The notes under the pieces were generated by a model. That model was not told where the DNA came from, made no database searches, and worked only from the letters and a program-made list of their open reading frames with translations. Both the position numbers and the translations under genes were made by a program. Positions 1 to 64,000 of a DNA stretch of 64,000 nucleotides are shown here, piece by piece. How positions within the stretch are numbered: position 1 is the stretch's first letter; each line of letters begins with the position of its first letter. Source of the DNA: Exiguobacterium sp. FSL W8-0210 (GTDB taxonomy: Bacteria; Bacillota; Bacilli; Exiguobacteriales; Exiguobacteriaceae); contig NZ_JBBOUK010000002.1 in NCBI RefSeq assembly GCF_038006045.1, positions 62,001 to 126,000 on the forward strand, read 5' to 3'.

Positions 1-425
1 GCAAAAAGAAAGCATCCGAACGATGAACTGATTCACGTATCACGCCGCAGACTAGTTCACCAGTAATAAATGCTTTATGAATACGTATCTACTTATGAAA
101 TATCACGAACCAATGATAATAGGAATAGGATTTGATGACCGTAGCAGCATATCGCTAAGGACAGTCCTTCCAATCATATATCGGCGTGTCCCTCACGTGT
201 GACCGGATGAGCGGGATATACGCAGAAATGGTTCGGCGAGAGTCGCCTAAAACTCGCCCACAGGTCACATGTTCGTTGAGGGTCAGCGAAAAACCCTAGA
301 CAGATGTCCGGTACCGGACGTCAGAGTTCGTGGGAGAACGTGCTCCAAACCCACCGCCCTTCTCGACTTCGACTGTCCTTAAGGATGTGCTGCTGCGCAT
401 CGATCTCAAGGAAGGAGTGTACGTT
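1..425. other. Intergenic leader of the conjugation operon with hairpins
   Basis: No convincing gene is seen here. The stretch holds three short inverted repeats: GGCGA-GAG-TCGCC at 235-247, AGGGT...ACCCT around 278-297, and the perfect 14-bp palindrome GTCCGGTACCGGAC at 306-319. They lie directly upstream of the first small gene of the transfer operon, so a promoter or regulator-binding role is plausible, but this is inference. Open frames crossing 304-552 lack ribosome sites and overlap the better small gene at 426. Confidence 0.4.
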
Positions 426-614
426 ATGCCGACACGTGAACAGAAGCAGAACAAGACCTTTGCTGAGAAGTTGCTCCGGATCCAAGGGAAAGACTATGAA
501 GAGTGGCTCGACGCCCAGCATCAGCTCGTCATCCAAGAGAATCAAGAACTGATCTTGGAAGCACTCGACTCGAAACTGAACTTCACATCACCTGCAGCCA
601 CTTCACGGGATTGA
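426..614 (+). CDS. Small hypothetical protein, first gene of the transfer operon
   Basis: This is a 62-residue, charged, mostly helical protein that I do not recognise. I chose the ATG at 426 because a strong ribosome site (GGAAGGAG) ends 8 bases upstream. The longer frame from 330 has no such site. It is rich in Lys, Glu and Gln with no membrane segment or signal peptide. It lies 14 bases upstream of the pilin-like gene on the same strand and is probably co-transcribed with the secretion genes. A regulatory or accessory role in conjugation is only a guess from position. Confidence 0.6.
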   Translation: MPTREQKQNKTFAEKLLRIQGKDYEEWLDAQHQLVIQENQELILEALDSKLNFTSPAATSRD

Positions 615-628
615 GAGGAGGAAAACAG

Positions 629-853
629 ATGGGATTGAATGAGACAGGGCTTAGTTTATTAAATTTCTTTCAAGGACTCGCCGTCATTTCGGCAGCGATT
701 GCTTTCGTAGTTGCTGGTTATTACTTCATTTTCGGGGGAGATCGTGGACGATCGAAGGCAGTCGGTTGGCTCATCGGTGGTGCCGTTGGTCTGATCATCA
801 TCACGGGCGCCGTCACGCTGGCTGAAATGGTCAATGACAACATCAAATTCTAA
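629..853 (+). CDS. Small two-helix membrane protein, VirB2/pilin-like
   Basis: This 74-residue protein has two hydrophobic helices, roughly residues 13-33 (FFQGLAVISAAIAFVVAGYY) and 46-65 (AVGWLIGGAVGLIIITGAV), joined by a short basic, glycine-rich loop (GGDRGRSK). That size and topology match the VirB2/TrbC-type pilin subunits or their Gram-positive analogues, which form the extracellular or trans-wall part of a type IV secretion channel. The ribosome site GAGAGGAGG lies 8 bases before the ATG. It is followed by the coupling protein and other secretion genes, which supports the call. No classical signal peptidase site is obvious, so pilin remains a topology-based inference. Confidence 0.6.
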   Translation: MGLNETGLSLLNFFQGLAVISAAIAFVVAGYYFIFGGDRGRSKAVGWLIGGAVGLIIITGAVTLAEMVNDNIKF

Positions 854-945
854 TTGAACAAGTGATCGCACAGACCGTCATTCCAAACTGGATGGCTTTT
901 TTTATTACCTTCGTTACGATGTCTCGCTTCAAAGGAGGAGAATAT

Positions 946-2037
946 ATGCTCTTCGTCCGTTTCACGGATGTACCAAAAGACGCCTTTCCGAACTATGAGC
1001 GTCTCCCTTATGAGGAGGCACTTTTATTATCGACGCAAGTCCATCAAGAAGCCCAGCAAGCGAACGAACGCTTCTCGAGTGAGTTCCGGATTTTTGATGA
1101 TGCTGACCAACTCGTCTACAAAGGAATGTTCCAGTTTGGTGATCCAATCTATCCGAATCTTTATCTGCAGCTGAAGGATCGGATCCCGCGCATTCGGATC
1201 CGAAAGGAGGATGCGACGAAGAAGATCCTATTACTCGAAAACCTAGAACGTTTGACGCCGAAATCCTACAAGACGATGACGACGTCAGTGATTCAGCAAC
1301 AGCCAAATGCGACACACGTCTCCCGCTTACGTCGCGGGCAACGTCGTCTTGTCTACGGAGTCAGCGGTGTCAGCCTCTTGCTCCTCGGTGCGTTGTCCGT
1401 TGTCCAACTCGTTCAGCCGGATCCACCGAGCGGCGTCCAAACGGAAACGTCAGATTGGCAACCGTTGTATGAAGCAGCGTTGACGGGAGAGACGGGTCCA
1501 CTCGTCGAACGACTCGAAAAACGAAAGTCGTTGAACGATGAACAACAGCAATTCCTGATTACACAGTATGTCGAAGAACAGGACTACGACCAAGCGGTCT
1601 CCGTGACGAAGGATCCAATCGATGTCGAGACGATTATCACGCAGTCGAAACGATTCGCGACCAATCGTCAGGATACGCTGCAAGCCTTCCAAGCCGTTTA
1701 TCCGACGGACGAAGGAACGTTCGATCTTGCTATCTTGCAGAAAGACTATAAACGTGCCGTCTCGCTTACGGGCGTCGAGATGACGACAGCTCGTCAGGAA
1801 GCCAAAACACGCGCTTACATCGCATTGAAAGATGTGACGAAGGCACAAGAGAGTGTTAAGACGGTCCATGACGAAGAATTGAAGAAGCAAGTCGCAACAC
1901 TCGTCCAGCTGGATGACGAGATTCAAGCACTCGAGGATCAAAAGCGCCAGTTATCAGAGAAAAAAGATAAGGAAGAACTCGAAAAGCTCGATGCGTCGCT
2001 CGAAGCGAAGCAAAGACAAGCGTCTTCACTTCTTTAA
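946..2037 (+). CDS. Type IV secretion membrane protein with single TM and helical C-terminal part
   Basis: The protein has 363 residues from the ATG at 946, which is preceded by AAAGGAGGAG. Residues 1 to about 125 form a soluble domain. A short basic linker leads to one membrane segment near residues 142-163 (VYGVSGVSLLLLGALSVVQL). The remainder is helical and ends in a Lys/Glu/Gln-rich coiled coil at about 320-363. A soluble domain, then one TM, then a helical C-terminal domain recalls EssB/YukC-like scaffold proteins and some Gram-positive conjugation proteins, but I see no diagnostic motif. It sits between the pilin-like gene and the coupling ATPase, so a scaffold role in the transfer channel is the reasonable inference. 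Confidence 0.6.
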   Translation: MLFVRFTDVPKDAFPNYERLPYEEALLLSTQVHQEAQQANERFSSEFRIFDDADQLVYKGMFQFGDPIYPNLYLQLKDRIPRIRIRKEDATKKILLLENLERLTPKSYKTMTTSVIQQQPNATHVSRLRRGQRRLVYGVSGVSLLLLGALSVVQLVQPDPPSGVQTETSDWQPLYEAALTGETGPLVERLEKRKSLNDEQQQFLITQYVEEQDYDQAVSVTKDPIDVETIITQSKRFATNRQDTLQAFQAVYPTDEGTFDLAILQKDYKRAVSLTGVEMTTARQEAKTRAYIALKDVTKAQESVKTVHDEELKKQVATLVQLDDEIQALEDQKRQLSEKKDKEELEKLDASLEAKQRQASSLL

Positions 2038-2059
2038 TGAAAGTGTGGTGACTGAAATA

Positions 2060-4429
2060 ATGATGAACTTCTCACTTCGTTCTCTTGTTACATCCGCTTG
2101 GCTGTGGCGATGTCTTGTCTTTTTGATCGCTTTACCCATTATATTGTTCTTAGTACTCAACGTGGCGTTTCAGTTCCTGCAGCAGACAGTCCAAAACCTC
2201 TTCCAGGATGGGAAGTTAACGACCGGATCCCCGCTACAATACGATCCGAATTGGTGGACGACGCTGGCTTGGTCGACCTCCTTCGCTCTCGCTTTGTTCG
2301 GAGTCTGCTTCCTACTCGGAGGGTTTCTCTTATTGAAGTATTGGCTCAACTTCCGCGATCTCAAGGCAGCTCAAAAGGGCAGTGCCCGCTTCACGACGTT
2401 CCAAGAGCTGAAACAGCATTATCGGGACGTGCCGGATCGTAAGGAGTCTTATAGTGGATCTGGCGGTGTTCCGGTCGGGCGCTATCGTGATCGCCTCTAC
2501 ATCGACGATAGTGCCGTCAACAATCTCGTCATCGGGACGACCCGTTCCGGGAAGGGCGAGACGTTCGTCTTCTCGACGATCGATCTCTACAGTCGTGCCG
2601 AACGCCAAGCGAGCCTGATCATCAATGATCCGAAGGGTGAACTATTCGCCGCCTCCAAAGAGACACTCGAAGCACGCGGCTATCAGGTCGAGGTCCTGAA
2701 CCTGATGAACCCGTCGCAATCGATGTCCTATAACCTGTTGCAGCTGACGATCGACGCCTATTTGGACGAAAACTACTCTCTCGCCCAACAATATTCCCGT
2801 TCGGTCGCCTACATGCTTTACCATGACCCGAAGGCAAAGGATCCGTTCTGGAGCAACTCCTCGACAGACCTCTGTACCGCCCTGATTCTCGGATTATGCG
2901 AACAAGCAAAACATGAACCGGAGAAGATCACGATGTATAACGTCGCTTTGATGTTATCCGATCTCGGATCGCGGATGGTCACGGATGACATGGGACAGGA
3001 ACAATCGGCACTCGACGCCTTCTTCGCATCGTTTCCGGAGAATCACCCGGCACGTATGCAATACGCGACGCTTCACTTCTCCAGTGGTCAGACGCGCGCG
3101 AGTATCCTCGCCAATACGAATGCCAAGCTTGGGATCTTTACGCTTGATGCGACGGCACGTTTAACAGCACAGAACTCACTCGAGATGAAACTGATCGGTT
3201 TCAACCGTTGGATTCGCGGACGTGCGCTTCCCTTGTCACGGTTGACGTTCTACTTTCCAAGTGGGAAACAACTCGCCTTGACGACGGACGACGACGGGAG
3301 TTTTGTACTCCATCACGAAGAAAACCTCGAAGTGGATACCGATATCACCGTAGAAAGTGAAGGACAGCAGTACACTGTGTCACTCTCAGGTTGGAGAGAC
3401 GAGACGGACGGTGTCTTCGACTGGACAACGGATGCCCCGTTCGACATACGGGAGATTCGTCAGCATCCGTGCCCCGTCGCCGTGTTCCTGATCGTTCCGG
3501 ATTACGATCCGACGCTAAACGTCATCGCCTCGCTGTACGTCAAACAAGTCTATACCTCCCTCGCTCGCGTCGCCTCGCAAGCGACGAGCGGACGTTGTGA
3601 ACGCCAGGTCATCTTCCTGCTCGACGAATTTGGGAACATGCCAGCGATCGAAGGGATGGCGAACATCATTACCGTCTGTCTCGGTCGGAACATCCGCTTC
3701 AACCTCGTCATCCAGTCCTATGCCCAACTCGAGAACTTTTACGGAGAGGATTGGAAAACAATTGACGGAAACTGCGGGAACACCCACTACCTACTGACAG
3801 CAGATGAGTCGACGGCAGAATTGATTTCGAAGAAGCTCGGGGAGCAGACGATCGTCACGAAGTCTCGTTCGGGACAGACGTTCTCGCTCTCAAAGTCGAA
3901 GACGGAGAGTGTCGATGGTCGGCGCTTGCTGACGGCAACCGAAGTGATGGGACTGAAGGAAGGCGAGATGTTGATCATCCGCGTCATCAAGCGGCAAGAC
4001 AAACAACAGAAACGAATCCAGTCCTATCCCCTCTTCCTGACCGGACGGACGGCAATGAAATACCGCTATGAATACTTGGCAGACGACTTTAACACGGATC
4101 GTTCCATCAATGATCTCGTCATTCCCTGCGCGCATGCCCATCTCGACCTGAATACGCTTCGTATCCCGTTCCATCTCGGCGCCTCAGTTGCATCGAAAAC
4201 GGTTGAGACGGATAAGGAGACGCTTGACGCAACAGAATGGCGCGTTTGTGATGTTCTGCAGCCGAAAATCCTACGCTCGATCTTCGAGACGACAGAATAC
4301 GATACGTTACCGATTGATCTGTTCGAACAAGGCATCCTAGATAAGACAATACCTGTGACCGACAACCAGCGCCATTTCTTGAAGACGATCATCAGCAAAC
4401 GACTCGAGAAACTTCGTCATGGCGTCTAA
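2060..4429 (+). CDS. VirD4/TraG-family type IV coupling protein
   Basis: This 789-residue ATPase would bring the relaxase-DNA complex to the secretion channel at the inner face of the membrane. Two N-terminal membrane segments (about 15-40 and 70-95) are followed by Walker A (GTTRSGKGET, near 157), the DPKGELF motif, and Walker B with LLDEFGNMP near 518, all typical of VirD4/TraG/TcpA. Between the two ATPase halves, about residues 377-463, lies an extra Thr/Asp-rich, beta-looking segment that standard coupling proteins lack. The start at 2060 is favoured over the frame's earlier ATG, which overlaps the preceding gene; the ribosome site is weak. Family assignment is secure. Confidence 0.93.
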   Translation: MMNFSLRSLVTSAWLWRCLVFLIALPIILFLVLNVAFQFLQQTVQNLFQDGKLTTGSPLQYDPNWWTTLAWSTSFALALFGVCFLLGGFLLLKYWLNFRDLKAAQKGSARFTTFQELKQHYRDVPDRKESYSGSGGVPVGRYRDRLYIDDSAVNNLVIGTTRSGKGETFVFSTIDLYSRAERQASLIINDPKGELFAASKETLEARGYQVEVLNLMNPSQSMSYNLLQLTIDAYLDENYSLAQQYSRSVAYMLYHDPKAKDPFWSNSSTDLCTALILGLCEQAKHEPEKITMYNVALMLSDLGSRMVTDDMGQEQSALDAFFASFPENHPARMQYATLHFSSGQTRASILANTNAKLGIFTLDATARLTAQNSLEMKLIGFNRWIRGRALPLSRLTFYFPSGKQLALTTDDDGSFVLHHEENLEVDTDITVESEGQQYTVSLSGWRDETDGVFDWTTDAPFDIREIRQHPCPVAVFLIVPDYDPTLNVIASLYVKQVYTSLARVASQATSGRCERQVIFLLDEFGNMPAIEGMANIITVCLGRNIRFNLVIQSYAQLENFYGEDWKTIDGNCGNTHYLLTADESTAELISKKLGEQTIVTKSRSGQTFSLSKSKTESVDGRRLLTATEVMGLKEGEMLIIRVIKRQDKQQKRIQSYPLFLTGRTAMKYRYEYLADDFNTDRSINDLVIPCAHAHLDLNTLRIPFHLGASVASKTVETDKETLDATEWRVCDVLQPKILRSIFETTEYDTLPIDLFEQGILDKTIPVTDNQRHFLKTIISKRLEKLRHGV

Positions 4430-4441
4430 GGAGGGCATCAA

Positions 4442-4693
4442 ATGACAGAACTGACACGCACCGAACGCGTTCAGCGTGAACTCCGCGTCATCGCAACCAT
4501 CATCAAGGAGAATAAAAAGCGTCTCCGCCGCGGTGAAGTTTTGAATATCCAGACCCGGGACGGCTTTCTCGTCGTATTTGAGGAAGAAGACCCAGACTCA
4601 GGCGACCGAAAAACTGTTACGCTTATAGACACATTCGATTTCCGGGTTCACGTCAGTAATGGCGATTTAACGGATCCGGAACAGGTTTTATAA
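4442..4693 (+). CDS. Small hypothetical protein in transfer operon
   Basis: This 83-residue soluble protein starts 12 bases after the coupling-protein stop, with ribosome site AGGAGGGC. The N-terminal half is basic (TERVQRELRVIATIIKENKK) and probably helical. The C-terminal half alternates hydrophobic and charged residues, as in a small beta-sheet domain (GFLVVFEEED, KTVTLIDTFDFRV). I do not recognise a family. Its place and same-strand spacing indicate co-transcription with the secretion genes. Confidence 0.65.
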   Translation: MTELTRTERVQRELRVIATIIKENKKRLRRGEVLNIQTRDGFLVVFEEEDPDSGDRKTVTLIDTFDFRVHVSNGDLTDPEQVL

Positions 4694-4712
4694 ATGGAAA
4701 AGGGGTGGAGGC

Positions 4713-5129
4713 ATGCAAGCGAAACGAGTACTCTCCGGACTATTGATTTCCTCTGCGTTACTTTTGGTCGGTTGTAGTGAAAATAGTGAAGAAAAGTCTC
4801 TTAAACAAGTTTCTGTAAAAGAAATTGATCAACTAAAAGATAGTGATCAAAGCAATTTCTTACTTGTTGATAGCGACAGTAAAGCAGAATTTGAGCCTTA
4901 TGTAGATAAAGTGAAGGACATCGCTGAGAAAGAAGATGTACAAGTAAACTTGTTTAATCCTTTTCAACCTAACGGAAAAGATTTAGAAAATCGTGCTACA
5001 GATGAACATGGAGAATTAAAGGGTGGTCGTCTGTACAAACTAGAGAATGGTAAATTAGTTCGTTCTCTCGACCTTACTACGTTAGATGACAAGGCAATCG
5101 AAGATGAAGTAGCCTCTTTTATTAATTAA
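4713..5129 (+). CDS. Lipoprotein with thioredoxin-like fold lacking CXXC; possible exclusion protein
   Basis: This 138-residue protein has a lipoprotein signal peptide with lipobox LLVGC at about residues 17-21, so it should be anchored outside the membrane. The mature part (VKEIDQLKDSDQSNFLLVDS, then a beta-rich stretch ending GRLYKLENGKLVRSLDL) resembles a thioredoxin-like fold, but no CXXC redox pair is present. It is clearly more AT-rich than the genes around it and directly precedes the VirB6/TrbL-like gene. In IncP plasmids a small lipoprotein (TrbK) next to TrbL performs entry exclusion. By position this could be an analogue, but that is inference only. Confidence 0.6.
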   Translation: MQAKRVLSGLLISSALLLVGCSENSEEKSLKQVSVKEIDQLKDSDQSNFLLVDSDSKAEFEPYVDKVKDIAEKEDVQVNLFNPFQPNGKDLENRATDEHGELKGGRLYKLENGKLVRSLDLTTLDDKAIEDEVASFIN

Positions 5130-5155
5130 AAGCAGACAGAGAAGGGAGGACCATC

Positions 5156-7060
5156 ATGGCTAATGGAGATCTAGCATCCAAACTGGAGGAATTTCAAGAC
5201 TTACTGAGCATCAGTGATTTAGTGAGAGATGCGCTTCGTTCTATTGGTTGGCTTCTCGTTAGAGGTCTCTCCTTCATCATCGATGGTCTTGAACAGATTA
5301 CAAACGACATCCTCCTCATAAAATCATTCTTTAATAATCCTCAAGTGGTTGAATTCGTTCAGACGATTCAACCTTTTTTGTATGTCATTTTAGCCGGGAG
5401 CTTTTTATTCACCGGTTACTTGATGATTTTTCAGAAAAAATTTGATCGAGAAGGGTTTCTCATCAATCTGTTTATCACTTTGTTAGTTTTAGGGTTGTTA
5501 TCTCCGACAATGATAAAGACAAGTGAGTTCACAGACAAAGCCATTACAAGCATCAATCAAGATGGAGTATATGAAAATCGGGATCATACTCTATCACAAT
5601 CAGTGCTCCAAAAAAATGTACATGATTTAGTCGAATACGATAAAACTGCTTTCAAAGATACAAAAATTAAAATTCCAAACTCTATTCCAGCAAGCCAAAT
5701 CAAGAATATAGACATCAATGATGTATTTGATAGCGATGAGTATCGATTGAGTAAAGAAGGTGAAGATATTTCTCAGAACAAACTTGCTTGGAATGGGAAA
5801 GAAATGACCGAAACCGAGTTAGACCAGAGCGGTGTTGAATGGAACAACCAGTACTACTATCGCTATCATCCGAACTGGCTGACGATTCTTGTCACGCTTG
5901 GCGTGATGGGCTTCACTCTTTTCTCGATTGCCTACAAGCTGGCTCGACTTTCGTTCGAGCTGGCTTTTAATTATGTTCTAGCGATTTTAGTCGCTCCCGC
6001 TGATCTACACAGCGGACAAAAGACGAAGAAAGTCATTCAAAGCATCCTGAACACGTTCCTCGTTATCATCTTGATTTTCGTCTCGATCAAGCTCTATACG
6101 ATCGGGACGGCTTATCTTGCTGATACACTTGACGGTCTCGCCTATTTGATTGCGTTGATTGCTTTCTCCGCTGCCTTGATTGATGGACCAAACATGGTCG
6201 AACGTCTATTCGGGATTGATGCGGGTCTGAAACGCGGGTGGGGTGTCGCACTTGGGGCGTATGCTGTCGGGAAAGGTACTGCAAAAGTCGGAACTCACAT
6301 TGCTGGACAGACGATGAAGAGGACATCACGCCCTACTACTCCATCCGCCTCAGAAGCTGCCAGTACAAAATTACCGCCGAACCCACCACCTAATGGTGGT
6401 ACACCGACGGGTCGTCCGGATCGTTCGTCTAACAGTGTGCCAGTTCGTTCGCAAGCACAAGAGCGCGCTTCACGACCAACTGGACAAGAGAACCAACGTA
6501 TCGAATCGGCTGATTTATCAATGCATAACGCGAATCCGGAGAGTTCGACTGCAACAACATCAGAGCAGTCCACGTCACGTCGTCCGGACTCCGTCTTACC
6601 ACCAACATCTGCGACTACTTCGCCATCATCGCCAACATCTGTTGCACAACCGAAGATGCCTGATGAATCGATGAAAGAACAACCAACTACTTCACCTGAT
6701 GCGTTCAATACCTCTGAAACATCTGCCGCGTCGCAGACTATTTTATCGTCGGAGCAACCCATTGGATCACGTGCACCTCGTCCAACTTCTGTTCACTCAG
6801 GGTCAACATCTGACATGACATCTGAAGAGGCAACACCTACCGTCTCCTCTTCAGGAGCGAGCAATCCTTCGCCTTCTATCACTGAGTCGCAGGAGACATC
6901 ATCCGGAACACAGCGGCAACGAAAGTCGATCTATCAGACACTTGAAACGACGACACAAAAAGAACTCAAGCATGTCGAACAAACACAGACACGCGTGACG
7001 TCAGAATCGTCTCGCATGTACTCGACGGATGTTCCGCATCTAGACCCGAAAAAGGAGTGA
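5156..7060 (+). CDS. VirB6/TrbL-like polytopic channel protein with long Ser/Thr/Pro tail
   Basis: The protein has 634 residues. The N-terminal 380 contain about seven hydrophobic segments split by an extracytoplasmic Lys/Asp-rich loop (about residues 125-235), the layout of VirB6/TrbL proteins that build the inner-membrane channel. Residues 390-634 are a low-complexity Ser/Thr/Pro/Gln tail with no membrane segments. Base composition changes inside the gene: up to about 5840 it is AT-rich like the lipoprotein upstream, and from about 5860 it matches the GC-richer secretion genes. This suggests a recombinant, mosaic gene. Ribosome site GAAGGGAGG precedes the ATG. The operon position supports the call. 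Confidence 0.8.
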   Translation: MANGDLASKLEEFQDLLSISDLVRDALRSIGWLLVRGLSFIIDGLEQITNDILLIKSFFNNPQVVEFVQTIQPFLYVILAGSFLFTGYLMIFQKKFDREGFLINLFITLLVLGLLSPTMIKTSEFTDKAITSINQDGVYENRDHTLSQSVLQKNVHDLVEYDKTAFKDTKIKIPNSIPASQIKNIDINDVFDSDEYRLSKEGEDISQNKLAWNGKEMTETELDQSGVEWNNQYYYRYHPNWLTILVTLGVMGFTLFSIAYKLARLSFELAFNYVLAILVAPADLHSGQKTKKVIQSILNTFLVIILIFVSIKLYTIGTAYLADTLDGLAYLIALIAFSAALIDGPNMVERLFGIDAGLKRGWGVALGAYAVGKGTAKVGTHIAGQTMKRTSRPTTPSASEAASTKLPPNPPPNGGTPTGRPDRSSNSVPVRSQAQERASRPTGQENQRIESADLSMHNANPESSTATTSEQSTSRRPDSVLPPTSATTSPSSPTSVAQPKMPDESMKEQPTTSPDAFNTSETSAASQTILSSEQPIGSRAPRPTSVHSGSTSDMTSEEATPTVSSSGASNPSPSITESQETSSGTQRQRKSIYQTLETTTQKELKHVEQTQTRVTSESSRMYSTDVPHLDPKKE

Positions 7061-7064
7061 GGAT

Positions 7065-7376
7065 ATGCAACAGCGCCAATACCGGATTCCGAACGAAGTC
7101 ACGACCGAACTCAAGATCAACAAGATGCTCTACCTCTATGATTTACTATTCCTCGTCGCCTTGATCATCGTCCGTTTGATTGCCCTACCGTTCATCCCGG
7201 ACGTCTTGCATCTACCGTTCACGTGTTTCCTCGTCGGGTTTGGACTTTTCCTTGTCATCCGACCGACGACGAATCCGGAGAAACGGATGATTCACGTGCT
7301 CTATTACGCGCTGATCAAGAAGAAGGACACCTATATCGCGTTGACCGACCGGAATGAATCTTCGAAAGGAGCGTGA
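7065..7376 (+). CDS. VirB3-like membrane protein (DUF5592 type)
   Basis: This 103-residue protein has two adjacent hydrophobic helices at about residues 24-43 and 48-66 and a basic C-terminal tail. It begins QQRQYRIPNEVTTELKINK, which is typical of the DUF5592 proteins that sit just before the VirB4 genes in pSK41-like plasmids. Size and hairpin topology match VirB3/PrgI, which associates with the VirB4 ATPase in the membrane. It starts 4 bases after the VirB6-like stop and is followed within 4 bases by the next gene, so translation is probably coupled. Confidence 0.75.
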   Translation: MQQRQYRIPNEVTTELKINKMLYLYDLLFLVALIIVRLIALPFIPDVLHLPFTCFLVGFGLFLVIRPTTNPEKRMIHVLYYALIKKKDTYIALTDRNESSKGA

Positions 7377-7380
7377 TCAG

Positions 7381-8016
7381 ATGAGTTTATCGGAAGACAC
7401 ACGATCGAAGACGAATCTTACGACTAATATCAACTGGCTCGACGAGGTACAGTTGACGACACCGAAAGCACTCAAGGAGAAGCGCGTCCGAATCCCACCG
7501 TCTGTCGTCTCCCTCTTGCCAATCGTCGACTCCACAACGCTCGATGTTTTCGAGATGCAGGATGGGACGTTTTGCGACATCATTCAACTGACTTCAAAAG
7601 ATATTTATGGACTATCTGAGACGGAGAAGGATCATGACATCTTCTCCCTCACCTATCTTTTGCAGGCGTACATTTATCCATTGAAGGTGATCCCCCTCAA
7701 TACACCGCTCAACCTGGAGAAACAGAAACAACGGATCGAGCGACAGCTACGTCAAAATCAAAACGTCGCCTATCGCCCATTCCTTCAAAAGAAGAAACAG
7801 GAACTGATTTACCTTGAGGAGCATCGCACGAATCGCGATTATCTCCTCTTTTTTTATGCCCCGGACGAGGCGATGCTTCGGGAACGGAAGCATCAACTAA
7901 CGAAACTACTTCGACGCAGCAATCCGATGGTCGAACTGACGCTCGAACAGAAAATCCATATCCTGTTCCAACTACACAATCCGAATACCAAACCGACACA
8001 GGATGGAAAGGAGTGA
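7381..8016 (+). CDS. TrsD-like protein, N-terminal half of a split VirB4
   Basis: This 211-residue soluble protein starts at the ATG at 7381 after GAAAGGAG. It contains the N-terminal signature of VirB4/TraE-like secretion ATPases (FEMQDGTFCDIIQLTSKDI, later YLLFFYAPDE) but no Walker motifs. The ATPase half is the next gene, which begins 7 bases downstream. Staphylococcal pSK41/pGO1 plasmids split this function the same way into TrsD and TrsE. The product is expected to dock with the ATPase at the membrane. Confidence 0.78.
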   Translation: MSLSEDTRSKTNLTTNINWLDEVQLTTPKALKEKRVRIPPSVVSLLPIVDSTTLDVFEMQDGTFCDIIQLTSKDIYGLSETEKDHDIFSLTYLLQAYIYPLKVIPLNTPLNLEKQKQRIERQLRQNQNVAYRPFLQKKKQELIYLEEHRTNRDYLLFFYAPDEAMLRERKHQLTKLLRRSNPMVELTLEQKIHILFQLHNPNTKPTQDGKE

Positions 8017-8023
8017 TGATGGC

Positions 8024-9967
8024 ATGTGGCGTACGCGTTTTCTACGGAAGCAGGACCCGGAGACGGTCAAACAACAGGACGGCTACAATCCGACATTCGT
8101 CCAAACGATCCAACCACAAGGCGGACTCCGCTTCGAGCCGAACTATGTCCGGACCGGTGACGGCTATCTCGCCTGCCTCCATGTCTATAAATATCAATCA
8201 ACGGTCTATGATTTCTGGCTCGAACCAATCCTCAACCTGCCTGGTGTCTTGACGACGCTCGATATTGGGACGGCAGACAAACGGGAGATGATCCGGACAA
8301 TCAACAAATCGATGGCCGAGCAGAATACGCGCTTCGAGAATGCGAAGGATAATGTCGACCGGATCGATGCGCGTGAGACGTACAAGGAACTGAATGAACT
8401 CTATGAACAGATCACACAGGGTGAGACGATGAAGTACTTGCACCTTCGGCTCTACGTGAAAGCGAAGACACTCGACGTACTCGAACGTCAGGTACAGGAC
8501 GTGATGGAAGAACTCGAAGCACGGAATTTTCGCGCAACCGTCTTCCTCAACGAACAGGAATGGGAGTGGCAAAGTCTCTTCCTCAGCTATGAGCAACAGC
8601 AAAAATTACCGAATAGGCGTCGTGGGAAAGAGATTCCGTCGCTCTCGATCGCGGGTGGTTATCCGTTCCACTTCACGTCGCTACAGGATGCGACCGGGAC
8701 CTACTACGGGACAACGGATACCAATGGTAGTGTCATCTTCGATCTGTTCCATAAAGACAAACAACGGAAGTTCTATAACGCGTTGATGATCGGGAAGATG
8801 GGATCGGGGAAGTCAACCTTGCTCAAGAAGACGGTCCTCGATCAAGCGATCAAAGGCAATCACGTCCGTATCTTGGACGTGACGGGTGAGTTCTCCGACC
8901 TCGTCCGACAACTCGGCGGGAAAGAGATTGCCCTCGATGGTTCAGCTGGTCGGATCAATCCGCTCCATGTCTATAAGACGGTGACGCACGCCGACGGTTC
9001 GGCAGACGAAGCACTATCGTTCATGCAACACCTGTCGAAGATTGCTGTCTTCTATCACTACATCAATCCGGCAGCAACGCAGGAAGAAGCAAACGAGTTC
9101 GAGATTCTATTGCGACAGCTCTACCTTGAAAAAGGACTCTGGAACGAGGACGGTGACGCACCGATCACGACACATCCAGCGAACACCTATCCCGTCTTCT
9201 CCGACTTCTTAGCGCTGGTCCGTTCCGAATTGTATGTCGATGCTGCGCGGACGACAATCCGCGAGACCATCAGTGCAAACCGTGTTAGACGCCTCGAGAA
9301 CATCGAGCTCGCGATCACGAACCTCGTCCACAATTACGGCAACATCTTCGATGGACACTCTTCGATCGAACGGTTCGATGAGGAAGCAATCGTCTCCTTC
9401 CCACTACGTAACCTGACGAACTTAAAGGACGAAATTTTTCAGGCACAGGTCTTCAACCTGATGAACATGCTCTGGGACGGGATGATCCTCAACGGTGCCG
9501 GACAACTCCGTAGCTACAACCAGGGCGAACTGTTGATCGAGGATGCCTTCAAGTATTTGATTGTCATTGATGAGGCGCATCACCTGATTAATACACGGGA
9601 CATCGCCCAACCTGCGATTCTATACCTGCAACAGTTCATGCGCGAAGCACGGAAATACTTCGGTGGTATCTTCTTCGCCTCCCACTTGATCACGGACTTC
9701 GTTCCGACCGGTTCAAAGTCGGAAAACGCGGAGAACGTCAAGACGTTGTTTCAGCTGACGCAGTATAAGTTCATCGGCGAGCAGGATGCCGAGAGCATTC
9801 CGACGATCCAGATCGTCTTCGACGGACAGTTGACGGAGAGTGAGACGCGGTTGATTCCGTCGCTCGAGACGGGACGGATCGTCCTCAGCATCTCCGGTGT
9901 GAAGACGCTGATTTTCGATGTCGATGTCTCACCCGAGGAGTTGACCTTATTCGGAGGTGGTGCCTGA
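8024..9967 (+). CDS. TrsE/VirB4-family conjugation ATPase
   Basis: This 647-residue ATPase powers assembly and substrate transfer of the type IV system. Walker A (GKMGSGKST, near residue 256) and Walker B (LIVIDEAHHL, near 511) are intact, followed by the conserved QQFMREARKYFGG region. The N-terminal 230 residues match the CagE/TrbE/VirB4 middle domain. The preferred start is the ATG at 8024, about 10 bases after GGAAAGGAG. An in-frame ATG at 8003 would overlap the previous gene and its ribosome site. The gene overlaps the next one by a single base. Confidence 0.93.
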   Translation: MWRTRFLRKQDPETVKQQDGYNPTFVQTIQPQGGLRFEPNYVRTGDGYLACLHVYKYQSTVYDFWLEPILNLPGVLTTLDIGTADKREMIRTINKSMAEQNTRFENAKDNVDRIDARETYKELNELYEQITQGETMKYLHLRLYVKAKTLDVLERQVQDVMEELEARNFRATVFLNEQEWEWQSLFLSYEQQQKLPNRRRGKEIPSLSIAGGYPFHFTSLQDATGTYYGTTDTNGSVIFDLFHKDKQRKFYNALMIGKMGSGKSTLLKKTVLDQAIKGNHVRILDVTGEFSDLVRQLGGKEIALDGSAGRINPLHVYKTVTHADGSADEALSFMQHLSKIAVFYHYINPAATQEEANEFEILLRQLYLEKGLWNEDGDAPITTHPANTYPVFSDFLALVRSELYVDAARTTIRETISANRVRRLENIELAITNLVHNYGNIFDGHSSIERFDEEAIVSFPLRNLTNLKDEIFQAQVFNLMNMLWDGMILNGAGQLRSYNQGELLIEDAFKYLIVIDEAHHLINTRDIAQPAILYLQQFMREARKYFGGIFFASHLITDFVPTGSKSENAENVKTLFQLTQYKFIGEQDAESIPTIQIVFDGQLTESETRLIPSLETGRIVLSISGVKTLIFDVDVSPEELTLFGGGA

Positions 9968-11073
9968 TGTGGAGTACGGTCCGGCAGTCGGCACGTGTCG
10001 CCGTCCGGATGAAATGGCGACTCCTGACCTTAAAGTATCGTCTAATTGCTCTCGGAATCGCGCTTCTGCTTCTCCTACTGATCATCCTCGTCGCAGGGAT
10101 TCTCGATACGTTGACCGGGATCGAGAATGAACAGGCGACGGAGACACCGATCGCTTACTCGGACGCGAGTCTGCAAGTCAGTGATGATGTTCTGCGATAC
10201 CGGGAAGAGATCGCGCGTGAATTGAAGAAGGAACAACTCGAGGGACAGACGAACGTCGTCCTTGCGTTGATGATGCAGGAAAGTGGCGGACGTGGGAATG
10301 ATCCGATGCAAGCGAGTGAATCGAAGTGCGGACGGATCGGCTGCATCACCTCTCCTGATGAGAGCATTCAGTACGGTGTGAAGCACTTCGCGTCGGTCTT
10401 CCGACAAACGAACGAGGATGTCAAGTTGACGCTCCAGAGTTACAACTTCGGAGGTGGCTTCATCGATTACGTTCAAGACAATGGTGGACGTTATACAAAG
10501 CAACTTGCAATCTCTTTTTCACAGATGATGTATCAACGCGTCAAGAAGAGCGGCATCTATCAGTGCCATCGTCCGAGCGCGATCGAGCATCAAGCCTGTT
10601 ATGGCGACATCGAATATGTTGATGCCGTGCTCCGTTATCTGACACCGGCGGTACTAGCAGAAGGCAAGACAGGACCGATCAAAGGGACACTCCATGCCCC
10701 GCTCGACATCCCGCTGCAGATGACGTCGGGGTTCGGATCACGGATCGTTTTCGGAAAGACGGACGTCCATACGGGCATCGATTTTAGTTGTCACGATACG
10801 GATACCGTCCACGCCGTTCGCTCCGGTACCGTCACCTATAGTGGCTTGCGCGGACCGTATGGGCAGTTGATTCAGATCAAACAGGGCGACTGGATTACCG
10901 CTTACGCGCACCTTTCCGCACGTCAGGTTAAGACGGGACAGAAGATTGAAGCTGGGCAGGCGATCGGGATGTGTGGATCGACCGGACGGTCGACGGGTAA
11001 TCATCTCCACATCGAATTCAAGACGAGCGACTGGTCCGGACATATCGATCCGGCACCATTGTTTTCGCTATAA
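9967..11073 (+). CDS. CwlT-like bifunctional wall hydrolase (lysozyme-like plus M23 peptidase)
   Basis: This 368-residue membrane-anchored hydrolase would open peptidoglycan for the transfer channel. One membrane segment lies at about residues 21-42. A lysozyme-like domain follows at about 75-195, with the catalytic-type glutamate in LALMMQESGG. A C-terminal M23/LytM endopeptidase domain at about 235-365 has HTGIDF and GNHLHIEF zinc ligands. Most Gram-positive conjugation systems encode such a VirB1-type enzyme. The start codon overlaps the VirB4 stop (TGATG), so translation is coupled. Confidence 0.9.
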   Translation: MWSTVRQSARVAVRMKWRLLTLKYRLIALGIALLLLLLIILVAGILDTLTGIENEQATETPIAYSDASLQVSDDVLRYREEIARELKKEQLEGQTNVVLALMMQESGGRGNDPMQASESKCGRIGCITSPDESIQYGVKHFASVFRQTNEDVKLTLQSYNFGGGFIDYVQDNGGRYTKQLAISFSQMMYQRVKKSGIYQCHRPSAIEHQACYGDIEYVDAVLRYLTPAVLAEGKTGPIKGTLHAPLDIPLQMTSGFGSRIVFGKTDVHTGIDFSCHDTDTVHAVRSGTVTYSGLRGPYGQLIQIKQGDWITAYAHLSARQVKTGQKIEAGQAIGMCGSTGRSTGNHLHIEFKTSDWSGHIDPAPLFSL

Positions 11074-11086
11074 GGAGGGATGCACC

Positions 11087-11644
11087 ATGGCATTGACGAG
11101 TCGGCATCTCCTGTGGCTCGTGTTGTTCTGTCTGCTGCTATCGATCAGTGCCAATCTCTATCAATATCGTTCCCTGGCATCAGATAGACCGCATCGAATC
11201 GAAGAGAAAGCCGAGAAGAATGTGTTACCAAAAACGACGGTGTCGGATTCAACTATCTCGACTGACGAACAAGAGCAAGAACAGAACTCGACTATTTCTA
11301 AGACAGCAGAACGCTTTATCACATTCGCGTTTACATGGGAGGACGGGACCTATCCAACACGCAAACGACAAGCTGATCAGTATATGACGGAGTCCCTTAA
11401 ACGGACGTTGTTCGCAAGTAACGGAAGCGATGACAAGTTCACCGCCTCTGTCGCTGACATCGAAGTTTTTCTAAACCGTGACGATCCGGAGCATTGCCTT
11501 GTCCGCTTCAAACGCACGTTGACGATCGATTCAAACGACTATGAAGAGACATCCGATGAGCTGGTCGAACTGACGTTTACGAACCAAGACAGTCGTTACA
11601 TCGTCGATCAAATGAAGAGTCTCAAGTCGTCAGGAGGTGTTTAA
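11087..11644 (+). CDS. Single-TM VirB8-like conjugation protein
   Basis: This 185-residue protein has an N-terminal membrane anchor (residues 8-24, LWLVLFCLLLSISANLY), a Ser/Thr/Glu linker and a C-terminal domain of about 110 residues. The globular part (AERFITFAFTWED...YMTESLKRTLF...ADIEVFLN) has the helix-then-sheet pattern of the NTF2-like periplasmic domain of VirB8/TcpC proteins. VirB8 proteins are assembly factors of the channel. Ribosome site TAAGGAGGG precedes the ATG at 11087. Similarity is by pattern, so the family call is tentative. Confidence 0.6.
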   Translation: MALTSRHLLWLVLFCLLLSISANLYQYRSLASDRPHRIEEKAEKNVLPKTTVSDSTISTDEQEQEQNSTISKTAERFITFAFTWEDGTYPTRKRQADQYMTESLKRTLFASNGSDDKFTASVADIEVFLNRDDPEHCLVRFKRTLTIDSNDYEETSDELVELTFTNQDSRYIVDQMKSLKSSGGV

Positions 11645-12484
11645 ATGCAGACAGGAAAACGAAAGACGTTGACCCGTGACTGGTCGCGCTTATATCTCGG
11701 AACAGGGATGTTTTTCTTAATCGGCTTTCTATTTTTCGGTTTCTCCTCCCTCTTCTTTGCTGAGGAACAACCGATCAATGCAACACCAATCGGTGAAGAA
11801 CAGCGGTTGACGAATGGACAAACCGTCACGCTTCTTGACTGGTCGCATGATACGAGACGGAAACAGATGCGTGTCCGCCTCCAGTTCGATCAACCCCAAG
11901 ACTACGCGACGAGACTTGTCACACGCGTCGCTTACAAGGAACGACCGACGGATGAACAGCGCGTCCAAGTCGTCTATCATCAGGACGAGCACTACGTCTT
12001 CGAAATCGAAGATGTACCGCACGACTTTGATCAGCTAGCCCTTCGCTTGTATGTCATTGAACCTCAACAGTCATTCGAGAAGCTGAGTGCTACGAAGCGA
12101 GAAGAGGCGCTCGTCGAATCACTTTACATGGATCAGCGACGTGTCTTAAGGACATCACTTTCTATTCAACAAGCAGACGACTATGCGCAACTTTTTCTCG
12201 CTGACGAGCACGTGCAAAGTCAAAAACAGGTCAAGAAAATGAAACGCGAACAGATGGCGCACGCTTCTCTCATCCAGCAAATCGAACAGGACATCGAGAC
12301 AAAACAAGCCACCTTACCCGACCTGACACTCGATGAACAAGTCGAACGTGAGGACGAAATCTTCAATCTGAAGCAGGACAAAGAAGACGCACTGTTACGA
12401 CAAACGGAATTGAAAAAACAACTCACGCAAGAAGAAAAAAGACAAGATCAGCTGCGCATTAAAGCACGTGAACTGAAATGGTAA
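11645..12484 (+). CDS. Membrane-anchored conjugation protein with C-terminal coiled coil
   Basis: This 279-residue protein begins at the base after the previous stop and is preceded by CAGGAGG. It has one membrane segment at about residues 18-38 (LGTGMFFLIGFLFFGFSSLF), a beta-rich extracellular domain at about 55-150 and a strongly charged coiled coil at about 195-279. I do not recognise the family. It is the last gene of the secretion operon, and its topology fits a stalk-like accessory of the channel. Confidence 0.6.
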   Translation: MQTGKRKTLTRDWSRLYLGTGMFFLIGFLFFGFSSLFFAEEQPINATPIGEEQRLTNGQTVTLLDWSHDTRRKQMRVRLQFDQPQDYATRLVTRVAYKERPTDEQRVQVVYHQDEHYVFEIEDVPHDFDQLALRLYVIEPQQSFEKLSATKREEALVESLYMDQRRVLRTSLSIQQADDYAQLFLADEHVQSQKQVKKMKREQMAHASLIQQIEQDIETKQATLPDLTLDEQVEREDEIFNLKQDKEDALLRQTELKKQLTQEEKRQDQLRIKARELKW

Positions 12485-12700
12485 GGTGGCAAACGCCGTG
12501 CCAAAATGCCGTTTTTAGTGGCACGCTGTGTGACCTTTTCGCGATTTTCGTGATATCAGGGAAACACTAGGCTCCGCCTAGGCTAGCACGCTGAGTGATA
12601 GCAGTTTCCTCTTATGCTCTTTTTCACGCAATTGAACCGTTTTTGGTTTTTTAGCTTTCAAAAATCTAACGCACCTTCATCCATTTCATCGATCTTTATC
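12485..12700. other. Candidate origin of transfer (oriT) region
   Basis: This noncoding stretch between the secretion operon and the mobilisation genes is rich in repeats. It has the direct repeat GCACGCTGNGTGA at 12521-12533 and 12586-12598, the perfect inverted repeat CTAGGC-TCC-GCCTAG at 12567-12581, and GTGCC...GGCAC at 12498-12524. Repeats of this kind upstream of a relaxase/accessory gene pair are usual for oriT. I cannot identify a nick site from sequence alone. Confidence 0.45.
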
Positions 12701-12705
12701 AGCGC

Positions 12706-12852
12706 TTAATCCGATTTTGTTACGTCACATTTTTCGAATCTTTTCACCTGATGATGCTGTACCTTCGACCAGATATTTTTCAAGAGTTCGACGATTAAGG
12801 AGACGCTCACGGCTTCTCCAAGGGCGTAACTTTGTTCAATGGTCGACTGCAT
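12706..12852 (-). CDS. Small hypothetical protein, divergent from the mobilisation genes
   Basis: This is a 48-residue reading frame starting at 12852. A good ribosome site (AATGGAGG) lies 7 bases before its ATG on the minus strand. The product is a short amphipathic sequence (LGEAVSVSLIVELLKNIWSK) with a basic C-terminus. It lies in the otherwise noncoding gap beside the candidate oriT, opposite in direction to the relaxase operon. It could be a small regulator, or a chance frame. No family is recognised. Confidence 0.35.
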   Translation of the reverse strand: MQSTIEQSYALGEAVSVSLIVELLKNIWSKVQHHQVKRFEKCDVTKSD

Positions 12853-12990
12853 GTTGATTCCTCCATTCCTTGTCTGAGTGGTATCACCTTTCTCACTTCT
12901 AATGACAGGAGGAACAAAAGAATTGTTCGGAAATCTTTTCATTTTTTTAGAACATTGAGACTCACTTTCGTGATGGAAGGAGGAAAGTAG

Positions 12991-13242
12991 ATGGACCTCT
13001 TGATTCGTGATATCGATCCAATCCTCGTCAAACAACTCGACGAACAAGCGGAGAAACGGTCGTGTTCCCGACAAGAATTATTGAAAGGATTGTTGACCAC
13101 CTGGTGCGCAGACGGTGTCCAATCGACACAAATCGCGCGTCTTGAACGACAGCTCGAAGCGAACACGTTACACCTGAAGCGGAGCGCAACCGAACTCGAA
13201 GTATTGAGCAAACTCTTCCGTGAGGTGATGCACGATGACTAA
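12991..13242 (+). CDS. Ribbon-helix-helix mobilisation accessory protein
   Basis: This 83-residue protein has a CopG/Arc-like pattern at its N-terminus (MDLLIRDIDPILVKQLDEQA, then a helix with SRQELLKGLL) and a helical C-terminal half that could oligomerise. Such proteins (MobC-like) bind oriT and help the relaxase load. The gene overlaps the relaxase gene by 8 bases, and ribosome site GGAAGGAGG precedes its ATG, so the two are co-translated. Confidence 0.8.
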   Translation: MDLLIRDIDPILVKQLDEQAEKRSCSRQELLKGLLTTWCADGVQSTQIARLERQLEANTLHLKRSATELEVLSKLFREVMHDD

Positions 13243-14395
13243 CGTTCCCGGTGTCATCATCAAGTCGAAGTTCAAACTCCCTCAAGCAACACGACGTGCA
13301 CGTCGCTATACGACATACCTGAGTTACATCGATCGTCCGGAGACGAAAGCACGATCGCATCAATTCGAGAATTACCACGACTATATGGAAGACGAACTGA
13401 AATCAAGTGGTCTCTTTACAGCGACGCAAGACCGATTGAATGCGAGGGAACGAGAGCAGTTACGCGATATCTTCCGACGGGCACAAGAGAACGGCAGCAT
13501 CCTCTGGCAAGACGTCATCTCGTTTGATGAAGCCTGGTTACAGGAAGTCGGCGTTAAAGAAAACCGCTACATCGATGAACAACGATTGATGCAGGCGACA
13601 CGAAACGCGATCGCTTTGATGATCGAAAAGGAACAGATGTTGCATGCGACATGGACCGCCGCCATCCATTACAACACGGATAACATTCACGTCCATGTCG
13701 CGACAGTCGAGACGGTTCAACCACGTGAACGGGGTAAACGCAAACCGAAAACGATCGAGAAGATGAAAGCGCAAGTCGTCCATACACTCGCCGACCGGAC
13801 ACGTGAACAAGAGAAATTGAATACCTTTATCCGCGACGAGGTCCTCGCGCACAAACGGACTCATGAAACACTAGCCGTTTCGAATCGTGTGCTACACCCG
13901 GAACTCGTACGCCAATACAAAGCGATTCAGAAACAACTACCGGACGATAAACGGCAGTGCTACTACAACATGAACGGCATGCAAGAACTGCGTTCGTCGC
14001 TTGATCAATTCACTGACACTTATCTTGCGACGCACTTCGAGAAAGAACACGCCGCATTCAAGCAACGACTCGATACTGAGGTCGGATTCTACGAGCGAAG
14101 TTACGGATCGGCATCGCAAGCATCGGCTTATCGGAAGACGAAAGAACAGGATCTCTACACGCGGATGGGAAACGCCATCCTGTCTGAGATGCGTGAGTCG
14201 GATAAGTCGTCCCCGAAGCGTGCGAAGAACGCTGCATCCTCACCTAAACAAAAAATCCGATCAGCGTTTCAACGCGAGCGGATTATGCAAGAGACACTTT
14301 ATCGAATCGGACGACATATGAACGATGAATGGGAACACATACAAAATCAAAAAGCATTTGAACTTCTTCAGCAAGAAATCGATCAAGATCGCTAA
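13235..14395 (+). CDS. Relaxase of the MobL/MobP2 type
   Basis: This 386-residue protein should nick one strand at oriT and pilot it into the recipient. The catalytic metal-binding signature is visible near residues 144-153: an upstream His in AIHYNTDN followed by IHVHVATVE (HxH). The N-terminal region (KFKLPQATRRARRYTTYLSY) carries the early tyrosines expected for transesterification in this group. The C-terminal 150 residues are helical and charged. Context with a ribbon-helix-helix partner and a downstream ArdC gene fits a mobilisation module. Length matches Bacillota MobP2 relaxases. Confidence 0.87.
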   Translation: MTNVPGVIIKSKFKLPQATRRARRYTTYLSYIDRPETKARSHQFENYHDYMEDELKSSGLFTATQDRLNAREREQLRDIFRRAQENGSILWQDVISFDEAWLQEVGVKENRYIDEQRLMQATRNAIALMIEKEQMLHATWTAAIHYNTDNIHVHVATVETVQPRERGKRKPKTIEKMKAQVVHTLADRTREQEKLNTFIRDEVLAHKRTHETLAVSNRVLHPELVRQYKAIQKQLPDDKRQCYYNMNGMQELRSSLDQFTDTYLATHFEKEHAAFKQRLDTEVGFYERSYGSASQASAYRKTKEQDLYTRMGNAILSEMRESDKSSPKRAKNAASSPKQKIRSAFQRERIMQETLYRIGRHMNDEWEHIQNQKAFELLQQEIDQDR

Positions 14396-14403
14396 AAGAA
14401 AAA

Positions 14404-14428
14404 GTCACCCTTTCGACAAAAGGATGAC
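14404..14428 (-). terminator. Terminator of the SRPBCC gene
   Basis: A hairpin GTCAtCCTTTT...AAAGGGTGAC on the minus strand is followed by CTTTTTCTTTT, directly after the stop of the minus-strand gene ending at 14443. It may also stop the converging relaxase transcript. Confidence 0.65.
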
Positions 14429-14442
14429 AACCAGCAATTTAT

Positions 14443-14907
14443 TTATCGATGATTCATTTGAATTGCATAGTCACTTAAACGCTGGAATTCTTCATTGTAC
14501 ATTCGATTCAATCTTGATTTGGAGAGTTTGTAAAGAATGGCATAAGCCCATTTCGGTGTATCTACTATCAAATCGATTTGTAGCTCTGTTTGATTCTGTT
14601 TCGATTGCAAATGGTATTGACCAATCATCGTTCCCATCTCATTCGCAGTCCTGATATCAATGAAGGATGGTGCCTCGATGTTCTCGATCCAAGCATCAGC
14701 GGGATAATTTTTTCCGCGGTACTCTTGGATGACTTGAAGTTTCTGACCCGCGTATGAATATTGCAATGGTTCTCCCTCTGCATAGATATGATCTTTAGTC
14801 ATATTGCTCCAACTCAGAATGTGTTCATTCTTCGTCAAGTAATCGTATAGCTTTTCTATAGGGACATCAATCAATTGAACGGAATTGTAAAAATGAATTT
14901 TTGACAT
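14443..14907 (-). CDS. SRPBCC-family protein
   Basis: This 154-residue protein has the START/polyketide-cyclase-like pattern. It begins with a strand (IHFYNSVQLIDVPIEKLYDYL), has a long ligand-cavity sheet in the middle (ADAWIENIEAPSFIDIRTAN) and ends with a long C-terminal helix (LSKSRLNRMYNEEFQRLSDY). Members bind lipids or other hydrophobic ligands, and the specific ligand cannot be told here. Ribosome site AAGGCGAGG precedes the ATG. It is transcribed against the mobilisation genes and has its own terminator, so it looks like an independent cargo gene. Confidence 0.75.
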   Translation of the reverse strand: MSKIHFYNSVQLIDVPIEKLYDYLTKNEHILSWSNMTKDHIYAEGEPLQYSYAGQKLQVIQEYRGKNYPADAWIENIEAPSFIDIRTANEMGTMIGQYHLQSKQNQTELQIDLIVDTPKWAYAILYKLSKSRLNRMYNEEFQRLSDYAIQMNHR

Positions 14908-15016
14908 GTTCGTACCTCGCCTTAACTAATTTATTTGTTCATCATACCATTCGAACGGAGTCTTGTTTCTTTGACAGTCGTTTTTACAGTTCAAAATTTT
15001 AGGAAGGAGCATACAA

Positions 15017-15472
15017 ATGGAAGAAACCAAGCAAGTCCGGATTCGGATGAGTGCTGTGACTGCTGAATTTTTAGAGGAATACCGGGAGCGAGAACGGTTG
15101 TCCGGGATTGGTCCGGCAATCGATCACATCATCCGCGATTATCAAGAGATGATCAAAAAGCAATGGGATTTGAACTATGTCAGTCGTTCTGTCTCGAAAC
15201 AGATCGAGCAAGAGTTGACACTCTTCTGGGAAGAACAGATTACAAAAAGTCTCTCTCCGTTACGAAAGAGCGTCCAACAAACAGACCTCCAAACACAGGT
15301 ATTGATCGAACTCGTACAAGCCTTGATGCAGACGGAAAGCATCGAGGACATCATTCCGACGACCGAATATCGTCCCTCATTCCTCGAGACGGCAGAGACG
15401 GCTGTCAAAAAGCGAATCGACCAGCGCAAGCAATATAAGCACTCGGATGAAGAAAGGATGATCCACAAATGA
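15017..15472 (+). CDS. Hypothetical protein with RHH-like N-terminus
   Basis: This 151-residue protein has ribosome site AGGAAGGAG before the ATG. The first 50 residues (KQVRIRMSAVTAEFLEEYRE then GIGPAIDHIIRDY) follow a ribbon-helix-helix pattern, suggesting DNA binding. The rest is helical, with a coiled-coil-like region at about 60-115. It overlaps the next gene by 4 bases (ATGA), so the two form an operon with the ArdC gene. I do not recognise a named family; a plasmid regulator is a guess. Confidence 0.6.
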   Translation: MEETKQVRIRMSAVTAEFLEEYRERERLSGIGPAIDHIIRDYQEMIKKQWDLNYVSRSVSKQIEQELTLFWEEQITKSLSPLRKSVQQTDLQTQVLIELVQALMQTESIEDIIPTTEYRPSFLETAETAVKKRIDQRKQYKHSDEERMIHK

Positions 15473-15747
15473 AACGACTAGAAGCCTTCACACTCGCGAC
15501 ATTTCTCGAATTACATCCGACCCACGTCACCGTCATGATTCATCAATCGCATTATGATATTCCAGTTTCTCAGGATGAACGAGCGTTCCTTCAGCTCTTG
15601 CAGGAAGAACCTTTGTTGTTGCTACCGGTATCACGTGATCGTCGTCATCTACTACTGAACCGACTCGCTACCGACCCGATTGTTCTACAGGAACTAGAAG
15701 ATTTTGAAGGTGCTGCTGATTCGTCCGTTTCGTCGGAAGGAGCGTGA
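15469..15747 (+). CDS. Small hypothetical protein upstream of ardC
   Basis: This 92-residue protein, translated from an ATGA overlap with the previous gene, is leucine-rich (LLQEEPLLLLPVSRDRRHLL) with an acidic tail. There are no membrane or signal features and no recognised family. Its stop lies 5 bases before the ArdC start, so it is probably co-expressed with the antirestriction gene. Confidence 0.55.
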   Translation: MKRLEAFTLATFLELHPTHVTVMIHQSHYDIPVSQDERAFLQLLQEEPLLLLPVSRDRRHLLLNRLATDPIVLQELEDFEGAADSSVSSEGA

Positions 15748-15752
15748 AAGGC

Positions 15753-17216
15753 ATGGGATACAAGAAGAAAACACGTGAGGATTATCAGAGGGAAGTACAA
15801 GCGTTGACCGACAAGATGGAGACACAGCTCGCTTCTCACTTCGTCAGTCAAGAGAGTATCAAAGAACATCTCGACTTCATGAGCCGGTTCCATCGCTATT
15901 CAACACGGAACATGCTGTTGATCGAGGAGCAGTTCCAAGGTGCACGTGCTGTCGGTTCCTATGCCTACTGGGAGAAGCAAGGTGTCCAAGTCCAAAGGGG
16001 TGAGAAAGGCATCAAGATATTCGTCCCCTCCCCCGTCACGTTCATCAAACGAGAGACGGATTGGGTGGCATGGAAGGACGCGACAAAGGCGGAGCAAAAG
16101 CGTGCAAAAGAAGGCAATCTTCCGACGCGGAAAGCGATGTATTATAAGATTGGTCACGTCTTCGAGTACACGCAGACCGATGCCCGGGAGAAGGGACTCG
16201 AGGTCTCTGAACTGTTTGCTTCCTATCACCGGAACGGATCGATTCGTGAGGCGGAATCGTTTCGCCACGCGTTGAACGGGATTGCCGAGACACAAGACGT
16301 GACATTACTCAATCAACCATTGAACGAACTCGGTACCGCGAAAGGATGCTTTTATCCAGAACTGAACGCGATCGCCTTGAATCCGCGGAACTCGGATATT
16401 GAGAACGTCACTGTTCTGATTCATGAACTCGCGCATGCCAATCTGCATAATATGGAGCGGAACGAAGAACGTGGAATTGAGTTGAACCCACACGAGAAGG
16501 AGTTTCAAGCGGAGATGGTCGCCTATACTGTTGCGGCACACTTTGGTTTCCCGACGGATGAGTTTTCATTGTCGTATCTCGCCAGTTGGACGCAAGGGAA
16601 AGACTTGCGCGACAAGGAGGATCTGTTGCACGAAGTCCATCAGACATCCGGTCACTTCATCCGTGAAATCCATACTTCGCTCGAGCAGGAGCATATCTTG
16701 GAACGCGAAGCATCGCCGCTTAAGATGATTGAGTATATCGAACAGACTGCACAGATTACTGAACAAGGATTACCGTTGGCAGAACGGCTGGAGCGGATCA
16801 CACAACATTCACCGAAGGACGTCAGTGTCTACCTGACGAGTATCGCCAAGCAGGACACGCAACAAGACCTATCAACGTTTGACAAACCGATGATGCTCGT
16901 TCATGGAGCGACAGACTTCTTCGAACCGTTTGCGAAAGCCAATGACCGTGACTTCAATGAACATGAGACGGTCGCCTATACGCTGATTATCCCGGGCGAA
17001 GAACCGATCAGCCAACACTTCCGCATCCTCGATGACGCTTCAGGACCGCTTCATCATATCCTGAACACAGAAGTCGTCAGTAAGGAGACAGAACAAGTAC
17101 TTGAAAAAGCGTGGTACGACGAGATGATTTCGAAGGAAGATCGTGACATAGAAAAGATCCGACAAATCGTGACGTGTCACTTTAACATGCCTGAGCAGGA
17201 TTTTCATAGTCGCTAA
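15753..17216 (+). CDS. ArdC-like antirestriction protein with zincin domain
   Basis: The protein has 487 residues from the ATG at 15753, 10 bases after GGAAGGAG; an in-frame GTG at 15744 is too close to that site. The N-terminal 110 residues (RFHRYSTRNMLLIEEQFQGA, then YAYWEKQGVQVQRGEKGIKI) match the ArdC single-strand-DNA-binding domain. A metallopeptidase-like domain follows with HELAH near residue 222 and a downstream EFQAEMVAY glutamate. The C-terminal 120 residues are an extra domain of unknown role. ArdC proteins travel with or are expressed early by conjugative plasmids and protect incoming DNA from restriction. Confidence 0.88.
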   Translation: MGYKKKTREDYQREVQALTDKMETQLASHFVSQESIKEHLDFMSRFHRYSTRNMLLIEEQFQGARAVGSYAYWEKQGVQVQRGEKGIKIFVPSPVTFIKRETDWVAWKDATKAEQKRAKEGNLPTRKAMYYKIGHVFEYTQTDAREKGLEVSELFASYHRNGSIREAESFRHALNGIAETQDVTLLNQPLNELGTAKGCFYPELNAIALNPRNSDIENVTVLIHELAHANLHNMERNEERGIELNPHEKEFQAEMVAYTVAAHFGFPTDEFSLSYLASWTQGKDLRDKEDLLHEVHQTSGHFIREIHTSLEQEHILEREASPLKMIEYIEQTAQITEQGLPLAERLERITQHSPKDVSVYLTSIAKQDTQQDLSTFDKPMMLVHGATDFFEPFAKANDRDFNEHETVAYTLIIPGEEPISQHFRILDDASGPLHHILNTEVVSKETEQVLEKAWYDEMISKEDRDIEKIRQIVTCHFNMPEQDFHSR

Positions 17217-17230
17217 TTAATTTCTCGAAA

Positions 17231-17281
17231 AATTGAAGAGAACTACCACATTTACAGACAAAGGAGTAGCTCTCTTCAATT
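17231..17281 (+). terminator. Hairpin downstream of ardC
   Basis: A 16-bp inverted repeat with one mismatch (AATTGAAGAGA...TCTCTTCAATT) begins 15 bases after the ardC stop. No strong T-run follows, so termination is probable but not certain. Beyond it, up to the IS at 17473, I see only AT-rich sequence. Confidence 0.55.
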
Positions 17282-17472
17282 GATTTATAGAATAGTTTAA
17301 ATGAATAAATTTAAAAGCAATAACCATTTATAAATATTCTTGTTCGAATTTCTTTTGAAAATCGTTTTGTACCTTATTATAAATTTCATTGAGAACTTTT
17401 TCATTCCAAGTATTTTTTTTTAATTTACGAATATCTGATTTACTGATCTTTGATAGAGACCGTCAATAATTA

Positions 17473-18779
17473 TGTGTAAATAAGTAAATCCTTTTCTTGT
17501 ATATATGTTGATTAAGCCTGTTTGAACATCTCAACCAGCTCTGCACGAGCTTGATCGAATCCGATATGGCAACGGGTGGAGAAGTTCTGATTATAGATTT
17601 CGAATTGGGAAACCAGGAAGCGGTCCAAGGAATCTTCGTTCGGGAATTGCTCCTTGCGCTTGCTGTATTTCTTCACTTTCTTATTGAACGACTCGATGAG
17701 GTTTGTCGAATAGATGCTTCGCCAAATCGATTTTGGGAAGTCGTAGAAGGTGAAAATAAAGGGATTGGATTCCAATGATCTTGTCACTTTCGGATAGGCG
17801 GTTTTCCATTTCTCGACAAAGGCTTTCAGTGCCTCTTCGCCCAGTTTCCGGCTTTCCGCCCGGTACACCGATTTGAAGTCTTCACAGATTTCTGGCCGGT
17901 CAGCGACACGGACTTTGTGGGAGATGTTGCGCGACAGATGGACGCAGCACGCTTGATACTTGGCATCCGGAAAAACCGCAAAGATGCGATCGGTGATGCC
18001 TTTCAAGCCGTCGGAGATAAACAGAAGCACCTCTTCGACACCGCGCTCCTTTAAGTCCAATAGGACTTCTTCCCAAACGAACGCGGATTCCGTGGGCGCC
18101 ACTGTATAAGCCAGGACTTCTTTCGAGCCATCCTCCCGGATGCCAACTGCGATATAGACGGCTTCCTTGGAGACGGTGTCGCGCTTGAGGGAAATGTAAG
18201 TCGCATCCAGATAGACACAGGCATAGCGCTTATCCAACGGACGAGATTTAAACGCTTCGACCTGTTCACTCATCGCTTTCGTCATATTGGAAATCGTTTG
18301 CGGGGTGTAGTGATGGCCGTACATCTTCTCAATCAGATCCGAGATCTCGGACATCGTGACGCCTTTCTGGAACATGTGAATGACGAAAGATTCCAGCGTA
18401 TCGTTTGAGCGCTTGTATGGAGCGACCGTCTGTTGGTTGAATTCGCCGTTCCGGTCACGTGGAATCGACAGGTTTAAATCCCCGTACTCCGTATGGAGTG
18501 TCCGCGTGTAGACGCCATTCCGGGAATTGCCGGAGTTGAAGCCGATGCGGTCATATTTTTCGTAATCCAGGAAAGCTGTGAGTTCGGTCTGAAGGAGCGT
18601 ATTGACCGCTGTCTCCAGATGCTTGCGGAAAACTTCGGAGATGTCTTCTTTTTTTACTAGAGCTTGCATGATATCTGTTGTAAACTGAGTCATAGGGAAG
18701 GCCTCTTTTCTGTGAATGGGTTGTGGTGACTTAATTCTACAAGAAAAGGTCTTCCTTTTTCTATTTATTCATTTACACA
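17473..18779 (-). mobile_element. IS256-family insertion sequence
   Basis: About 1.3 kb, bounded by imperfect inverted repeats: TGTGTAAATAAGTAAAT at 17473 on the left, and TGTGTAAATGAATAAAT read inward from 18779 on the right. Both ends also share an internal CCTTTTCTTGTA block. It encodes one intact transposase. The 8 bases outside the ends (AATAATTA and AGATATTT) do not match, so no target duplication is visible, which suggests later rearrangement. Confidence 0.85.
17512..18693 (-). CDS. IS256-family transposase
   Basis: This 393-residue mutator-type transposase has the acidic triad visible as YLDATYISLK, then FISDGLKGI, then the glutamate in STNLIESFNKKVKK. A C/H motif (ACCVHLSRN) also fits IS256 transposases. 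The length is typical and the frame intact, so the element is probably active or recently so. Upstream is AAGAGG just before the start. Confidence 0.95.
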   Translation of the reverse strand: MTQFTTDIMQALVKKEDISEVFRKHLETAVNTLLQTELTAFLDYEKYDRIGFNSGNSRNGVYTRTLHTEYGDLNLSIPRDRNGEFNQQTVAPYKRSNDTLESFVIHMFQKGVTMSEISDLIEKMYGHHYTPQTISNMTKAMSEQVEAFKSRPLDKRYACVYLDATYISLKRDTVSKEAVYIAVGIREDGSKEVLAYTVAPTESAFVWEEVLLDLKERGVEEVLLFISDGLKGITDRIFAVFPDAKYQACCVHLSRNISHKVRVADRPEICEDFKSVYRAESRKLGEEALKAFVEKWKTAYPKVTRSLESNPFIFTFYDFPKSIWRSIYSTNLIESFNKKVKKYSKRKEQFPNEDSLDRFLVSQFEIYNQNFSTRCHIGFDQARAELVEMFKQA

Positions 18780-19348
18780 AGATATTTTACGCTCTCCTTT
18801 GATAATGAGTTGAAGTTAAATCTAGTAATAGATACTAAGTCATTAAATCCTTCTTCAAATTTATTAAGATTACGTGCTGCAATTAAATAAGCATGTACTC
18901 GCATAGAATGTTCAATACCATAACCTACATTACTATGAAGTTTTACTTTTAATCTTTTCAGTACTTTTAAACTGTATATCAAAAAAAACAGTTGTATTTC
19001 TAGTTTACGAGTATATTCTTGTTGTTCAACATCGTAAGCATCTAATGAATTATATTTACTATCTTCCTCTATTCTTTTATAAAGAAGATTCTCATCGCCA
19101 TACATTATATTTTTTAAAATCGGATCGACATTTGTTCTTAGATCCTCTAAAGAAGATTTTTCAGAATGATGATTTAAAGAAATTTTTGATGTAAAATTTA
19201 GAATATTGCTTATATTCGGTACAATATAATGATCCGATATATTTTGTAGTATTTTTTTATTTTCTCGTTTGTTACTATAACGTGCATTCATAATTTGTGC
19301 GATTATTGCAGCAATCAAACTGATGTATATTGCAAAATCTATCTTCAA
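18773..19348 (-). CDS. Membrane-anchored hypothetical protein, 3' end formed by the IS
   Basis: This 191-residue protein has one N-terminal hydrophobic segment (IDFAIYISLIAAIIAQIM) and a long helical, Asn/Ser/Lys-rich soluble part. It is very AT-rich compared with the neighbouring genes. Its last codons and stop lie inside the inverted repeat of the IS256-family element, so the original C-terminus was probably cut off by that insertion. No family is recognised; the overall look recalls small membrane proteins of unknown role in defence or phage islands. Confidence 0.55.
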   Translation of the reverse strand: MKIDFAIYISLIAAIIAQIMNARYSNKRENKKILQNISDHYIVPNISNILNFTSKISLNHHSEKSSLEDLRTNVDPILKNIMYGDENLLYKRIEEDSKYNSLDAYDVEQQEYTRKLEIQLFFLIYSLKVLKRLKVKLHSNVGYGIEHSMRVHAYLIAARNLNKFEEGFNDLVSITRFNFNSLSKESVKYLV

Positions 19349-19397
19349 ATGATATCCACCTCTTAAATTTTTTTAAAAGCTAACTCACCTTTCATAC

Positions 19398-19622
19398 TTA
19401 GTCTTCCCATAACTCCTCCATCAATTCATCGATTTCATTTGAGAGTCGTTCTCGTTCACAATCATCCTTCTCGATATGACCATACTCATCGATCCAAATA
19501 ACATCGCCTGACTCCACCGTCATTGGAAAGCGAGAAATTAGAATGTCGCGCATCCCATCGTCGAACTCGACGACGACCCACTTCCCTTCAATCCGGTCGA
19601 TGATCCCTTTCCGCTTCGTCAT
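19398..19622 (-). CDS. DUF3006 protein
   Basis: This 74-residue protein has the DUF3006 pattern: RKGIIDRIEGKWVVVEFDDG, then a small beta domain and an acidic tail. DUF3006 genes usually lie beside ComEC-like metallo-beta-lactamase proteins, and here the start codon overlaps the stop of such a gene by 4 bases. Its biochemical role is unknown. The two proteins are almost certainly co-translated. Confidence 0.8.
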   Translation of the reverse strand: MTKRKGIIDRIEGKWVVVEFDDGMRDILISRFPMTVESGDVIWIDEYGHIEKDDCERERLSNEIDELMEELWED

Positions 19623-20467
19623 TTCGACTTCTTGATCGTATAGGACGATCCGTTCCCTTCGAAGACGATTGTGCCGCTCTTATCCGTCCGTAACATCGTC
19701 GCCTTCGCACGCTTCAGGTTTGTCACGACTTCCTTCGTCGGATGTCCGTACGCATTCTTCCCGACACTGATAACGGCGTACTTCGGTTTGACATATTTGA
19801 GGAACGTCGCGCTCGTCGATGTCTTCGCTCCGTGATGCCCAACCTTGAGGACGTCTGCACGCAGTGTCTTCTTCTTCGCGATCATGTCCTGTTCCGACTT
19901 CAGTTCCGCGTCTCCCGTGAACAGGAACGTGTTCTTCTTATAGGCGACATGTAGGACAGCACTCCAATTGTTCAGGTCACTCTTCGCATACTCTTTGACC
20001 GGTCCGACGAATTGCGCCTTTACGCCTCCTTTGACAGGAAGCGAGACGCCAGCCTTCGCCGTCTTGATCGTCAGCTTCTCGCGTTTGACCGCCAACAAGA
20101 AGTCCTTGTAGGCTTGCGTCGTATGCTTGACCTTCGGTGCATAAACGCTCTTGACCTTGAACGAATCAAGGACTTCATCAAGACCACCGATATGATCGGC
20201 ATCCGGATGCGTCGAGATCAACACCTCGATGTCGCCGACCTTCTGTTTCTTCAGATAGGTGACGAGTTCATCACCTTTCCCTTTGTTGCCACCATCGATG
20301 ACGATATCTTCACCGCTCGGCATCTTGATGTAGATTGCGTCGCCCTGACCGACATCGATATAGTGGACCTTAATTTTCGGTGTTGCTGCCTCTGCGCCTT
20401 GAAGTGGTCCGACGAGTAATCCGATACTTGCGAGCGCTAAGCTAGCACCCATCCATTTTTGTTTCAT
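19619..20467 (-). CDS. Secreted ComEC/Rec2-like metallo-beta-lactamase-fold hydrolase
   Basis: The protein has 282 residues from the ATG at 20467, with GGAATGGAG upstream. A signal peptide ends near AEAA at about residue 25. The hydrolase domain starts VHYIDVGQGDAIYIKMPSGE. It carries the metal motif STHPDADHIGG, then FTGDAE and KVGHHGAKTS, and all key ligands are present. These stand-alone relatives of the ComEC nuclease domain are exported and thought to degrade extracellular DNA or another phosphodiester. An upstream in-frame extension to 20551 lacks support. Confidence 0.88.
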   Translation of the reverse strand: MKQKWMGASLALASIGLLVGPLQGAEAATPKIKVHYIDVGQGDAIYIKMPSGEDIVIDGGNKGKGDELVTYLKKQKVGDIEVLISTHPDADHIGGLDEVLDSFKVKSVYAPKVKHTTQAYKDFLLAVKREKLTIKTAKAGVSLPVKGGVKAQFVGPVKEYAKSDLNNWSAVLHVAYKKNTFLFTGDAELKSEQDMIAKKKTLRADVLKVGHHGAKTSTSATFLKYVKPKYAVISVGKNAYGHPTKEVVTNLKRAKATMLRTDKSGTIVFEGNGSSYTIKKSK

Positions 20468-20600
20468 CTTCCATCGCTCCATTCCTGATTTGTAAGTTAA
20501 CTTCAGTATACAGTGAATATCAGGAGAAAGTTGGACATTTTTCCCACTCATTGATTTTTCTAGATAGGTCAGTTGATATGTAGATCGATATACAAAAAAA

Positions 20601-20618
20601 CAGACCTCAATGGGTCTG
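20601..20618 (-). terminator. Terminator overlapping the 3' end of the 66-residue gene
   Basis: The hairpin CAGACC-CATTGA-GGTCTG on the minus strand is followed by seven T residues. It overlaps the last codons of the gene ending at 20607. Confidence 0.7.
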
Positions 20619-20807
20619 CTTAGTAAAGTGTTTCTGCATGAAATTTGTTAATCGATCAACATCGATGAACCAGGTTACGTGCTCAATCGATCCATCTACT
20701 TCCCGCACGAATCGAAGCTGAGCATCCATTAATGTCACCTTACCCTGCTTCGCCTCTTTATGCCCTTTATTTTGATCAAGCATATCAAACAGTTCTAGCA
20801 CGCTCAT
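20607..20807 (-). CDS. Small hypothetical protein
   Basis: This 66-residue soluble protein has a good ribosome site (AAGGAGTGGAG) before the ATG. The pattern (KVTLMDAQLRFVREVDGSIE, then a strand and helix) suggests a small alpha/beta domain. No family is recognised. It has its own terminator and is separated from the hydrolase gene upstream by about 140 bases that hold nothing else. Confidence 0.55.
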   Translation of the reverse strand: MSVLELFDMLDQNKGHKEAKQGKVTLMDAQLRFVREVDGSIEHVTWFIDVDRLTNFMQKHFTKQTH

Positions 20808-20970
20808 CTACTCCACTCCTTACTGTTTTCTTGATTACAGCATAAAACGAATCGAGCATGCTTACGAATTACCTTAAATCAGATAAGCAAGAGGTTATAA
20901 GAGATAACCGAGTTTTTACGAAGCGATATACAGTTGATTTTCCACGCAAGGACTAAAAAAGACCTAAAAA

Positions 20971-20998
20971 AGAAACGACCTTTTCTAGCATCGTTTCT
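20971..20998 (-). terminator. Terminator of the small membrane protein gene
   Basis: AGAAACGA...TCGTTTCT forms an 8-bp stem. On the minus strand it is followed by a T-rich run, about 36 bases after the gene ending at 21035. Confidence 0.6.
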
Positions 20999-21034
20999 GA
21001 CATAAAAATGGACATGATTTTCTTGCATATCAAA

Positions 21035-21238
21035 TTAATAGAGATAAATAAGTACACCTACGATCAGAATGAGCGGCACCAATAATACCTTACCGGTACG
21101 GCTTAAAAAGCTTTTCTTTTCTTTCGTAAATAAGAAATCAATCAATAGGAAAAGTCCGAATGCAATCGGTACGAGGTAGAGTAGATTGACATTCGTAAGT
21201 GCTGCAACGAATACATCGGTCGACCCATCAAAGTTCAT
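21035..21238 (-). CDS. Small two-helix membrane protein
   Basis: The protein has 67 residues from the ATG at 21238, with AAGGAG 7 to 8 bases upstream. Two hydrophobic helices (LLYLVPIAFGLFLLIDFLF and VLLVPLILIVGVLIYLY) are separated by a Lys-rich loop, so it should be a membrane hairpin. No family is recognised. An upstream in-frame extension to 21283 lacks a ribosome site. Confidence 0.6.
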   Translation of the reverse strand: MNFDGSTDVFVAALTNVNLLYLVPIAFGLFLLIDFLFTKEKKSFLSRTGKVLLVPLILIVGVLIYLY

Positions 21239-21389
21239 ATGTCGTTTCTCCTTCTTTAGACATCCTCGCATGAGATATATCATTTACTACCGAAGCGCTA
21301 ATGACGATCTAATACGTGGACAAGACTCTTTCCTTTAGTATGCCATTCCTTCCACTAAATCCTAACCTTTTATTTTTCTTTTTAGCATT

Positions 21390-21875
21390 CTATGAAACGC
21401 TCCGTGCCCTCCGTCTCAAGGAACAGGAACGTAGAGATGCCTCGCGCAAGCGAGTCGCAGCTCTCGTTATCGGTCCGGCAGGAGGACAGCGGTGCGATGA
21501 GGCTGTAGGCTGCATGCAGCCTACAGCCTCACGCATGAGCCCGAAAGCTCTTTTGTTTTCTACATGACTATAGAAAGACTAGACAGAAACATCTACGTCA
21601 TCATCAATCGATCTAGATCAATCCACTATCTATAGAACTCCATCCATTCAATTACTTCTCTACTCACCACTACATCAAGAAAGACACTCTCTCTTATAGA
21701 AGATACGGTGCACGTACGCTTTCCCGTAGTGGATCCTTCCACTGCGGGCGTCTCACTGCCTTTGGATTTGGGACAAATCCATTCTTTATTCGCTCGTACT
21801 CTCTTCAAAGAAAAACGACGTCGTTTTTCGTCCATGCCCTCGCGCGCGGACAGGACGGGGTTATCCCGTCCGTCT
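21390..21875. other. Hairpin-dense noncoding region, candidate structured RNA or single-strand origin
   Basis: At least six strong inverted repeats lie in under 500 bases. They are CTCGC-GCAA-GCGAG at 21441-21454; a perfect 34-bp palindrome centred at 21514 (21498-21531) that extends by four more pairs past a bulged A; an imperfect CCCGTAGTGGA repeat at about 21724-21748; TGGATTTG-GGA-CAAATCCA at 21763-21781; a 20-bp palindrome at 21810-21829; and GGACGGG...CCCGTCC at 21853-21871. GAGC-CCGAAA-GCTC plus TTTTGTTTT at 21537-21560 looks like a weak terminator. Open frames crossing it have no ribosome sites. Confidence 0.5.
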
Positions 21876-21891
21876 ACGCTATATTATGCCT

Positions 21892-22344
21892 TTACAGGAC
21901 ACCCTGCGCTTTCAAGCTGACGTATTCTTCTCCCGCACCGACGATGATGTGGTCAAGCAATTGAATCCCGACGATACGCCCGACCTCGACGAGCCGTTCT
22001 GTCACCTCGATGTCTTCCCGTGACGGATGCGGGTCACCGCTCGGATGCTGGTGGCTGACGATGAGCGACGTCGCATTATTGAGGATGGCGGACTTGAAGA
22101 TTTCTCTAGGGTGGACGACGCTCGAGTTGATGCTCCCGACGTGTGCCCGATGGACGGCAATAACGCGGTTCTTCGTATTGAGTAGGATGACGAGGAACAC
22201 CTCACGGTCATCGTCCTGGATGAAGCGTTTGGCGACACAGAACGCGTCCTCTGGGGACGTGATGTGTGTCGTCTCGAGCGCGACGTCCGGCTCACGGACC
22301 TCTTGGCGGATACGAGTGATTTCAACGAGTGTAGTCAGTTTCAT
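21892..22344 (-). CDS. radC: RadC-like JAB-domain protein
   Basis: The protein has 150 residues from the ATG at 22344, preceded by AAAGGAG. It holds the MPN/JAB metalloprotease core of RadC: ILLNTKNRVIAVHRAHVG, then the metal signature SHQHPSGDPHPS, then LLDHIIVG. The N-terminal helix-hairpin-helix region of chromosomal RadC is missing, as is usual for plasmid and phage copies. The function is unresolved; RadC-like proteins are common on mobile DNA. Longer frames reaching 22656 have no supporting start. Confidence 0.9.
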   Translation of the reverse strand: MKLTTLVEITRIRQEVREPDVALETTHITSPEDAFCVAKRFIQDDDREVFLVILLNTKNRVIAVHRAHVGSINSSVVHPREIFKSAILNNATSLIVSHQHPSGDPHPSREDIEVTERLVEVGRIVGIQLLDHIIVGAGEEYVSLKAQGVL

Positions 22345-22690
22345 GGGATAGCTCCTTTCGCGAGTGGGATGCAGTCCGACACGGTGCCGTCCTGTTGACG
22401 GGAACGCAGCGAGCGTCGCGAGACGGGGCAAGGGTGACCGCAGGGAAAGATCAAAAAAAGCGGACAGCGCACCGGGACGAAGGCTTCCGTAGCCCGCGAG
22501 CGAAAAGCGTGCTTTGAGCCAAAACGTGGAGGAAGACGAGGAACGGCAGCGGCTTTTTTTGATGGCCCTTGCGCCGACGAGGAGCGAGCTAGAGTACGGA
22601 AACAGGACGGCTTGCGGTCCCTTTCCATCAGGCAGAGCGGGATCGCTCTGTTCCATGCTTTTACTTATGGAATTTCATCTGATTGTAAAC
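22345..22690. other. GC-rich noncoding stretch upstream of radC
   Basis: I see no real gene here; overlapping frames on both strands are shadows. It includes the hairpin CAGAGCG-GGAT-CGCTCTG at 22633-22650. The GC content is clearly higher than in the copper island that starts just beyond. It probably holds the radC promoter and old plasmid backbone sequence. Confidence 0.4.
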
Positions 22691-22696
22691 AAAAAA

Positions 22697-22738
22697 AGAA
22701 CACATTCTAACTCTTGAAATGAGATAGAATGTGTTCTT
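22697..22738 (-). terminator. Terminator of copB
   Basis: A 13-bp stem (AGAACACATTCTA...TAGAATGTGTTCT) is followed by seven T residues on the minus strand, about 35 bases after the copB stop. Confidence 0.85.
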
Positions 22739-22773
22739 CCAAAAAACGTACAAAACGTAAAGATAAATATCTA

Positions 22774-24780
22774 TTAAATTCTCAATGTTTTCGCATTAAT
22801 AGCGACAATGACTGTACTTAAACTCATCAAAACTGCTCCAATTGCTGGTGAGAGAATGATACCGTACGGTGCTAAAACACCTGCAGCTAGCGGAATCGTA
22901 ATGATGTTATAACCAGCTGCCCACCATAGATTCTGAATCATCTTATTGTATGTCTTTCGCGAAAGTTCGATGACAGATAAGACGTCCTTCGGGTTACTTT
23001 TGACAAGGACAATGTCCGCCGTTTCAACAGCCACATCTGTTCCACTACCAATCGCAATCCCTACATCCGCTTGTGCGAGGGCTGGCGCATCGTTGATTCC
23101 GTCTCCTACCATCCCTACTTTTTTCCCTTCGGCTTGCACTTGTTTTACTTGACGTGACTTATCATCCGGTAGTACTTCTGCATACACTTGATCAATCTCG
23201 AGTTGGGAAGCAACCCACGAAGCAACCTTTCGATTATCTCCAGTCAGCATGATAGACTGGATCCCTTTCTGCTTTAACTCCTGTACAGTCTTCTTAGCTT
23301 CCTCACGAACAAGATCGGCAAGGGCGACCATACCGATTAATTGTGTTTCCTTTAAGACGAAGACGACCGTTTTCCCTTCTTCAGACAACCCTTCGAATGT
23401 CGCTTCGTCGATTTCGAGTTGTTTGTCTCGTACATATCTTGGACTAACGACGCGGACTTGTTCTCCTTCGACTGTTCCCTCCAATCCGATGCCTGTCATT
23501 GATCCAAATCCTCTGACCGATGGTAAGTCGAGTTTTCGTCTTTCGACTTCAGTCATGATCCCGCGAGCAAGTGGGTGTTGCGAAGACTGTTCAATGGCTC
23601 CTGCAAGGCGCAACACTTCTTCATCACTTATACCTGTGCTTGCCACGACGTCCGTCACTCCAAAATTCCCTTGGGTTAAGGTACCCGTCTTATCAAAGAT
23701 AATCGCATCTAATTTTCGAGCTTCTTCGAATTGAGTTCGATTTCGGATCAAAAGACCCCTCTTAGCGGAAAGTGCTGTAGAGACCGATACGACAAGTGGC
23801 GCTGCTAAACCAAGCGCATGCGGACAAGAAATCACCATAACCGTTACCATACGCTCGATTGCTGTACTAACCGAGTATCCAAGCGCAACCCAAATCACGA
23901 AAGTCAGTATCCCTGCTCCGACCGCAAGATAGAAGAGAATTTTTGCAGCTCGATTAGCTAAGTTTTGTGTCCGTGATTTGGAAGATTGCGCTTCACTTAC
24001 TAATCCGATGACTTTTGAAAGATAGGTTCCCTCACCGGTATCCGTTGTCTCAACTGTCAGACCACCTTCTTGATTGATCGAGCCAGCGATCACGGTGTCG
24101 TTCTCTTGCTTATCTACCGGAAGCGATTCACCGGTAAGCATCGATTCGTCAATCGTCGTTGTCCCTTCGACGATTTTTCCATCTACCGGCACCTGTTCTC
24201 CCGGCTTGATTCGAATGAGATCACCTGCCTCTAGTTCAGTAACCGGTACCTCTTCAACTTTCCCATCCTTCACTCGATGCGCCACACTCGGAAGTAACTT
24301 CACCAATTCCTGCAACGCATTCGATGCACCCATGATTGATTTCATTTCAATCCAATGCCCGAGTAGCATGATGTCGATCAAGGTCGCTAACTCCCAAAAG
24401 AAATCATGCCCCTGCCCGAAGCCGAGTATGATAGCGACACTATAGAAATAGGCTACACTAATTGCTAAAGCGATCAACATCATCATTCCAGGATTTTTTT
24501 GGCGTAGCTCATCGATACTCCCTTTCAGGAAGGGCCATCCACCGTAAAAATAGACAATTGTGGATAATGAAAGCAAAACAACGTCGTCATATGGAAAGCT
24601 GATGCTGATACCAGACCATTCTTGAATCATTTTGGAAAGTAGCAGAATTGGAATAGTCAACATTAACGATACGAAAAATCTTTTCTTGAAGTCTCCAATC
24701 ATTCCTTCATGTTCATGATGGGAGGTACTCATTTGGTGGTCTTCGTGCTGAGTGTGTTCGTGATGGATTTGATGATTCAT
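22774..24780 (-). CDS. copB: CopB-type copper-exporting P-type ATPase
   Basis: The protein has 668 residues from the ATG at 24780, with GGGGGAG upstream. The N-terminus is a His-rich metal-binding tail (HHEHTQHEDHQMSTSHHEHE). Membrane metal site CPH (near residue 317) places it in the P1B-3 CopB subclass. TGES, DKTGTLT (near 361) and GDGINDAPAL (near 560) are all intact. It should export copper, probably Cu(I)/Cu(II) or silver, across the membrane using ATP. It is the first gene of the copper island. It diverges from the PCYCGC lipoprotein gene across a 313-base gap. Confidence 0.94.
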   Translation of the reverse strand: MNHQIHHEHTQHEDHQMSTSHHEHEGMIGDFKKRFFVSLMLTIPILLLSKMIQEWSGISISFPYDDVVLLSLSTIVYFYGGWPFLKGSIDELRQKNPGMMMLIALAISVAYFYSVAIILGFGQGHDFFWELATLIDIMLLGHWIEMKSIMGASNALQELVKLLPSVAHRVKDGKVEEVPVTELEAGDLIRIKPGEQVPVDGKIVEGTTTIDESMLTGESLPVDKQENDTVIAGSINQEGGLTVETTDTGEGTYLSKVIGLVSEAQSSKSRTQNLANRAAKILFYLAVGAGILTFVIWVALGYSVSTAIERMVTVMVISCPHALGLAAPLVVSVSTALSAKRGLLIRNRTQFEEARKLDAIIFDKTGTLTQGNFGVTDVVASTGISDEEVLRLAGAIEQSSQHPLARGIMTEVERRKLDLPSVRGFGSMTGIGLEGTVEGEQVRVVSPRYVRDKQLEIDEATFEGLSEEGKTVVFVLKETQLIGMVALADLVREEAKKTVQELKQKGIQSIMLTGDNRKVASWVASQLEIDQVYAEVLPDDKSRQVKQVQAEGKKVGMVGDGINDAPALAQADVGIAIGSGTDVAVETADIVLVKSNPKDVLSVIELSRKTYNKMIQNLWWAAGYNIITIPLAAGVLAPYGIILSPAIGAVLMSLSTVIVAINAKTLRI

Positions 24781-25093
24781 AAGAACTCCCCCTTTTACAT
24801 ACTTTATATTGTGTATGATGTACATAGATATCATGATTATATAGAGTGACCTACCTTGTTCCCTTTAAATGAAGCTTGTATATAAACATAAAATATACTT
24901 TGACACACTAAAAAATAAAAATTACCATACAGATACATGCTATATCTTTTGAAACAAGAACATTAGTTCGAAAAAAATATTTTGAAAAAAGAATATTTAT
25001 CTTAAACAGACAAATGAGTAAATAAAAAAATACAAAAATCTCTAATTAAAAAGGTTTTTATACAACTCTATAATTATCACGAAGGAGAATAGA
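24781..25093. promoter_or_regulatory. Divergent promoter region of copB and the PCYCGC lipoprotein
   Basis: This AT-rich gap separates two divergent copper genes. A TATAAT hexamer lies at 24836-24841 for the minus strand and another at 25069-25074 for the plus strand; neither has a strong -35 match. I see no clear CsoR or CopY operator. Nothing else is visible. Confidence 0.45.
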
Positions 25094-25600
25094 ATGATGA
25101 AATTTAACATACTCTTAAAAAGCGTAAGCCTTTTTAGCCTATCCTTGATTGCGGTCGGCTGTACTCAAGACCCGACGAAATCTTCTACCCCCAATCATTC
25201 AAAGGAAGCCAATCATGCGGAACATATGAGCGGTGACAAGATTGAAGAAACATCATCATCGGTGATGCTTCCTACATTTTTAAAAACTCAACCTGAAGAT
25301 GTAAGAAATGTTTATCAAGCTGTAGCAAAGAATCGGAAATTACTCGAAAAAATACCTTGTTATTGTGGCTGTGGTGAAACAGTCAATCACAAAAATAATT
25401 ATGATTGTTTCATAGAAGAAAATACGACGGATGGGTCGGTGAAATGGACAAGTCACGGAACAACGTGCAGCACCTGTCTCGAGATTGCTGTAAAGTCCAT
25501 TTTGAAGCAACAAGATGGAGAGTCGGTTAAAGATATTCGTTCTGCAATCGATTCTTCATATAAAGATGGCTACTCGAAACCAACACCTACTCCTTTATGA
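25094..25600 (+). CDS. PCYCGC-motif lipoprotein
   Basis: This 168-residue secreted lipoprotein has lipobox IAVGC at about residue 23. A Thr/His/Ser-rich linker follows, then the diagnostic IPCYCGCGETVNHKNNYDCF block and a second CSTCLEI pair, giving several cysteines able to bind metal. PCYCGC proteins are repeatedly found beside copper and multicopper-oxidase genes in Bacillales and probably bind or deliver copper outside the cell. Ribosome site GAAGGAG precedes ATGATG. Confidence 0.88.
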   Translation: MMKFNILLKSVSLFSLSLIAVGCTQDPTKSSTPNHSKEANHAEHMSGDKIEETSSSVMLPTFLKTQPEDVRNVYQAVAKNRKLLEKIPCYCGCGETVNHKNNYDCFIEENTTDGSVKWTSHGTTCSTCLEIAVKSILKQQDGESVKDIRSAIDSSYKDGYSKPTPTPL

Positions 25601-25607
25601 TTTTTAT

Positions 25608-25643
25608 AAGGACACTTTTGCGCCTATAAGCAAGAGTGTCCTT
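25608..25643. terminator. Bidirectional terminator
   Basis: AAGGACACTTTTGC pairs with GCAAGAGTGTCCTT between two converging genes, the PCYCGC lipoprotein and the response regulator. Confidence 0.75.
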
Positions 25644-26324
25644 TCATTTCGTTTCATCTTCACTCCAACGATACCCTCTCCCCCAAATGGTTTTCAGATG
25701 CCTATCTATCGGATAATCTAACTCTCTTAACTTTTCTCTAATCATCTTAATATGAGAGTCCACTGTCCTCGGATCCGATTCTGACGTGTAAGACCAAACG
25801 AATTCATAAAGCTCCAGTCTGTTGAAGAGCCTTCCAGGATGTTGAAGAAAAAGTCGTAATAATGCATGTGCTTTGGGTGTAAAGTCAATCGACTTGCCAT
25901 CCAATAAAATTAAATTGTTGCTCTCATCGAACGTAAGTCCATGGTATATAACGGGATCTTTGGCTTTCCTTCTCATGACAGACCGAACTCTTGCTAAAAG
26001 TACGTCCCCGTTAAACGGCTTTGTGACATAATCTGTAGCTCCAGCATCTAGCCCTTTAACGATAGATTCAGCATCATTCAAAGCCGTTATCATGATGATC
26101 GGGACTTCCGGGTGAGAATCCGTTATTTTCTTACATACTTCGAATCCATCGTACATTGGCATCATGACATCCAATAAAATCAAATCAAAAGTTTCTTTTT
26201 TCACTTTCTCCAAAGCTTCGATCCCATCATTCGCCATACTACATTCATATCCTATTGGTTCTAGATAGAGTCTTAATAATTGCCTCATTCTTATTTCATC
26301 ATCAACAATTAATATTTTATCCAT
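25644..26324 (-). CDS. OmpR/PhoB-family response regulator (no adjacent kinase)
   Basis: The protein has 226 residues from MDKILIVDD at 26324. The receiver domain has the DD pair, the phospho-acceptor in LILLDVMMP and the switch lysine in DYVTKPF. A winged-helix DNA-binding domain follows (DPRTVDSHIKMIREKLRELD, then WGRGYRW). No histidine kinase lies next to it; the only kinase in the island is at 31744-33060 with its own regulator. It probably controls the copper genes. Upstream in-frame codons to 26345 are possible but less likely. Confidence 0.93.
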   Translation of the reverse strand: MDKILIVDDEIRMRQLLRLYLEPIGYECSMANDGIEALEKVKKETFDLILLDVMMPMYDGFEVCKKITDSHPEVPIIMITALNDAESIVKGLDAGATDYVTKPFNGDVLLARVRSVMRRKAKDPVIYHGLTFDESNNLILLDGKSIDFTPKAHALLRLFLQHPGRLFNRLELYEFVWSYTSESDPRTVDSHIKMIREKLRELDYPIDRHLKTIWGRGYRWSEDETK

Positions 26325-26444
26325 CCTAGCCACCACCTCTTCCATTAGAATTTTTTAATAATAAATGATTGTTAATCCATTTCCTCATTAATTTCACGAA
26401 CTTTTTATACAATCAACTCAAACTACAGAATGGAGTTGATTTTC

Positions 26445-26546
26445 ATGAAAAATTTTATGAAGAGTTTAATCGTTACTCTGTATGTATCCTTCTTTTTTCT
26501 CACTATACTACTGGTCTATAAAGGTTATGAACTTTTTCACAACTAA
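26445..26546 (+). CDS. 33-residue single-TM peptide
   Basis: This small frame (MKNFMKSLIVTLYVSFFFL then TILLVYKGYELFHN) has ribosome site TGGAG 9 bases before the ATG. It is followed by a strong hairpin at 26568-26625. It codes for a basic N-terminus, one hydrophobic helix and a short polar tail. Its position between copper genes, with its own terminator, suggests a real small membrane protein, perhaps an accessory of a transporter. No family is recognised. Confidence 0.5.
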   Translation: MKNFMKSLIVTLYVSFFFLTILLVYKGYELFHN

Positions 26547-26567
26547 CTATCGTATTTTTTATAGATA

Positions 26568-26625
26568 AAGGAGCATCTGATTTTCAGCTCACACTTTTTT
26601 GGCATGGCGGCTCTAGATGCTCCTT
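26568..26625. terminator. Bidirectional hairpin terminator
   Basis: AAGGAGCATCT and AGATGCTCCTT form an 11-bp stem with a long loop, between the small peptide gene and the converging copper-storage gene. T-rich sequence follows on both sides. Confidence 0.65.
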
Positions 26626-26643
26626 CATTTTTAATTCTGCACT

Positions 26644-26970
26644 TTAAGCAATTAATTTACGACAGACCGTTGCACATTCATTACAAGCCTCAGCACACTT
26701 TTTACAATGCTCATGATCATGTTTCGAACATTCATCGGCACATCTTTCACAAATTTCAACACAGCTTCTAGCAAGAAGATCGATATTGCTGCTATTTCGA
26801 GAAATAGCTTGTACTAGAAGACTACAAATTTCAGAACAATCTCTGTCTAAACGTATACACTCTACCATCGAAGAAACATGATGTTCACTCAAACATGCAT
26901 CAAAGCATTCATTACACGTCACTATACAGTTGTGTAGAGCACCTAAGATTTCTTGTTGTCCAGTATGCAT
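26644..26970 (-). CDS. Csp-like four-helix-bundle copper storage protein
   Basis: This 108-residue cytosolic protein has cysteines spaced along four predicted helices: CIVTCNECFDAC, CIRLDRDCSEIC, CVEICERCADEC and CKKCAEACNECATVC. This is the DUF326/Csp pattern, in which thiolates lining the bundle core hold many Cu(I) ions. No signal peptide is present, so it should buffer copper inside the cell. Ribosome site GGAGGG lies before the ATG. Neighbours are all copper-related, which supports the call. Confidence 0.9.
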   Translation of the reverse strand: MHTGQQEILGALHNCIVTCNECFDACLSEHHVSSMVECIRLDRDCSEICSLLVQAISRNSSNIDLLARSCVEICERCADECSKHDHEHCKKCAEACNECATVCRKLIA

Positions 26971-27412
26971 TCTAAAATCCCTCCATTTTCATCTTTATTG
27001 GGTTACACAAAGCCTATTTCCTTAGTTTGTGAAGAAAAGATGAAAACAGCCCTCTATTTTTAGTCTACTTTCAACTGACCCATCATTCCGTTTTCTTCAT
27101 GTTCAAGGATATGGCAATGGTACATAAATACCCCTTTTTCTTTGAAAGTCATCTGAATCTTAACTCGTTCGTTCGGTTTTATAGCGATAGTGTCTTTTAG
27201 ACCTGTTTCTTGCTCATCCACTTTCTGTCCGTTTCTCTCTATTACCCTGAATTGGACTCCATGAATGTGGAAGGGATGAGTCATTCCACCCATCATGTCC
27301 TTTTTATTATAGATTTCCCAAATTTCCGTTTCTCCTTTTTTTGATATGCTCCCCAAAAAGTAGACAGTTGAAATAACAAAAACTGTCTACTTTTTTGAAG
27401 GGAGCTTTTTCT

Positions 27413-28090
27413 ATGACTAAATCTAAGTTTTCGTCAGATGAAAAACTACGAATCATTAAGATGTGTGAAGACCGAATCGACTCGATCAAATCGATTGCCT
27501 CGCTCTTCGAGCTTTCAGTCACCACCTTAAATAGATGGAGGACAAAATATCGTACGGGCGGCTCCATGGCACTTCGTAATCGAACAGAGTGGACGCGTTA
27601 TCCGGAAGAACTGAAGATGAAGGCTATACGTGCAGTACTCGACCAAAAGGAATCGCTTATTAGCGCTACGGCACGGTTTGATATCTCGGATAGAAGCCTA
27701 CTTGCGAAGTGGATAGAGAGGTATACTAGTCATAGTACTCAAGGGAAACCATTGAAGGAGCGATCCACTATGACTAAAGGTAGAACCACTACATTCGAAG
27801 AGCGTGTCCAGGCAGTCATGGACTGTATACAGAACAGAAAAGACTATCAAAGCATCATGAAGACCCATCGGGTCTCGTACCAACAAATTTATAGCTGGGT
27901 AAGAAAGTTCGAGAAGGACGGAATCGACGCACTGATGGACCGTCGCGGACGTCAGAAGCCAGTAGAAGAATTGACGGATACAGACCGTTTGGCGTTGGAT
28001 CTGAAACGACTCGAGAAAGAAAATGAGCGTCTACGCATGGAGAACGATTTCTTAAAAAAGTTAGAGGAGATCGAGAGGAGGTCACGTTAA
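27413..28090 (+). CDS. IS3-family OrfA, DNA-binding transposase subunit
   Basis: The protein has 225 residues from the ATG at 27413, after GAAGGGAG. Two helix-turn-helix blocks are visible (CEDRIDSIKSIASLFELSVT and YQSIMKTHRVSYQQIYSWVR), then a leucine-zipper-like coiled coil (LKRLEKENERLRMENDFLKK) used for dimerisation. The tandem HTH and length fit the IS150 group. The frame ends shortly after the AAAAAAG slippery site that leads into OrfB. Confidence 0.93.
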   Translation: MTKSKFSSDEKLRIIKMCEDRIDSIKSIASLFELSVTTLNRWRTKYRTGGSMALRNRTEWTRYPEELKMKAIRAVLDQKESLISATARFDISDRSLLAKWIERYTSHSTQGKPLKERSTMTKGRTTTFEERVQAVMDCIQNRKDYQSIMKTHRVSYQQIYSWVRKFEKDGIDALMDRRGRQKPVEELTDTDRLALDLKRLEKENERLRMENDFLKKLEEIERRSR

Positions 28091-28974
28091 GTCAAATTCG
28101 TCTTCAAGATAAATATGAAGCCATTCAATCATCGGTAGAGCAATTTGGTTACCCGATCATCGCCCTGTGTCACCTCGCTGGAGTCTCGCGCGCTGCCTAC
28201 TACAAGTGGTTACGCCGGATTGGTATACCACAGACTCGTGAGACGGAGAACATGAAAATCATCGAAGAGATGAACGAGATCCACCTTACGGTGAACGGAA
28301 TCTATGGCTACCGACGGATGACATTGAACCTGAAACGTCGTTTCGGAAGAAACGTCAACGCGAAGCGTGTCCGTCGCCTGATGCATGTCGCCGGTATTCA
28401 TTGCGTCATACGCCGGAAACGTCCTTTGTATATTCGTAATCGCCCTCAACAGACTGCAGAGAACATTCTGAACCGTGATTTCAACGCCGCAGGACCGAAC
28501 CAAAAATGGGTGACGGATGTCACGGAACTGAAGTATGGCGCCTCTCAGAAGGCGTATTTGAGCGCCATTCTGGACCTATATGATGGATCCATCCGTGCCT
28601 TCGTTCTTGGGCATTCCAATAATAATCAGCTTGTGTTCGATACTCTTGAACACGCCCTACAGGGCGCATCCGGAAGTCGTCCCTTGCTTCATAGTGATCG
28701 AGGATTTCAATATACTTCTCATGCGTTTCGTCATATGACACGCGTGGCAGGCATTACACAAAGTATGTCTCGGGTTGGAAGATGTATTGATAACGGACCG
28801 ATGGAGTCCTTTTGGGGAGCGTTGAAGTGCGAAAGTTATTATCTACATAAGTTTGCGGAGTTCGACGAACTCCGACTCGCAATCCAGAAATATATTTACT
28901 TCTACAATGAAGAACGATATCAACAACGATTAAACGGCTTGGCTCCATTAGAATACAGAGCGCAAGCCGTTTAA
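28060..28974 (+). CDS. IS3-family OrfB, catalytic part reached by -1 frameshift
   Basis: The reading frame one base back from OrfA is open from the slippery A6G to 28974, about 300 residues. It contains the integrase core with the DDE residues in WVTDVTELKYG, LHSDRGFQYTS and DNGPMESFWGALKCE. A separate start codon is not obvious, so the active transposase is most likely the OrfAB fusion made by programmed -1 frameshifting, as in other IS3 elements. All motifs are intact. Confidence 0.92.
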   Translation, partial: VRGDREEVTLSQIRLQDKYEAIQSSVEQFGYPIIALCHLAGVSRAAYYKWLRRIGIPQTRETENMKIIEEMNEIHLTVNGIYGYRRMTLNLKRRFGRNVNAKRVRRLMHVAGIHCVIRRKRPLYIRNRPQQTAENILNRDFNAAGPNQKWVTDVTELKYGASQKAYLSAILDLYDGSIRAFVLGHSNNNQLVFDTLEHALQGASGSRPLLHSDRGFQYTSHAFRHMTRVAGITQSMSRVGRCIDNGPMESFWGALKCESYYLHKFAEFDELRLAIQKYIYFYNEERYQQRLNGLAPLEYRAQAV

Positions 28975-30441
28975 AGGATTTTTATTATTTGTCCTGTCTA
29001 CTTGACAGGGAGCAGTTCATTTTGCCTGAATATCGATTCTCGTCTTATCAAATTTTTCACCATTAATTTCAACATTTTTGCCCATTCCGAACAAAGTTAA
29101 CTTTTGATTCACTGTAGTCAAGGTCTTTAGCGGCTTTTCATATCCATTTTTCGATGCTAATGCACTTCGGTTCGTCCCTTGTTTATCCTTCAACTTAAAG
29201 TTAACGATTCTTACTCCACTCGTATCAAGTGAAACAGTCTCACCAATTTTTCTTTTTGAAAAGTCTATCACTACCTCTACACGTTCACCTGGACTCAAAT
29301 CAATTTTTTTCACATTTTTTGCTTTCGACATGTAACCACCGTCATCAGCAATTTTTTTAAAGGATGAGCCGTCAGATAACTTCACTGAATAGTTCCGTGC
29401 ATTGGATCCATTTATCAACCTGACTCTAAGTTGCGAATATTTAACGTTAAAATACGGATTAATCGTTCCGTTTACGAGGAGCGTATCGCCTAAAGCACCA
29501 TCTGTTTTTTCTACATCAGCATATCCAAGGACAGTCCTGTTCTTAACTTTTCGATCTTGAAGAATTAATGGAATATCATTTTCACCATATTTTCGAGGTA
29601 GCATCGTCTCTTTAGTTTTTTCATCTTTTACGTATAACAATCCTGCTAATCCCTCGTATACTTGTTCAGCAGTCTTACCCATTGCATGTGGATGAAACCA
29701 CAATGTCGATTCATTTTGCTTCACTTTGAACTTTACTACTTTCGTCTCACCAGCTTTCACAATCTGATGTGGTCCGCCATCTACGGATGATGGTACAACC
29801 AGACCGTGCCAATGGAATGTAGTCTCTTCTGATAAGCGATTCACCGTACGGATTGTCACCGTTTTCCCTCTTTTCAACTCCACTACAGGACCTAAATAAT
29901 TTCCGTTATACCCGAGAGTTTTAGTTTTTTTACCATCTCGGAAGAACTGTGTTTCCCCTTTTTTAGCGACAATCGTGTATTGAATGGAATTTTTGGTTTC
30001 ACGATCGGCTTTTAACATCTTAGGGATGTTTAATCGCCGCTCTTTTTCTTTAGTTGATTTTAAATCGACACTCGCACCATGCCCCATTCCTTCCATCATG
30101 TTTTGATTTGTAGTGCTGTTTCCTCCATTCATCATAGATTTCATGTGTTGTTTGTTATTTGACATAGTACCTTGGGTAAGAAGTAAATACGAACCGCCCG
30201 CTATGATCAGTAGAGTAAAGATACCGATAGTTGCGATTAACCATGTTTTCTTCACATTAATCATTCCTCTCAATCAATTATTATCTTCAACTTAAAGAAT
30301 GATTGTGAAAAAAATATGTCTTTATACAAATCAATTTTATATTCTTTTTCCAATGTGCTACTTGTCTACTCTCTGCAAAGTTTCTGCAAATTTGTGTGAT
30401 AAAGTCTAAGAAAAGTATAAAAAAATTGGAGGTAATTTTTT

Positions 30442-31014
30442 ATGAAATTAAAGAAAAAGATTTTTATGACAACCATGGCTGCTTCACTTTCTTTAGGTCT
30501 TGCTGCTTGTGGAAGCAATGGTGATGATTCTAAATCAACGGGAAGCATGGACAAAAATATGGATGGTATGGATCATTCGACGATGGACATGTCTGGATCG
30601 AAAGAGGTCCCGAAAGGACTACAAGAGGCTAAGGACCCTAAATTTAAAGTAGGCGACATGGCGATGATCAAAGAAGCACATATGGAAGATATGAAAGGGG
30701 CCGAAGCAAAAGTTATAGGCGCTTATGATACTACTGCTTATAGTATTTCTTATGACCCTACAAATGGCGGGAAACGTGTCACAGATCATAAATGGATTAT
30801 TCAAGAAGAGATTGTAGATGCCAAGTCATCGCCTTATGAAGTAGGCGATGAAGTAAAAGTGGACGCGGATCATATGAAAGGAATGAAAGATGCTATGGCT
30901 ACCATCGATTCAGCTAAGCAAACAACGGTGTATATGATTGATTTTGAATCGACTACAGGTGAAAAAGTGAAAAATCATAAATGGGTGACTGAAGACGAAC
31001 TGTCTGCAGAATAA
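30442..31014 (+). CDS. YdhK-family lipoprotein, Met/His-rich with two DUF1541 repeats
   Basis: This 190-residue lipoprotein has lipobox LAACG at about residue 22. A metal-binding-looking linker follows (MDKNMDGMDHSTMDMSG). Two repeats of about 60 residues come next, each with a KVGD start, an HM motif and an ending like TDHKWI or KNHKWV. YdhK proteins are often encoded with copper resistance genes and probably bind copper at the cell surface. Ribosome site TTGGAGG lies upstream. A strong terminator follows at 31021. Confidence 0.88.
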   Translation: MKLKKKIFMTTMAASLSLGLAACGSNGDDSKSTGSMDKNMDGMDHSTMDMSGSKEVPKGLQEAKDPKFKVGDMAMIKEAHMEDMKGAEAKVIGAYDTTAYSISYDPTNGGKRVTDHKWIIQEEIVDAKSSPYEVGDEVKVDADHMKGMKDAMATIDSAKQTTVYMIDFESTTGEKVKNHKWVTEDELSAE

Positions 31015-31020
31015 ACAATA

Positions 31021-31060
31021 GACAAGAGAGGAACGGTTTTTTAACCGTTCCTCTCTTGTC
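31021..31060. terminator. Bidirectional terminator
   Basis: An 18-bp perfect stem (GACAAGAGAGGAACGGTT and its complement) with a TTTT loop lies between ydhK and the converging response regulator. Confidence 0.9.
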
Positions 31061-31075
31061 TTCTTTCTCATTTAT

Positions 31076-31747
31076 TCAAGGGACCCACTTATAACCAATT
31101 CCCCATACTGTCCGAAAGTGGTCTTCAATAGGGAATTCGAGTTTCCTGAGCTTTTCTCTTAAGTTTCGCACATGAGAATCGACGGTTCGTTCATCTGTCC
31201 ATTCATTTGCTAACCATAAACTTGAGAGCAGTTCCTCTCTTGAATAGACACGTTCTGGATTTTTTAATAATTTAGCTAGTAACGAAAATTCCTTTGGCGT
31301 GACTTTGACCAAGTGATTATCGTAATACAGCTCATGGGCGTCTTCATTTAAGATTAGACCCGACGATTCGATTTTTGATCCTGAGGAAACTGTCGTTCGT
31401 CTAAAAATCGATTGAATTCTTGCCTTCAATTCCGCCTCGTCGAACGGTTTCACAATGTAATCATCTGCTCCCAGTTGCAATCCTCTTACGATTTCTTCTT
31501 TTCCGTCGAGTGCTGTCAATAAAATGATTGGTACATTTGAAACTTCTCTTATCCTTTGACAGGTCTCAAAACCATCCATTAAAGGCATCATCACATCTAA
31601 TATGACTAAGTCAGGCTCATCTACATCAATCAAGTTCAAAATCTCTCTTCCACTGTTCAGTTTAATACAGGTATAACTGTCTTGCAGATAAAGTTCGAGT
31701 AGTTCTAACATTCGATTCTCATCATCTACCAAAGCAATGGTTCTCAT
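31076..31747 (-). CDS. OmpR-family response regulator, partner of the adjacent kinase
   Basis: This 223-residue regulator has a receiver domain (ALVDDENRML, LVILDVMMPLMDG, YIVKPFDE) and a winged-helix output domain (WTDERTVDSHVRNLREKLRK, then VWGIGYKW). Its start overlaps the kinase stop by 4 bases, so the two are co-translated. It probably senses copper or envelope stress together with that kinase. It is clearly related to the orphan regulator at 25644-26324. Confidence 0.94.
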   Translation of the reverse strand: MRTIALVDDENRMLELLELYLQDSYTCIKLNSGREILNLIDVDEPDLVILDVMMPLMDGFETCQRIREVSNVPIILLTALDGKEEIVRGLQLGADDYIVKPFDEAELKARIQSIFRRTTVSSGSKIESSGLILNEDAHELYYDNHLVKVTPKEFSLLAKLLKNPERVYSREELLSSLWLANEWTDERTVDSHVRNLREKLRKLEFPIEDHFRTVWGIGYKWVP

Positions 31748-33060
31748 CCTGGAATCCCCCTCAAGTCAATGACAACCTTCAGCCCGTTTTCTACATTAAT
31801 AGCTACAATGGTCCCTTTGTGTGCTTCAACAATTTCTTTCGTAATGGCTAAACCGAGTCCAGTACCTCCTGTTTTGCGATTTCGCGAAGAATCTACTCGA
31901 TAAAAACGATCAAAAAGATACGGGAGTGATTTTTCATCCACGCCGCCACCTTCATCTATAACTTCAATAACGTTTTCATTTAGTTTTAAAAATACGCGTT
32001 TGTTCGCATGTGTATATTTCAGCGCGTTATCGAGTAAATTTAAGAGAACCTGATCAAATCTAGCTTGGTCTATCTCTTTATAGATGGGTGTTTTATTAAT
32101 TTGAAGGATTAATTTCACTTGTTTCTCCTCAAATTTAAAAATTATCCTTTCACTGATTTGTTTTAAGAAATCATTCATCTCTGTGATCTGAGGATCTATT
32201 TGAAAATGTGGCTCTTCCAATCTAGCAAGTTCAAACAAGTCTTCAATCAGTTCTTGAAGTCTTTCGGACTCCTCATAGATGATGTCTCCAAATCTCGATT
32301 CGTCTTTTTGGAGAAGTCCTGCATATCCCTTAATATAGGTAATCGGCGTACGCAACTCATGTGTGATCGAAGTCAGAAATTGCTTTCTTGTATTTTGAAT
32401 ATGGCGTAAATCAATAGATAACTTAGTGATGGCTCGTGCTAAGTCCCCTACTTCGTCGCTTCTCTCAGCTTCTCTGATTTTCAGTACCTCGCCTTGACTT
32501 AACTTTACAGTCGCCTCTTTCATTGATAGAAGTGGTTTTATAATGACATAACTTAAAAAATAAACACTTACTAATAGAAAAAGTACTAATAAGAATAGAG
32601 AAAAAATCACTTGTTGTTTCAATTCCTCCATCAAATGCTGGATATACTTCGTCGGCTCTAACATGATTATTTGACCGCCATCTTCAATAGGACTCGCCGT
32701 CACTAAAAATTTGCCTTTTCTCCAATTTCCTTCTACGATTCCATCTTTTTTTTGAATCCAATCCGGATTCAAAAATCGTTCGGCATCGTTAGATGAGTCG
32801 ACGACTTGATTATTTTTGTCTAAGATAATCACATCAGTCATCGCCTTTTCCTCCATTAAAACGACGTGTTCCACAGTTTGTTTGTCAAAGTTAGTGGAAA
32901 GAACGTCTCGATGACTATTACCTCTCTCTTGAAGGCTCTCCAGTTCACTTTCTACTTGTTGATGTTCAAGAATGTTGTATACGATAGCAGATGAGAGAAT
33001 GAAAATCATGAGAATCCCGAAAAAATAAAATAGCGTTATTTTAAATGAAAGTTTATTCAT
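31744..33060 (-). CDS. Membrane sensor histidine kinase
   Basis: This 438-residue kinase has TM1 at about residues 7-27, an extracytoplasmic sensor region of about 130 residues, TM2 at about 155-178, then HAMP. The HisKA box is SITHELRTPITYIKGY, and the ATPase domain has LLDNALKYTHAN, VIDEGGGVDE and GGTGLGLAI. All catalytic motifs are intact. The sensor domain has no obvious Met/His copper cluster. It is the only kinase in the copper island and may serve both response regulators. Upstream is AAAGGTACC before the ATG. Confidence 0.94.
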   Translation of the reverse strand: MNKLSFKITLFYFFGILMIFILSSAIVYNILEHQQVESELESLQERGNSHRDVLSTNFDKQTVEHVVLMEEKAMTDVIILDKNNQVVDSSNDAERFLNPDWIQKKDGIVEGNWRKGKFLVTASPIEDGGQIIMLEPTKYIQHLMEELKQQVIFSLFLLVLFLLVSVYFLSYVIIKPLLSMKEATVKLSQGEVLKIREAERSDEVGDLARAITKLSIDLRHIQNTRKQFLTSITHELRTPITYIKGYAGLLQKDESRFGDIIYEESERLQELIEDLFELARLEEPHFQIDPQITEMNDFLKQISERIIFKFEEKQVKLILQINKTPIYKEIDQARFDQVLLNLLDNALKYTHANKRVFLKLNENVIEVIDEGGGVDEKSLPYLFDRFYRVDSSRNRKTGGTGLGLAITKEIVEAHKGTIVAINVENGLKVVIDLRGIPG

Positions 33061-33109
33061 AGGGTACCTTTCTCATTTAAGATGATTACATATAAAAAAC
33101 TTTTGAGAT

Positions 33110-33916
33110 TTAGAAAAAAAAGTATTCTTCATTTAGGCGATACACAAAAGGACTTTTATCATTTGATTCTTTTAAAAGGACAATCCCTTGAATATTGCTC
33201 CATAAATAATTAGCGAAATCATAATCACTTAAAATAGCTTCGCGAGTAGAATCCGTCATGAAGCATTCTATTTTTGTAATCGTATACATATTCTTCGAAT
33301 CACGTTGATAATCTAAAGAAAAAGAACCCTTTATGTTAAGCCTTTGAGCAATTATTGCTACGCATTGCTTTAAAATCGAGTTAGAAAACACCTCATATGA
33401 AAGCACCGTATCTTGGTACCGTTCATACTCTTCTCTCATAAAACAACAAATCACTTCATCCGATCGATAATCGATATATGCATCAATTTTACCCATTTTT
33501 ACATCTTCATGCGCCTTCTTTATTTGGTCAAAAGAGTAAGTGAAGGTATTACCTTGAACCGAAAATGAATCTTGAAGTGTTGTTTTATCCCAGTCAAAGG
33601 ATGTTATAAACATTACGTTATTTTCTTTCATTTTTAACTTGTGTTTCGCTAGCGTAGATGCTTCTTGTTCGCTTAAAGGAATAATCCAGTCTATTTTTTG
33701 AAATGTACAATATTCAATGAGATCACTAATATACTCTTCTTCTGATTCTTTTTTTGAAAATGAATCAAAATATTTAAAATCAGGAAGTAGCTTTCGAACC
33801 CATCCTTCTTTTGAAGAAATATGAATCTCTATACCTGAAGGTTTAAGTTGTTTTATGTTCTCCATCACTTTCCAGTTTTCCTCTACTCCCGTTATCAGGA
33901 CATTTTCACGAAACAT
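33110..33916 (-). CDS. ATP-grasp-like protein, probably degenerate
   Basis: The protein has 268 residues from MFRENVLITG at 33916, after GAGGAG. The N-terminal part looks like the pre-ATP-grasp Rossmann-like domain (VLITGVEENWKVMENIKQLK, then IDWIIPLSEQEASTLAKHKL). A shortened grasp-like part follows, with SFSLDYQRDSKNMYTITKIE resembling the metal-site strand of the fold. The usual central ATP-binding segment appears short, so activity is doubtful. It lies between the kinase and ccdA in the same direction. No substrate can be inferred. Confidence 0.5.
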   Translation of the reverse strand: MFRENVLITGVEENWKVMENIKQLKPSGIEIHISSKEGWVRKLLPDFKYFDSFSKKESEEEYISDLIEYCTFQKIDWIIPLSEQEASTLAKHKLKMKENNVMFITSFDWDKTTLQDSFSVQGNTFTYSFDQIKKAHEDVKMGKIDAYIDYRSDEVICCFMREEYERYQDTVLSYEVFSNSILKQCVAIIAQRLNIKGSFSLDYQRDSKNMYTITKIECFMTDSTREAILSDYDFANYLWSNIQGIVLLKESNDKSPFVYRLNEEYFFF

Positions 33917-33953
33917 GTATGATTCATCTCCTCTTGAAATAGAAAATAGAGCG

Positions 33954-34652
33954 TCAGAACCCTCTAAACCCTGTAAAATCAATCAATATTGTAGTTAGTT
34001 TCGTTAGACCATCGAAATACAATATGATACCTAATAAAATCATAAGCCCTCCACCTATTTTTGTAACCTTTGAAGAATACTTCATTAAGTATCTTGATTT
34101 CCCGACCAAAAACGACATTATGAAAAATGGAATGGAGAAACCTAGAACATAAAAGAGCATATATAAAAATCCATTGCCAGGATTTGTGGCAATCAAAGCA
34201 ATAACTCCAGCGAGAATTGGTCCTGTACAAGGAGTCCATCCAGCGGCTGATCCGATTCCGACCAAAAACGTTCCGATATAACCACGCTTTCTTTTTCCTA
34301 AGTTCAATCTTCGCTCTTTAAGTAAAAATGTTGGAGTCCATAGACCAGTTAGAATAACACCAAAGATGAATAAAATAAGCGCACCGCTCATCCGTAAAAC
34401 ATCTTTATACACTATAAAAAAATCAGCCAAGTAGGACGTTGAAAAACCCATCACTAAAAATACGCTCGAAAATCCAAATAGGAAAACTAATGTATGAGGA
34501 ACCCCATTCCAGTTCCACTTTTCATTTTCTTTTAACTCTCTCACTGAAACTCCTGTAATGTAAGATAAAAAAACGGGATATAAAGCTAGACAACATGGTG
34601 AAATGAAAGATAAAAAGCCTGCCCCAAAAGCTAACAAAAAAGATAATTCCAT
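33954..34652 (-). CDS. ccdA: CcdA-type cytochrome c biogenesis / thiol-transfer membrane protein
   Basis: This 232-residue protein has six hydrophobic segments and the family cysteines in GFLSFISPCCLALYPVFLSY and AAGWTPCTGPILAG. CcdA/DsbD-like proteins carry reducing equivalents across the membrane. In metal islands they probably keep exported cysteine-rich proteins such as the PCYCGC lipoprotein reduced. The ATG at 34652 is preceded by GTAGGAGG. It is the last copper-island gene on this side. Confidence 0.9.
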   Translation of the reverse strand: MELSFLLAFGAGFLSFISPCCLALYPVFLSYITGVSVRELKENEKWNWNGVPHTLVFLFGFSSVFLVMGFSTSYLADFFIVYKDVLRMSGALILFIFGVILTGLWTPTFLLKERRLNLGKRKRGYIGTFLVGIGSAAGWTPCTGPILAGVIALIATNPGNGFLYMLFYVLGFSIPFFIMSFLVGKSRYLMKYSSKVTKIGGGLMILLGIILYFDGLTKLTTILIDFTGFRGF

Positions 34653-34882
34653 CAAATTCCTCCTACGTACAAAAAAAACTATTTTTTAGAATATTTATAG
34701 AAAAAGAAATGTGTTTAATTTTTATCATAAAATTTATTTGTGAAAGAACTATGCATTTTTTGATTAAATCTCTTGTCAATTTTTGAAATGAATTTGATAT
34801 ACTTTTTTGTAATATAGTGATGCTATACTCCTTTTAACAAATCGTTCGTCACTGTATCTTTATCTTTAAAGGAGTACAACTA

Positions 34883-35602
34883 ATGAAAAACAAGGTAATA
34901 CTTATTGCTTCTAGTGTCTTACTCACAGCAACTTTTTCGATGCATAGTCCAAAAGTCGAAGCAAGTAGTGCATATAATGTAAAAGTGAAGACAGACGATC
35001 TTCGTGTTCGGACTGGTCCTTCTCTCAATCACAAAATTGTCGGTATCACAAACACTGGCCAGACCTTTTCTTACTTAGGGAAAAAAGGAGCTTGGACAAA
35101 AGTACTTTATAAAGGAAAAGCCCGGTATATCTATAGTTCTTACCTAAAAAAATATAAGAACCACGTTGCCAAAAAAACATCTTATAATAACTCTCTTTTT
35201 GCTTCTCCTACAAAAGGTCGGCTGACCCAAGGATACGGAAAATCTAATGGTGCTTACGGTTATACATTCCATAATGGCGTTGATTTAGCTGCAGCAAAAG
35301 GCACACCCGTCTACGCTTCAGCTAGTGGAAAAATCATTACATCTAAGAACAGCGGTGCATACGGTAAACACGTTATGATCTCACATAATTTACAGAATCA
35401 AAAATACGTAACCGTTTATGCACATATGAATAGTCTTTCGGTAAAAAGTGGTCAGACAGTTTTTAAAGGTATGAAGATTGGCACAGTTGGGAATACAGGA
35501 AACTCGTTCGGAAATCACTTGCACTTTGAGATTCATAAAAACAGTTATAAATACAGCAGTTATTCTGCAGCGAATAGTGTCAACCCCATGAACTATTTGT
35601 AA
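34883..35602 (+). CDS. Secreted SH3 plus M23 peptidase
   Basis: This 239-residue exported wall hydrolase has a signal peptide ending near VEASS at about residue 28. An SH3_3 domain sits at about 32-93 (VKTDDLRVRTGPSLNHKIVG). A LytM/M23 domain at about 110-238 has zinc motifs HNGVDLAA and NHLHFEIH plus YAHMNSL. It cleaves peptide cross-bridges of peptidoglycan. Ribosome site AAAGGAG precedes the ATG. It has its own terminator and is unrelated in sequence to the conjugation hydrolase. Confidence 0.92.
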   Translation: MKNKVILIASSVLLTATFSMHSPKVEASSAYNVKVKTDDLRVRTGPSLNHKIVGITNTGQTFSYLGKKGAWTKVLYKGKARYIYSSYLKKYKNHVAKKTSYNNSLFASPTKGRLTQGYGKSNGAYGYTFHNGVDLAAAKGTPVYASASGKIITSKNSGAYGKHVMISHNLQNQKYVTVYAHMNSLSVKSGQTVFKGMKIGTVGNTGNSFGNHLHFEIHKNSYKYSSYSAANSVNPMNYL

Positions 35603-35605
35603 CCT

Positions 35606-35651
35606 AAAAAAAGAAAAGATGATGTCCTCGGATATCATCTTTTCTTTTTTT
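35606..35651 (+). terminator. Terminator of the M23 peptidase gene
   Basis: A 17-bp stem (AAAAGATGAT...ATCATCTTTT within longer A/T arms) is followed by T residues, directly after the stop codon. Confidence 0.9.
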
Positions 35652-35681
35652 AGTTCATATTAATAGCTGACAAAGTATTAT

Positions 35682-35792
35682 TTACTTACTTTCTTCTTTA
35701 CTGATATCTTTATCAAATTCAGCAATACCTTTTTTAATCTTTGAAATTTTGTTCGATACATAGAAATACTCATTTTTAACTTCACCTTTCAT
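35682..35792 (-). CDS. 36-residue charged peptide gene
   Basis: This short frame starts at 35792 with ribosome site AAAGGAAGG 7 bases upstream. The product (MKGEVKNEYFYVSNKISKIK then a Lys/Asp/Glu-rich tail) is soluble and helical, with no membrane segment. Third-position base use looks coding. It lies between the peptidase terminator and the toxin/antitoxin operon. It may be a secreted-signal-free small peptide or a small regulator; no family is recognised. Confidence 0.45.
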   Translation of the reverse strand: MKGEVKNEYFYVSNKISKIKKGIAEFDKDISKEESK

Positions 35793-36060
35793 AGAACATT
35801 CCTTCCTTTAATTACATCTCATATTTTTTATTTATTCCGAAAAGTAAATATATATTTTAGTTCCTATTTAAATGTTTTAATATGTTCGTAAAAGTACCGT
35901 TATGTGTACAATAATGATTATTCTTTCACATAAGTGAATCTAGTGGATAAATTACAATATCAAAGGCTATAAACTCATCTTTTTATCAATGTGTTTTTAA
36001 TAGTCCTTTTATGCATAAAAAGATAATAAAGTTCGGTCATACTTTTCAAAAGCACGACAA
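35793..36060. other. AT-rich noncoding stretch
   Basis: No gene or strong repeat is seen between the small peptide gene and the terminator of the toxin/antitoxin operon. It probably contains the promoter of the peptide gene. Confidence 0.4.
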
Positions 36061-36109
36061 AAAGGATCAACGTATAGATATCTTCGAGTATCTGCGCGTT
36101 GATCCTTTT
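36061..36109 (-). terminator. Terminator of the toxin/antitoxin operon
   Basis: AAAGGATCAACG pairs with CGTTGATCCTTT. On the minus strand it is followed by TTTTTGTC, just after the toxin stop. Confidence 0.8.
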
Positions 36110-36117
36110 CTTAATCA

Positions 36118-36408
36118 TCAATCTAATCGCTGTTCAGCCATCTTATAAATCTCATCTTTATCACGTTTACCAATCGCTACAATTTGAATGATTTGGAGTT
36201 TACCGTCGATTTCTCTAAAAACAACGCGTAATCCCATTTTTCTATTTTTCAACTTATTGCAATGCGACAAGTTTCCACTGAGTGGCTGTCCTGCTGCCAT
36301 TCCTATAGAAACGATTCGGTTCAACGCTTTGTCTACGAATATCTTTTGACTACCATCGAGGTTATCGTAATCTTCTTTCGAATACTGCGTCCACTCAAGC
36401 TGATACAA
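36118..36408 (-). CDS. RelE/ParE-superfamily toxin (Txe/YoeB-like)
   Basis: This 96-residue small basic protein starts YQLEWTQYSKEDYDNLDGSQ, continues with LKNRKMGLRVVFREIDGKLQ and ends in VAIGKRDKDEIYKMAEQRL, the core pattern of RelE/ParE mRNA-interferase folds. It lies 3 bases after the antitoxin gene. Ribosome-dependent mRNA cleavage is the usual activity. The exact subfamily is uncertain. The pair probably stabilises the plasmid. Confidence 0.85.
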   Translation of the reverse strand: MYQLEWTQYSKEDYDNLDGSQKIFVDKALNRIVSIGMAAGQPLSGNLSHCNKLKNRKMGLRVVFREIDGKLQIIQIVAIGKRDKDEIYKMAEQRLD

Positions 36409-36411
36409 TGA

Positions 36412-36732
36412 TCATTCCCACCCGTCCATTTCATCAATAGTCGTTGAATGAGTTTCTTGTTCTCCACGGACTTCTGAATCGGTATAGGTGCGGACATTTT
36501 TGTTAGATAGTCGCATCTCAACAGTCAAATCATCTAATCGACTGTACAATTCTTCAATTTCTTTATTGAGTGATTCGTATTGCTGTTGCGTCAACATGAC
36601 ACCCGCAACTTTTTCACGATTAAAGACATATACACCGGCTGCTTCACGATCTGCTCTTTGAAATGTTTCCATAGGAGATCGTTTCACGTCAGATATAGAA
36701 GCGGTTGGAATATCAAGTATTCTCATTCCCAT
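36412..36732 (-). CDS. Phd/YefM-type antitoxin
   Basis: The protein has 106 residues. The N-terminal Phd/YefM fold is seen as MRILDIPTASISDVKRSPME, then VYVFNREKVAGVMLTQQQYE. The C-terminal part is acidic and should wrap the toxin. Four in-frame ATGs lie at 36738, 36735, 36732 and 36726; spacing from AGGAGG favours 36732 or 36735. It precedes and overlaps in expression with the RelE-type toxin. A 28-base palindrome about 35 bases upstream is a likely autoregulatory operator. Confidence 0.85.
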   Translation of the reverse strand: MGMRILDIPTASISDVKRSPMETFQRADREAAGVYVFNREKVAGVMLTQQQYESLNKEIEELYSRLDDLTVEMRLSNKNVRTYTDSEVRGEQETHSTTIDEMDGWE

Positions 36733-36769
36733 CATCATGCCCTCCTCTTATTTCCTTTAGTATACACCA

Positions 36770-36797
36770 TTTAAAAGACTTTCAAAAGTCTTTTAAA
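36770..36797. promoter_or_regulatory. Palindromic operator of the toxin/antitoxin operon
   Basis: TTTAAAAGACTTT and AAAGTCTTTTAAA form perfect 13-base arms around CA, directly upstream of the antitoxin gene. Phd/YefM antitoxins bind such palindromes to repress their operon. Confidence 0.7.
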
Positions 36798-36940
36798 CAC
36801 TCTCTTCAATTCTTATAATGTTTATATTAAATTCTCTTTTTAGAATAAAAGTCAAAAAAATAGGGTTCTCATTTACTGAGTTCTTTATTGTTTGTTAGGT
36901 GCTACTTAATCTGAGTATACGTTAATTCGTAATCAAAAGA

Positions 36941-37151
36941 TTATTTAATGATCTTTAATTGCACATCTGCTTGAGTCTCCAATACATCGCCCTCCTCACC
37001 CAAAAATGTATACGAGTTTACTTCATCTACACCAAGAATCGTTTTTACTTTCAAGTCTCCACCTATAGAATTAACCGTAAAATTCGTCCCTTCTCCAATG
37101 CTCTCAACACGGTGTAGATAGACTGAAATACCATCGCCGACTCGCTCGGTG
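36941..37151 (-). pseudogene. 5'-truncated gene remnant at the left edge of the transposon
   Basis: This is the C-terminal 60-odd residues of an unknown protein (GEGTNFTVNSIGGDLKVKTI then VLETQADVQLKIIK), beta-rich, with natural-looking codon use. No ribosome site or start belongs to it. The frame runs into the transposon end at 37152. Bases 37133-37151 on the plus strand instead read as nuclease codons (IADSLG), so a junction between the remnant and nuclease sequence lies near 37132. Confidence 0.5.
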
Positions 37152-37171
37152 GGTATAGGACACTTTTTGAA
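37152..37171 (+). repeat. Left terminal inverted repeat
   Basis: GGTATAGGA followed by a partly matching stretch; it mirrors 46950-46969. All mismatches in the first 17 positions are transitions. Confidence 0.75.
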
Positions 37172-37335
37172 CAAAACTTGTAAACCTTAATATATTTTAT
37201 CTAAAAACCTTTCACATCAATTATTGTGGAAGGTTATTTTTTGTTCAAAAATAGTAGACGATGAACAAAAATGTAATGTACAATAAATCTATCTTTTTAA
37301 CAAAAATTGTAATAACTATTACTAGGAGTCTTAAA

Positions 37336-38238
37336 ATGAAAAAGAAAATGAATTATTTAATCGCCCCTTTAATGACCATCTTTATGGTTGGGTGTACGAA
37401 TGTAGAAGATGCGTCTATTACAAATGGCGAAACAAATTTACAAGAAGTAACAACAATTAATACAACTGCTGCTGAATCAGTAGTAGAAGTTACATCAACT
37501 CAATCAAAAGATGAACTGTTCAAAGGCTACAAATTAATCGAAGTGGATGCTTGTGATTTATCCGGACATCGTGAAGCTAATGTTGTGGTAGACATAGGTT
37601 TTGTTGATCGAGAATATTGGGCATTTACGAACGAGTATGGTCAATTAGTGAAAGTTATTGCTGATAAAATTATTTTACAAGATGACCGTACTGAACCGGT
37701 TACATCATCGGGAAGATACTGTAAAGATGAAGCAAAAGTGCCTGGAGTAGAAAGAAGTGACTTAGATGAAGGACATGTTATCGCTGACAGCATGGGCGGT
37801 GTATCTAGTGCTTTTAATATTACTGCTCAAAATAGCTCATTAAATAGGCATGGCGACCAAGCTTACATGGAAGATGCGATTCGTAAAGCAGGTGGAGCTA
37901 CAGATTTTGAAGCAATTATTACATATCCAAATACTGAAACTCAAATCCCTTCTCATTATAAGTACACTTACACAATAAAAGGTAATAAGATTGTTGATGA
38001 ATTTGACAATGGCAATCCTGATGAAACAAATAAATCTTTAGGTTTAACTGAAAATAAATCAATAGACTCAAATAATTCTAATGATGATAAAGATATTTCT
38101 AGCATTGATACAAATAATGATGGGCAGGTAACAATTAAAGAAGCTAAATCAGCTGGCTTCAAAATGCCAATAACAAAAGATCATTGGTTATATCAATACA
38201 TGGATGATCGTGATGGAGATGGTTATGTAGGCGAATAG
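37336..38238 (+). CDS. DNA/RNA non-specific endonuclease-like lipoprotein with EF-hand-like tail
   Basis: The protein has 300 residues from the ATG at 37336, with AGGAG upstream; earlier in-frame ATGs at 37261 lie in the transposon end. A lipoprotein signal has lipobox FMVGC. The nuclease domain carries RSDLDEGHVIADSMGG near residues 141-155, where the His is the likely catalytic base, and NRHGDQAYMEDAIRKAGG with supporting residues. The C-terminus has two calcium-loop-like stretches, DTNNDGQVTIKEA and DDRDGDGYVGE. It probably degrades extracellular nucleic acid. Fragments of related genes occur at 46970-47428 and 51259-51729. Confidence 0.85.
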   Translation: MKKKMNYLIAPLMTIFMVGCTNVEDASITNGETNLQEVTTINTTAAESVVEVTSTQSKDELFKGYKLIEVDACDLSGHREANVVVDIGFVDREYWAFTNEYGQLVKVIADKIILQDDRTEPVTSSGRYCKDEAKVPGVERSDLDEGHVIADSMGGVSSAFNITAQNSSLNRHGDQAYMEDAIRKAGGATDFEAIITYPNTETQIPSHYKYTYTIKGNKIVDEFDNGNPDETNKSLGLTENKSIDSNNSNDDKDISSIDTNNDGQVTIKEAKSAGFKMPITKDHWLYQYMDDRDGDGYVGE

Positions 38239-38354
38239 CAAATTTCGTTAGTAATTTTTAGAATGATACAGATTTTTGTAGCAGGTCATGTTTTAGAAAA
38301 CGTATGAAGATTTTAACAGCTAAAGGAGAAAATATATTGTAGGTGGGAAGATAA

Positions 38355-39713
38355 ATGAACAAAGTTTCAAACAGTCAAAACCATAGCAATGTTGTGGGAA
38401 TAAATAAAAGATTGGGTGTTTATAGGTACTACTGTAAAAGAGTATCAGCAACTGAAACTTTACCTAATGGTAAAAATCATACTGTCGATAAGATGATGAT
38501 TATGTTGGAGCAGAAGAAAAACGGATGTGCAGTAAGTGTTGTCCACCCTATTTCTGAATTCATTCATATGCCATTAAAAAAAGGTGGTATTCCTAGTATT
38601 AAAACACAAGAACAAGTTGCTAACTCTATTGTGAACTTCCTAAATTTTGTGTTTATAGAAAATCAAGCAAAGTATAAGTTATCAAGCGTAAAAGGCCTTC
38701 TTTTTGAACATGGAGTGGATTATTTGAATATGTATGGTTTAATAGGACGAAATAACGCTCCAGTGAAAAAAGAAACAGTCAAAAGATGTGAATGGAATCT
38801 TACTCGTTTATACTACTTCCTAGCCAAAAAAAATATTTTAAAGCATATAACGATAAATGATTTCGATTTCATAGAATACAAGTATGATGTTTTAGAAGTC
38901 AACAGGAAGCCAGAAAGCCCTTTTATCAACGTGAACTATCCAAAAGATGAGGAAGAAGCATTTCTTATCCATGACCTTCCTCGTGAATTAATTATTCCCT
39001 TCATACACACCGCAATGTCATATACACCTAGAATAGCTCTTGGTGTGGCATTTCAGTGTTTCGGGGGCTTACGTGCTGGCGAGGTTGTAAATATCGCTAG
39101 GACAGGTATTACTCCATCAGGAGAATTCGGATTATATGGATTTCAAATAAAAATACAAAATCGTAATTTCAGACCCGAACTAAAGGATATCAAGGGAAAA
39201 GGAACCGTAAAAAAACGAAGAAGGCAAGGTATTTTCCCTTTTAATGGCGAGTTATTACAACTTCTATATAAAACGCATATTAATAATTATTTACCTACCG
39301 ACGGTAGCAACGCTCTCTTTTCCAACAGAGATGGAAAAGCAATGGAGAAATTTACATATCAACGGGAGTTTAGAAAATTGAAAAATATATTCTTAAATTT
39401 ATTGATAAATTCTAAAGATCCTTTACTTAGAACATACGGCTTGGAATTAAGTAGCGCTAAGTGGTCTTCTCACATCGGACGTGGAATCTTCTCGAATTTG
39501 ATTGCAGCAGAAGCAACTAATGTACTTCAAGTGATGACAGCGCGTGGAGATGACAACCCCATGAGCAGTATTACGTATCTAAACAATACAGATAAGATGC
39601 TTAGACTTCTAAAGGGTAACTACGATGATATGTATATGGATTTATTAGAAGTAAAGGAAGTGATTATTTCTGAACTAAAATTAAACAGTCGAAATCGAAA
39701 AAAGGGAGATTAA
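38355..39713 (+). CDS. Tyrosine-recombinase-like protein 1 of the transposon module
   Basis: The protein has 452 residues. The catalytic half shows the first arginine in FGGLRAGEVVNI (near 240), a KGKGTVKKRRRQ basic strand and the His-x-x-Arg box in WSSHIGRGIFSN (near 374). The candidate nucleophile tyrosine is in SSITYLNNT (near 408). The N-terminal half is a DNA-binding core-type domain. Integrases of this layout lead multi-gene recombinase modules such as Tn554 tnpABC. The start has a weak ribosome site. It is followed after 2 bases by the next gene. Confidence 0.8.
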   Translation: MNKVSNSQNHSNVVGINKRLGVYRYYCKRVSATETLPNGKNHTVDKMMIMLEQKKNGCAVSVVHPISEFIHMPLKKGGIPSIKTQEQVANSIVNFLNFVFIENQAKYKLSSVKGLLFEHGVDYLNMYGLIGRNNAPVKKETVKRCEWNLTRLYYFLAKKNILKHITINDFDFIEYKYDVLEVNRKPESPFINVNYPKDEEEAFLIHDLPRELIIPFIHTAMSYTPRIALGVAFQCFGGLRAGEVVNIARTGITPSGEFGLYGFQIKIQNRNFRPELKDIKGKGTVKKRRRQGIFPFNGELLQLLYKTHINNYLPTDGSNALFSNRDGKAMEKFTYQREFRKLKNIFLNLLINSKDPLLRTYGLELSSAKWSSHIGRGIFSNLIAAEATNVLQVMTARGDDNPMSSITYLNNTDKMLRLLKGNYDDMYMDLLEVKEVIISELKLNSRNRKKGD

Positions 39714-39715
39714 AG

Positions 39716-42247
39716 GTGACAGTATGGTATAAACCCGAAGAAGTAGCTAAATTAATCAATAGAAGTGATTCGAATTTACGAAAACTTGCACGAACAGGGT
39801 TAATACCCGATTCATTTTTGAAAGTGGAACTTTCTTCTGGCGGACAAATCAAATATTTGATTCATGCAAACTATGTTGAGCAGCAACTATGCTTGCAAGC
39901 TAAACTTTCAAATGATTATTACAAAAAAGCCGAAGTTAAAAGTATGCTAAATGTATCAGACAAAACACTAAAGATTTTACAAGAGACAGGAGTATTCGAG
40001 GATGTCTGGCTTTTTGAAGGATTTCTATACTTTTCAAAAAAAGAAGTTGAAATATTTTTAAACAGTAAAACAAGCGCAGTTAGCCTAGTCCAATTAATTA
40101 AAGAAGAATTAAATGTATCAACAGATAGACATATTTTAGTTGACTTTATATTCAATGACCCATTTTTATCAAAACTTGTATATAAAGAAGCTCAAAGCTA
40201 CCAAATTAAAATTGAAGATTGGGAGGACTACAAAAAAGGATTAGTCTATGTCGAAGAGGCTTCTATATATTTAAATATGCCTTTAGAAGTGATGCAAATG
40301 TTATGGAGTAAGAAACATATAAAATCATTTACAGCGAAAGATAGGGGTGTTAGAACGCATCTTGCTTACTTAGATGAGTATAAGAGACGTGGACTGATCC
40401 CAATTGAGCAATTAGCATTGGAGATGAACACATCTTTGCATGTTATAAGGAAATCTTTTAATTCTGACGACTATATTCTTCTTCCAAATAATAAAAAAGA
40501 TTTTTACATCAAAAGAGAAAGTGCTGATGAACTTATAAATAGTTATGCTGCAATACAAATTAAGCATAATCATTATATCCATAGTGTAGAAACTAACTAT
40601 CATCAATTTTTTGAAGACAGTATTACATACTTTAAGAACAAAGCCAATATAAACCTTACAGTGGATTTATATAATAGATGGTCTAGAAAAAAAATAGAGA
40701 AAAGCACACAGCCACTCAAAAAACTCACGCTTCATTATTTACGTGTTTTAGAGGTTTTAGCAACTCAACTAACTAAAGAATTAATGGAATATTCAGATTT
40801 AGAATTAAAACAACTTTTCGAATCACTTCCTAAAAATCAAACTCGTAGAGTTATCCAATTTCTTGACTATTGCAAAGAGAAAGTTGATTGTGCTTTTAGT
40901 GGCGATTATGTTTTTAAAAAGACCTTAAATGGGGTTGGTGATGAAGCGTATACCAAAGAAGAGTGGAAATTATTAATCCTTCATGTTTTAGATGTGGACA
41001 AACATTTCGAAAATGCAGTTGAAAACAGAGAGTATGCTAATACATGGCTATTCTGCTTGTTACATTTTTCATTGGCATGGAGACGCTCAGATATGATTTC
41101 ATTTAAATCGATATCACTTGATATAGTGGGCATTGATGACTTTGAATGGTTCAATGAACACACATTTAAATTAGAAGATGCTCAAAATATATTAAAAACA
41201 GTCAGTAGAAGTATGCAAGAATATTTATCAAGAAAGAACAAACAAAAATCCGTATACGTTGTCCCTTTTATTTTTGAAATGCCTACAGCATTAGCCTTCA
41301 TTCTTAGTGAACTACACCGTAAAAATGAAAACGCAAATAGCAAATTTTTAGTTGAAAATATAAGCGACAACAATATTAAAGATTTCTTTGGAGAAGATTT
41401 GCCAAAATTCAAAAGTAAAATGAGTAACAAATCGTTAATGACTTACGGTTGGGAAACAGCGGTAAAAAACGGTAAAGGTGCATTGGCTTATTGGCTAAGT
41501 GGTTTTTCTCGTTCTCATACTCATAATATTTCAATGCCTAACTCTATCACTCAGGTATATCTAGTTACGCGAAATACTGATGTAGATGTTGAAGAAATGG
41601 CTCGTCACGCCTTCGATAGAGGGATTTTTGGATGGCAAGTAAAAGTTATGATAGACGCCATAAATGAAAATGAACCGATGAGCTTAGGAGAAATGACAGC
41701 AGCCATAACAAATATCAATAAAGAATATTCACCTGTAATGATAAACGAATTATCAAAATTCGCTGTCACTAGGCACGAGCAATCAATTGCATTATTAAAA
41801 GACCTCATGAAAATTCCAAAACAAGAGTTAAAAGACAAACTAAAGGAGATTTCCAGATTACGCTCCCCTTCATTGCTAGACCATTCACAATGTCTCGTAG
41901 GATTAGAAAATTGTCCGTTTAAAAAAGAGGTTGAATATAATCTAGAAATGCCATGTCTCGGTTGCAAAAATCGCATCGATACAAATTATATTTTAGATAT
42001 TGTGAATGTGAAAATATTTTCTTTGATTGAACGATTAAAAAAAACAAATCAAGACGAACGTATCACACGTATCAAATATACACACATGATTAAATCGCTT
42101 TTGTATATCCTAATGGATTTCAAAAGAATGTATGATCAATTTGATACGAATTATATTCGCAGTTTCATAGATTTAGACTTGTTGCAAGTAAATATTAGAG
42201 AATTAAATGTCACAAAATTTTTAACTATAAACGAGGCGAATAATTGA
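39716..42247 (+). CDS. Large recombinase-related protein 2 with C-terminal Cys cluster
   Basis: This 843-residue protein has a GTG start after AAAGGGAG. The N-terminal part contains several HTH-like repeats (WYKPEEVAKLINRSDSNLRK, then KAEVKSMLNVSDKTLKIL, then YVEEASIYLNMPLEVMQMLW). The C-terminal half has recombinase-like spacing with an arginine pair in LAWRRSDMISFK (near 458), but the His-x-x-Arg box is not clear. A cysteine cluster (CLVGLENCPF, MPCLGCKNRID) suggests a zinc ribbon. It resembles the large second proteins of Tn554-like modules, longer than Tn554 TnpB. It may be a structural partner, not a catalyst. Confidence 0.65.
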   Translation: MTVWYKPEEVAKLINRSDSNLRKLARTGLIPDSFLKVELSSGGQIKYLIHANYVEQQLCLQAKLSNDYYKKAEVKSMLNVSDKTLKILQETGVFEDVWLFEGFLYFSKKEVEIFLNSKTSAVSLVQLIKEELNVSTDRHILVDFIFNDPFLSKLVYKEAQSYQIKIEDWEDYKKGLVYVEEASIYLNMPLEVMQMLWSKKHIKSFTAKDRGVRTHLAYLDEYKRRGLIPIEQLALEMNTSLHVIRKSFNSDDYILLPNNKKDFYIKRESADELINSYAAIQIKHNHYIHSVETNYHQFFEDSITYFKNKANINLTVDLYNRWSRKKIEKSTQPLKKLTLHYLRVLEVLATQLTKELMEYSDLELKQLFESLPKNQTRRVIQFLDYCKEKVDCAFSGDYVFKKTLNGVGDEAYTKEEWKLLILHVLDVDKHFENAVENREYANTWLFCLLHFSLAWRRSDMISFKSISLDIVGIDDFEWFNEHTFKLEDAQNILKTVSRSMQEYLSRKNKQKSVYVVPFIFEMPTALAFILSELHRKNENANSKFLVENISDNNIKDFFGEDLPKFKSKMSNKSLMTYGWETAVKNGKGALAYWLSGFSRSHTHNISMPNSITQVYLVTRNTDVDVEEMARHAFDRGIFGWQVKVMIDAINENEPMSLGEMTAAITNINKEYSPVMINELSKFAVTRHEQSIALLKDLMKIPKQELKDKLKEISRLRSPSLLDHSQCLVGLENCPFKKEVEYNLEMPCLGCKNRIDTNYILDIVNVKIFSLIERLKKTNQDERITRIKYTHMIKSLLYILMDFKRMYDQFDTNYIRSFIDLDLLQVNIRELNVTKFLTINEANN

Positions 42248-44019
42248 TGGCTGTAAAAAATTTAAAAGTAGGAAATGGAGATAAAGGATTACTTATTTAC
42301 GAAAAGACTTCCAACTCAGTTGCAGAAAAAAAGTATCTCAAGTACAACGAAGATGAGTTAATTCAGTATCAAGAAAAATTCGAGCTTTTACAAGACGATG
42401 GGATTATTAAATCCCCTTCCGAATTTCTTGACCATCAATGGAACGTAATGGGACGCGAATATTATAGGAGTCTTGATTTTACTGAAATAGAATATGATAA
42501 AGAGCTTTATTTATCTTTAAAATGCTACGTAATAGTACAACTATATGATCGAAATATATCCCCGGATAGCATTTTTGAGGGGTTTGGCAACATTTTAAAC
42601 ATCATTAAATTAACAAGTTGTTATGACAAACGAAAACTAGTGGAATTCGAGGAATGGAAGTTAGAAAAGGAGTCATTAAAAATTAATTTAAGTACATACA
42701 GAAACTATAACTTAGGATTCTTGTACTTTAATCCTATAAACGACGCAGCTGATTATATCCCTTTATTTGAATCCATACAGGGCGCTGATTGGGATATAGT
42801 CAGAGAGATACCTACTTATGAAGAATTTGTCCGTTTTGATTTTTTAATTAACGATTTCATGAACAAAGCAACAAATAATATGCGTTCGAAATATTACCCA
42901 ATTTTTATTTGGTGGAAAGTATCGACAATCCTCCCTATTCGCCCAATAGAACTCGTTAAAATAAAAAATAACGATATACGGTATGATGCGAAAGAAGAAA
43001 AATATTACCTTACCAAAGGGAAAAGAAAGCTATCGCCTTCCAAAAAAGAAAAAGGAAAGCATCACGTCTCCATACCTAAGGAAATTCAGATAAACAAGGA
43101 AATATTCGAAATTATTGAAGATTATAAAAAGGAAACTAATAGTGAGAACGAAGAATATCTGTTCCATCTTTCTCACCATTATGAACATTTAACAAAGCCT
43201 AAGTATAGCAGCTTCATAAATAAAGGAGTAACAAAAAAATATAACGACCATCGAACAACCGATTTAATGTCAAAGCTATTGGTTTCATTTTTCAATGAAG
43301 TGATACAAGACGGTATGGGCATTAATGTTGTAAATTCAAGAGACGAATTAGATTTAGAAAATCCACACAAAACCATTACTCGCCTTAGTCTAATGGATAC
43401 ACGCCATTTCGCTATTTGTTCAATGATGATGCAAGGATTCAGTGAATTAACAATCGCCCAAATGGCAGGTCATACTAAGATTGAAACTCAATCCGCATAT
43501 GCATCTCATATTGATGATTTTCAAAGGTCTTATTCTAATTTACTAGCTAAGGATATCCAGCGAAGTATGACAAACCTAAATACTTCAGGATTCGATCATT
43601 TTACATTTCGTCAAAAGCAGATACTCTCTTATTGGAATTCTGACTACTCTAAAGAAAAGAAAATAGATTATGGTTACTGCCAATCAAAAAACTTTCCGTA
43701 CGAATGTTTCGAAGATGATTGTATCTTTTGTAATAAGATTCATATAGATTTATCTAATTTGACCACTCTAGAACAATCTGAATTGGCAAACAAAATTACA
43801 AAAATTCAAGATGAAATACAAATCAAATTAAATTTCATCAAAAAGTATTACCGATCAGCTTATAGGAAAAAGGAGTCAGAATTCGATAATAACGAAAAAA
43901 ACTCTAAAGACCTTGAACGAAACAGCGCAAATCTCGCAATTTTATTAAATAGAAAAGCAATGTTAGAGGCGCATCTAGCCAAAAAAATGGAGGTACAAGA
44001 TGACAACAGAAAAGTCTAA
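42247..44019 (+). CDS. Tyrosine-recombinase-like protein 3 with C-terminal Cys cluster
   Basis: The protein has 590 residues; its ATG overlaps the previous stop (TGATG). Recombinase motifs are IRPIELVKIKNND (first Arg, near 232), LMDTRHFAICSMM (Arg with preceding context, near 384), then AGHTKIETQSAYASHI with the second box His and a candidate Tyr near 420. A C-terminal cluster (GYCQSKNFPYECFEDDCIFC) looks like a zinc ribbon. A Lys/Glu-rich coiled coil follows. It is the most complete tyrosine-recombinase signature of the module and may supply catalysis. Confidence 0.75.
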   Translation: MAVKNLKVGNGDKGLLIYEKTSNSVAEKKYLKYNEDELIQYQEKFELLQDDGIIKSPSEFLDHQWNVMGREYYRSLDFTEIEYDKELYLSLKCYVIVQLYDRNISPDSIFEGFGNILNIIKLTSCYDKRKLVEFEEWKLEKESLKINLSTYRNYNLGFLYFNPINDAADYIPLFESIQGADWDIVREIPTYEEFVRFDFLINDFMNKATNNMRSKYYPIFIWWKVSTILPIRPIELVKIKNNDIRYDAKEEKYYLTKGKRKLSPSKKEKGKHHVSIPKEIQINKEIFEIIEDYKKETNSENEEYLFHLSHHYEHLTKPKYSSFINKGVTKKYNDHRTTDLMSKLLVSFFNEVIQDGMGINVVNSRDELDLENPHKTITRLSLMDTRHFAICSMMMQGFSELTIAQMAGHTKIETQSAYASHIDDFQRSYSNLLAKDIQRSMTNLNTSGFDHFTFRQKQILSYWNSDYSKEKKIDYGYCQSKNFPYECFEDDCIFCNKIHIDLSNLTTLEQSELANKITKIQDEIQIKLNFIKKYYRSAYRKKESEFDNNEKNSKDLERNSANLAILLNRKAMLEAHLAKKMEVQDDNRKV

Positions 44020-44587
44020 GGGTGGCAGACCGCAAAAATATTCATATGAGGAACTAAGATCCGTTTTATTCGAATACGCAAACAAAAAAAGTGGGAAATT
44101 AATTACTCTCGCAGATTTAGGGCGCGAAACAAAGTTTCCTCGGTACGTATGGAGAAATAATAAACAGATTCGAGAAGACATTGAAAAGCTTAACAAAACC
44201 CCTATAGCAATCGTAGGTTTAATGAAAGAGAATGTAAAAATTCCTTCGGCTGAGGATTTAGTAAATTCTAATTATAAAAATAAAAACCTACTAATCACAA
44301 GGGTTCAACAAGTCCTTGACGCATATCAAACTACTTTTGAACAAGTGTTAAAGACAACGGAATTAGAAAATAGCCTAAATATTAAGGAGAAAGAAATAGC
44401 CTCTTTAAAAGAGGAAATCGATGCCCTGAAAAAGCAGGCTGCATTCTATCAAGAAAAATACGAATCGATGACATTACATAGCACTACTCTTCTAAGTCGG
44501 AAAAATTTTGATTTGAAGGAAAATGTCATAGATGTGGAAAAGAAATTTAAAGAAATTGACGATGAATTTGAGGATTTATTCAAATAA
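44000..44587 (+). CDS. Small DNA-binding partner of the recombinase module (TnpC-like)
   Basis: This 195-residue protein overlaps the previous gene by 20 bases, and ribosome site TGGAGG precedes the ATG. The N-terminal 65 residues (KGGRPQKYSYEELRSVLFEY, then LADLGRETKFPRYVWRNNKQ) form an HTH-like domain. The middle is a long coiled coil (LENSLNIKEKEIASLKEEID). Small coiled-coil DNA-binding proteins close several multi-recombinase modules, such as TnpC in Tn554, where they influence orientation and frequency of transposition. Confidence 0.65.
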   Translation: MTTEKSKGGRPQKYSYEELRSVLFEYANKKSGKLITLADLGRETKFPRYVWRNNKQIREDIEKLNKTPIAIVGLMKENVKIPSAEDLVNSNYKNKNLLITRVQQVLDAYQTTFEQVLKTTELENSLNIKEKEIASLKEEIDALKKQAAFYQEKYESMTLHSTTLLSRKNFDLKENVIDVEKKFKEIDDEFEDLFK

Positions 44588-45239
44588 ACAAAAGTCTATC
44601 AAAAGTCATAAAATAAAGTACTTTTAGGGTTCACTTCAAGCTCGCTTCGGGGACGTTTTCGTTATTCAACAATCAAAGCGCTATTGCCGTACAAAGGTAA
44701 TCGCTTATCAATTAACTACATATGATTTAATAACTTCACATTACAACTATTGTTGTTCTAACTTGAGTAGAACTCAAAGCGAATGGCGCAATTGTCGAAC
44801 AACATAAACTGGCTTTCTACTTTGTGTTCATATAAACATAGTAGGAAGCCTTTTTTATTCTATAATTTCTTCATTTTAGTCTTGATTTCCCGAAAAGGTT
44901 TATTATAAAAAAACCTCCTGATTTGTAACAGATTCAGGAGGAACTTTGTAATATTTGAATGAATGATGTCTATTTTGGGGTAGCTTCCCGTAAATGCGTA
45001 TTTACAACGTTAAGCTGTTTGTGTTGATAAAAATAAAGCATATACAACGATAAGAATTTTGAGACAAGTCATACAAAACACTAAATAGCTTTATTTGACG
45101 TAATTTCGATTATATCTCAATAGATTAAACCTTATTGTACAAGGTTTCCTGCTTTATCATTGTAAATCCGTATAATCCTGATGCTGCCCCTCTAAGAAGT
45201 AAGATGTTCTCATACCAATAAGGAGCTCATACCATTTAA
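44588..45239. other. Noncoding gap between recombinase module and efflux cargo
   Basis: No gene is visible. It contains two terminators: GGCTTTCTAC...GTAGGAAGCC plus TTTTTT at 44811-44856 (plus strand), and CCTCCTGA...TCAGGAGG at 44914-44941 with a T-run on the minus strand. The motif ATTCAACAATCAAAGCGC near 44664 has an inverted, similar partner (GCGCCATTGTTGAA) near 46663, on the far side of the efflux operon. Confidence 0.5.
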
Positions 45240-45584
45240 TTAATGAGAAGTGCTTGTTTTCGTGTCAGCAGATCTTTGATTAAGTATAATTACTCCACCG
45301 ATAATCATAACTAAACCAATAAATGTAAGAATGTTAAATGGTTCATTCCACACCAAAACACCTATTAAAGCTGTCAGAGCTGTTCCTACACCTGACCAGA
45401 TTGCGTAAGCTAAACTTAAAGGCAAAGTTTTTAAAGACAATGATAATGTATAGAACGCTATGAAGAAGCCAATTGCTACTCCAATTGTGGGGTATATATT
45501 CGTAAATCCTTCAGATAATTTCAACATAGATGTTCCGAATATTTCACCAATAATCGCAATTCCTAATGCAACATACCCTTTCAT
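45240..45584 (-). CDS. Small multidrug resistance (SMR) efflux subunit, second of a pair
   Basis: This 114-residue protein has four membrane helices and the family glutamate in AIIGEIFGTSMLKLSEG. Other SMR marks are PLSLAYAIWSGVGTALTALIG and VIILNQRS at the end. SMR pumps work as antiparallel dimers exporting cationic drugs or guanidinium. This paired arrangement is like EbrAB or YkkCD, where both subunits are needed. Ribosome site AAGGAAGG is upstream. It is the last gene of the TetR-SMR-SMR operon. Confidence 0.9.
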   Translation of the reverse strand: MKGYVALGIAIIGEIFGTSMLKLSEGFTNIYPTIGVAIGFFIAFYTLSLSLKTLPLSLAYAIWSGVGTALTALIGVLVWNEPFNILTFIGLVMIIGGVIILNQRSADTKTSTSH

Positions 45585-45601
45585 AATCCATCAACCTTCC
45601 T

Positions 45602-45919
45602 TTAATGAGACAATTTAAGTACCACAACACCAGCTATAATGATTAGTAAGCCAAGTAATATTTTTAGATTAAACTTTTCTTTCCAAACAAGAATACCAAC
45701 AATCGCAGTAAGAGCAGTTCCTGCACCAGACCATATTGCATAAGCAGTTCCTAACGGAATGTGTTCTAATGCTTTGGAGAGAAGGTAAAAAGCACTCCCC
45801 ATACCTATTACTAAACCAACTGTAGGGACTAATTTCTTAAAGCCATTTGATGCCTTCATCATAGAACTTCCGAATACTTCAAATAAGATTGAGCCAATTA
45901 ATAATACATATGGATTCAT
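45602..45919 (-). CDS. Small multidrug resistance (SMR) efflux subunit, first of a pair
   Basis: This 105-residue protein has four membrane helices. The conserved glutamate is in LIGSILFEVFGSSMMKASNG, and the IPLGTAYAIWSGAGTALTA signature is typical of SMR proteins. It lies 17 bases upstream of its partner. A strong ribosome site (CTAGGAGG) precedes the ATG. Together with its partner it should form a heterodimeric exporter of cationic compounds. The substrate cannot be told from sequence. Confidence 0.9.
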   Translation of the reverse strand: MNPYVLLIGSILFEVFGSSMMKASNGFKKLVPTVGLVIGMGSAFYLLSKALEHIPLGTAYAIWSGAGTALTAIVGILVWKEKFNLKILLGLLIIIAGVVVLKLSH

Positions 45920-45930
45920 GTGATATCCTC

Positions 45931-46470
45931 CTAGGTTGTAGATTCAATTAATTTTTCGATGATTTTTTCTCGTAAGTCAAAATTGATTTGTCCCAACTTA
46001 AAGAACTCGGAATAATAAAGACCATCGAGGGTAAGCCGAATTGTTGTTGCTAGTACAGAGTCAATACCATCCTCATCAATTTTTGATTGAATATACTCGA
46101 AGTGGACGAGGATGTTTTCTGTAACAGTATGGTTCAATTTCGAAAAAGAATGAGATGCTATATTTAGAACTTGAGAATTGTTTAAATCATCAGTGTATGC
46201 ATGTATTAAGGCGCGAGTCCATTTTCCTTTTTCTATAGGATCATTCTCAGCTAATTCATTAAATCGGTATACAAAGTCTTGAAAAATTAGTTCAGTTATT
46301 CCAGCATATAATGCTTCTTTTGAGGGGAAATGATACAATAAACCACCTTTGCTAACATTGGCTTGCTTTGCGACTGCTTCTAATGTCAAAGTATCAAAAT
46401 CGTTTGAACCTAAGAGTTCTATTGCAGCATTTAGCAGATGCGCTCTTTTGTCCTGTCCTTTTGCTGACAT
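45931..46470 (-). CDS. TetR-family repressor of the SMR operon
   Basis: The protein has 179 residues from MSAKGQDKRAH at 46470, preceded by AAAGGAGGG. The N-terminal HTH is the TetR type (LTLEAVAKQANVSKGGLLYH, FPSKEALYAGI). The C-terminal ligand domain is helical. It is the first gene of the efflux operon, 11 bases ahead of the first SMR gene. A perfect palindrome inside the promoter is its probable operator, so it likely represses itself and both pump genes until drug binds. An upstream extension to 46530 would start inside the promoter and is rejected. Confidence 0.9.
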   Translation of the reverse strand: MSAKGQDKRAHLLNAAIELLGSNDFDTLTLEAVAKQANVSKGGLLYHFPSKEALYAGITELIFQDFVYRFNELAENDPIEKGKWTRALIHAYTDDLNNSQVLNIASHSFSKLNHTVTENILVHFEYIQSKIDEDGIDSVLATTIRLTLDGLYYSEFFKLGQINFDLREKIIEKLIESTT

Positions 46471-46501
46471 GATTACCCTCCTTTTGTTATTCCATGAGAT
46501 T

Positions 46502-46530
46502 ATTATACCGTCCGGACGGTTTTTTGTCAA
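46502..46530 (-). promoter_or_regulatory. Consensus promoter with TetR operator in the spacer
   Basis: On the minus strand TTGACA (46525-46530), a 17-base spacer and TATAAT (46502-46507) form a perfect sigma-A promoter. The palindrome ACCGTCCGGACGGT (46507-46520) fills the spacer, so bound TetR would block polymerase. Confidence 0.88.
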
Positions 46531-46949
46531 AATAAATTTACCTTGAATTTATTTTGATAGGGATGTTCCAGAATCTAAGTTTGTATTGTTTCTTAGAAAA
46601 TGATTCTGTTAAAGGGCGCTATTCTGACATATGAACCAGCGTCCTTATTACATATAAGAAGCGCCATTGTTGAAGAAGCGCCTCAAAATTCAAGATACCT
46701 TAGTTCATTAAAGATTTATAAAGTATGCAAAATCATTCAAAATAACGTTCCCAAATAAAAGTTTGGACGCAAACGAAAATCCTAGAAATCTTGCTTAAAT
46801 AGTATTTCTTGGATTCATTAAGGTTGTAAATACGCATCTTTCTTACACTAACCCTACGATAAAAGTGTAGGAATTTTAAGTTTTGTTCATCATTTAGTTT
46901 TGTTCATCGCTCAAATTGAGGTGTATCAACAGATAAAAGGTTTTATCTC
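46531..46949. other. Right subterminal region of the transposon
   Basis: No gene is seen. It holds two copies of TTTTGTTCATC (46881-46891, 46898-46908). The same TTTTGTTCA core occurs three times near the left end (37168-37176, 37239-37247, 37262-37270, two of them inverted), so it may be a recombinase-binding repeat. Confidence 0.55.
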
Positions 46950-46969
46950 TTAAAAGAATATCCTATACC
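46950..46969 (-). repeat. Right terminal inverted repeat
   Basis: Read inward it begins GGTATAGGATATTCTTTTAA and matches the left end in 16 of 20 positions. GGTG follows outside. Confidence 0.75.
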
Positions 46970-47428
46970 GGTGGCGTCTCGAACGCCTACAACATCACTC
47001 CACAGGATAGTACTTTGAACCGTCATGGTGATCAGGCGTACATGGAGGACGTCATCCGCAAGGCGGGTGGTGCGACAAACTTCGAAGCGCAGATCACCTA
47101 TCCGGATGCGTCTACGATGATTCCATCCGCGTATCAGTATACCTATACGGTCCGTGGAAACACCGTCGTCGACCGGTTCAAGAACGGCAATCCGGACGAG
47201 ACGAATGCGGCACTCGGTCTGACGAAGAAGAATACGAAACAAGAACCGGTAGCGAAATCAGCTTCTGGTACAGCGACCAAGGATGTCTCGCGCATCGATA
47301 CCGATGGGAATGGTCAAGTGACGATCCAGGAGGCGAAGGATGCCGGCTTCGCGATGCCAATCACGGAGAAGCACTGGCTGTACCAATATATGCGGGACAA
47401 CGACCATGATGGCATGGTCGGAGAATGA
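46970..47428 (+). pseudogene. 3' fragment of the nuclease gene hit by the transposon
   Basis: The frame is open from GGVSNAYNITPQDSTLNRHG to the stop at 47428 and matches the second half of the intact nuclease at 37336-38238, including NRHGDQAYMEDVIRKAGG and two calcium-loop-like stretches (DTDGNGQVTIQEA, DNDHDGMVGE). It is GC-rich, unlike the intact copy. It has lost its 5' half at the transposon edge and no ribosome site or start remains, so it is dead. A strong terminator follows. Confidence 0.88.
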
Positions 47429-47464
47429 ATCTTTAGTCCAATCGAATAGCTGAAACATACTGAA

Positions 47465-47496
47465 GCAGTGACGAGGTACTCGTCGCTGCCTTTTTT
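47465..47496 (+). terminator. Terminator of the broken nuclease gene
   Basis: GCAGTGACGAG-GTA-CTCGTCGCTGC followed by CTTTTTT. It is strong and intact. Confidence 0.9.
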
Positions 47497-47753
47497 ATCT
47501 CCCCGGAACAATGAAATTGATGAGGTGTCGAGAAGTAGATTGAATACGAAAGAAATGAGCACTACAATAAGAACGTATGATCTTATATAATATCGCTAAA
47601 GACTATACTTTTATGCAAATTGATTTGTAATTTTCAATATATTATGTAATTCAAAGATTTAATACCATCTACAATTGCCTAGGTTTTATATTTGTCTATC
47701 ATCGGTATTGGCAAAGAAACTAGGGAATCTATAGTCTAGGAGATGAAGAAAGT
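47497..47753. other. Noncoding gap after the nuclease terminator
   Basis: This AT-rich sequence has no gene. It probably contains the promoter for the next reading frame; no clear -35/-10 pair stands out. Confidence 0.4.
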
Positions 47754-48578
47754 ATGATTAATAAAGAATTATCAAACAAGTTTCGCTCTAACATTAAAGA
47801 AGTGCAAGATTCCCTCTCAAAGATTGCTGAGATTCAACTACATCAAATACGTGAAGCTACTAGAATTATACAAAAGTTTCTTGATCAAATAGACTTAGAA
47901 CTTCTTGAACAGACTTTTATTGATTCTTATGGCTATCTCGGTAAGCAAGCCGAGATAGCAGCAAAACATAATCTCTTTCTGAATATAAATATGCTCGATG
48001 ACATGACACTACCTGAAATACCAGATGTCTTAAATTCAAAGTGGATTATAAAATGAATGGAAATACACTATGATGAAAAGGTTGCTGAATTGATATCAGA
48101 TAATTCTTGTTTCGGAGACACGACGATTCTATTAAAACAATCATATAATGCTTATTTAAGAGAAGATTATGCTATAAGTTTTATAACTTTATATCCTGTA
48201 ATCGATTCGTTCGTTTCACATTGGTACACAAGTATTGATGGAGAGGTAAAGATTTCACCTAACAAACATATCAAGTCACTAGAAAAAAAAGATAAAGATG
48301 ATATAAAAAAAGCACATAAGAAAATCAAGGAAACTCTAAACTCAGGAGAGCGTAACGCTTTGGAACTTCTCTTTATTTCATACGCTTTACATGCGTATTC
48401 GTTGATGAATAGTAATAAAGGACATTATGGCTTTAAAAGACACCATGCTTTACACGGGAGTTTGCAATACACAAGAATACAGCGACAGGACTGTATAAAA
48501 CTTTTCTTTTGTCTATATTCTTTATATTGTTCTCGCGATATACCGAAGAATAAATATATGAGTTTTGATGAAAAGTGA
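47754..48578 (+). pseudogene. Hypothetical gene with an in-frame TGA at 48054
   Basis: Two frames of 100 and 173 residues lie end to end in the same phase, separated only by TGA (48054-48056) and an immediate ATG. The first is helical and coiled-coil-like (VQDSLSKIAEIQLHQIREAT). The second has a compact helical domain (YNAYLREDYAISFITLYPVI, then SGERNALELLFISYALHAYS). No ribosome site precedes the second ATG, so a single ancestral protein of about 274 residues with a nonsense mutation is likely. Alternatives are readthrough or coupled translation of two proteins. I do not recognise the family. Confidence 0.5.
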
Positions 48579-48643
48579 TTAAACTGAAGTAAGCACGAGT
48601 GCCATGAAACAAATTGATGCATCAACCTAGTCTTTTGAAGGAT

Positions 48644-48672
48644 TTGACACGCTGTCTATCGTATCCTATACT
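48644..48672 (+). promoter_or_regulatory. Strong promoter of the AbiF-associated small RNA
   Basis: TTGACA (48644-48649), exactly 17 bases, then TATACT (48667-48672). Transcription should start near 48679, just before the two hairpins. Confidence 0.8.
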
Positions 48673-48679
48673 TAAGTTA

Positions 48680-48748
48680 ATAAATGAGCAGGCTGGATGA
48701 TCCAGCCAACAACGGTCTCTTACCTTTTGGTGAGGGACCGTTTATCAT
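48680..48748 (+). ncRNA. Small RNA with two hairpins upstream of the AbiF-like gene (abiF RNA candidate)
   Basis: Between the promoter and the coding gene lie two stems: GGCTGGA-TGA-TCCAGCC at 48691-48707, and AACGGTC...GACCGTT at 48711-48742 with inner pairs, followed by T-rich sequence. The expected transcript is about 65-70 bases. Structured RNAs called abiF motifs are known directly upstream of Abi_2/AbiF genes and are thought to form RNA-protein systems with them. The position and two-stem layout match, but I have not compared it with the published consensus. Confidence 0.65.
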
Positions 48749-48799
48749 ATCAACCCTACTTTAACTGAAATATACTCTGTCACTTCAAGGAGCCGAACT

Positions 48800-49786
48800 A
48801 TGCCGAAAGCCGAGAAGGTTTTTACCTCAATTACTGATCAATTGAAACTACTACAACAACGTGGTCTCATCATCGATGATCCCGTTTTTGCAGAAGAGTC
48901 ACTCATTCGGACGAGCTATTATGAAATCATCAATGGGTATAAAGATCTTTTTATCGAAGTGGATCAAAAAGAAGAGCAGTTCCTGTCCGGCACGACGTTT
49001 TCCGAACTCTATTACCTCTACGAATTTGATAATGCTTTGCGTTTCGAGATGTTAGCTGCTACATTGAGTGCTGAGAACCTCCTACGCTCCGTCATCGCCT
49101 ATGTTTTAGCCGAAGAACATGGACATAAAAGAGATACATACCAGCAAAAACACAACTATAATCAAGGGAAAAAAATTATGCATGGGCGCTTTAAAGGATA
49201 CTATGAACGGGAGTTGTTGCTTCAATTTTTTGATGAAGTGTATCAATCATCACATCAACCGATGAAATACTATCGCGAGAACTACCGCGATCTTCCACCT
49301 TGGATTCTCGTTAAAGGACTGAGCTTCGGCAACCTGCAATATCTATTCAAGCTCATGCTACCTTCTTCGAAGACGAAAATCATTGCGCGTGCAACCGGTT
49401 TGAATCCGGAGCTGATCACGGAACAGACGAAACAAAGTTTTGCAGAGATATTTGATATACTCGTCGCCTATCGCAACTGGGCAGCACATGGAGGACGCGT
49501 GTATAATCATCGCGTCAAGAAAAAACTGACATTTGGTCCTACACATGCTGCGTTCAATCTATCTCGCTCCGCGTACCAAAAACATCGTTATGGTCAAAGC
49601 GATATTTTGAGCTTTATTATCGCGCTAACACAGCTTCGCGATCGTACCATCACGGAGCGATTCACTCAATCCATCACTAAAGAAATGGTAGACTATCTGA
49701 TTCGTTTCCCTCAACATCAATCAAGTTTACTCGAACAAATGAACATCCCGACTTCACTTTTCCAAGAATTGCGACATCGCTCCTGA
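48800..49786 (+). CDS. AbiF/AbiD-like (Abi_2 family) HEPN RNase
   Basis: This 328-residue protein has ribosome site AAGGAG before the ATG. The N-terminus (FTSITDQLKLLQQRGLIIDD, then SLIRTSYYEIINGYKDLF) is diagnostic of Abi_2/AbiD/F abortive-infection proteins. The HEPN RNase signature RxxxxH appears as YRNWAAHGGRVYNHR near residue 225. Such proteins cleave RNA on phage infection. AbiF-type members work with a small structured RNA encoded upstream, and one is present here. The gene is intact, and it is one of the few intact defence genes in this region. Confidence 0.88.
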   Translation: MPKAEKVFTSITDQLKLLQQRGLIIDDPVFAEESLIRTSYYEIINGYKDLFIEVDQKEEQFLSGTTFSELYYLYEFDNALRFEMLAATLSAENLLRSVIAYVLAEEHGHKRDTYQQKHNYNQGKKIMHGRFKGYYERELLLQFFDEVYQSSHQPMKYYRENYRDLPPWILVKGLSFGNLQYLFKLMLPSSKTKIIARATGLNPELITEQTKQSFAEIFDILVAYRNWAAHGGRVYNHRVKKKLTFGPTHAAFNLSRSAYQKHRYGQSDILSFIIALTQLRDRTITERFTQSITKEMVDYLIRFPQHQSSLLEQMNIPTSLFQELRHRS

Positions 49787-49863
49787 CTTACTAAATTGAC
49801 AAAGTATATCTATTTAAAAAAATCTATTCTATCTTCGCTTAATTGAATTCTGATTTTAAGCAT

Positions 49864-49896
49864 AAAGAGAGAATACCTAATTGGTTTTCTCTCTTT
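49864..49896. terminator. Bidirectional terminator
   Basis: AAAGAGAGAA and TTCTCTCTTT form a 10-bp stem between the abi gene and the converging toxin gene. Confidence 0.7.
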
Positions 49897-49913
49897 TCCT
49901 TCGGGCATAATTA

Positions 49914-50726
49914 TTAATTTTTTATCCCGAGATCTTCTAATTCAGAATCGTAAGACGGGTCATCTAGAATTTCTTCAGCCGTCTCTTTCGCTTCTTTTAT
50001 GATACTTGTTCTCTCCTTTAACGATAGCTGACCTAAAAATTGACTTTCAGTCATTCCGTTTGGAAATGCAGACCCCTCTGATGTCCCACTATTTTCTTCA
50101 ATATTATTAAGGGATGCAAGCTTCATCGAATTAGAGTCATCTCCCTTAACCATGAATGCTTGAACTTGCATGTTTGAACTTGAGGATTTTGTAGGTAAGT
50201 TTTTGTTATTATAGTAATTGATTCCTCTAATTATACTTGTCTGATCATTAGGATCATCAAAATATGATTTGTACCATTTAATTTTGGCAGTTTCACTAAA
50301 GATTTGTACAGCACCTGCAGCAGTTTTCAATTGAGTAGTAGTAAAGCCTGCAAATTTCCCTACATAACCATAATGCATATTCCCTAAATCTTCGCCTTTC
50401 ATTGTGCGACCACCGAAAACGTATCTTTCGGTCGCTCCATAAGCATGCTTGTAATCCCATGGTCCTCTACTCTTTACTTTGCTAGCAAAAAAACGACCCG
50501 TTCCAACAGGAAAAGTTATATCTGCAATCTTATATTGATAAGCTCTTGCAGCATTTTTTAACATGATCGATGAAAATGAAGAAGTCACGTTCCCTCCCGG
50601 ATTTACTACACCGTAAGCACTTACCGTTCCTTCAGCAGATTCTGCTTCTTCAGCTTTAACACTTGAATACGAACTTACTGTAATAGCTAACAAAGCTAAA
50701 GACGATATTAAAATACTTTTTTTCAA
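49914..50726 (-). CDS. Secreted polymorphic toxin, type-44 domain
   Basis: The protein has about 270 residues, most likely from the TTG at 50726, 6 bases after AAGGGGAG; an in-frame ATG at 50744 is also possible. A signal peptide ends near VKAEE. The central region (NAARAYQYKIADITFPVGTG, then WDYKHAYGATERYVFGGR, then LGNMHYGYVGKFAGFTTTQL) matches the bacterial toxin 44 (Ntox44) pattern of predicted nuclease toxins. A Ser/Asn-rich C-terminal extension follows. A small membrane protein gene diverges from it and may confer immunity. Confidence 0.75.
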   Translation of the reverse strand: MKKSILISSLALLAITVSSYSSVKAEEAESAEGTVSAYGVVNPGGNVTSSFSSIMLKNAARAYQYKIADITFPVGTGRFFASKVKSRGPWDYKHAYGATERYVFGGRTMKGEDLGNMHYGYVGKFAGFTTTQLKTAAGAVQIFSETAKIKWYKSYFDDPNDQTSIIRGINYYNNKNLPTKSSSSNMQVQAFMVKGDDSNSMKLASLNNIEENSGTSEGSAFPNGMTESQFLGQLSLKERTSIIKEAKETAEEILDDPSYDSELEDLGIKN

Positions 50727-50838
50727 TTTAAGCTCCCCTTTCATTGGTATATGCTATAGGATAAAATTATTAATAGAAATACTGTTTTTTACAAAAGGAG
50801 TATATCTATTTTTAAATATTTGTAAGAGGAGGACAGAA

Positions 50839-51126
50839 ATGAAAAAAAGTATTTTTACTTTATATTTAGCAACAATCTTGGTATTTTTCTTTATCTACAA
50901 CTCATTTTTCAACAAGGATTTTCATTCATTCTTTTTAGACAATTTTTCAATAAACCCTGTTATGTTTTCAATCTTTCTAAGCGCATTTTTTGTTTTGCTT
51001 TCTTTAGTAGCAATGTTTAAAACAACTATAAAACAAAAAATTGGGCTTACAATTAATCTCTTGATTAATCTTACTTTTATGATTATTACTTTAATCATTA
51101 CATTAATTGCATTACCATTCTCATAA
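50839..51126 (+). CDS. Small three-helix membrane protein, candidate immunity protein
   Basis: This 95-residue protein has three strong hydrophobic segments (about 6-20, 37-60, 68-93) and few charges. A very good ribosome site (AAGAGGAGG) precedes the ATG. It diverges from the secreted type-44 toxin gene across about 110 bases and is followed by a terminator. Membrane proteins next to secreted toxins often give immunity or help export. That role is inferred from position only. Confidence 0.6.
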   Translation: MKKSIFTLYLATILVFFFIYNSFFNKDFHSFFLDNFSINPVMFSIFLSAFFVLLSLVAMFKTTIKQKIGLTINLLINLTFMIITLIITLIALPFS

Positions 51127-51232
51127 AACATACTAATCTTTAATAAAAAACAGAGAACTTCATGCTTATTCAATTCAAAACACCATGCTAAATACCTTTA
51201 ATTGAACTGAAAACAGAGTGGTAGGAACTCGC

Positions 51233-51257
51233 AGAAAACCCTTTTTAAGGGTTTTCT
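51233..51257 (+). terminator. Terminator after the candidate immunity gene
   Basis: AGAAAACCC-TTTTTAA-GGGTTTTCT, a perfect 9-bp stem. Confidence 0.7.
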
Positions 51258-51258
51258 T

Positions 51259-51729
51259 ATGTTTAAAGATTTCGGTATACTGAATGAAAAAAAGAAGACC
51301 AATATTAATATCACTTACACAACGTGTTTCCTCGCCGTCCTATGTATGGTGGGGTGCACAAGATTCGATAGAAAAAGCGATACAAACAGGATGACGCTTT
51401 TACGTAAAAGACTGATAAGAAGAATGACTCCGATCACCAACCAGAAAAAATAGCTGGCGCTAGTAAAATCACGCCAAAAACTGATTCTGATCCCTCAACG
51501 GAATCAAAAACGAAGACTGTGAAGAATTCTTTCACGGGATATAAAAAGATTACGATTGATGGTGAAGACCTGTCTGATGATAGTCAGACGAACGTTGTCG
51601 TCGAAATCGAGTTCGGTGACCTATATTAATGATCGTTCACGAACAAGCACAGTCAGTCGACCGTTTCATCTCGAAGAAGATCTCCTCCAAGATGATGCAA
51701 CGGAAGGCGTAACAAGTGATGAGCGCTAG
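51259..51729 (+). pseudogene. Degraded 5' remnant of a second nuclease-type lipoprotein
   Basis: A lipoprotein-signal-like start (AVLCMVGCTR) is followed, in shifted frames, by FTGYKKITIDGEDLSDDSQT and NVVVEIEFGD, then EDLLQDDATEGVTSDER. These match the N-terminal half of the intact nuclease (FKGYKLIEVDACDLSG, NVVVDIGFVD, IILQDDRTEPVTSS). At least two frameshifts and a deletion are needed to align them. The catalytic half is absent. It is too divergent to be a simple partner of the 3' fragment at 46970. Confidence 0.72.
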
Positions 51730-51761
51730 TACTCTAATGAATGATAATGGAGCTGATGAAC

Positions 51762-52011
51762 ATGATTGCTATTCAGCTAGAATAAGGAAATATACCTCAT
51801 TAAAGAATGTATGAAAGCAAAGAACATGACTACTTCCGCTCTCGTGCGAGACGCCGTCCTCGAGCGCATCGAGGACGAAATCGACCTGCAATTCCTTCCT
51901 GACTTAAAAGCAACATACCGCAAACAATTAAAAAAAATTACTTTTGACGAAGTGATGATTCAATCATGTCTCAAGAAGACAAATTTTCTCCAAATGCTTC
52001 ATGATGTCTAG
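51762..52011 (+). pseudogene. Frameshifted ribbon-helix-helix antitoxin
   Basis: MIAIQL (from the ATG at 51762) is out of phase with YLIKECMKAKNMTTSALVRD and AVLERIEDEIDLQF, which is the typical RHH antitoxin sequence of RelB/DUF6290 type. A frameshift near 51780 breaks the gene. The C-terminal tail (ITFDEVMIQSCLKK) may be remodelled. No partner toxin follows; the IS21 element begins about 170 bases downstream and may have removed it. The bases between hold nothing else. Confidence 0.65.
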
Positions 52012-52224
52012 ATGAACTAGTGTCACCTCGTGCTGCTGTTCCATCGGTGATTACCGCTTGATTACCATCATCTCAATGAAGAATATCCTTACTTGATTCT
52101 GGAAATTTGATATTGTCATTCCATTGTTATGGATAAAGCAAAATGGAATGCTCTTGCACGAGTGTATTTTGCAATAGGTTTGTGCAGTGAATTGCAGAAA
52201 AAAGTACAGAACTTTGCCAGGCAT

Positions 52225-52941
52225 TCAATTTCTTGATAATGCGTGAGTGACACGATAACTGTCACCCGTGAAGGTTAAAATGTGCGCATGATGGATCACG
52301 CGATCGACGAGTGCTGACGTCAATCTTGGATCTGCGAAAACACGATTCCATTGACTGAATTCTAGATTTGAAGTGATGATGATGCTTTTCTTTTCGTACC
52401 AGTCTGTTATGAGATGGAAAAGGAGCTCTGCTGACTCTTTGGATAATGGAAGATAGCCCATTTCATCTAAGACGATCAGGTCCGCAGAATCGAGACGTGC
52501 GTGGAAGCTACTCAGCTTTCCATCACGCCATGCTTTGGTGAGTTGCTCTACGAGCTCCGAAACACGAAAAAACCGCACCTCCTTTCCTTTACGACAGGCT
52601 TCCCGTCCTAAACCAATCGCAAGATGTGTCTTCCCAGTGCCAGGGGCACCTGTGAGCACCACGTTTTGTTGATGATCGATGAAAGAGAGCGACATTAATT
52701 CTTCTTTCTTGAGATGACGGGGAAAGTAAATGTTGTCATGCCAACGATAGTCTTCGAGCGATTTGTTATTGATGAACTTTGCTTTTTTTATAAGTCGCTC
52801 TGCCTTCGCTTCTTCACGAAGCCTCATCTCCATTTCAAAAAGTGTCAGGAGAAACGTCTCGGACGATTCCATCGGAATCGTTTCGTAAATTTCAGCGACG
52901 TAAGCGAGCCGAAGGGATTTGCACATCTCTTTTAGATTCAC
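52225..52941 (-). CDS. istB: IS21-family IstB helper ATPase, copy A
   Basis: This 238-residue AAA+ ATPase, related to DnaC, delivers target DNA to the transposase. Walker A is LTGAPGTGKTHLAIGLG and Walker B is DLIVLDEMGYLPL. The sensor motif ITSNLEFSQW is present. It starts with a GTG overlapping the istA stop, as usual for IS21. The protein is intact. Confidence 0.94.
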   Translation of the reverse strand: MNLKEMCKSLRLAYVAEIYETIPMESSETFLLTLFEMEMRLREEAKAERLIKKAKFINNKSLEDYRWHDNIYFPRHLKKEELMSLSFIDHQQNVVLTGAPGTGKTHLAIGLGREACRKGKEVRFFRVSELVEQLTKAWRDGKLSSFHARLDSADLIVLDEMGYLPLSKESAELLFHLITDWYEKKSIIITSNLEFSQWNRVFADPRLTSALVDRVIHHAHILTFTGDSYRVTHALSRN

Positions 52942-54374
52942 GACTGCACCTCACTCTGCCACGGTCGATTCAAACTGTCATACTTGCTCCAGTCGACATC
53001 GTAGGGGTGCTCTTCGATGTCAGAATAGGCATCGCTTTGGCTCAGTAGCTCATACAATCGTTCATCGATTTCAGTGATTGAATGCAGGACTAATCTAGAC
53101 CGTAGCCATCCCAGTCTTTCTTTACGTATCATCAGATTTTGGATGTTCAGATACTCTCGAATTCGTCCAGGGAGGTACTCCGCGTGACGTGAATGACCAT
53201 AACTACGTGGCTTTTTGTACCATTCGTTGAGAATGCTTTCCCAAGGTAACGCCCGTTTCGTCATCATATAAGGTCGTTTTTCTTCGTACAGGATTTCTCC
53301 ATGACGAGAAATGATTTTCATATCGTCCCATTTTAGGATTGCTCTCACTTGTCCATGTCGGGAACCCGATGGAACGAGAATCTTTGTTTGATCGATGGTC
53401 ACTTCTCCATATTTGTTCACCTTCAAGAGTTCCTCTCTAAACACTGGAAAATCTTCTTCCGGCAGTCGAAGGAGGTGCTTCTGCTCTTCCACAACGAGAT
53501 CTTTGATCCGTACTTTCTTTTCGTAATGGATACGTTCCATGTCATCCCTGAGGGATGATGCGAGGCGCCGATTCAACGACTCGAAGTCATTCATGATAGG
53601 AGAAGGAACTAGGAAGTTGTAACGGACATAGCCGACCTTGTTTTCGACGCTTCCTTTCTCATTCCCACTGTACGGATTACAGCTTTGAACCTGGAAACCA
53701 TAGTGCGCCACGAATTGCTGAAAGGCATCCGTATAAACGGCTTCTTCTTTTGTTGTCCGTACTTTAGCGACAGCTGCCGGGAGATTGTCGATTCGTAATT
53801 GTTGCGGCACGCCTCCGATTTCTTCGAACAGTCTCTTCAATCCGGTCAGGAAACATTCCTGGTTCTCTGCTGGTAATGCAACCGCAGCTGTTCGATTGCT
53901 ATATGGCATGGATAGGATCAAGCAATGCACATCGACCGCATGACTATCCTTCACGACTTCCATGACACCAAAATCTACTTGTGCTTCTCCGGGAGGGTGG
54001 GCCAATCGTTCGAATCGACTATCGTTTTCTACATCGCGACCTAGTCGCCATTCTTTTATAAATTGACAGACGGTCCGGTAGGACCCTTCAAATCCATATG
54101 TACATAAGGTCTCATATAGTTTTTTATTGGTTCGCCGTTGTTTCTTTTTCATCATCGCATCTTCCTGTAGCCAGTCCTCAATCATCTCGCCCCAACGGGT
54201 GCCATACATCATGCCTCGCTTGGAAGAAGAACTTTCTTTTGGTAGAAAAGACTCATCGGCATATTTTTTAGCAGTTCGCCAGTTCAGGTTAAGATCTTTC
54301 GCGATTTTATTGATGGAATAGGATTTATGGTTCCTTAAAAATTTGATACAATTGATTTCGGACATTGTTAGCAT
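52938..54374 (-). CDS. istA: IS21-family IstA transposase, copy A
   Basis: The protein has 478 residues; I chose the ATG at 54374, 9 bases after AAGGAG. Upstream in-frame codons run into the IS end. An N-terminal HTH (NHKSYSINKIAKDLNLNWRT) is followed by the integrase core with acidic residues in AQVDFGVMEVV, LRIDNLPAAV and GNEKGSVENKVGYVR. All motifs are intact, so the element could be active. Confidence 0.94.
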   Translation of the reverse strand: MLTMSEINCIKFLRNHKSYSINKIAKDLNLNWRTAKKYADESFLPKESSSSKRGMMYGTRWGEMIEDWLQEDAMMKKKQRRTNKKLYETLCTYGFEGSYRTVCQFIKEWRLGRDVENDSRFERLAHPPGEAQVDFGVMEVVKDSHAVDVHCLILSMPYSNRTAAVALPAENQECFLTGLKRLFEEIGGVPQQLRIDNLPAAVAKVRTTKEEAVYTDAFQQFVAHYGFQVQSCNPYSGNEKGSVENKVGYVRYNFLVPSPIMNDFESLNRRLASSLRDDMERIHYEKKVRIKDLVVEEQKHLLRLPEEDFPVFREELLKVNKYGEVTIDQTKILVPSGSRHGQVRAILKWDDMKIISRHGEILYEEKRPYMMTKRALPWESILNEWYKKPRSYGHSRHAEYLPGRIREYLNIQNLMIRKERLGWLRSRLVLHSITEIDERLYELLSQSDAYSDIEEHPYDVDWSKYDSLNRPWQSEVQS

Positions 54375-55405
54375 TCCTTTCATCTCCTTAACGTTCTTGT
54401 TTCGCAACTTAAACGTTAGGATGAAGTTGTGGGTGCTGGCAAGTCCTTTTCTTTTTTCGCAAAAGGAGTGCAGAACTGTGTACGTTTCCGTCGCACAAGT
54501 CTGCACTCCTATTCTGCATTACACACACGAGTAAGCGTATGAGCGTTCACTTTGCTTTTAAAAGATTGTTATGTATACATTGTTGATATCTATTTATTTA
54601 ACTTTTTTATTGCAATAGATATCGTTTTAACTGTCTGTCTTGGAATGCCTCTCTTTATCCATGTACACTTCTTCACAGTATTTATATAAAAAACCAAAGA
54701 AAAGACGTACCCATTTCGACATCGAAACGTATACATCTTTTCCTTTGATTGCCTCTCGCTTCATATTCTATCTATGTGTTCATAAAAATGGTTCATGTCC
54801 GAGGACGAATAGACTTGAAAAACTTTCAAACCACATTCCGCTTCACGATATAGTGTCTTTGTAAATTCGTGCAAAAATCATTCAATGTATGTTGACGGAT
54901 CAATACTTCTTCTTCGTCGTAGTTAATGACATGTAGATCAGCATCTGTAATCACTTCAGGATATTCTCATCATCACTACAAATCAAGTCAGCGCTAAATA
55001 GGCGAGCTAAAACAAGGCTATGAACCTCTCCTAGATTGCTTGTGTGTTTGAGTGGACACCCTTCTCGTATTTTCTTTTTTGTCGAGTTGTTCAAATGCTA
55101 TTCGCACTTCTTGCAAGTATACAAATAGAAATCATATAGTGTATCAGTTTCAACCGATACGTCGCCTTCCGGATTAAATAGAGTCCATCTACCTTACGCT
55201 ATCAGTACATCAACTTTTTCTCTCACTGAAGAAATTTTTAGTTCTTCTAATACTTCAACATGAATAAGGATACGTCGATACAAACGATTCAACCAATCAA
55301 AAACAGCAACTTGCCGAAAACTTGTTGTATGGATGATGATGTTTGCATCAATGAATACAGGTGTCGACGTCAAGTAGAAATTGACGTTTTCTGCTCGATT
55401 GATAT

Positions 55406-56164
55406 TTACACTTCTGTTGAAAATAAATTCTTACGATTTCTCATGCGATGACTGTCGTCATCGCTATGAATCACTTCGACACGATGTAAGAGACGGTCTA
55501 ATATTGCAGTTGTGATTCCTTGATCACCAATTAGTTCGCCCCATTGATCCGGACTTTTATTCGAGGTTAGAATAATTGAGCTTCGTTCATACAGATGATT
55601 GATAAGATGGAAGAATAGATTAGCTTCTCTCTGATCCATCGCCATATACATCAAATCGTCAACGATGACGAGATCGGATTCTCTCAAACGCTTTAGTTGA
55701 ACTTTAGACTTATTAGAAAACTCCTCCGATTTCAATAAGTGAATCAACTCACCCATCGTAACGAAAAATACTCTGTATCCACGTTGGACAGCTTCTAATC
55801 CCAAGCCGACTGCTAAAAACGTTTTGCCGACGCCAGGCGGACCGAGTAGGATTAAGTTATAATGCTGCTCGAGCCAACTCAATTCGATCAACTGCTTCAA
55901 TTGTCGGCCCGTCAGGGCCGTTTGTTCATCAATTTTAAATTCTGATAATGGCTTCAAAAAAGGGAAGCGAGCCCATTTCATACGTCTTTCTAAGCTCTTC
56001 GCTTCTCGTTTCTCCCGTTCATGACGTGTGATGGCTTCGAGAAACTCTAGATACGTCCAAGATGATTTCTCAGCTTCTCGTAAAATCTGTGGAAGCGCAT
56101 CGGCGGTCTCCGCCAATCTCAACTGTCTGAACTGCTGTTGTAAGTCTGTCACGGTCTGATTCAT
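55406..56164 (-). CDS. istB: IS21-family IstB helper ATPase, copy B
   Basis: The protein has 252 residues from the ATG at 56164, overlapping the istA stop. Walker A is LLGPPGVGKTFLAVGLG, Walker B is DLVIVDDLMYMAM and the sensor is LTSNKSPDQWGE. It is only distantly similar to copy A, so the two elements arrived separately. The frame is intact. Confidence 0.94.
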   Translation of the reverse strand: MNQTVTDLQQQFRQLRLAETADALPQILREAEKSSWTYLEFLEAITRHEREKREAKSLERRMKWARFPFLKPLSEFKIDEQTALTGRQLKQLIELSWLEQHYNLILLGPPGVGKTFLAVGLGLEAVQRGYRVFFVTMGELIHLLKSEEFSNKSKVQLKRLRESDLVIVDDLMYMAMDQREANLFFHLINHLYERSSIILTSNKSPDQWGELIGDQGITTAILDRLLHRVEVIHSDDDSHRMRNRKNLFSTEV

Positions 56165-57699
56165 CACACGTCTCCTCTCAAGATACTGACATACGTACTT
56201 AACGGACGTGTGTTCACTTGGATATCAGAAACATGTTTTCCGATGGAATGGACACGTGATTCCGCGATCGGACTCGTATTCGAACTCAGGTAACGTGCGA
56301 CGTCTCGAAAGTCATTCGCGCTGTATAGCTTCTCCTGTGTACATTTCTCGAGTGACTGGTCCAATTGCGGACCATAGTCATGGATGACATTTTCGATGAT
56401 CGCTAACTGCTCACGCTTGTAGCGCGGAAATTTTTTGCAGAGTTCTTCCAAGTAATGCGTGGCTTTTTCCTCATCCGTAAAGTGGCCGGTCAGATGTTGT
56501 TTAAGCTCGTCGATGCCATGTGAACGATCCCTTAGATGATGACGGCTCTGAATCAATTTCCCTCTTTCTGAACTGACGGGATGATCCGCAATCACTTTCC
56601 CTTCCGGCTGTGTCCGGATGAGCAGTCGGTTAGCGTCAGTCAACTCGATAAAGACGGTGTTGGCCGCATAGGAAGAATAGGTCCCGAGAGGGACTGAATA
56701 ACGATTGGAACGGTATCGAATCGTATTGTCCTTGCTAACGTTCCTTGCTATACTCGACACATGGGTACTTTCATATGAGAGTAACGAATGGACCGGTTGT
56801 AAGTGTTGTTTTTCGAAGGAGAACACTTCAGCTGGTCTTTTTTTCGTTGTCTGATGGACATTATGATTTCCTGTCCGTGCTAGCCACTGCGACGCCCGTC
56901 GATTCCAATCTTCGATGTTCGAATACACACGGCTATCCGCAAAGTTTCCTTTGATATACTTGACGACGTTCTCGATCATTCCTTTAGATTCTGGGTCCGC
57001 ACGCCTGCACAAATGGACGTTGAATTTTCTTTGCTGCACATATTGTTGGAATTCAGAGGTCAATAGGAGTTCACCTGCATTTTCACTGACCGCAATCAGA
57101 TGATCTTGATCGTAGACAATTTCGGTTGTCCGTCCGCCGTAAAACTGGAAGGCATTCTCATGACAACGTATAGCGTCTCGTGTCGTGAATGGTCTGTTCT
57201 GCCACTCCATATACTTCATGCGAGAGTGAGCGAGCACGAAAGCGATGAAGTATAACTTGATTTCTTTGTTACTCTTCGTTCTTTGCTTCGTTTCTCCCCA
57301 GTCAACTTGGAGTTGTTTTCCCATCGGTTGTTCAGGAATCGCCTCGTATTGGCGTACCTTCCGTTTTTTATCGATTTGATTTACTTCGCGTATTTCTCTG
57401 ACATACGTCCTGACGGTGCTTCCACCGACTAGAAGTTCCGGATATCTTTCCAGTAACCAATCATGGATTTGAGCGCTGCTGAGGTGTGGGAACTCCTCTA
57501 ACCAGGCTACTATCCAGTCTTTGTACGGATCCAACTTTTTGACCCTCGATTGCGATAACTCTTCTGAATGACTTTTCACTTCTTCGAAAGTCATGTTCAA
57601 ATACTTATAGACCGTAGGTCTTGAGATTTTAAGTTCTTTTGCAATTTGAGCAATCTTAAATTTTTTTTGATATAACTGATGGATTTTGATATGTAGCAT
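56164..57699 (-). CDS. istA: IS21-family IstA transposase, copy B
   Basis: The protein has 511 residues. The preferred ATG at 57699 follows TTGGAGG by 8 bases; a TTG at 57744 would extend it. The N-terminal HTH (KKFKIAQIAKELKISRPTVY) precedes the integrase core with QVDWGETKQR, IVYDQDHLIAVSEN and PESKGMIENVVKYIKG. All motifs are intact. With istB it forms a complete IS21-family operon. Confidence 0.94.
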   Translation of the reverse strand: MLHIKIHQLYQKKFKIAQIAKELKISRPTVYKYLNMTFEEVKSHSEELSQSRVKKLDPYKDWIVAWLEEFPHLSSAQIHDWLLERYPELLVGGSTVRTYVREIREVNQIDKKRKVRQYEAIPEQPMGKQLQVDWGETKQRTKSNKEIKLYFIAFVLAHSRMKYMEWQNRPFTTRDAIRCHENAFQFYGGRTTEIVYDQDHLIAVSENAGELLLTSEFQQYVQQRKFNVHLCRRADPESKGMIENVVKYIKGNFADSRVYSNIEDWNRRASQWLARTGNHNVHQTTKKRPAEVFSFEKQHLQPVHSLLSYESTHVSSIARNVSKDNTIRYRSNRYSVPLGTYSSYAANTVFIELTDANRLLIRTQPEGKVIADHPVSSERGKLIQSRHHLRDRSHGIDELKQHLTGHFTDEEKATHYLEELCKKFPRYKREQLAIIENVIHDYGPQLDQSLEKCTQEKLYSANDFRDVARYLSSNTSPIAESRVHSIGKHVSDIQVNTRPLSTYVSILRGDV

Positions 57700-57841
57700 T
57701 AACTTTTCCTCCAACGTTTTTCCCTCCAGATCAAATAATGACAATCACTATTTTACTAGAGTTCTAAATAAATTGAGCAAAAGTGTAAAGCGTCATCGAG
57801 CAAAAACCGTCAACTAAATTCTAGCGGTTACAACAGGTTCC

Positions 57842-57952
57842 TTAATCATTTGTTGAATCCTCTTGTAAAGCATGCATCATCTCTTTTTTCAACTCTTTTG
57901 CTAGTATAGGTTGATAGACAGAGAGTTTGTTCGCTGCACTTAGGCGCGTCAC
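57842..57952 (-). pseudogene. Antitoxin-like remnant upstream of the PIN gene
   Basis: A short frame (RLSAANKLSVYQPILAKELK then a helical acidic end, HALQEDSTND) ends within the first codons of the PIN gene, the usual 4-8 base overlap of antitoxin and toxin. Its 5' part is missing: an in-frame stop lies just upstream, and the possible GTG at 57952 lacks a ribosome site. Only about 36 residues remain. Confidence 0.45.
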
Positions 57953-58004
57953 GCGTTTTTCTTATACCTTTAATGTATTTTGGTTAATTTAGTTATAAAA
58001 AAAC

Positions 58005-58041
58005 CCTATAGAAGTTGGTAGCGAAAACCAACTTTTATAGG
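58005..58041 (-). terminator. Terminator of the secreted protein gene
   Basis: CCTATA-AAAGTTGGT pairs with ACCAACTTCTATAGG on the minus strand, followed by seven T residues. It lies about 50 bases after the gene ending at 58089. Confidence 0.85.
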
Positions 58042-58088
58042 AGTTCTTTAGTAATTTCTTTTATTCATATCTACATCATATAGACTCA

Positions 58089-59096
58089 TCATTTAGATGT
58101 ATTGTAATCATTGAACGTAGCAATCATATCCTGCTGAGTCCCATCACTACGGTTAGTATTGAAATACATTGTTCCATTATCGAAATCAACAGCTTCTATT
58201 TCAAAAAGACTGTACGCACTACTCGTGACTCGGAAAGACAAATCATTATTTGTATACAATACTTTTGAGAACGGTTCTGTTGTTGTGTTTTTTTGCTCGT
58301 CTATTGTTTCAGAAAGATTTAATGAATAAGTAGTGACGACACTTACATTTGAGGCGTTTCCATTTGCATCTGGCTTTGCCATAGGAACATACAAATTGCC
58401 TTCATAATATGAAATCCCTTGCTGAATATAGTCTGTAGTATCTACTGTGCTACCATCAATCACAGCACGAGTATGATTTAATTTAAATGTTGCCTCATAA
58501 TCAAACTTTCCTGTAGCATCATTGAATGTTCCAATAAAGAAGCGCTTCCCAGACTTGACAATAAACTTTTTATAGCCGACTGAATAGGTAATACCACTAA
58601 TTGATAAATTTTCACCACCATAGTTTAAAACATAACTTTTATTCACATTGTATGTTCCTGTTGATGTATTCACGGCAAGTTTAACGATTTTGTTTGCATA
58701 CTTAATACCATCTTCCATCGGTGCTACGTACAAATCTACTGTAGTATCTCCTGCATCTGCTACAACTGCTAAGTCATTCGCGTGCCCTAAGTCAGAGCTC
58801 GTCGATCCGGTTGTTGAATTTTTCAGCAACTTCGTTGTTCGATTACTTTCTGTACTACTCAATTTAGTTAAAAACAGTTGCGTCGTTTCGCTTGTAGCAT
58901 TGAACTTGGCTGTAAAGATGTTGTTGTTGTAACGATCAACAGTCATCCCTTGCATAGAAGTATTATAGCTTGAACTATTCATTGGTTCGTACACTGTATA
59001 TGTATTAAAATAACCGGACTGCGCAAATACAGGAATTGCGCTTAATGAGAGACTTGCTACTAATGCAGCGGAAAGAATTTTTTTGTTTTTTAACAT
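58089..59096 (-). CDS. Secreted protein, probable beta-propeller
   Basis: The protein has 335 residues from the ATG at 59096, preceded by AAGGTGG. A signal peptide ends at VFAQS. The mature part has repeated strands with motifs such as DLGHANDLAVVADAGD, IQQGISYYEGNLYVPM and EIEAVDFDNGTMYFNT, one per about 45-55 residues, as in propellers of the SMP-30/TolB kind or helveticin-like secreted proteins. No catalytic residues stand out. It could bind a surface ligand or act as a bacteriocin-like protein; this is uncertain. Confidence 0.6.
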   Translation of the reverse strand: MLKNKKILSAALVASLSLSAIPVFAQSGYFNTYTVYEPMNSSSYNTSMQGMTVDRYNNNIFTAKFNATSETTQLFLTKLSSTESNRTTKLLKNSTTGSTSSDLGHANDLAVVADAGDTTVDLYVAPMEDGIKYANKIVKLAVNTSTGTYNVNKSYVLNYGGENLSISGITYSVGYKKFIVKSGKRFFIGTFNDATGKFDYEATFKLNHTRAVIDGSTVDTTDYIQQGISYYEGNLYVPMAKPDANGNASNVSVVTTYSLNLSETIDEQKNTTTEPFSKVLYTNNDLSFRVTSSAYSLFEIEAVDFDNGTMYFNTNRSDGTQQDMIATFNDYNTSK

Positions 59097-59310
59097 TTTA
59101 ATCCACCTTTTGTTATATATTGATTTAGACACTCCTTTACTTTACAAAAAGAACAATCTAATCTCAATAATTATTTCATATGAAAAGTTAAATTTAAGCA
59201 TTTTATTTTATGAATCATAACTTTTATATTAATTTAGAGTTATTTTATAAAAAAATTTGTCATTAGTAATCCAGCTTCAATATTAAATGATTACAATTTG
59301 CTTAATAAAA

Positions 59311-59340
59311 AAGCTCAGCCAAAATAATTTGGCTGAGCTT
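59311..59340 (-). terminator. Terminator of the small membrane peptide operon
   Basis: AAGCTCAGCC and GGCTGAGCTT form a 10-bp perfect stem, followed by six T residues on the minus strand. Confidence 0.85.
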
Positions 59341-59395
59341 TCGCTTTACATATGTCAGTTTATACTTTGGAATTAGAAACACTACTTAGTAAGAG

Positions 59396-59521
59396 TTAAG
59401 TAGTGAAAATAAAATACAAAATGGTTAGTATTGCGAGTATAATTGAAAACTTTATTAATTCTCCGTTCATGACTCTCATTATAATATTGCTATTTTTGCC
59501 TTGCTTGTGAGTATGAGGCAT
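59396..59521 (-). CDS. 41-residue single-TM peptide
   Basis: This frame starts at 59521 with AAAGAGGG upstream. The product has a basic, polar N-terminus (MPHTHKQGKNSNIIMRVMNG) and one C-terminal hydrophobic helix (FSIILAILTILYFIFTT), typical of a small tail-anchored membrane peptide. A clean terminator follows at 59311. It is downstream of another small membrane peptide gene in the same direction, so the two are likely one transcript. No family is recognised. Confidence 0.5.
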   Translation of the reverse strand: MPHTHKQGKNSNIIMRVMNGELIKFSIILAILTILYFIFTT

Positions 59522-59567
59522 AAACAAACCCTCTTTCCCAAATAGAGTATATATTTTCAGTGTACTT

Positions 59568-59657
59568 TTATTTAGGTTTCCGATCCGCCAACAGACAAAT
59601 TATAAGCAAAAACACAGGGATAAGAAAAATCAGAAACGTGCTAAATCCGTAAAACAT
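59568..59657 (-). CDS. 29-residue single-TM peptide
   Basis: This frame starts at 59657 with AAGGAAG upstream. The product is a hydrophobic helix with a basic end (MFYGFSTFLIFLIPVFLLII then CLLADRKPK), resembling type I toxin peptides or small membrane modulators. It is paired with the 41-residue peptide gene 46 bases downstream. An antisense RNA or promoter was not identified. Confidence 0.5.
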   Translation of the reverse strand: MFYGFSTFLIFLIPVFLLIICLLADRKPK

Positions 59658-59903
59658 TTTAACACTTCCTTATCCTTCAGCATTATTAAATAGTAGCTTA
59701 TAAAAACCACAAGATTTTATTGAACGAATATAAGTTAATTATACATATAACAGTTAGAAATTTTCCCATATTAAGATAATTTTTTTAAAGTGAAATACAT
59801 AAAATTACTTCTTTCAGTATTTAAAAGTTGATAGAATTGTAATCAATAGTCTTTTAATTCTGTATTAACGAAAAAGTTCATAAAAACATCAGGAGTTGAT
59901 TTT

Positions 59904-60551
59904 TTGAATAATTATCAAAAAGTATCTAATACAAGCATTGCAAATAAAGAGCAAATCATCGAACTAGTAAAAGGATTGCACCTTATTCATAATGGCATAA
60001 TGAAAGCGTCTCACTATGACAAGCTTGCTAGTAATCTACCTTATCCCACGCTATCTCAAATTAATTCTCTATTTGGTTCTTGGAGTAATCTGTTACTTGA
60101 AGCAGGTATTGTGACATCAGACAGTTTAATGTCATTACCAAATCTCGATAATACTACTATTAAAAAGCAAAGACTTAAAAACTTTAACGTAGAGGACAGC
60201 TTGAGGCTCTGTTCAAATACGTTTGGAAATCGATTCACCATTAAAGATTACACTAAAGTACGAAAACAAAACCCTAAGATGCTAAGTATAAATTCAATAC
60301 TTTATCACTACGGTACTTGGAAAAATGCTTTACAAATGCACGGCTATAATTCGACTCGTTCTTTCACAAATGATGATTGTTTGCTAGCAGTTGAAAAAGC
60401 TATTCTTGACATGAATACTACAGCTTTTCATATCAGTAGCACCATGTATGTGAACTGGCTAAAAGAGCATCCGGAACACCCTTCACTCACAACTTTGATT
60501 GCGCGGTTTGGATCATGGAACAATACTTTAAATCTACTTAAGAACCGTTAA
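59904..60551 (+). CDS. Helix-repeat DNA-binding-like protein (HNH-associated repeats), copy 1
   Basis: The protein has 215 residues from a TTG at 59904, 8 bases after CAGGAG. It is made almost wholly of three repeats of about 55-60 residues, each ending in YPTLSQINSLFGSWSNLL or a variant (LSINSILYHYGTWKNAL, PSLTTLIARFGSWNNTL). This is the short helical repeat often attached to homing endonucleases and linked with DNA binding, here without any nuclease domain. A paralogue lies at 63104-63727, on the other side of a glycosyltransferase. The role is unknown; sequence-specific DNA binding is likely. Confidence 0.7.
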   Translation: MNNYQKVSNTSIANKEQIIELVKGLHLIHNGIMKASHYDKLASNLPYPTLSQINSLFGSWSNLLLEAGIVTSDSLMSLPNLDNTTIKKQRLKNFNVEDSLRLCSNTFGNRFTIKDYTKVRKQNPKMLSINSILYHYGTWKNALQMHGYNSTRSFTNDDCLLAVEKAILDMNTTAFHISSTMYVNWLKEHPEHPSLTTLIARFGSWNNTLNLLKNR

Positions 60552-60649
60552 GAATTTTGAATGTATCTTTACTATTTTGATTATGACCATTTATTTTTGT
60601 AAGCGTTACCATTATACTATACTTATTCTCTTTGTAGGAGTTGGTTATA

Positions 60650-60889
60650 GTGGAGAAAGCGATTAGTCATTATACGAAATTTAAATGTCCTCGTTGTCGA
60701 GAAAAGTTTAAAGAAGAAATTCTTATTCAAGATTTACATAGTATTTCTTATGAAGAACGTAGATTGGGACTGGAAACGCATTACGATTTTTCATCTGAGG
60801 TAGCTTGTCCAAATTGTCATCATCAATGGATGCTCGAAGGAGAGTTATGGGAGTATCCAGAGGGTATTGTAGACTCTATTGAAATTTAA
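60650..60889 (+). CDS. Small zinc-ribbon-like protein
   Basis: The protein has 79 residues from the GTG at 60650, 9 bases after TAGGAG. Two CxxC pairs (FKCPRCREKF and VACPNCHHQW) about 45 residues apart should hold one zinc ion. The middle is acidic and helical. It could bind nucleic acid or a protein partner; no family is recognised. A weak terminator follows at about 60930. Confidence 0.6.
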   Translation: MEKAISHYTKFKCPRCREKFKEEILIQDLHSISYEERRLGLETHYDFSSEVACPNCHHQWMLEGELWEYPEGIVDSIEI

Positions 60890-61436
60890 TGAGGAATCAC
60901 TTCATATAAATTTATCGCTATGATATTAAAGACTCTTGTTTCATTCGAGAGTTTTTTTGATTGATTTTTCGCATCTACAGTAGACAAACTTTATAATACC
61001 TTATGAGAAACACAACGAGTTTCGCGTTAAATTGCTTGTCTTACCTACTTAAGTATTTTTTGAGATAGAGTTTAATACTCCTAAATTAACCGTCTCGGAA
61101 GTGTTGTAAGGATGGAAATGTATTATCATTTTGTACTTGAAAATAATCAGATCGATTAAATGAATAAGCTATAGAAAGCAAAAATATGTTTATTTTTTCG
61201 TCTAACCAAAAAGCATGCGGAATTTCCGCATGCTTTTTGTCATTAAGTCATATCTATAGATTTGAATATGATATATTAAATATTGTGTTATTTCCTAAAC
61301 TCGGTACTTCTCTTTATATAGACGAGTTAGAGGCAGTACTGATATCTGAACATAAACAGTCTACAATTACTAATACCTGAAGCGGACTTTCATCCAATTA
61401 ACTAAAAAAATGTAAGCGTTACAAAGGAGAAACATC
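60890..61436. other. Noncoding stretch with two terminators
   Basis: It holds ACTCT...AGAGT plus seven T residues at about 60932-60958, and the perfect hairpin AAAAAGCATGCGGAA...TTCCGCATGCTTTTT at 61208-61238. The reading frame crossing 61186-61380 spans that hairpin and has no ribosome site, so I do not call it. The promoter of the glycosyltransferase probably lies after 61300. Confidence 0.6.
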
Positions 61437-63008
61437 ATGAAACGTGATCTTTTTTTCACCCTCAATACCTTAGCGCCTCAGCGAGGCGGTTTATCAAAAG
61501 CTGTCATTAAGAGAGCGAATGCTATTATTCAAGCAGAACCTGAAAGAAATATTACTTTCGTCACACTTGGAATTCAACCTGCTTTGGAGACCATTCAACA
61601 AGAAATGGTAGAAGCCAAACTCATCGATCCACGAATTAACGTCGTCAACGTGATCAATTTTTTGGCGAATCGAAGTCCGGAAAAAGGATCAACGGTCTCC
61701 TCAAAAACAGCTTTGCTTTCACGATGGGAAAAACGTTATACGTTGTTTCTAGATAGTAGTCGTGTCGAAAAGGATTCTTATCGCATCTTTGATAACGGAT
61801 CTTATATTCGATATGCACGATTTGATAAAAATGATCAGTTATCATTTATCGACTATTTTTCTGATAACCGACATCGTTTACGACGTGAGGAATATTTAGA
61901 AAATGGACAATTGGCACAAACCATTCATTATTCAATTACATCAAATAAGCCCGTATCTCGATCGTTTTTCCATAGTAACGGGACTTGTTATCTAACGATT
62001 TGGCATAAAATTAATTCAACGGACTGGAGCCATCTATTCTATTTTGAAGCGGGTCAAGAGAAACAATTTAACGATCCTGCTCAATTTAATACTTTTGTAT
62101 TGAACAAAATCTTATCCGCTCATGAGTCTGTCCTCATTTCTTCAGAATATCGGGATCGATTACCCAACTTGCCAAAGAAAAATTTAGATGCTACTATCCT
62201 TGATATTAAGCATCCAAATATCAAAAAAATCGCTTTCGGGCATAGTAATCATTTCGTTCCACCATTCAACGAAACGGCTGCTGTGAGTGGTGTTTGGGAT
62301 ACGCTTTTCGGAAGAATCGATGAATGGGATAAAGTCATCACTGCAACGAGTCGCCAGCAACAACATATGACTGATGCATTTGGTCATGCAGACACATTCC
62401 ATGCCATTGCTCACGGAGTTGGAATGATACCAGAAACGGATTACTCTGTTCTACCTGATCCAAATCCAAATCGCTTTATCGTTGTCTCTCGCATTCAAGT
62501 GAAGAAAGACGTCGCGGAGAGTATTCGTGTGTTGCGGCACATCGTTGATCATAATCCGAATGCTTATCTTGATTTTTATGGATTTGGTTACAGCGATCAA
62601 CTCGAAAAAGATTTGCATGCCTTAATCAAGGAGCTCTCTTTAACAAAGCATGTCCATTTCAAAGGATTCGTTACAAATATTCAAGAAGCTTATCGCGGTG
62701 CAGTCGCGACAATCTTTACGTCTCGGTCAGAAGGCTTTGGTATGGCAATCCTTGAGAGTATGGGATACGGTGTTCCTGTCATTTCATATGATATTTGTTA
62801 TGGACCAAGTGAAATTATTGAGAACGGAAAGACCGGATATATTATTCCTCCTGGCGATACAAAAGCGTTCGCAACGGCTGCAATCCAGTTAATGAACTAT
62901 CCAGACTTACGGAGACGGATGGGCGAACTAGCCCTTCAATCTGTTCCCCGTTTCTCGGATGAAGTCTTCACAGAAAAATGGATTAAATTATTAAATGAAT
63001 TAGATTGA
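61437..63008 (+). CDS. TagE/GtfA-like GT-B glycosyltransferase (GT4)
   Basis: The protein has 523 residues; ribosome site CAAAGGAG precedes the ATG. The N-terminus (MKRDLFFTLNTLAPQRGGLS) and long central insert are typical of TagE-like poly(glycerol phosphate) glucosyltransferases and related accessory-secretion enzymes. The C-terminal GT4 domain holds the donor-site motifs SRIQVKKDVAESI, HFKGFV, and the EX7E region SEGFGMAILESMGYGVPVIS. It should transfer a sugar from a nucleotide donor to wall teichoic acid or a surface protein in the cytoplasm. The exact acceptor is unknown. Confidence 0.88.
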   Translation: MKRDLFFTLNTLAPQRGGLSKAVIKRANAIIQAEPERNITFVTLGIQPALETIQQEMVEAKLIDPRINVVNVINFLANRSPEKGSTVSSKTALLSRWEKRYTLFLDSSRVEKDSYRIFDNGSYIRYARFDKNDQLSFIDYFSDNRHRLRREEYLENGQLAQTIHYSITSNKPVSRSFFHSNGTCYLTIWHKINSTDWSHLFYFEAGQEKQFNDPAQFNTFVLNKILSAHESVLISSEYRDRLPNLPKKNLDATILDIKHPNIKKIAFGHSNHFVPPFNETAAVSGVWDTLFGRIDEWDKVITATSRQQQHMTDAFGHADTFHAIAHGVGMIPETDYSVLPDPNPNRFIVVSRIQVKKDVAESIRVLRHIVDHNPNAYLDFYGFGYSDQLEKDLHALIKELSLTKHVHFKGFVTNIQEAYRGAVATIFTSRSEGFGMAILESMGYGVPVISYDICYGPSEIIENGKTGYIIPPGDTKAFATAAIQLMNYPDLRRRMGELALQSVPRFSDEVFTEKWIKLLNELD

Positions 63009-63011
63009 GAA

Positions 63012-63044
63012 CTAAAAGCCTCCTCGTGTTGAGGAGGCTTTTAG
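63012..63044 (+). terminator. Terminator of the glycosyltransferase gene
   Basis: CTAAAAGCCTCCTC and GAGGAGGCTTTTAG form a 14-bp perfect stem just after the stop. Confidence 0.88.
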
Positions 63045-63103
63045 TATCACATCATGTACTTTAAAGAAAATAGTATCAGTCTTAGGGAAAGGAGCGATTC
63101 ATT

Positions 63104-63727
63104 ATGTCGGACGATTTTGGTAATCAGCGACAGCGTTTAATTGAGCTCATTCAAGGAATATATCAACTACGTCAACAACCCATGGATGCCAATCGATATA
63201 AGGAGATTGCAGCACAACTCTCATTTCCTTCATTAACGCAAATTGAACAAGTATTTGGCTCTTGGGATGCTTTATTACAGGCGGCGAATCTTCCAGTGAA
63301 AGATAATTTAACGAATCAAACAAGACGCCCTTATACCAACCGAACTCGCTCTATTTGGTCCGCCGAACAAAGTTTCTCTTTTTACGAAGAACAAAGGGGA
63401 AAGTATATTTCGATTCGAGAGTATAAAGAACTTCGTCAACATCATCCTGAGATGATCAGTCCTAGCACAATCAATTATCAATACGGTAGTTGGAAACAAG
63501 CCGTTCAACATCATGGATTGATATCAACAAAACAATTTACCCACGAAGAGTATCTAACAGCCTTAAATACAGTATACGAAAAATCGCCTGAGAAGTTTAA
63601 CAGTAATACCTATACTTTGTGGTCAAAAGGAAAACGTGCTCCCTCCCTTACCTCCATCTTTGTCCACTTTAAAAGCTGGGAAGCCGCTTCTACTGCGTTA
63701 ATGGAGTGGCGCACTAACAGAGAATAA
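63104..63727 (+). CDS. Helix-repeat DNA-binding-like protein (HNH-associated repeats), copy 2
   Basis: The protein has 207 residues; AAAGGAG precedes the ATG. It has the same three-repeat layout as the protein at 59904-60551, with repeat ends FPSLTQIEQVFGSWDALL, ISPSTINYQYGSWKQAV and PSLTSIFVHFKSWEAAS. No nuclease or other domain is attached. The codon use is less AT-rich than that of copy 1, so the two are old paralogues, not a recent duplication. Confidence 0.72.
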   Translation: MSDDFGNQRQRLIELIQGIYQLRQQPMDANRYKEIAAQLSFPSLTQIEQVFGSWDALLQAANLPVKDNLTNQTRRPYTNRTRSIWSAEQSFSFYEEQRGKYISIREYKELRQHHPEMISPSTINYQYGSWKQAVQHHGLISTKQFTHEEYLTALNTVYEKSPEKFNSNTYTLWSKGKRAPSLTSIFVHFKSWEAASTALMEWRTNRE

Positions 63728-63798
63728 TGAATAGACTCTGATATTCTAGTAAGACTATATTAAAACAAATACTTGTTTAGAAATGGAGGTCACATTCT

Positions 63799-64000
63799 AT
63801 GCCACGATCTCATGAAGAACTGCTATTGACAGAGATTGAGTTTTTCCACTCTCGATTGAGGCGCTATTTTGAGCCAGAGGATATTATCGCTTATACCTTG
63901 TCATTATTCAGTATTCAATTCCATACGTTGCAACACCCTCAATCAAAAGTAAATTTATCTAGAGTATTAAACGTTGTAGCGCTCGATCAAGCTGATATGT
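63799..64000 (+). CDS. Partial hypothetical gene running off the window
   Basis: The ATG at 63799 follows TGGAGG by 8 bases, and the frame is open to the end of the window (67 residues: MPRSHEELLLTEIEFFHSRL, then YFEPEDIIAYTLSLFSIQFH). The visible part is helical and soluble. Too little is seen to name a family. It lies 70 bases after the helix-repeat gene on the same strand. Confidence 0.6.
   Translation, partial: MPRSHEELLLTEIEFFHSRLRRYFEPEDIIAYTLSLFSIQFHTLQHPQSKVNLSRVLNVVALDQADM

Follow-up and report, generated by a model that had tools for sequence, protein, structure and literature searches.

A probable plasmid-borne AbiF-type toxin-antitoxin module with a two-hairpin upstream RNA in Exiguobacterium

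Analysis of a 64,000-nucleotide Exiguobacterium sequence (positions 62001-126000 within a contig of 128,436 bases, hereafter the window) identified a locus that is probably a plasmid-borne AbiF-type toxin-antitoxin module, in which a short upstream RNA would bind and neutralise a predicted HEPN RNase, acting as in known AbiF systems. The observations behind this reading are a promoter match, the RNA structure, an HEPN protein and its fold, the genetic linkage of RNA and gene, and their conservation. For transcription, binding, neutralisation, RNase activity and trigger we infer the following course. A single promoter would give rise to a short transcript, some 65-70 nt long, comprising a leader, hairpin 1 and a terminator-like hairpin 2, and a minority of transcripts would continue into abiF. 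The Abi_2 protein would dimerise and cut RNA through its HEPN motif, resulting in cell arrest, but in an unperturbed cell abundant RNA would bind the protein and block its activity, keeping the pair silent. Phage take-over or plasmid loss would lower the amount of RNA and free the toxin, leading to abortive infection and/or plasmid retention; both plasmid retention and phage defence are plausible roles. The initial annotation had proposed that the RNA is the partner or inhibitor of the AbiF-like protein, a proposal to which both comparative genomics and the AbiF systems already characterised lend good support.

The locus begins with a sigma-70 (SigA-type) promoter sequence on the forward strand (48644-48672) that consists of a -35 box TTGACA (48644-48649), a 17 bp spacer and a -10 box TATACT (48667-48672) and matches the consensus at 11 of 12 positions. 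In a scan of 47600-50000 this site ranked top among 11 promoter-like sites, confirming the near-consensus promoter previously noticed ahead of the gene. The number of sites was not above chance (11 observed versus 8.0, sd 2.8, in shuffles), so support for the promoter comes from its match and its conservation, TTGACA being kept in four of the five same-family sequences, counting that of the window, whereas in L006 it is disrupted. The first transcribed base would lie at about 48679, within a segment (48673-48690) that comprises the start of the RNA and a short 5' leader without base pairing and is identical between the window and the relative L326 at 13 of 18 positions. The predicted fold then shows hairpin 1 (48691-48707; 7 bp with a 3-nt UGA loop), the proposed toxin-binding element, a linker AAC separating the hairpins (48708-48710), and hairpin 2 (48711-48742; 14 bp with a 4-nt loop), which is terminator-like; all lie on the forward strand.

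The region 48679-48750 folds at -35.7 kcal/mol (z = -7.6) and none of 200 shuffles was equally stable, in agreement with the two hairpins that the initial annotation had placed after the promoter. It had also described them as having a T-rich end, and here the hairpins proved strong while the tract did not: the window's T-rich end is TTTATCATATC, the U-tract after hairpin 2 is weak (TTTAT, 48741-48745), and a strict terminator scan did not call hairpin 2 of the window. A better tract was present in four same-family relatives (TTTATTTTATA in three and TTTATTTTATG in one). Hairpin 2 is proposed to end the RNA and to limit read-through into the toxin gene. The promoter scan found no promoter-like site between hairpin 2 and the ATG, and therefore the toxin would come from read-through. 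The layout is that of an AbiF-type module, with a promoter, a structured RNA and a terminator-like hairpin upstream of and co-directional with the gene and no second promoter, albeit with a weak U-tract.

Downstream of the RNA, a likely ribosome-binding site (AAGGAG, 48787-48792) precedes an intact forward-strand ORF (48800-49786), an abiF/abiD-like (Abi_2) gene encoding a 328-aa predicted HEPN RNase toxin. The product matched the Abi_2 profile (PF07751) at 2.8e-32 (112.9 bits versus a cut-off of 25.6) and was called AbiD by PADLOC (3e-43). Its HEPN motif RNWAAH occupies residues 225-230 (49472-49489), and R225, N226, H230 and R233 were invariant in all 51 aligned sequences, the window's included. 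An AlphaFold2 model (36 homologues; pLDDT 95.8, pTM 0.90) was compared with the PDB by Foldseek, where the sole match of this predicted fold at E <= 0.001 was 8vz6, "PbAbiF dimer bound to ncRNA" (1.5e-8). Structural re-alignment with 8vz6 gave Z 21.8 and rmsd 2.7 over 284 residues at 22% identity, indicating that the modelled protein shares the PbAbiF fold, and residues 210/215 of 8vz6 are the counterparts of R225/H230 in the pairwise alignment. PbAbiF was reported to be inactive once R210/H215 are changed (PMC12373285). By profile, motif and AbiF fold the window protein is a member of the Abi_2 / AbiF-AbiD HEPN group, and its earlier description as an intact Abi_2/AbiF protein with an RxxxxH HEPN motif is correct. 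The lactococcal AbiD, AbiD1 and AbiF proteins belong to the same protein group according to the PADLOC AbiD model, and AbiF was first found on an L. lactis plasmid, as stated in PMC12373285.

The rows that followed 8vz6 in the structural re-alignment were chains of Cas13d (Z 8.2, 7.1 and 6.9) and Cas13b (Z 5.0), and no other HEPN family ranked high among the matches listed, which excludes nothing. Cas13 and the modelled window protein thus have an HEPN RNase fold in common, and such kinship would suit a Cas13-like system in which the HEPN protein uses the RNA as a guide to recognise target RNA. We consider this reading highly improbable: Z values of 8.2-5.0 are weak alone and lie in a range where a common helical arrangement could account for them, and no spacer-like segment is evident in an RNA composed of a leader, a hairpin, a 3-nt linker and a second hairpin. 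Cas13 moreover carries two HEPN domains per chain according to PMC12373285, whereas the window protein has one and was seen without a guide-like RNA, and in PMC12737573 AbiF is presented as a toxin kept in check by an RNA antitoxin, with guiding assigned to Cas13e. The connection to RNA-guided enzymes drawn in the initial annotation is retained as one of ancestry, and the window RNA itself gave no sign of being a guide.

The association of the RNA with the gene was evaluated in 38 same-family genomes using a pattern of the RNA core with a constant stem and linker and a free loop. Exact matches were present in five of the 38, as a single copy in each, and a reversed control pattern gave no match in the same genomes. 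These five are exactly the five genomes that have an abi gene of the window's lineage; three further same-family genomes encode a more distant Abi_2 protein and are without the RNA core. DNA homology around the gene (blastn) is confined to RNA plus gene in the two intact relatives, extending over 48678-49750 in L326 and 48673-49710 in L327. The two ORFs just upstream of abi and the one just downstream were not found in 12-13 kb around the relatives, with the exception that a segment of the third upstream ORF (47015-47428) matches L326 and L328 at 73-74% identity over 48 and 35 residues, placed elsewhere relative to abi. Comparison with a relative whose protein is 74% identical gave identities of 33% (27/83) upstream of the promoter, 62% in the promoter, 72% in the leader, 80% in hairpin 1 and linker, 85% in hairpin 2, 56% in the spacer and 69% in the coding region, the hairpins being better conserved (80-85%) than the coding sequence. 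Judged by these comparisons, RNA and gene are a shared module that is inherited together.

A chance arrangement, in which the unrelated terminator of an upstream gene and a hairpin happen to lie beside a solitary Abi_2 gene, could draw on the co-directional ORF 48057-48578 that ends 65 bp before the -35 box, and on the finding that a hairpin followed by a terminator-like hairpin, promoter disregarded, occurred at 45 of 250 upstreams of neighbouring ORFs. It is strongly disfavoured, as the promoter separates this ORF from the hairpins, the two ORFs that precede the module in the window were not found near the relatives whereas RNA and abi were, and the linkage holds in five of five genomes and in 50 of 52 members of the wider clade described below.

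Two of the genomes with an intact RNA core (G003 and G013) have a broken abi gene. Both share a junction after ...PPWILV, with about residues 172-257 including the HEPN motif missing, and G003 has an additional frameshift; the loss counts as one event because the junction is shared. Removal of the catalytic region while the RNA is kept is in line with a toxin that would be costly if uncontrolled. A second, diverged copy of the RNA, which the exact pattern did not match and which precedes roughly the first 20 abi codons, was observed some 6 kb away in G003 (L329, L331) and G013 (L328, L330). Partial DNA matches to the RNA in G020 and G021 were rejected, being by eye an unrelated terminator-like stretch.

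For a wider survey of Abi_2 loci, a search from the single window protein returned nothing in either collection, while homologue alignments succeeded. A total of 301 loci had a tblastn match; removal of those with less than 150 nt upstream and of identical upstreams left 200 distinct ones, and removal of near-identical upstreams left 174 non-redundant loci; L001 and L009-L012 had been left out beforehand as duplicates, fragments and one distant copy. A full set, consisting of a promoter, hairpin 1 and a terminator-like hairpin in the 220 nt ahead of the gene, was identified at 101 of the 174 loci, a count lowered by start codons that were set by rule and are wrong in some cases (L181, L013). 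The remainder comprised 13 loci without the promoter, 28 with the terminator-like hairpin only and 32 with none of these elements. In comparison, the full set appeared in one of 522 dinucleotide shuffles and upstream of three of 250 other ORFs in the same loci, this neighbour control consisting of ORFs of at least 90 aa with 100 nt free upstream and not of proven genes.

Phylogenetic analysis of 167 proteins of at least 280 aa (midpoint-rooted) placed the window in a clade of 52 tips (support 0.988) nested within one of 93 tips (0.984), although the node inside the smaller clade that joins the window to other members had a support of 0.261 only. The full arrangement was present in 50 of 52 members of the window's clade, with the two misses showing it by eye, and in 76 of 93 members of the larger clade. 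The initial annotation had named homologues consistently lacking upstream hairpins as evidence that would count against it, and these frequencies, with 32 of 174 loci lacking a terminator-like hairpin by the rule applied, are contrary to that expectation. Among the 50 scored members of the 52-tip clade, the distance from the -10 box to hairpin 1 was 15-21 nt and hairpin 1 occurred as 43 distinct parsed sequences.

These sequences also bear on an explanation in which the RNA would be a cis-acting leader or attenuator only, ending transcription before the toxin gene, possibly in response to a signal, and never binding the protein. The terminator-like character of hairpin 2 and the lack of a promoter-like site from there to the ATG are compatible with this view, and premature termination in cis is one of the two roles reported for the C. 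difficile RNA RCd22 (PMC12373285). A plain terminator needs no hairpin 1, yet the core stem of this hairpin is unchanged in the five same-family copies, where all six core pairs are identical, and it exists in 43 versions across the clade; in addition, the solved relative binds ncRNA directly, as stated in the title of 8vz6. An RNA that acts in cis alone is therefore unlikely, and an antitoxin that also binds the protein remains our preferred reading.

Other clades mostly had other upstream sequences, according to class labels that are crude motif expressions. Three further kinds of sequence were noted directly upstream of Abi_2 genes: a single GAUC..hairpin (L019, L029, L013, L007 and L032), a CUACGGGG hairpin (L192, L193 and L205) and a CTTACAGT stretch without a clear hairpin (L015, L018 and L027). 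The Spy779816 sRNA (RF02589) was located just downstream and antisense of abi in L042 (2332-2437), L017 (2502-2589) and L041 (2446-2550), all on the reverse strand; it was above the cut-off in L042 only and adjoins an integrase gene in L041 and L042.

Covariation within the same-family copies was limited. In hairpin 2 of the five copies 97.1% of cells were paired with both-side changes in 2 of 14 pairs, and the covariation of these five alone was weak (35 of 500 shuffles scored as high). Hairpin 1 of the more distant relatives was found to covary between genera. When 31 relatives were aligned with model R2, an alignment fitted to a structure that had been drawn by hand from the seed rows, both-side changes occurred in 18 of 19 pairs with a covariation score reached by none of 500 shuffles, and hairpin 1 was 99.4% paired with both-side changes in five of six pairs. 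Hairpin 1 was 100% paired, again with both-side changes in five of six pairs, in the MAFFT seed of 16 (two of 18 rows left out), the rows of which were picked for a 3-nt loop. Four same-family sequences, kept as hold-outs, and 10 other loci (hand list) that were badly parsed or off-group had been left out of the relatives' RNA set, as were six loci with antisense matches together with L072 and L253, after which 31 of 32 sources matched. When 45 relatives were simply aligned with MAFFT, misregistered hairpins left RNAalifold without a structure, and model R1, derived from that alignment, had no base pairs and was not used.

Models R2 and R3 were built without Exiguobacterium sequences. With default filters, neither model found the window RNA in the 64-kb window, where unrelated sites reach 18.9 bits, or matched four same-family relatives (L003-L006). 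In an unfiltered targeted scan of 271 nt the top match was full-length and in the right register (48678-48745, E 0.0022) at 16.6 bits, below the 18.9 bits of unrelated window sites; the corresponding scan of L003 gave a full-length top match of 20.0 bits, likewise in the right register, and the highest scores at two loci with other RNA types were 2.5 and 5.8 bits. R3 was evaluated on 30 sources, among them 15 clade loci outside its training set, of which L253 was discounted for having the same RNA as the L065 training row. It matched the upstream RNA in 9 of 14 clade loci (five at E <= 0.03, two near 0.07 and two at 1.8-1.9), with no match at the RNA in L014, L066, L067, L164 and L277, in any of four same-family loci or, at the RNA position, in any of 11 loci with other RNA types. 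Chance matches arose elsewhere in L019 and L067 (two each) and in L004 and L072 (one each), and the E-values of some were better than those of the weakest true matches. The protein tree and the layout place the window RNA in the two-hairpin class of its clade, to which it would belong on these grounds, while by covariance model its membership is not proven.

The initial annotation had named the lack of a match to the covariance model of the abiF RNA, to be sought at 48670-48760, as evidence that would count against it, and that outcome was obtained. RF03085 was absent from 48560-48830 up to E = 10, and no Rfam family reached its gathering score anywhere in the window. The positive controls, phage phiC2 of C. 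difficile and the Exiguobacterium plasmid pMC1, scored 37.6 and 38.0 bits. Upstream of abi, RF03085 was found in none of 20 loci of the window's clade, where only two tRNAs turned up, in none of seven same-family loci, and in none of 18 further loci (five of the wider two-hairpin clade and 13 with other upstream sequences, none of which reached an Rfam cut-off). Membership of the window RNA in RF03085 was ruled out by this lack of a match while both control loci matched. The RF03085 model is narrow, since it matches in phiC2 and pMC1 and in none of the 20 clade loci or 18 further loci. Of the RNAs that precede Abi_2 genes in this data set, a small part is represented in Rfam, as 2 of 55 different Abi_2 loci scanned whole, the window's own included, reached the RF03085 cut-off.

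The C. difficile AbiF protein was reported to be toxic and to be neutralised in cis and in trans by the upstream RNA RCd22 through direct binding (Saunier et al., PMC12373285), and the same source describes RCd22 action as depending on stems rather than on their sequence, and the HEPN Arg/His pair as needed for AbiF. As described there, AbiFCd/RCd22 of C. difficile prophage phi027 and phage phiC2 resembles the window locus in its Abi_2 HEPN toxin with an Arg/His pair and in the order of a SigA promoter, a short structured RNA, a terminator and the toxin gene, with no promoter between terminator and gene. RCd22, in contrast, contains two RF03085 motifs and a separate terminator and measures 98 nt (major form) to 132 nt (PMC12373285), whereas the window RNA lacks an RF03085 match and has one hairpin and a terminator-like hairpin within about 65-70 nt. 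The window protein is 27% identical to the phiC2 homologue, and AbiFCd/RCd22 is reported from a prophage lysis module as opposed to a conjugative-type plasmid contig. According to PMC12737573, each PbAbiF monomer has one RNA and is inhibited by nucleotides of the RNA.

Classical type III systems (ToxIN, CptNI, TenpNI and AbiQ) are similar to the window locus in having an RNA antitoxin ahead of the toxin gene with a terminator between them. Their toxins form the ToxN group and are not known to be HEPN proteins. The antitoxins carry tandem repeats, unlike the window RNA, at which no repeats of this kind were seen and the exact core of which occurs once per genome in five genomes. Classical type III (ToxIN-like) membership was rejected on the lack of a tandem-repeat RNA antitoxin and on hairpins that are unlike each other. 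The structures of classical type III toxins and antitoxins also differ from those of AbiF, according to PMC12373285.

The term unusual, applied to this defence system in the initial annotation, was an overstatement, as AbiF RNA-antitoxin modules are already known. The principle of a protein with an RNA antitoxin has been established for C. difficile and PbAbiF, and it is the RNA type that differs. This type is unmatched by Rfam 15; it is set apart from Rfam 15 alone and may be covered by the AbiF RNA covariance models, including a "diverse" one, attributed to Zilberzwige-Tal et al. (via PMC12804078). Experimental work on an AbiF RNA was represented, among the matches listed, by a single paper, PMC12373285, besides reviews and PMC12804078. 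Low-to-moderate phage resistance has been attributed to seven S. thermophilus systems including AbiD (Kelleher et al., via PMC12322248).

We tentatively suggest, as possible rather than probable, that the clade represents a separate non-Rfam class of AbiF antitoxins, with a near-fixed leader, a hairpin that varies between lineages with its pairing kept and a terminator within the RNA, and that each RNA is specific to its own toxin. A fast-changing hairpin of conserved shape would make the antitoxin specific to its own toxin, and modules could then not silence one another; if true, this would apply to phages and plasmids that carry different AbiF modules. AbiF modules have been proposed as the ancestors of Cas13, and PMC12737573 treats it as an open question how an RNA antitoxin became a guide RNA. 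A second clade-wide and compact two-hairpin RNA type would provide a different starting point for RNA recognition by HEPN RNases, and the members of the clade are ready pairs for testing antitoxin cross-neutralisation.

The contig is likely a conjugative-type plasmid because genes for a T4SS coupling protein, a MobL relaxase and an ArdC-like antirestriction protein are present at 1913-33060 of the window. The same region also contains metal genes, including a P-type ATPase, a multicopper oxidase and a histidine kinase. Convergent with abi, an ORF on the reverse strand (49914-50744) encodes an Ntox44 toxin domain (PF15607, 2.6e-17) with a signal-peptide-like N-terminus by eye, and was not found in the stretches around relatives. 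Adjacent small membrane ORFs at 45240-46530 resemble, by eye, an SMR efflux pair and are accompanied by a TetR regulator. Two IS21-type pairs lie in a row at 52225-54506 and 55406-57744, with IstB identified by Pfam in both and the IstA-like partner by Pfam in the second and by position in the first. Among the relatives, the abi gene of G018 is flanked by a type I restriction-modification operon (hsdS/M/R) on one side and a helicase gene on the other, and that of G016 lies beside a caspase-domain gene.
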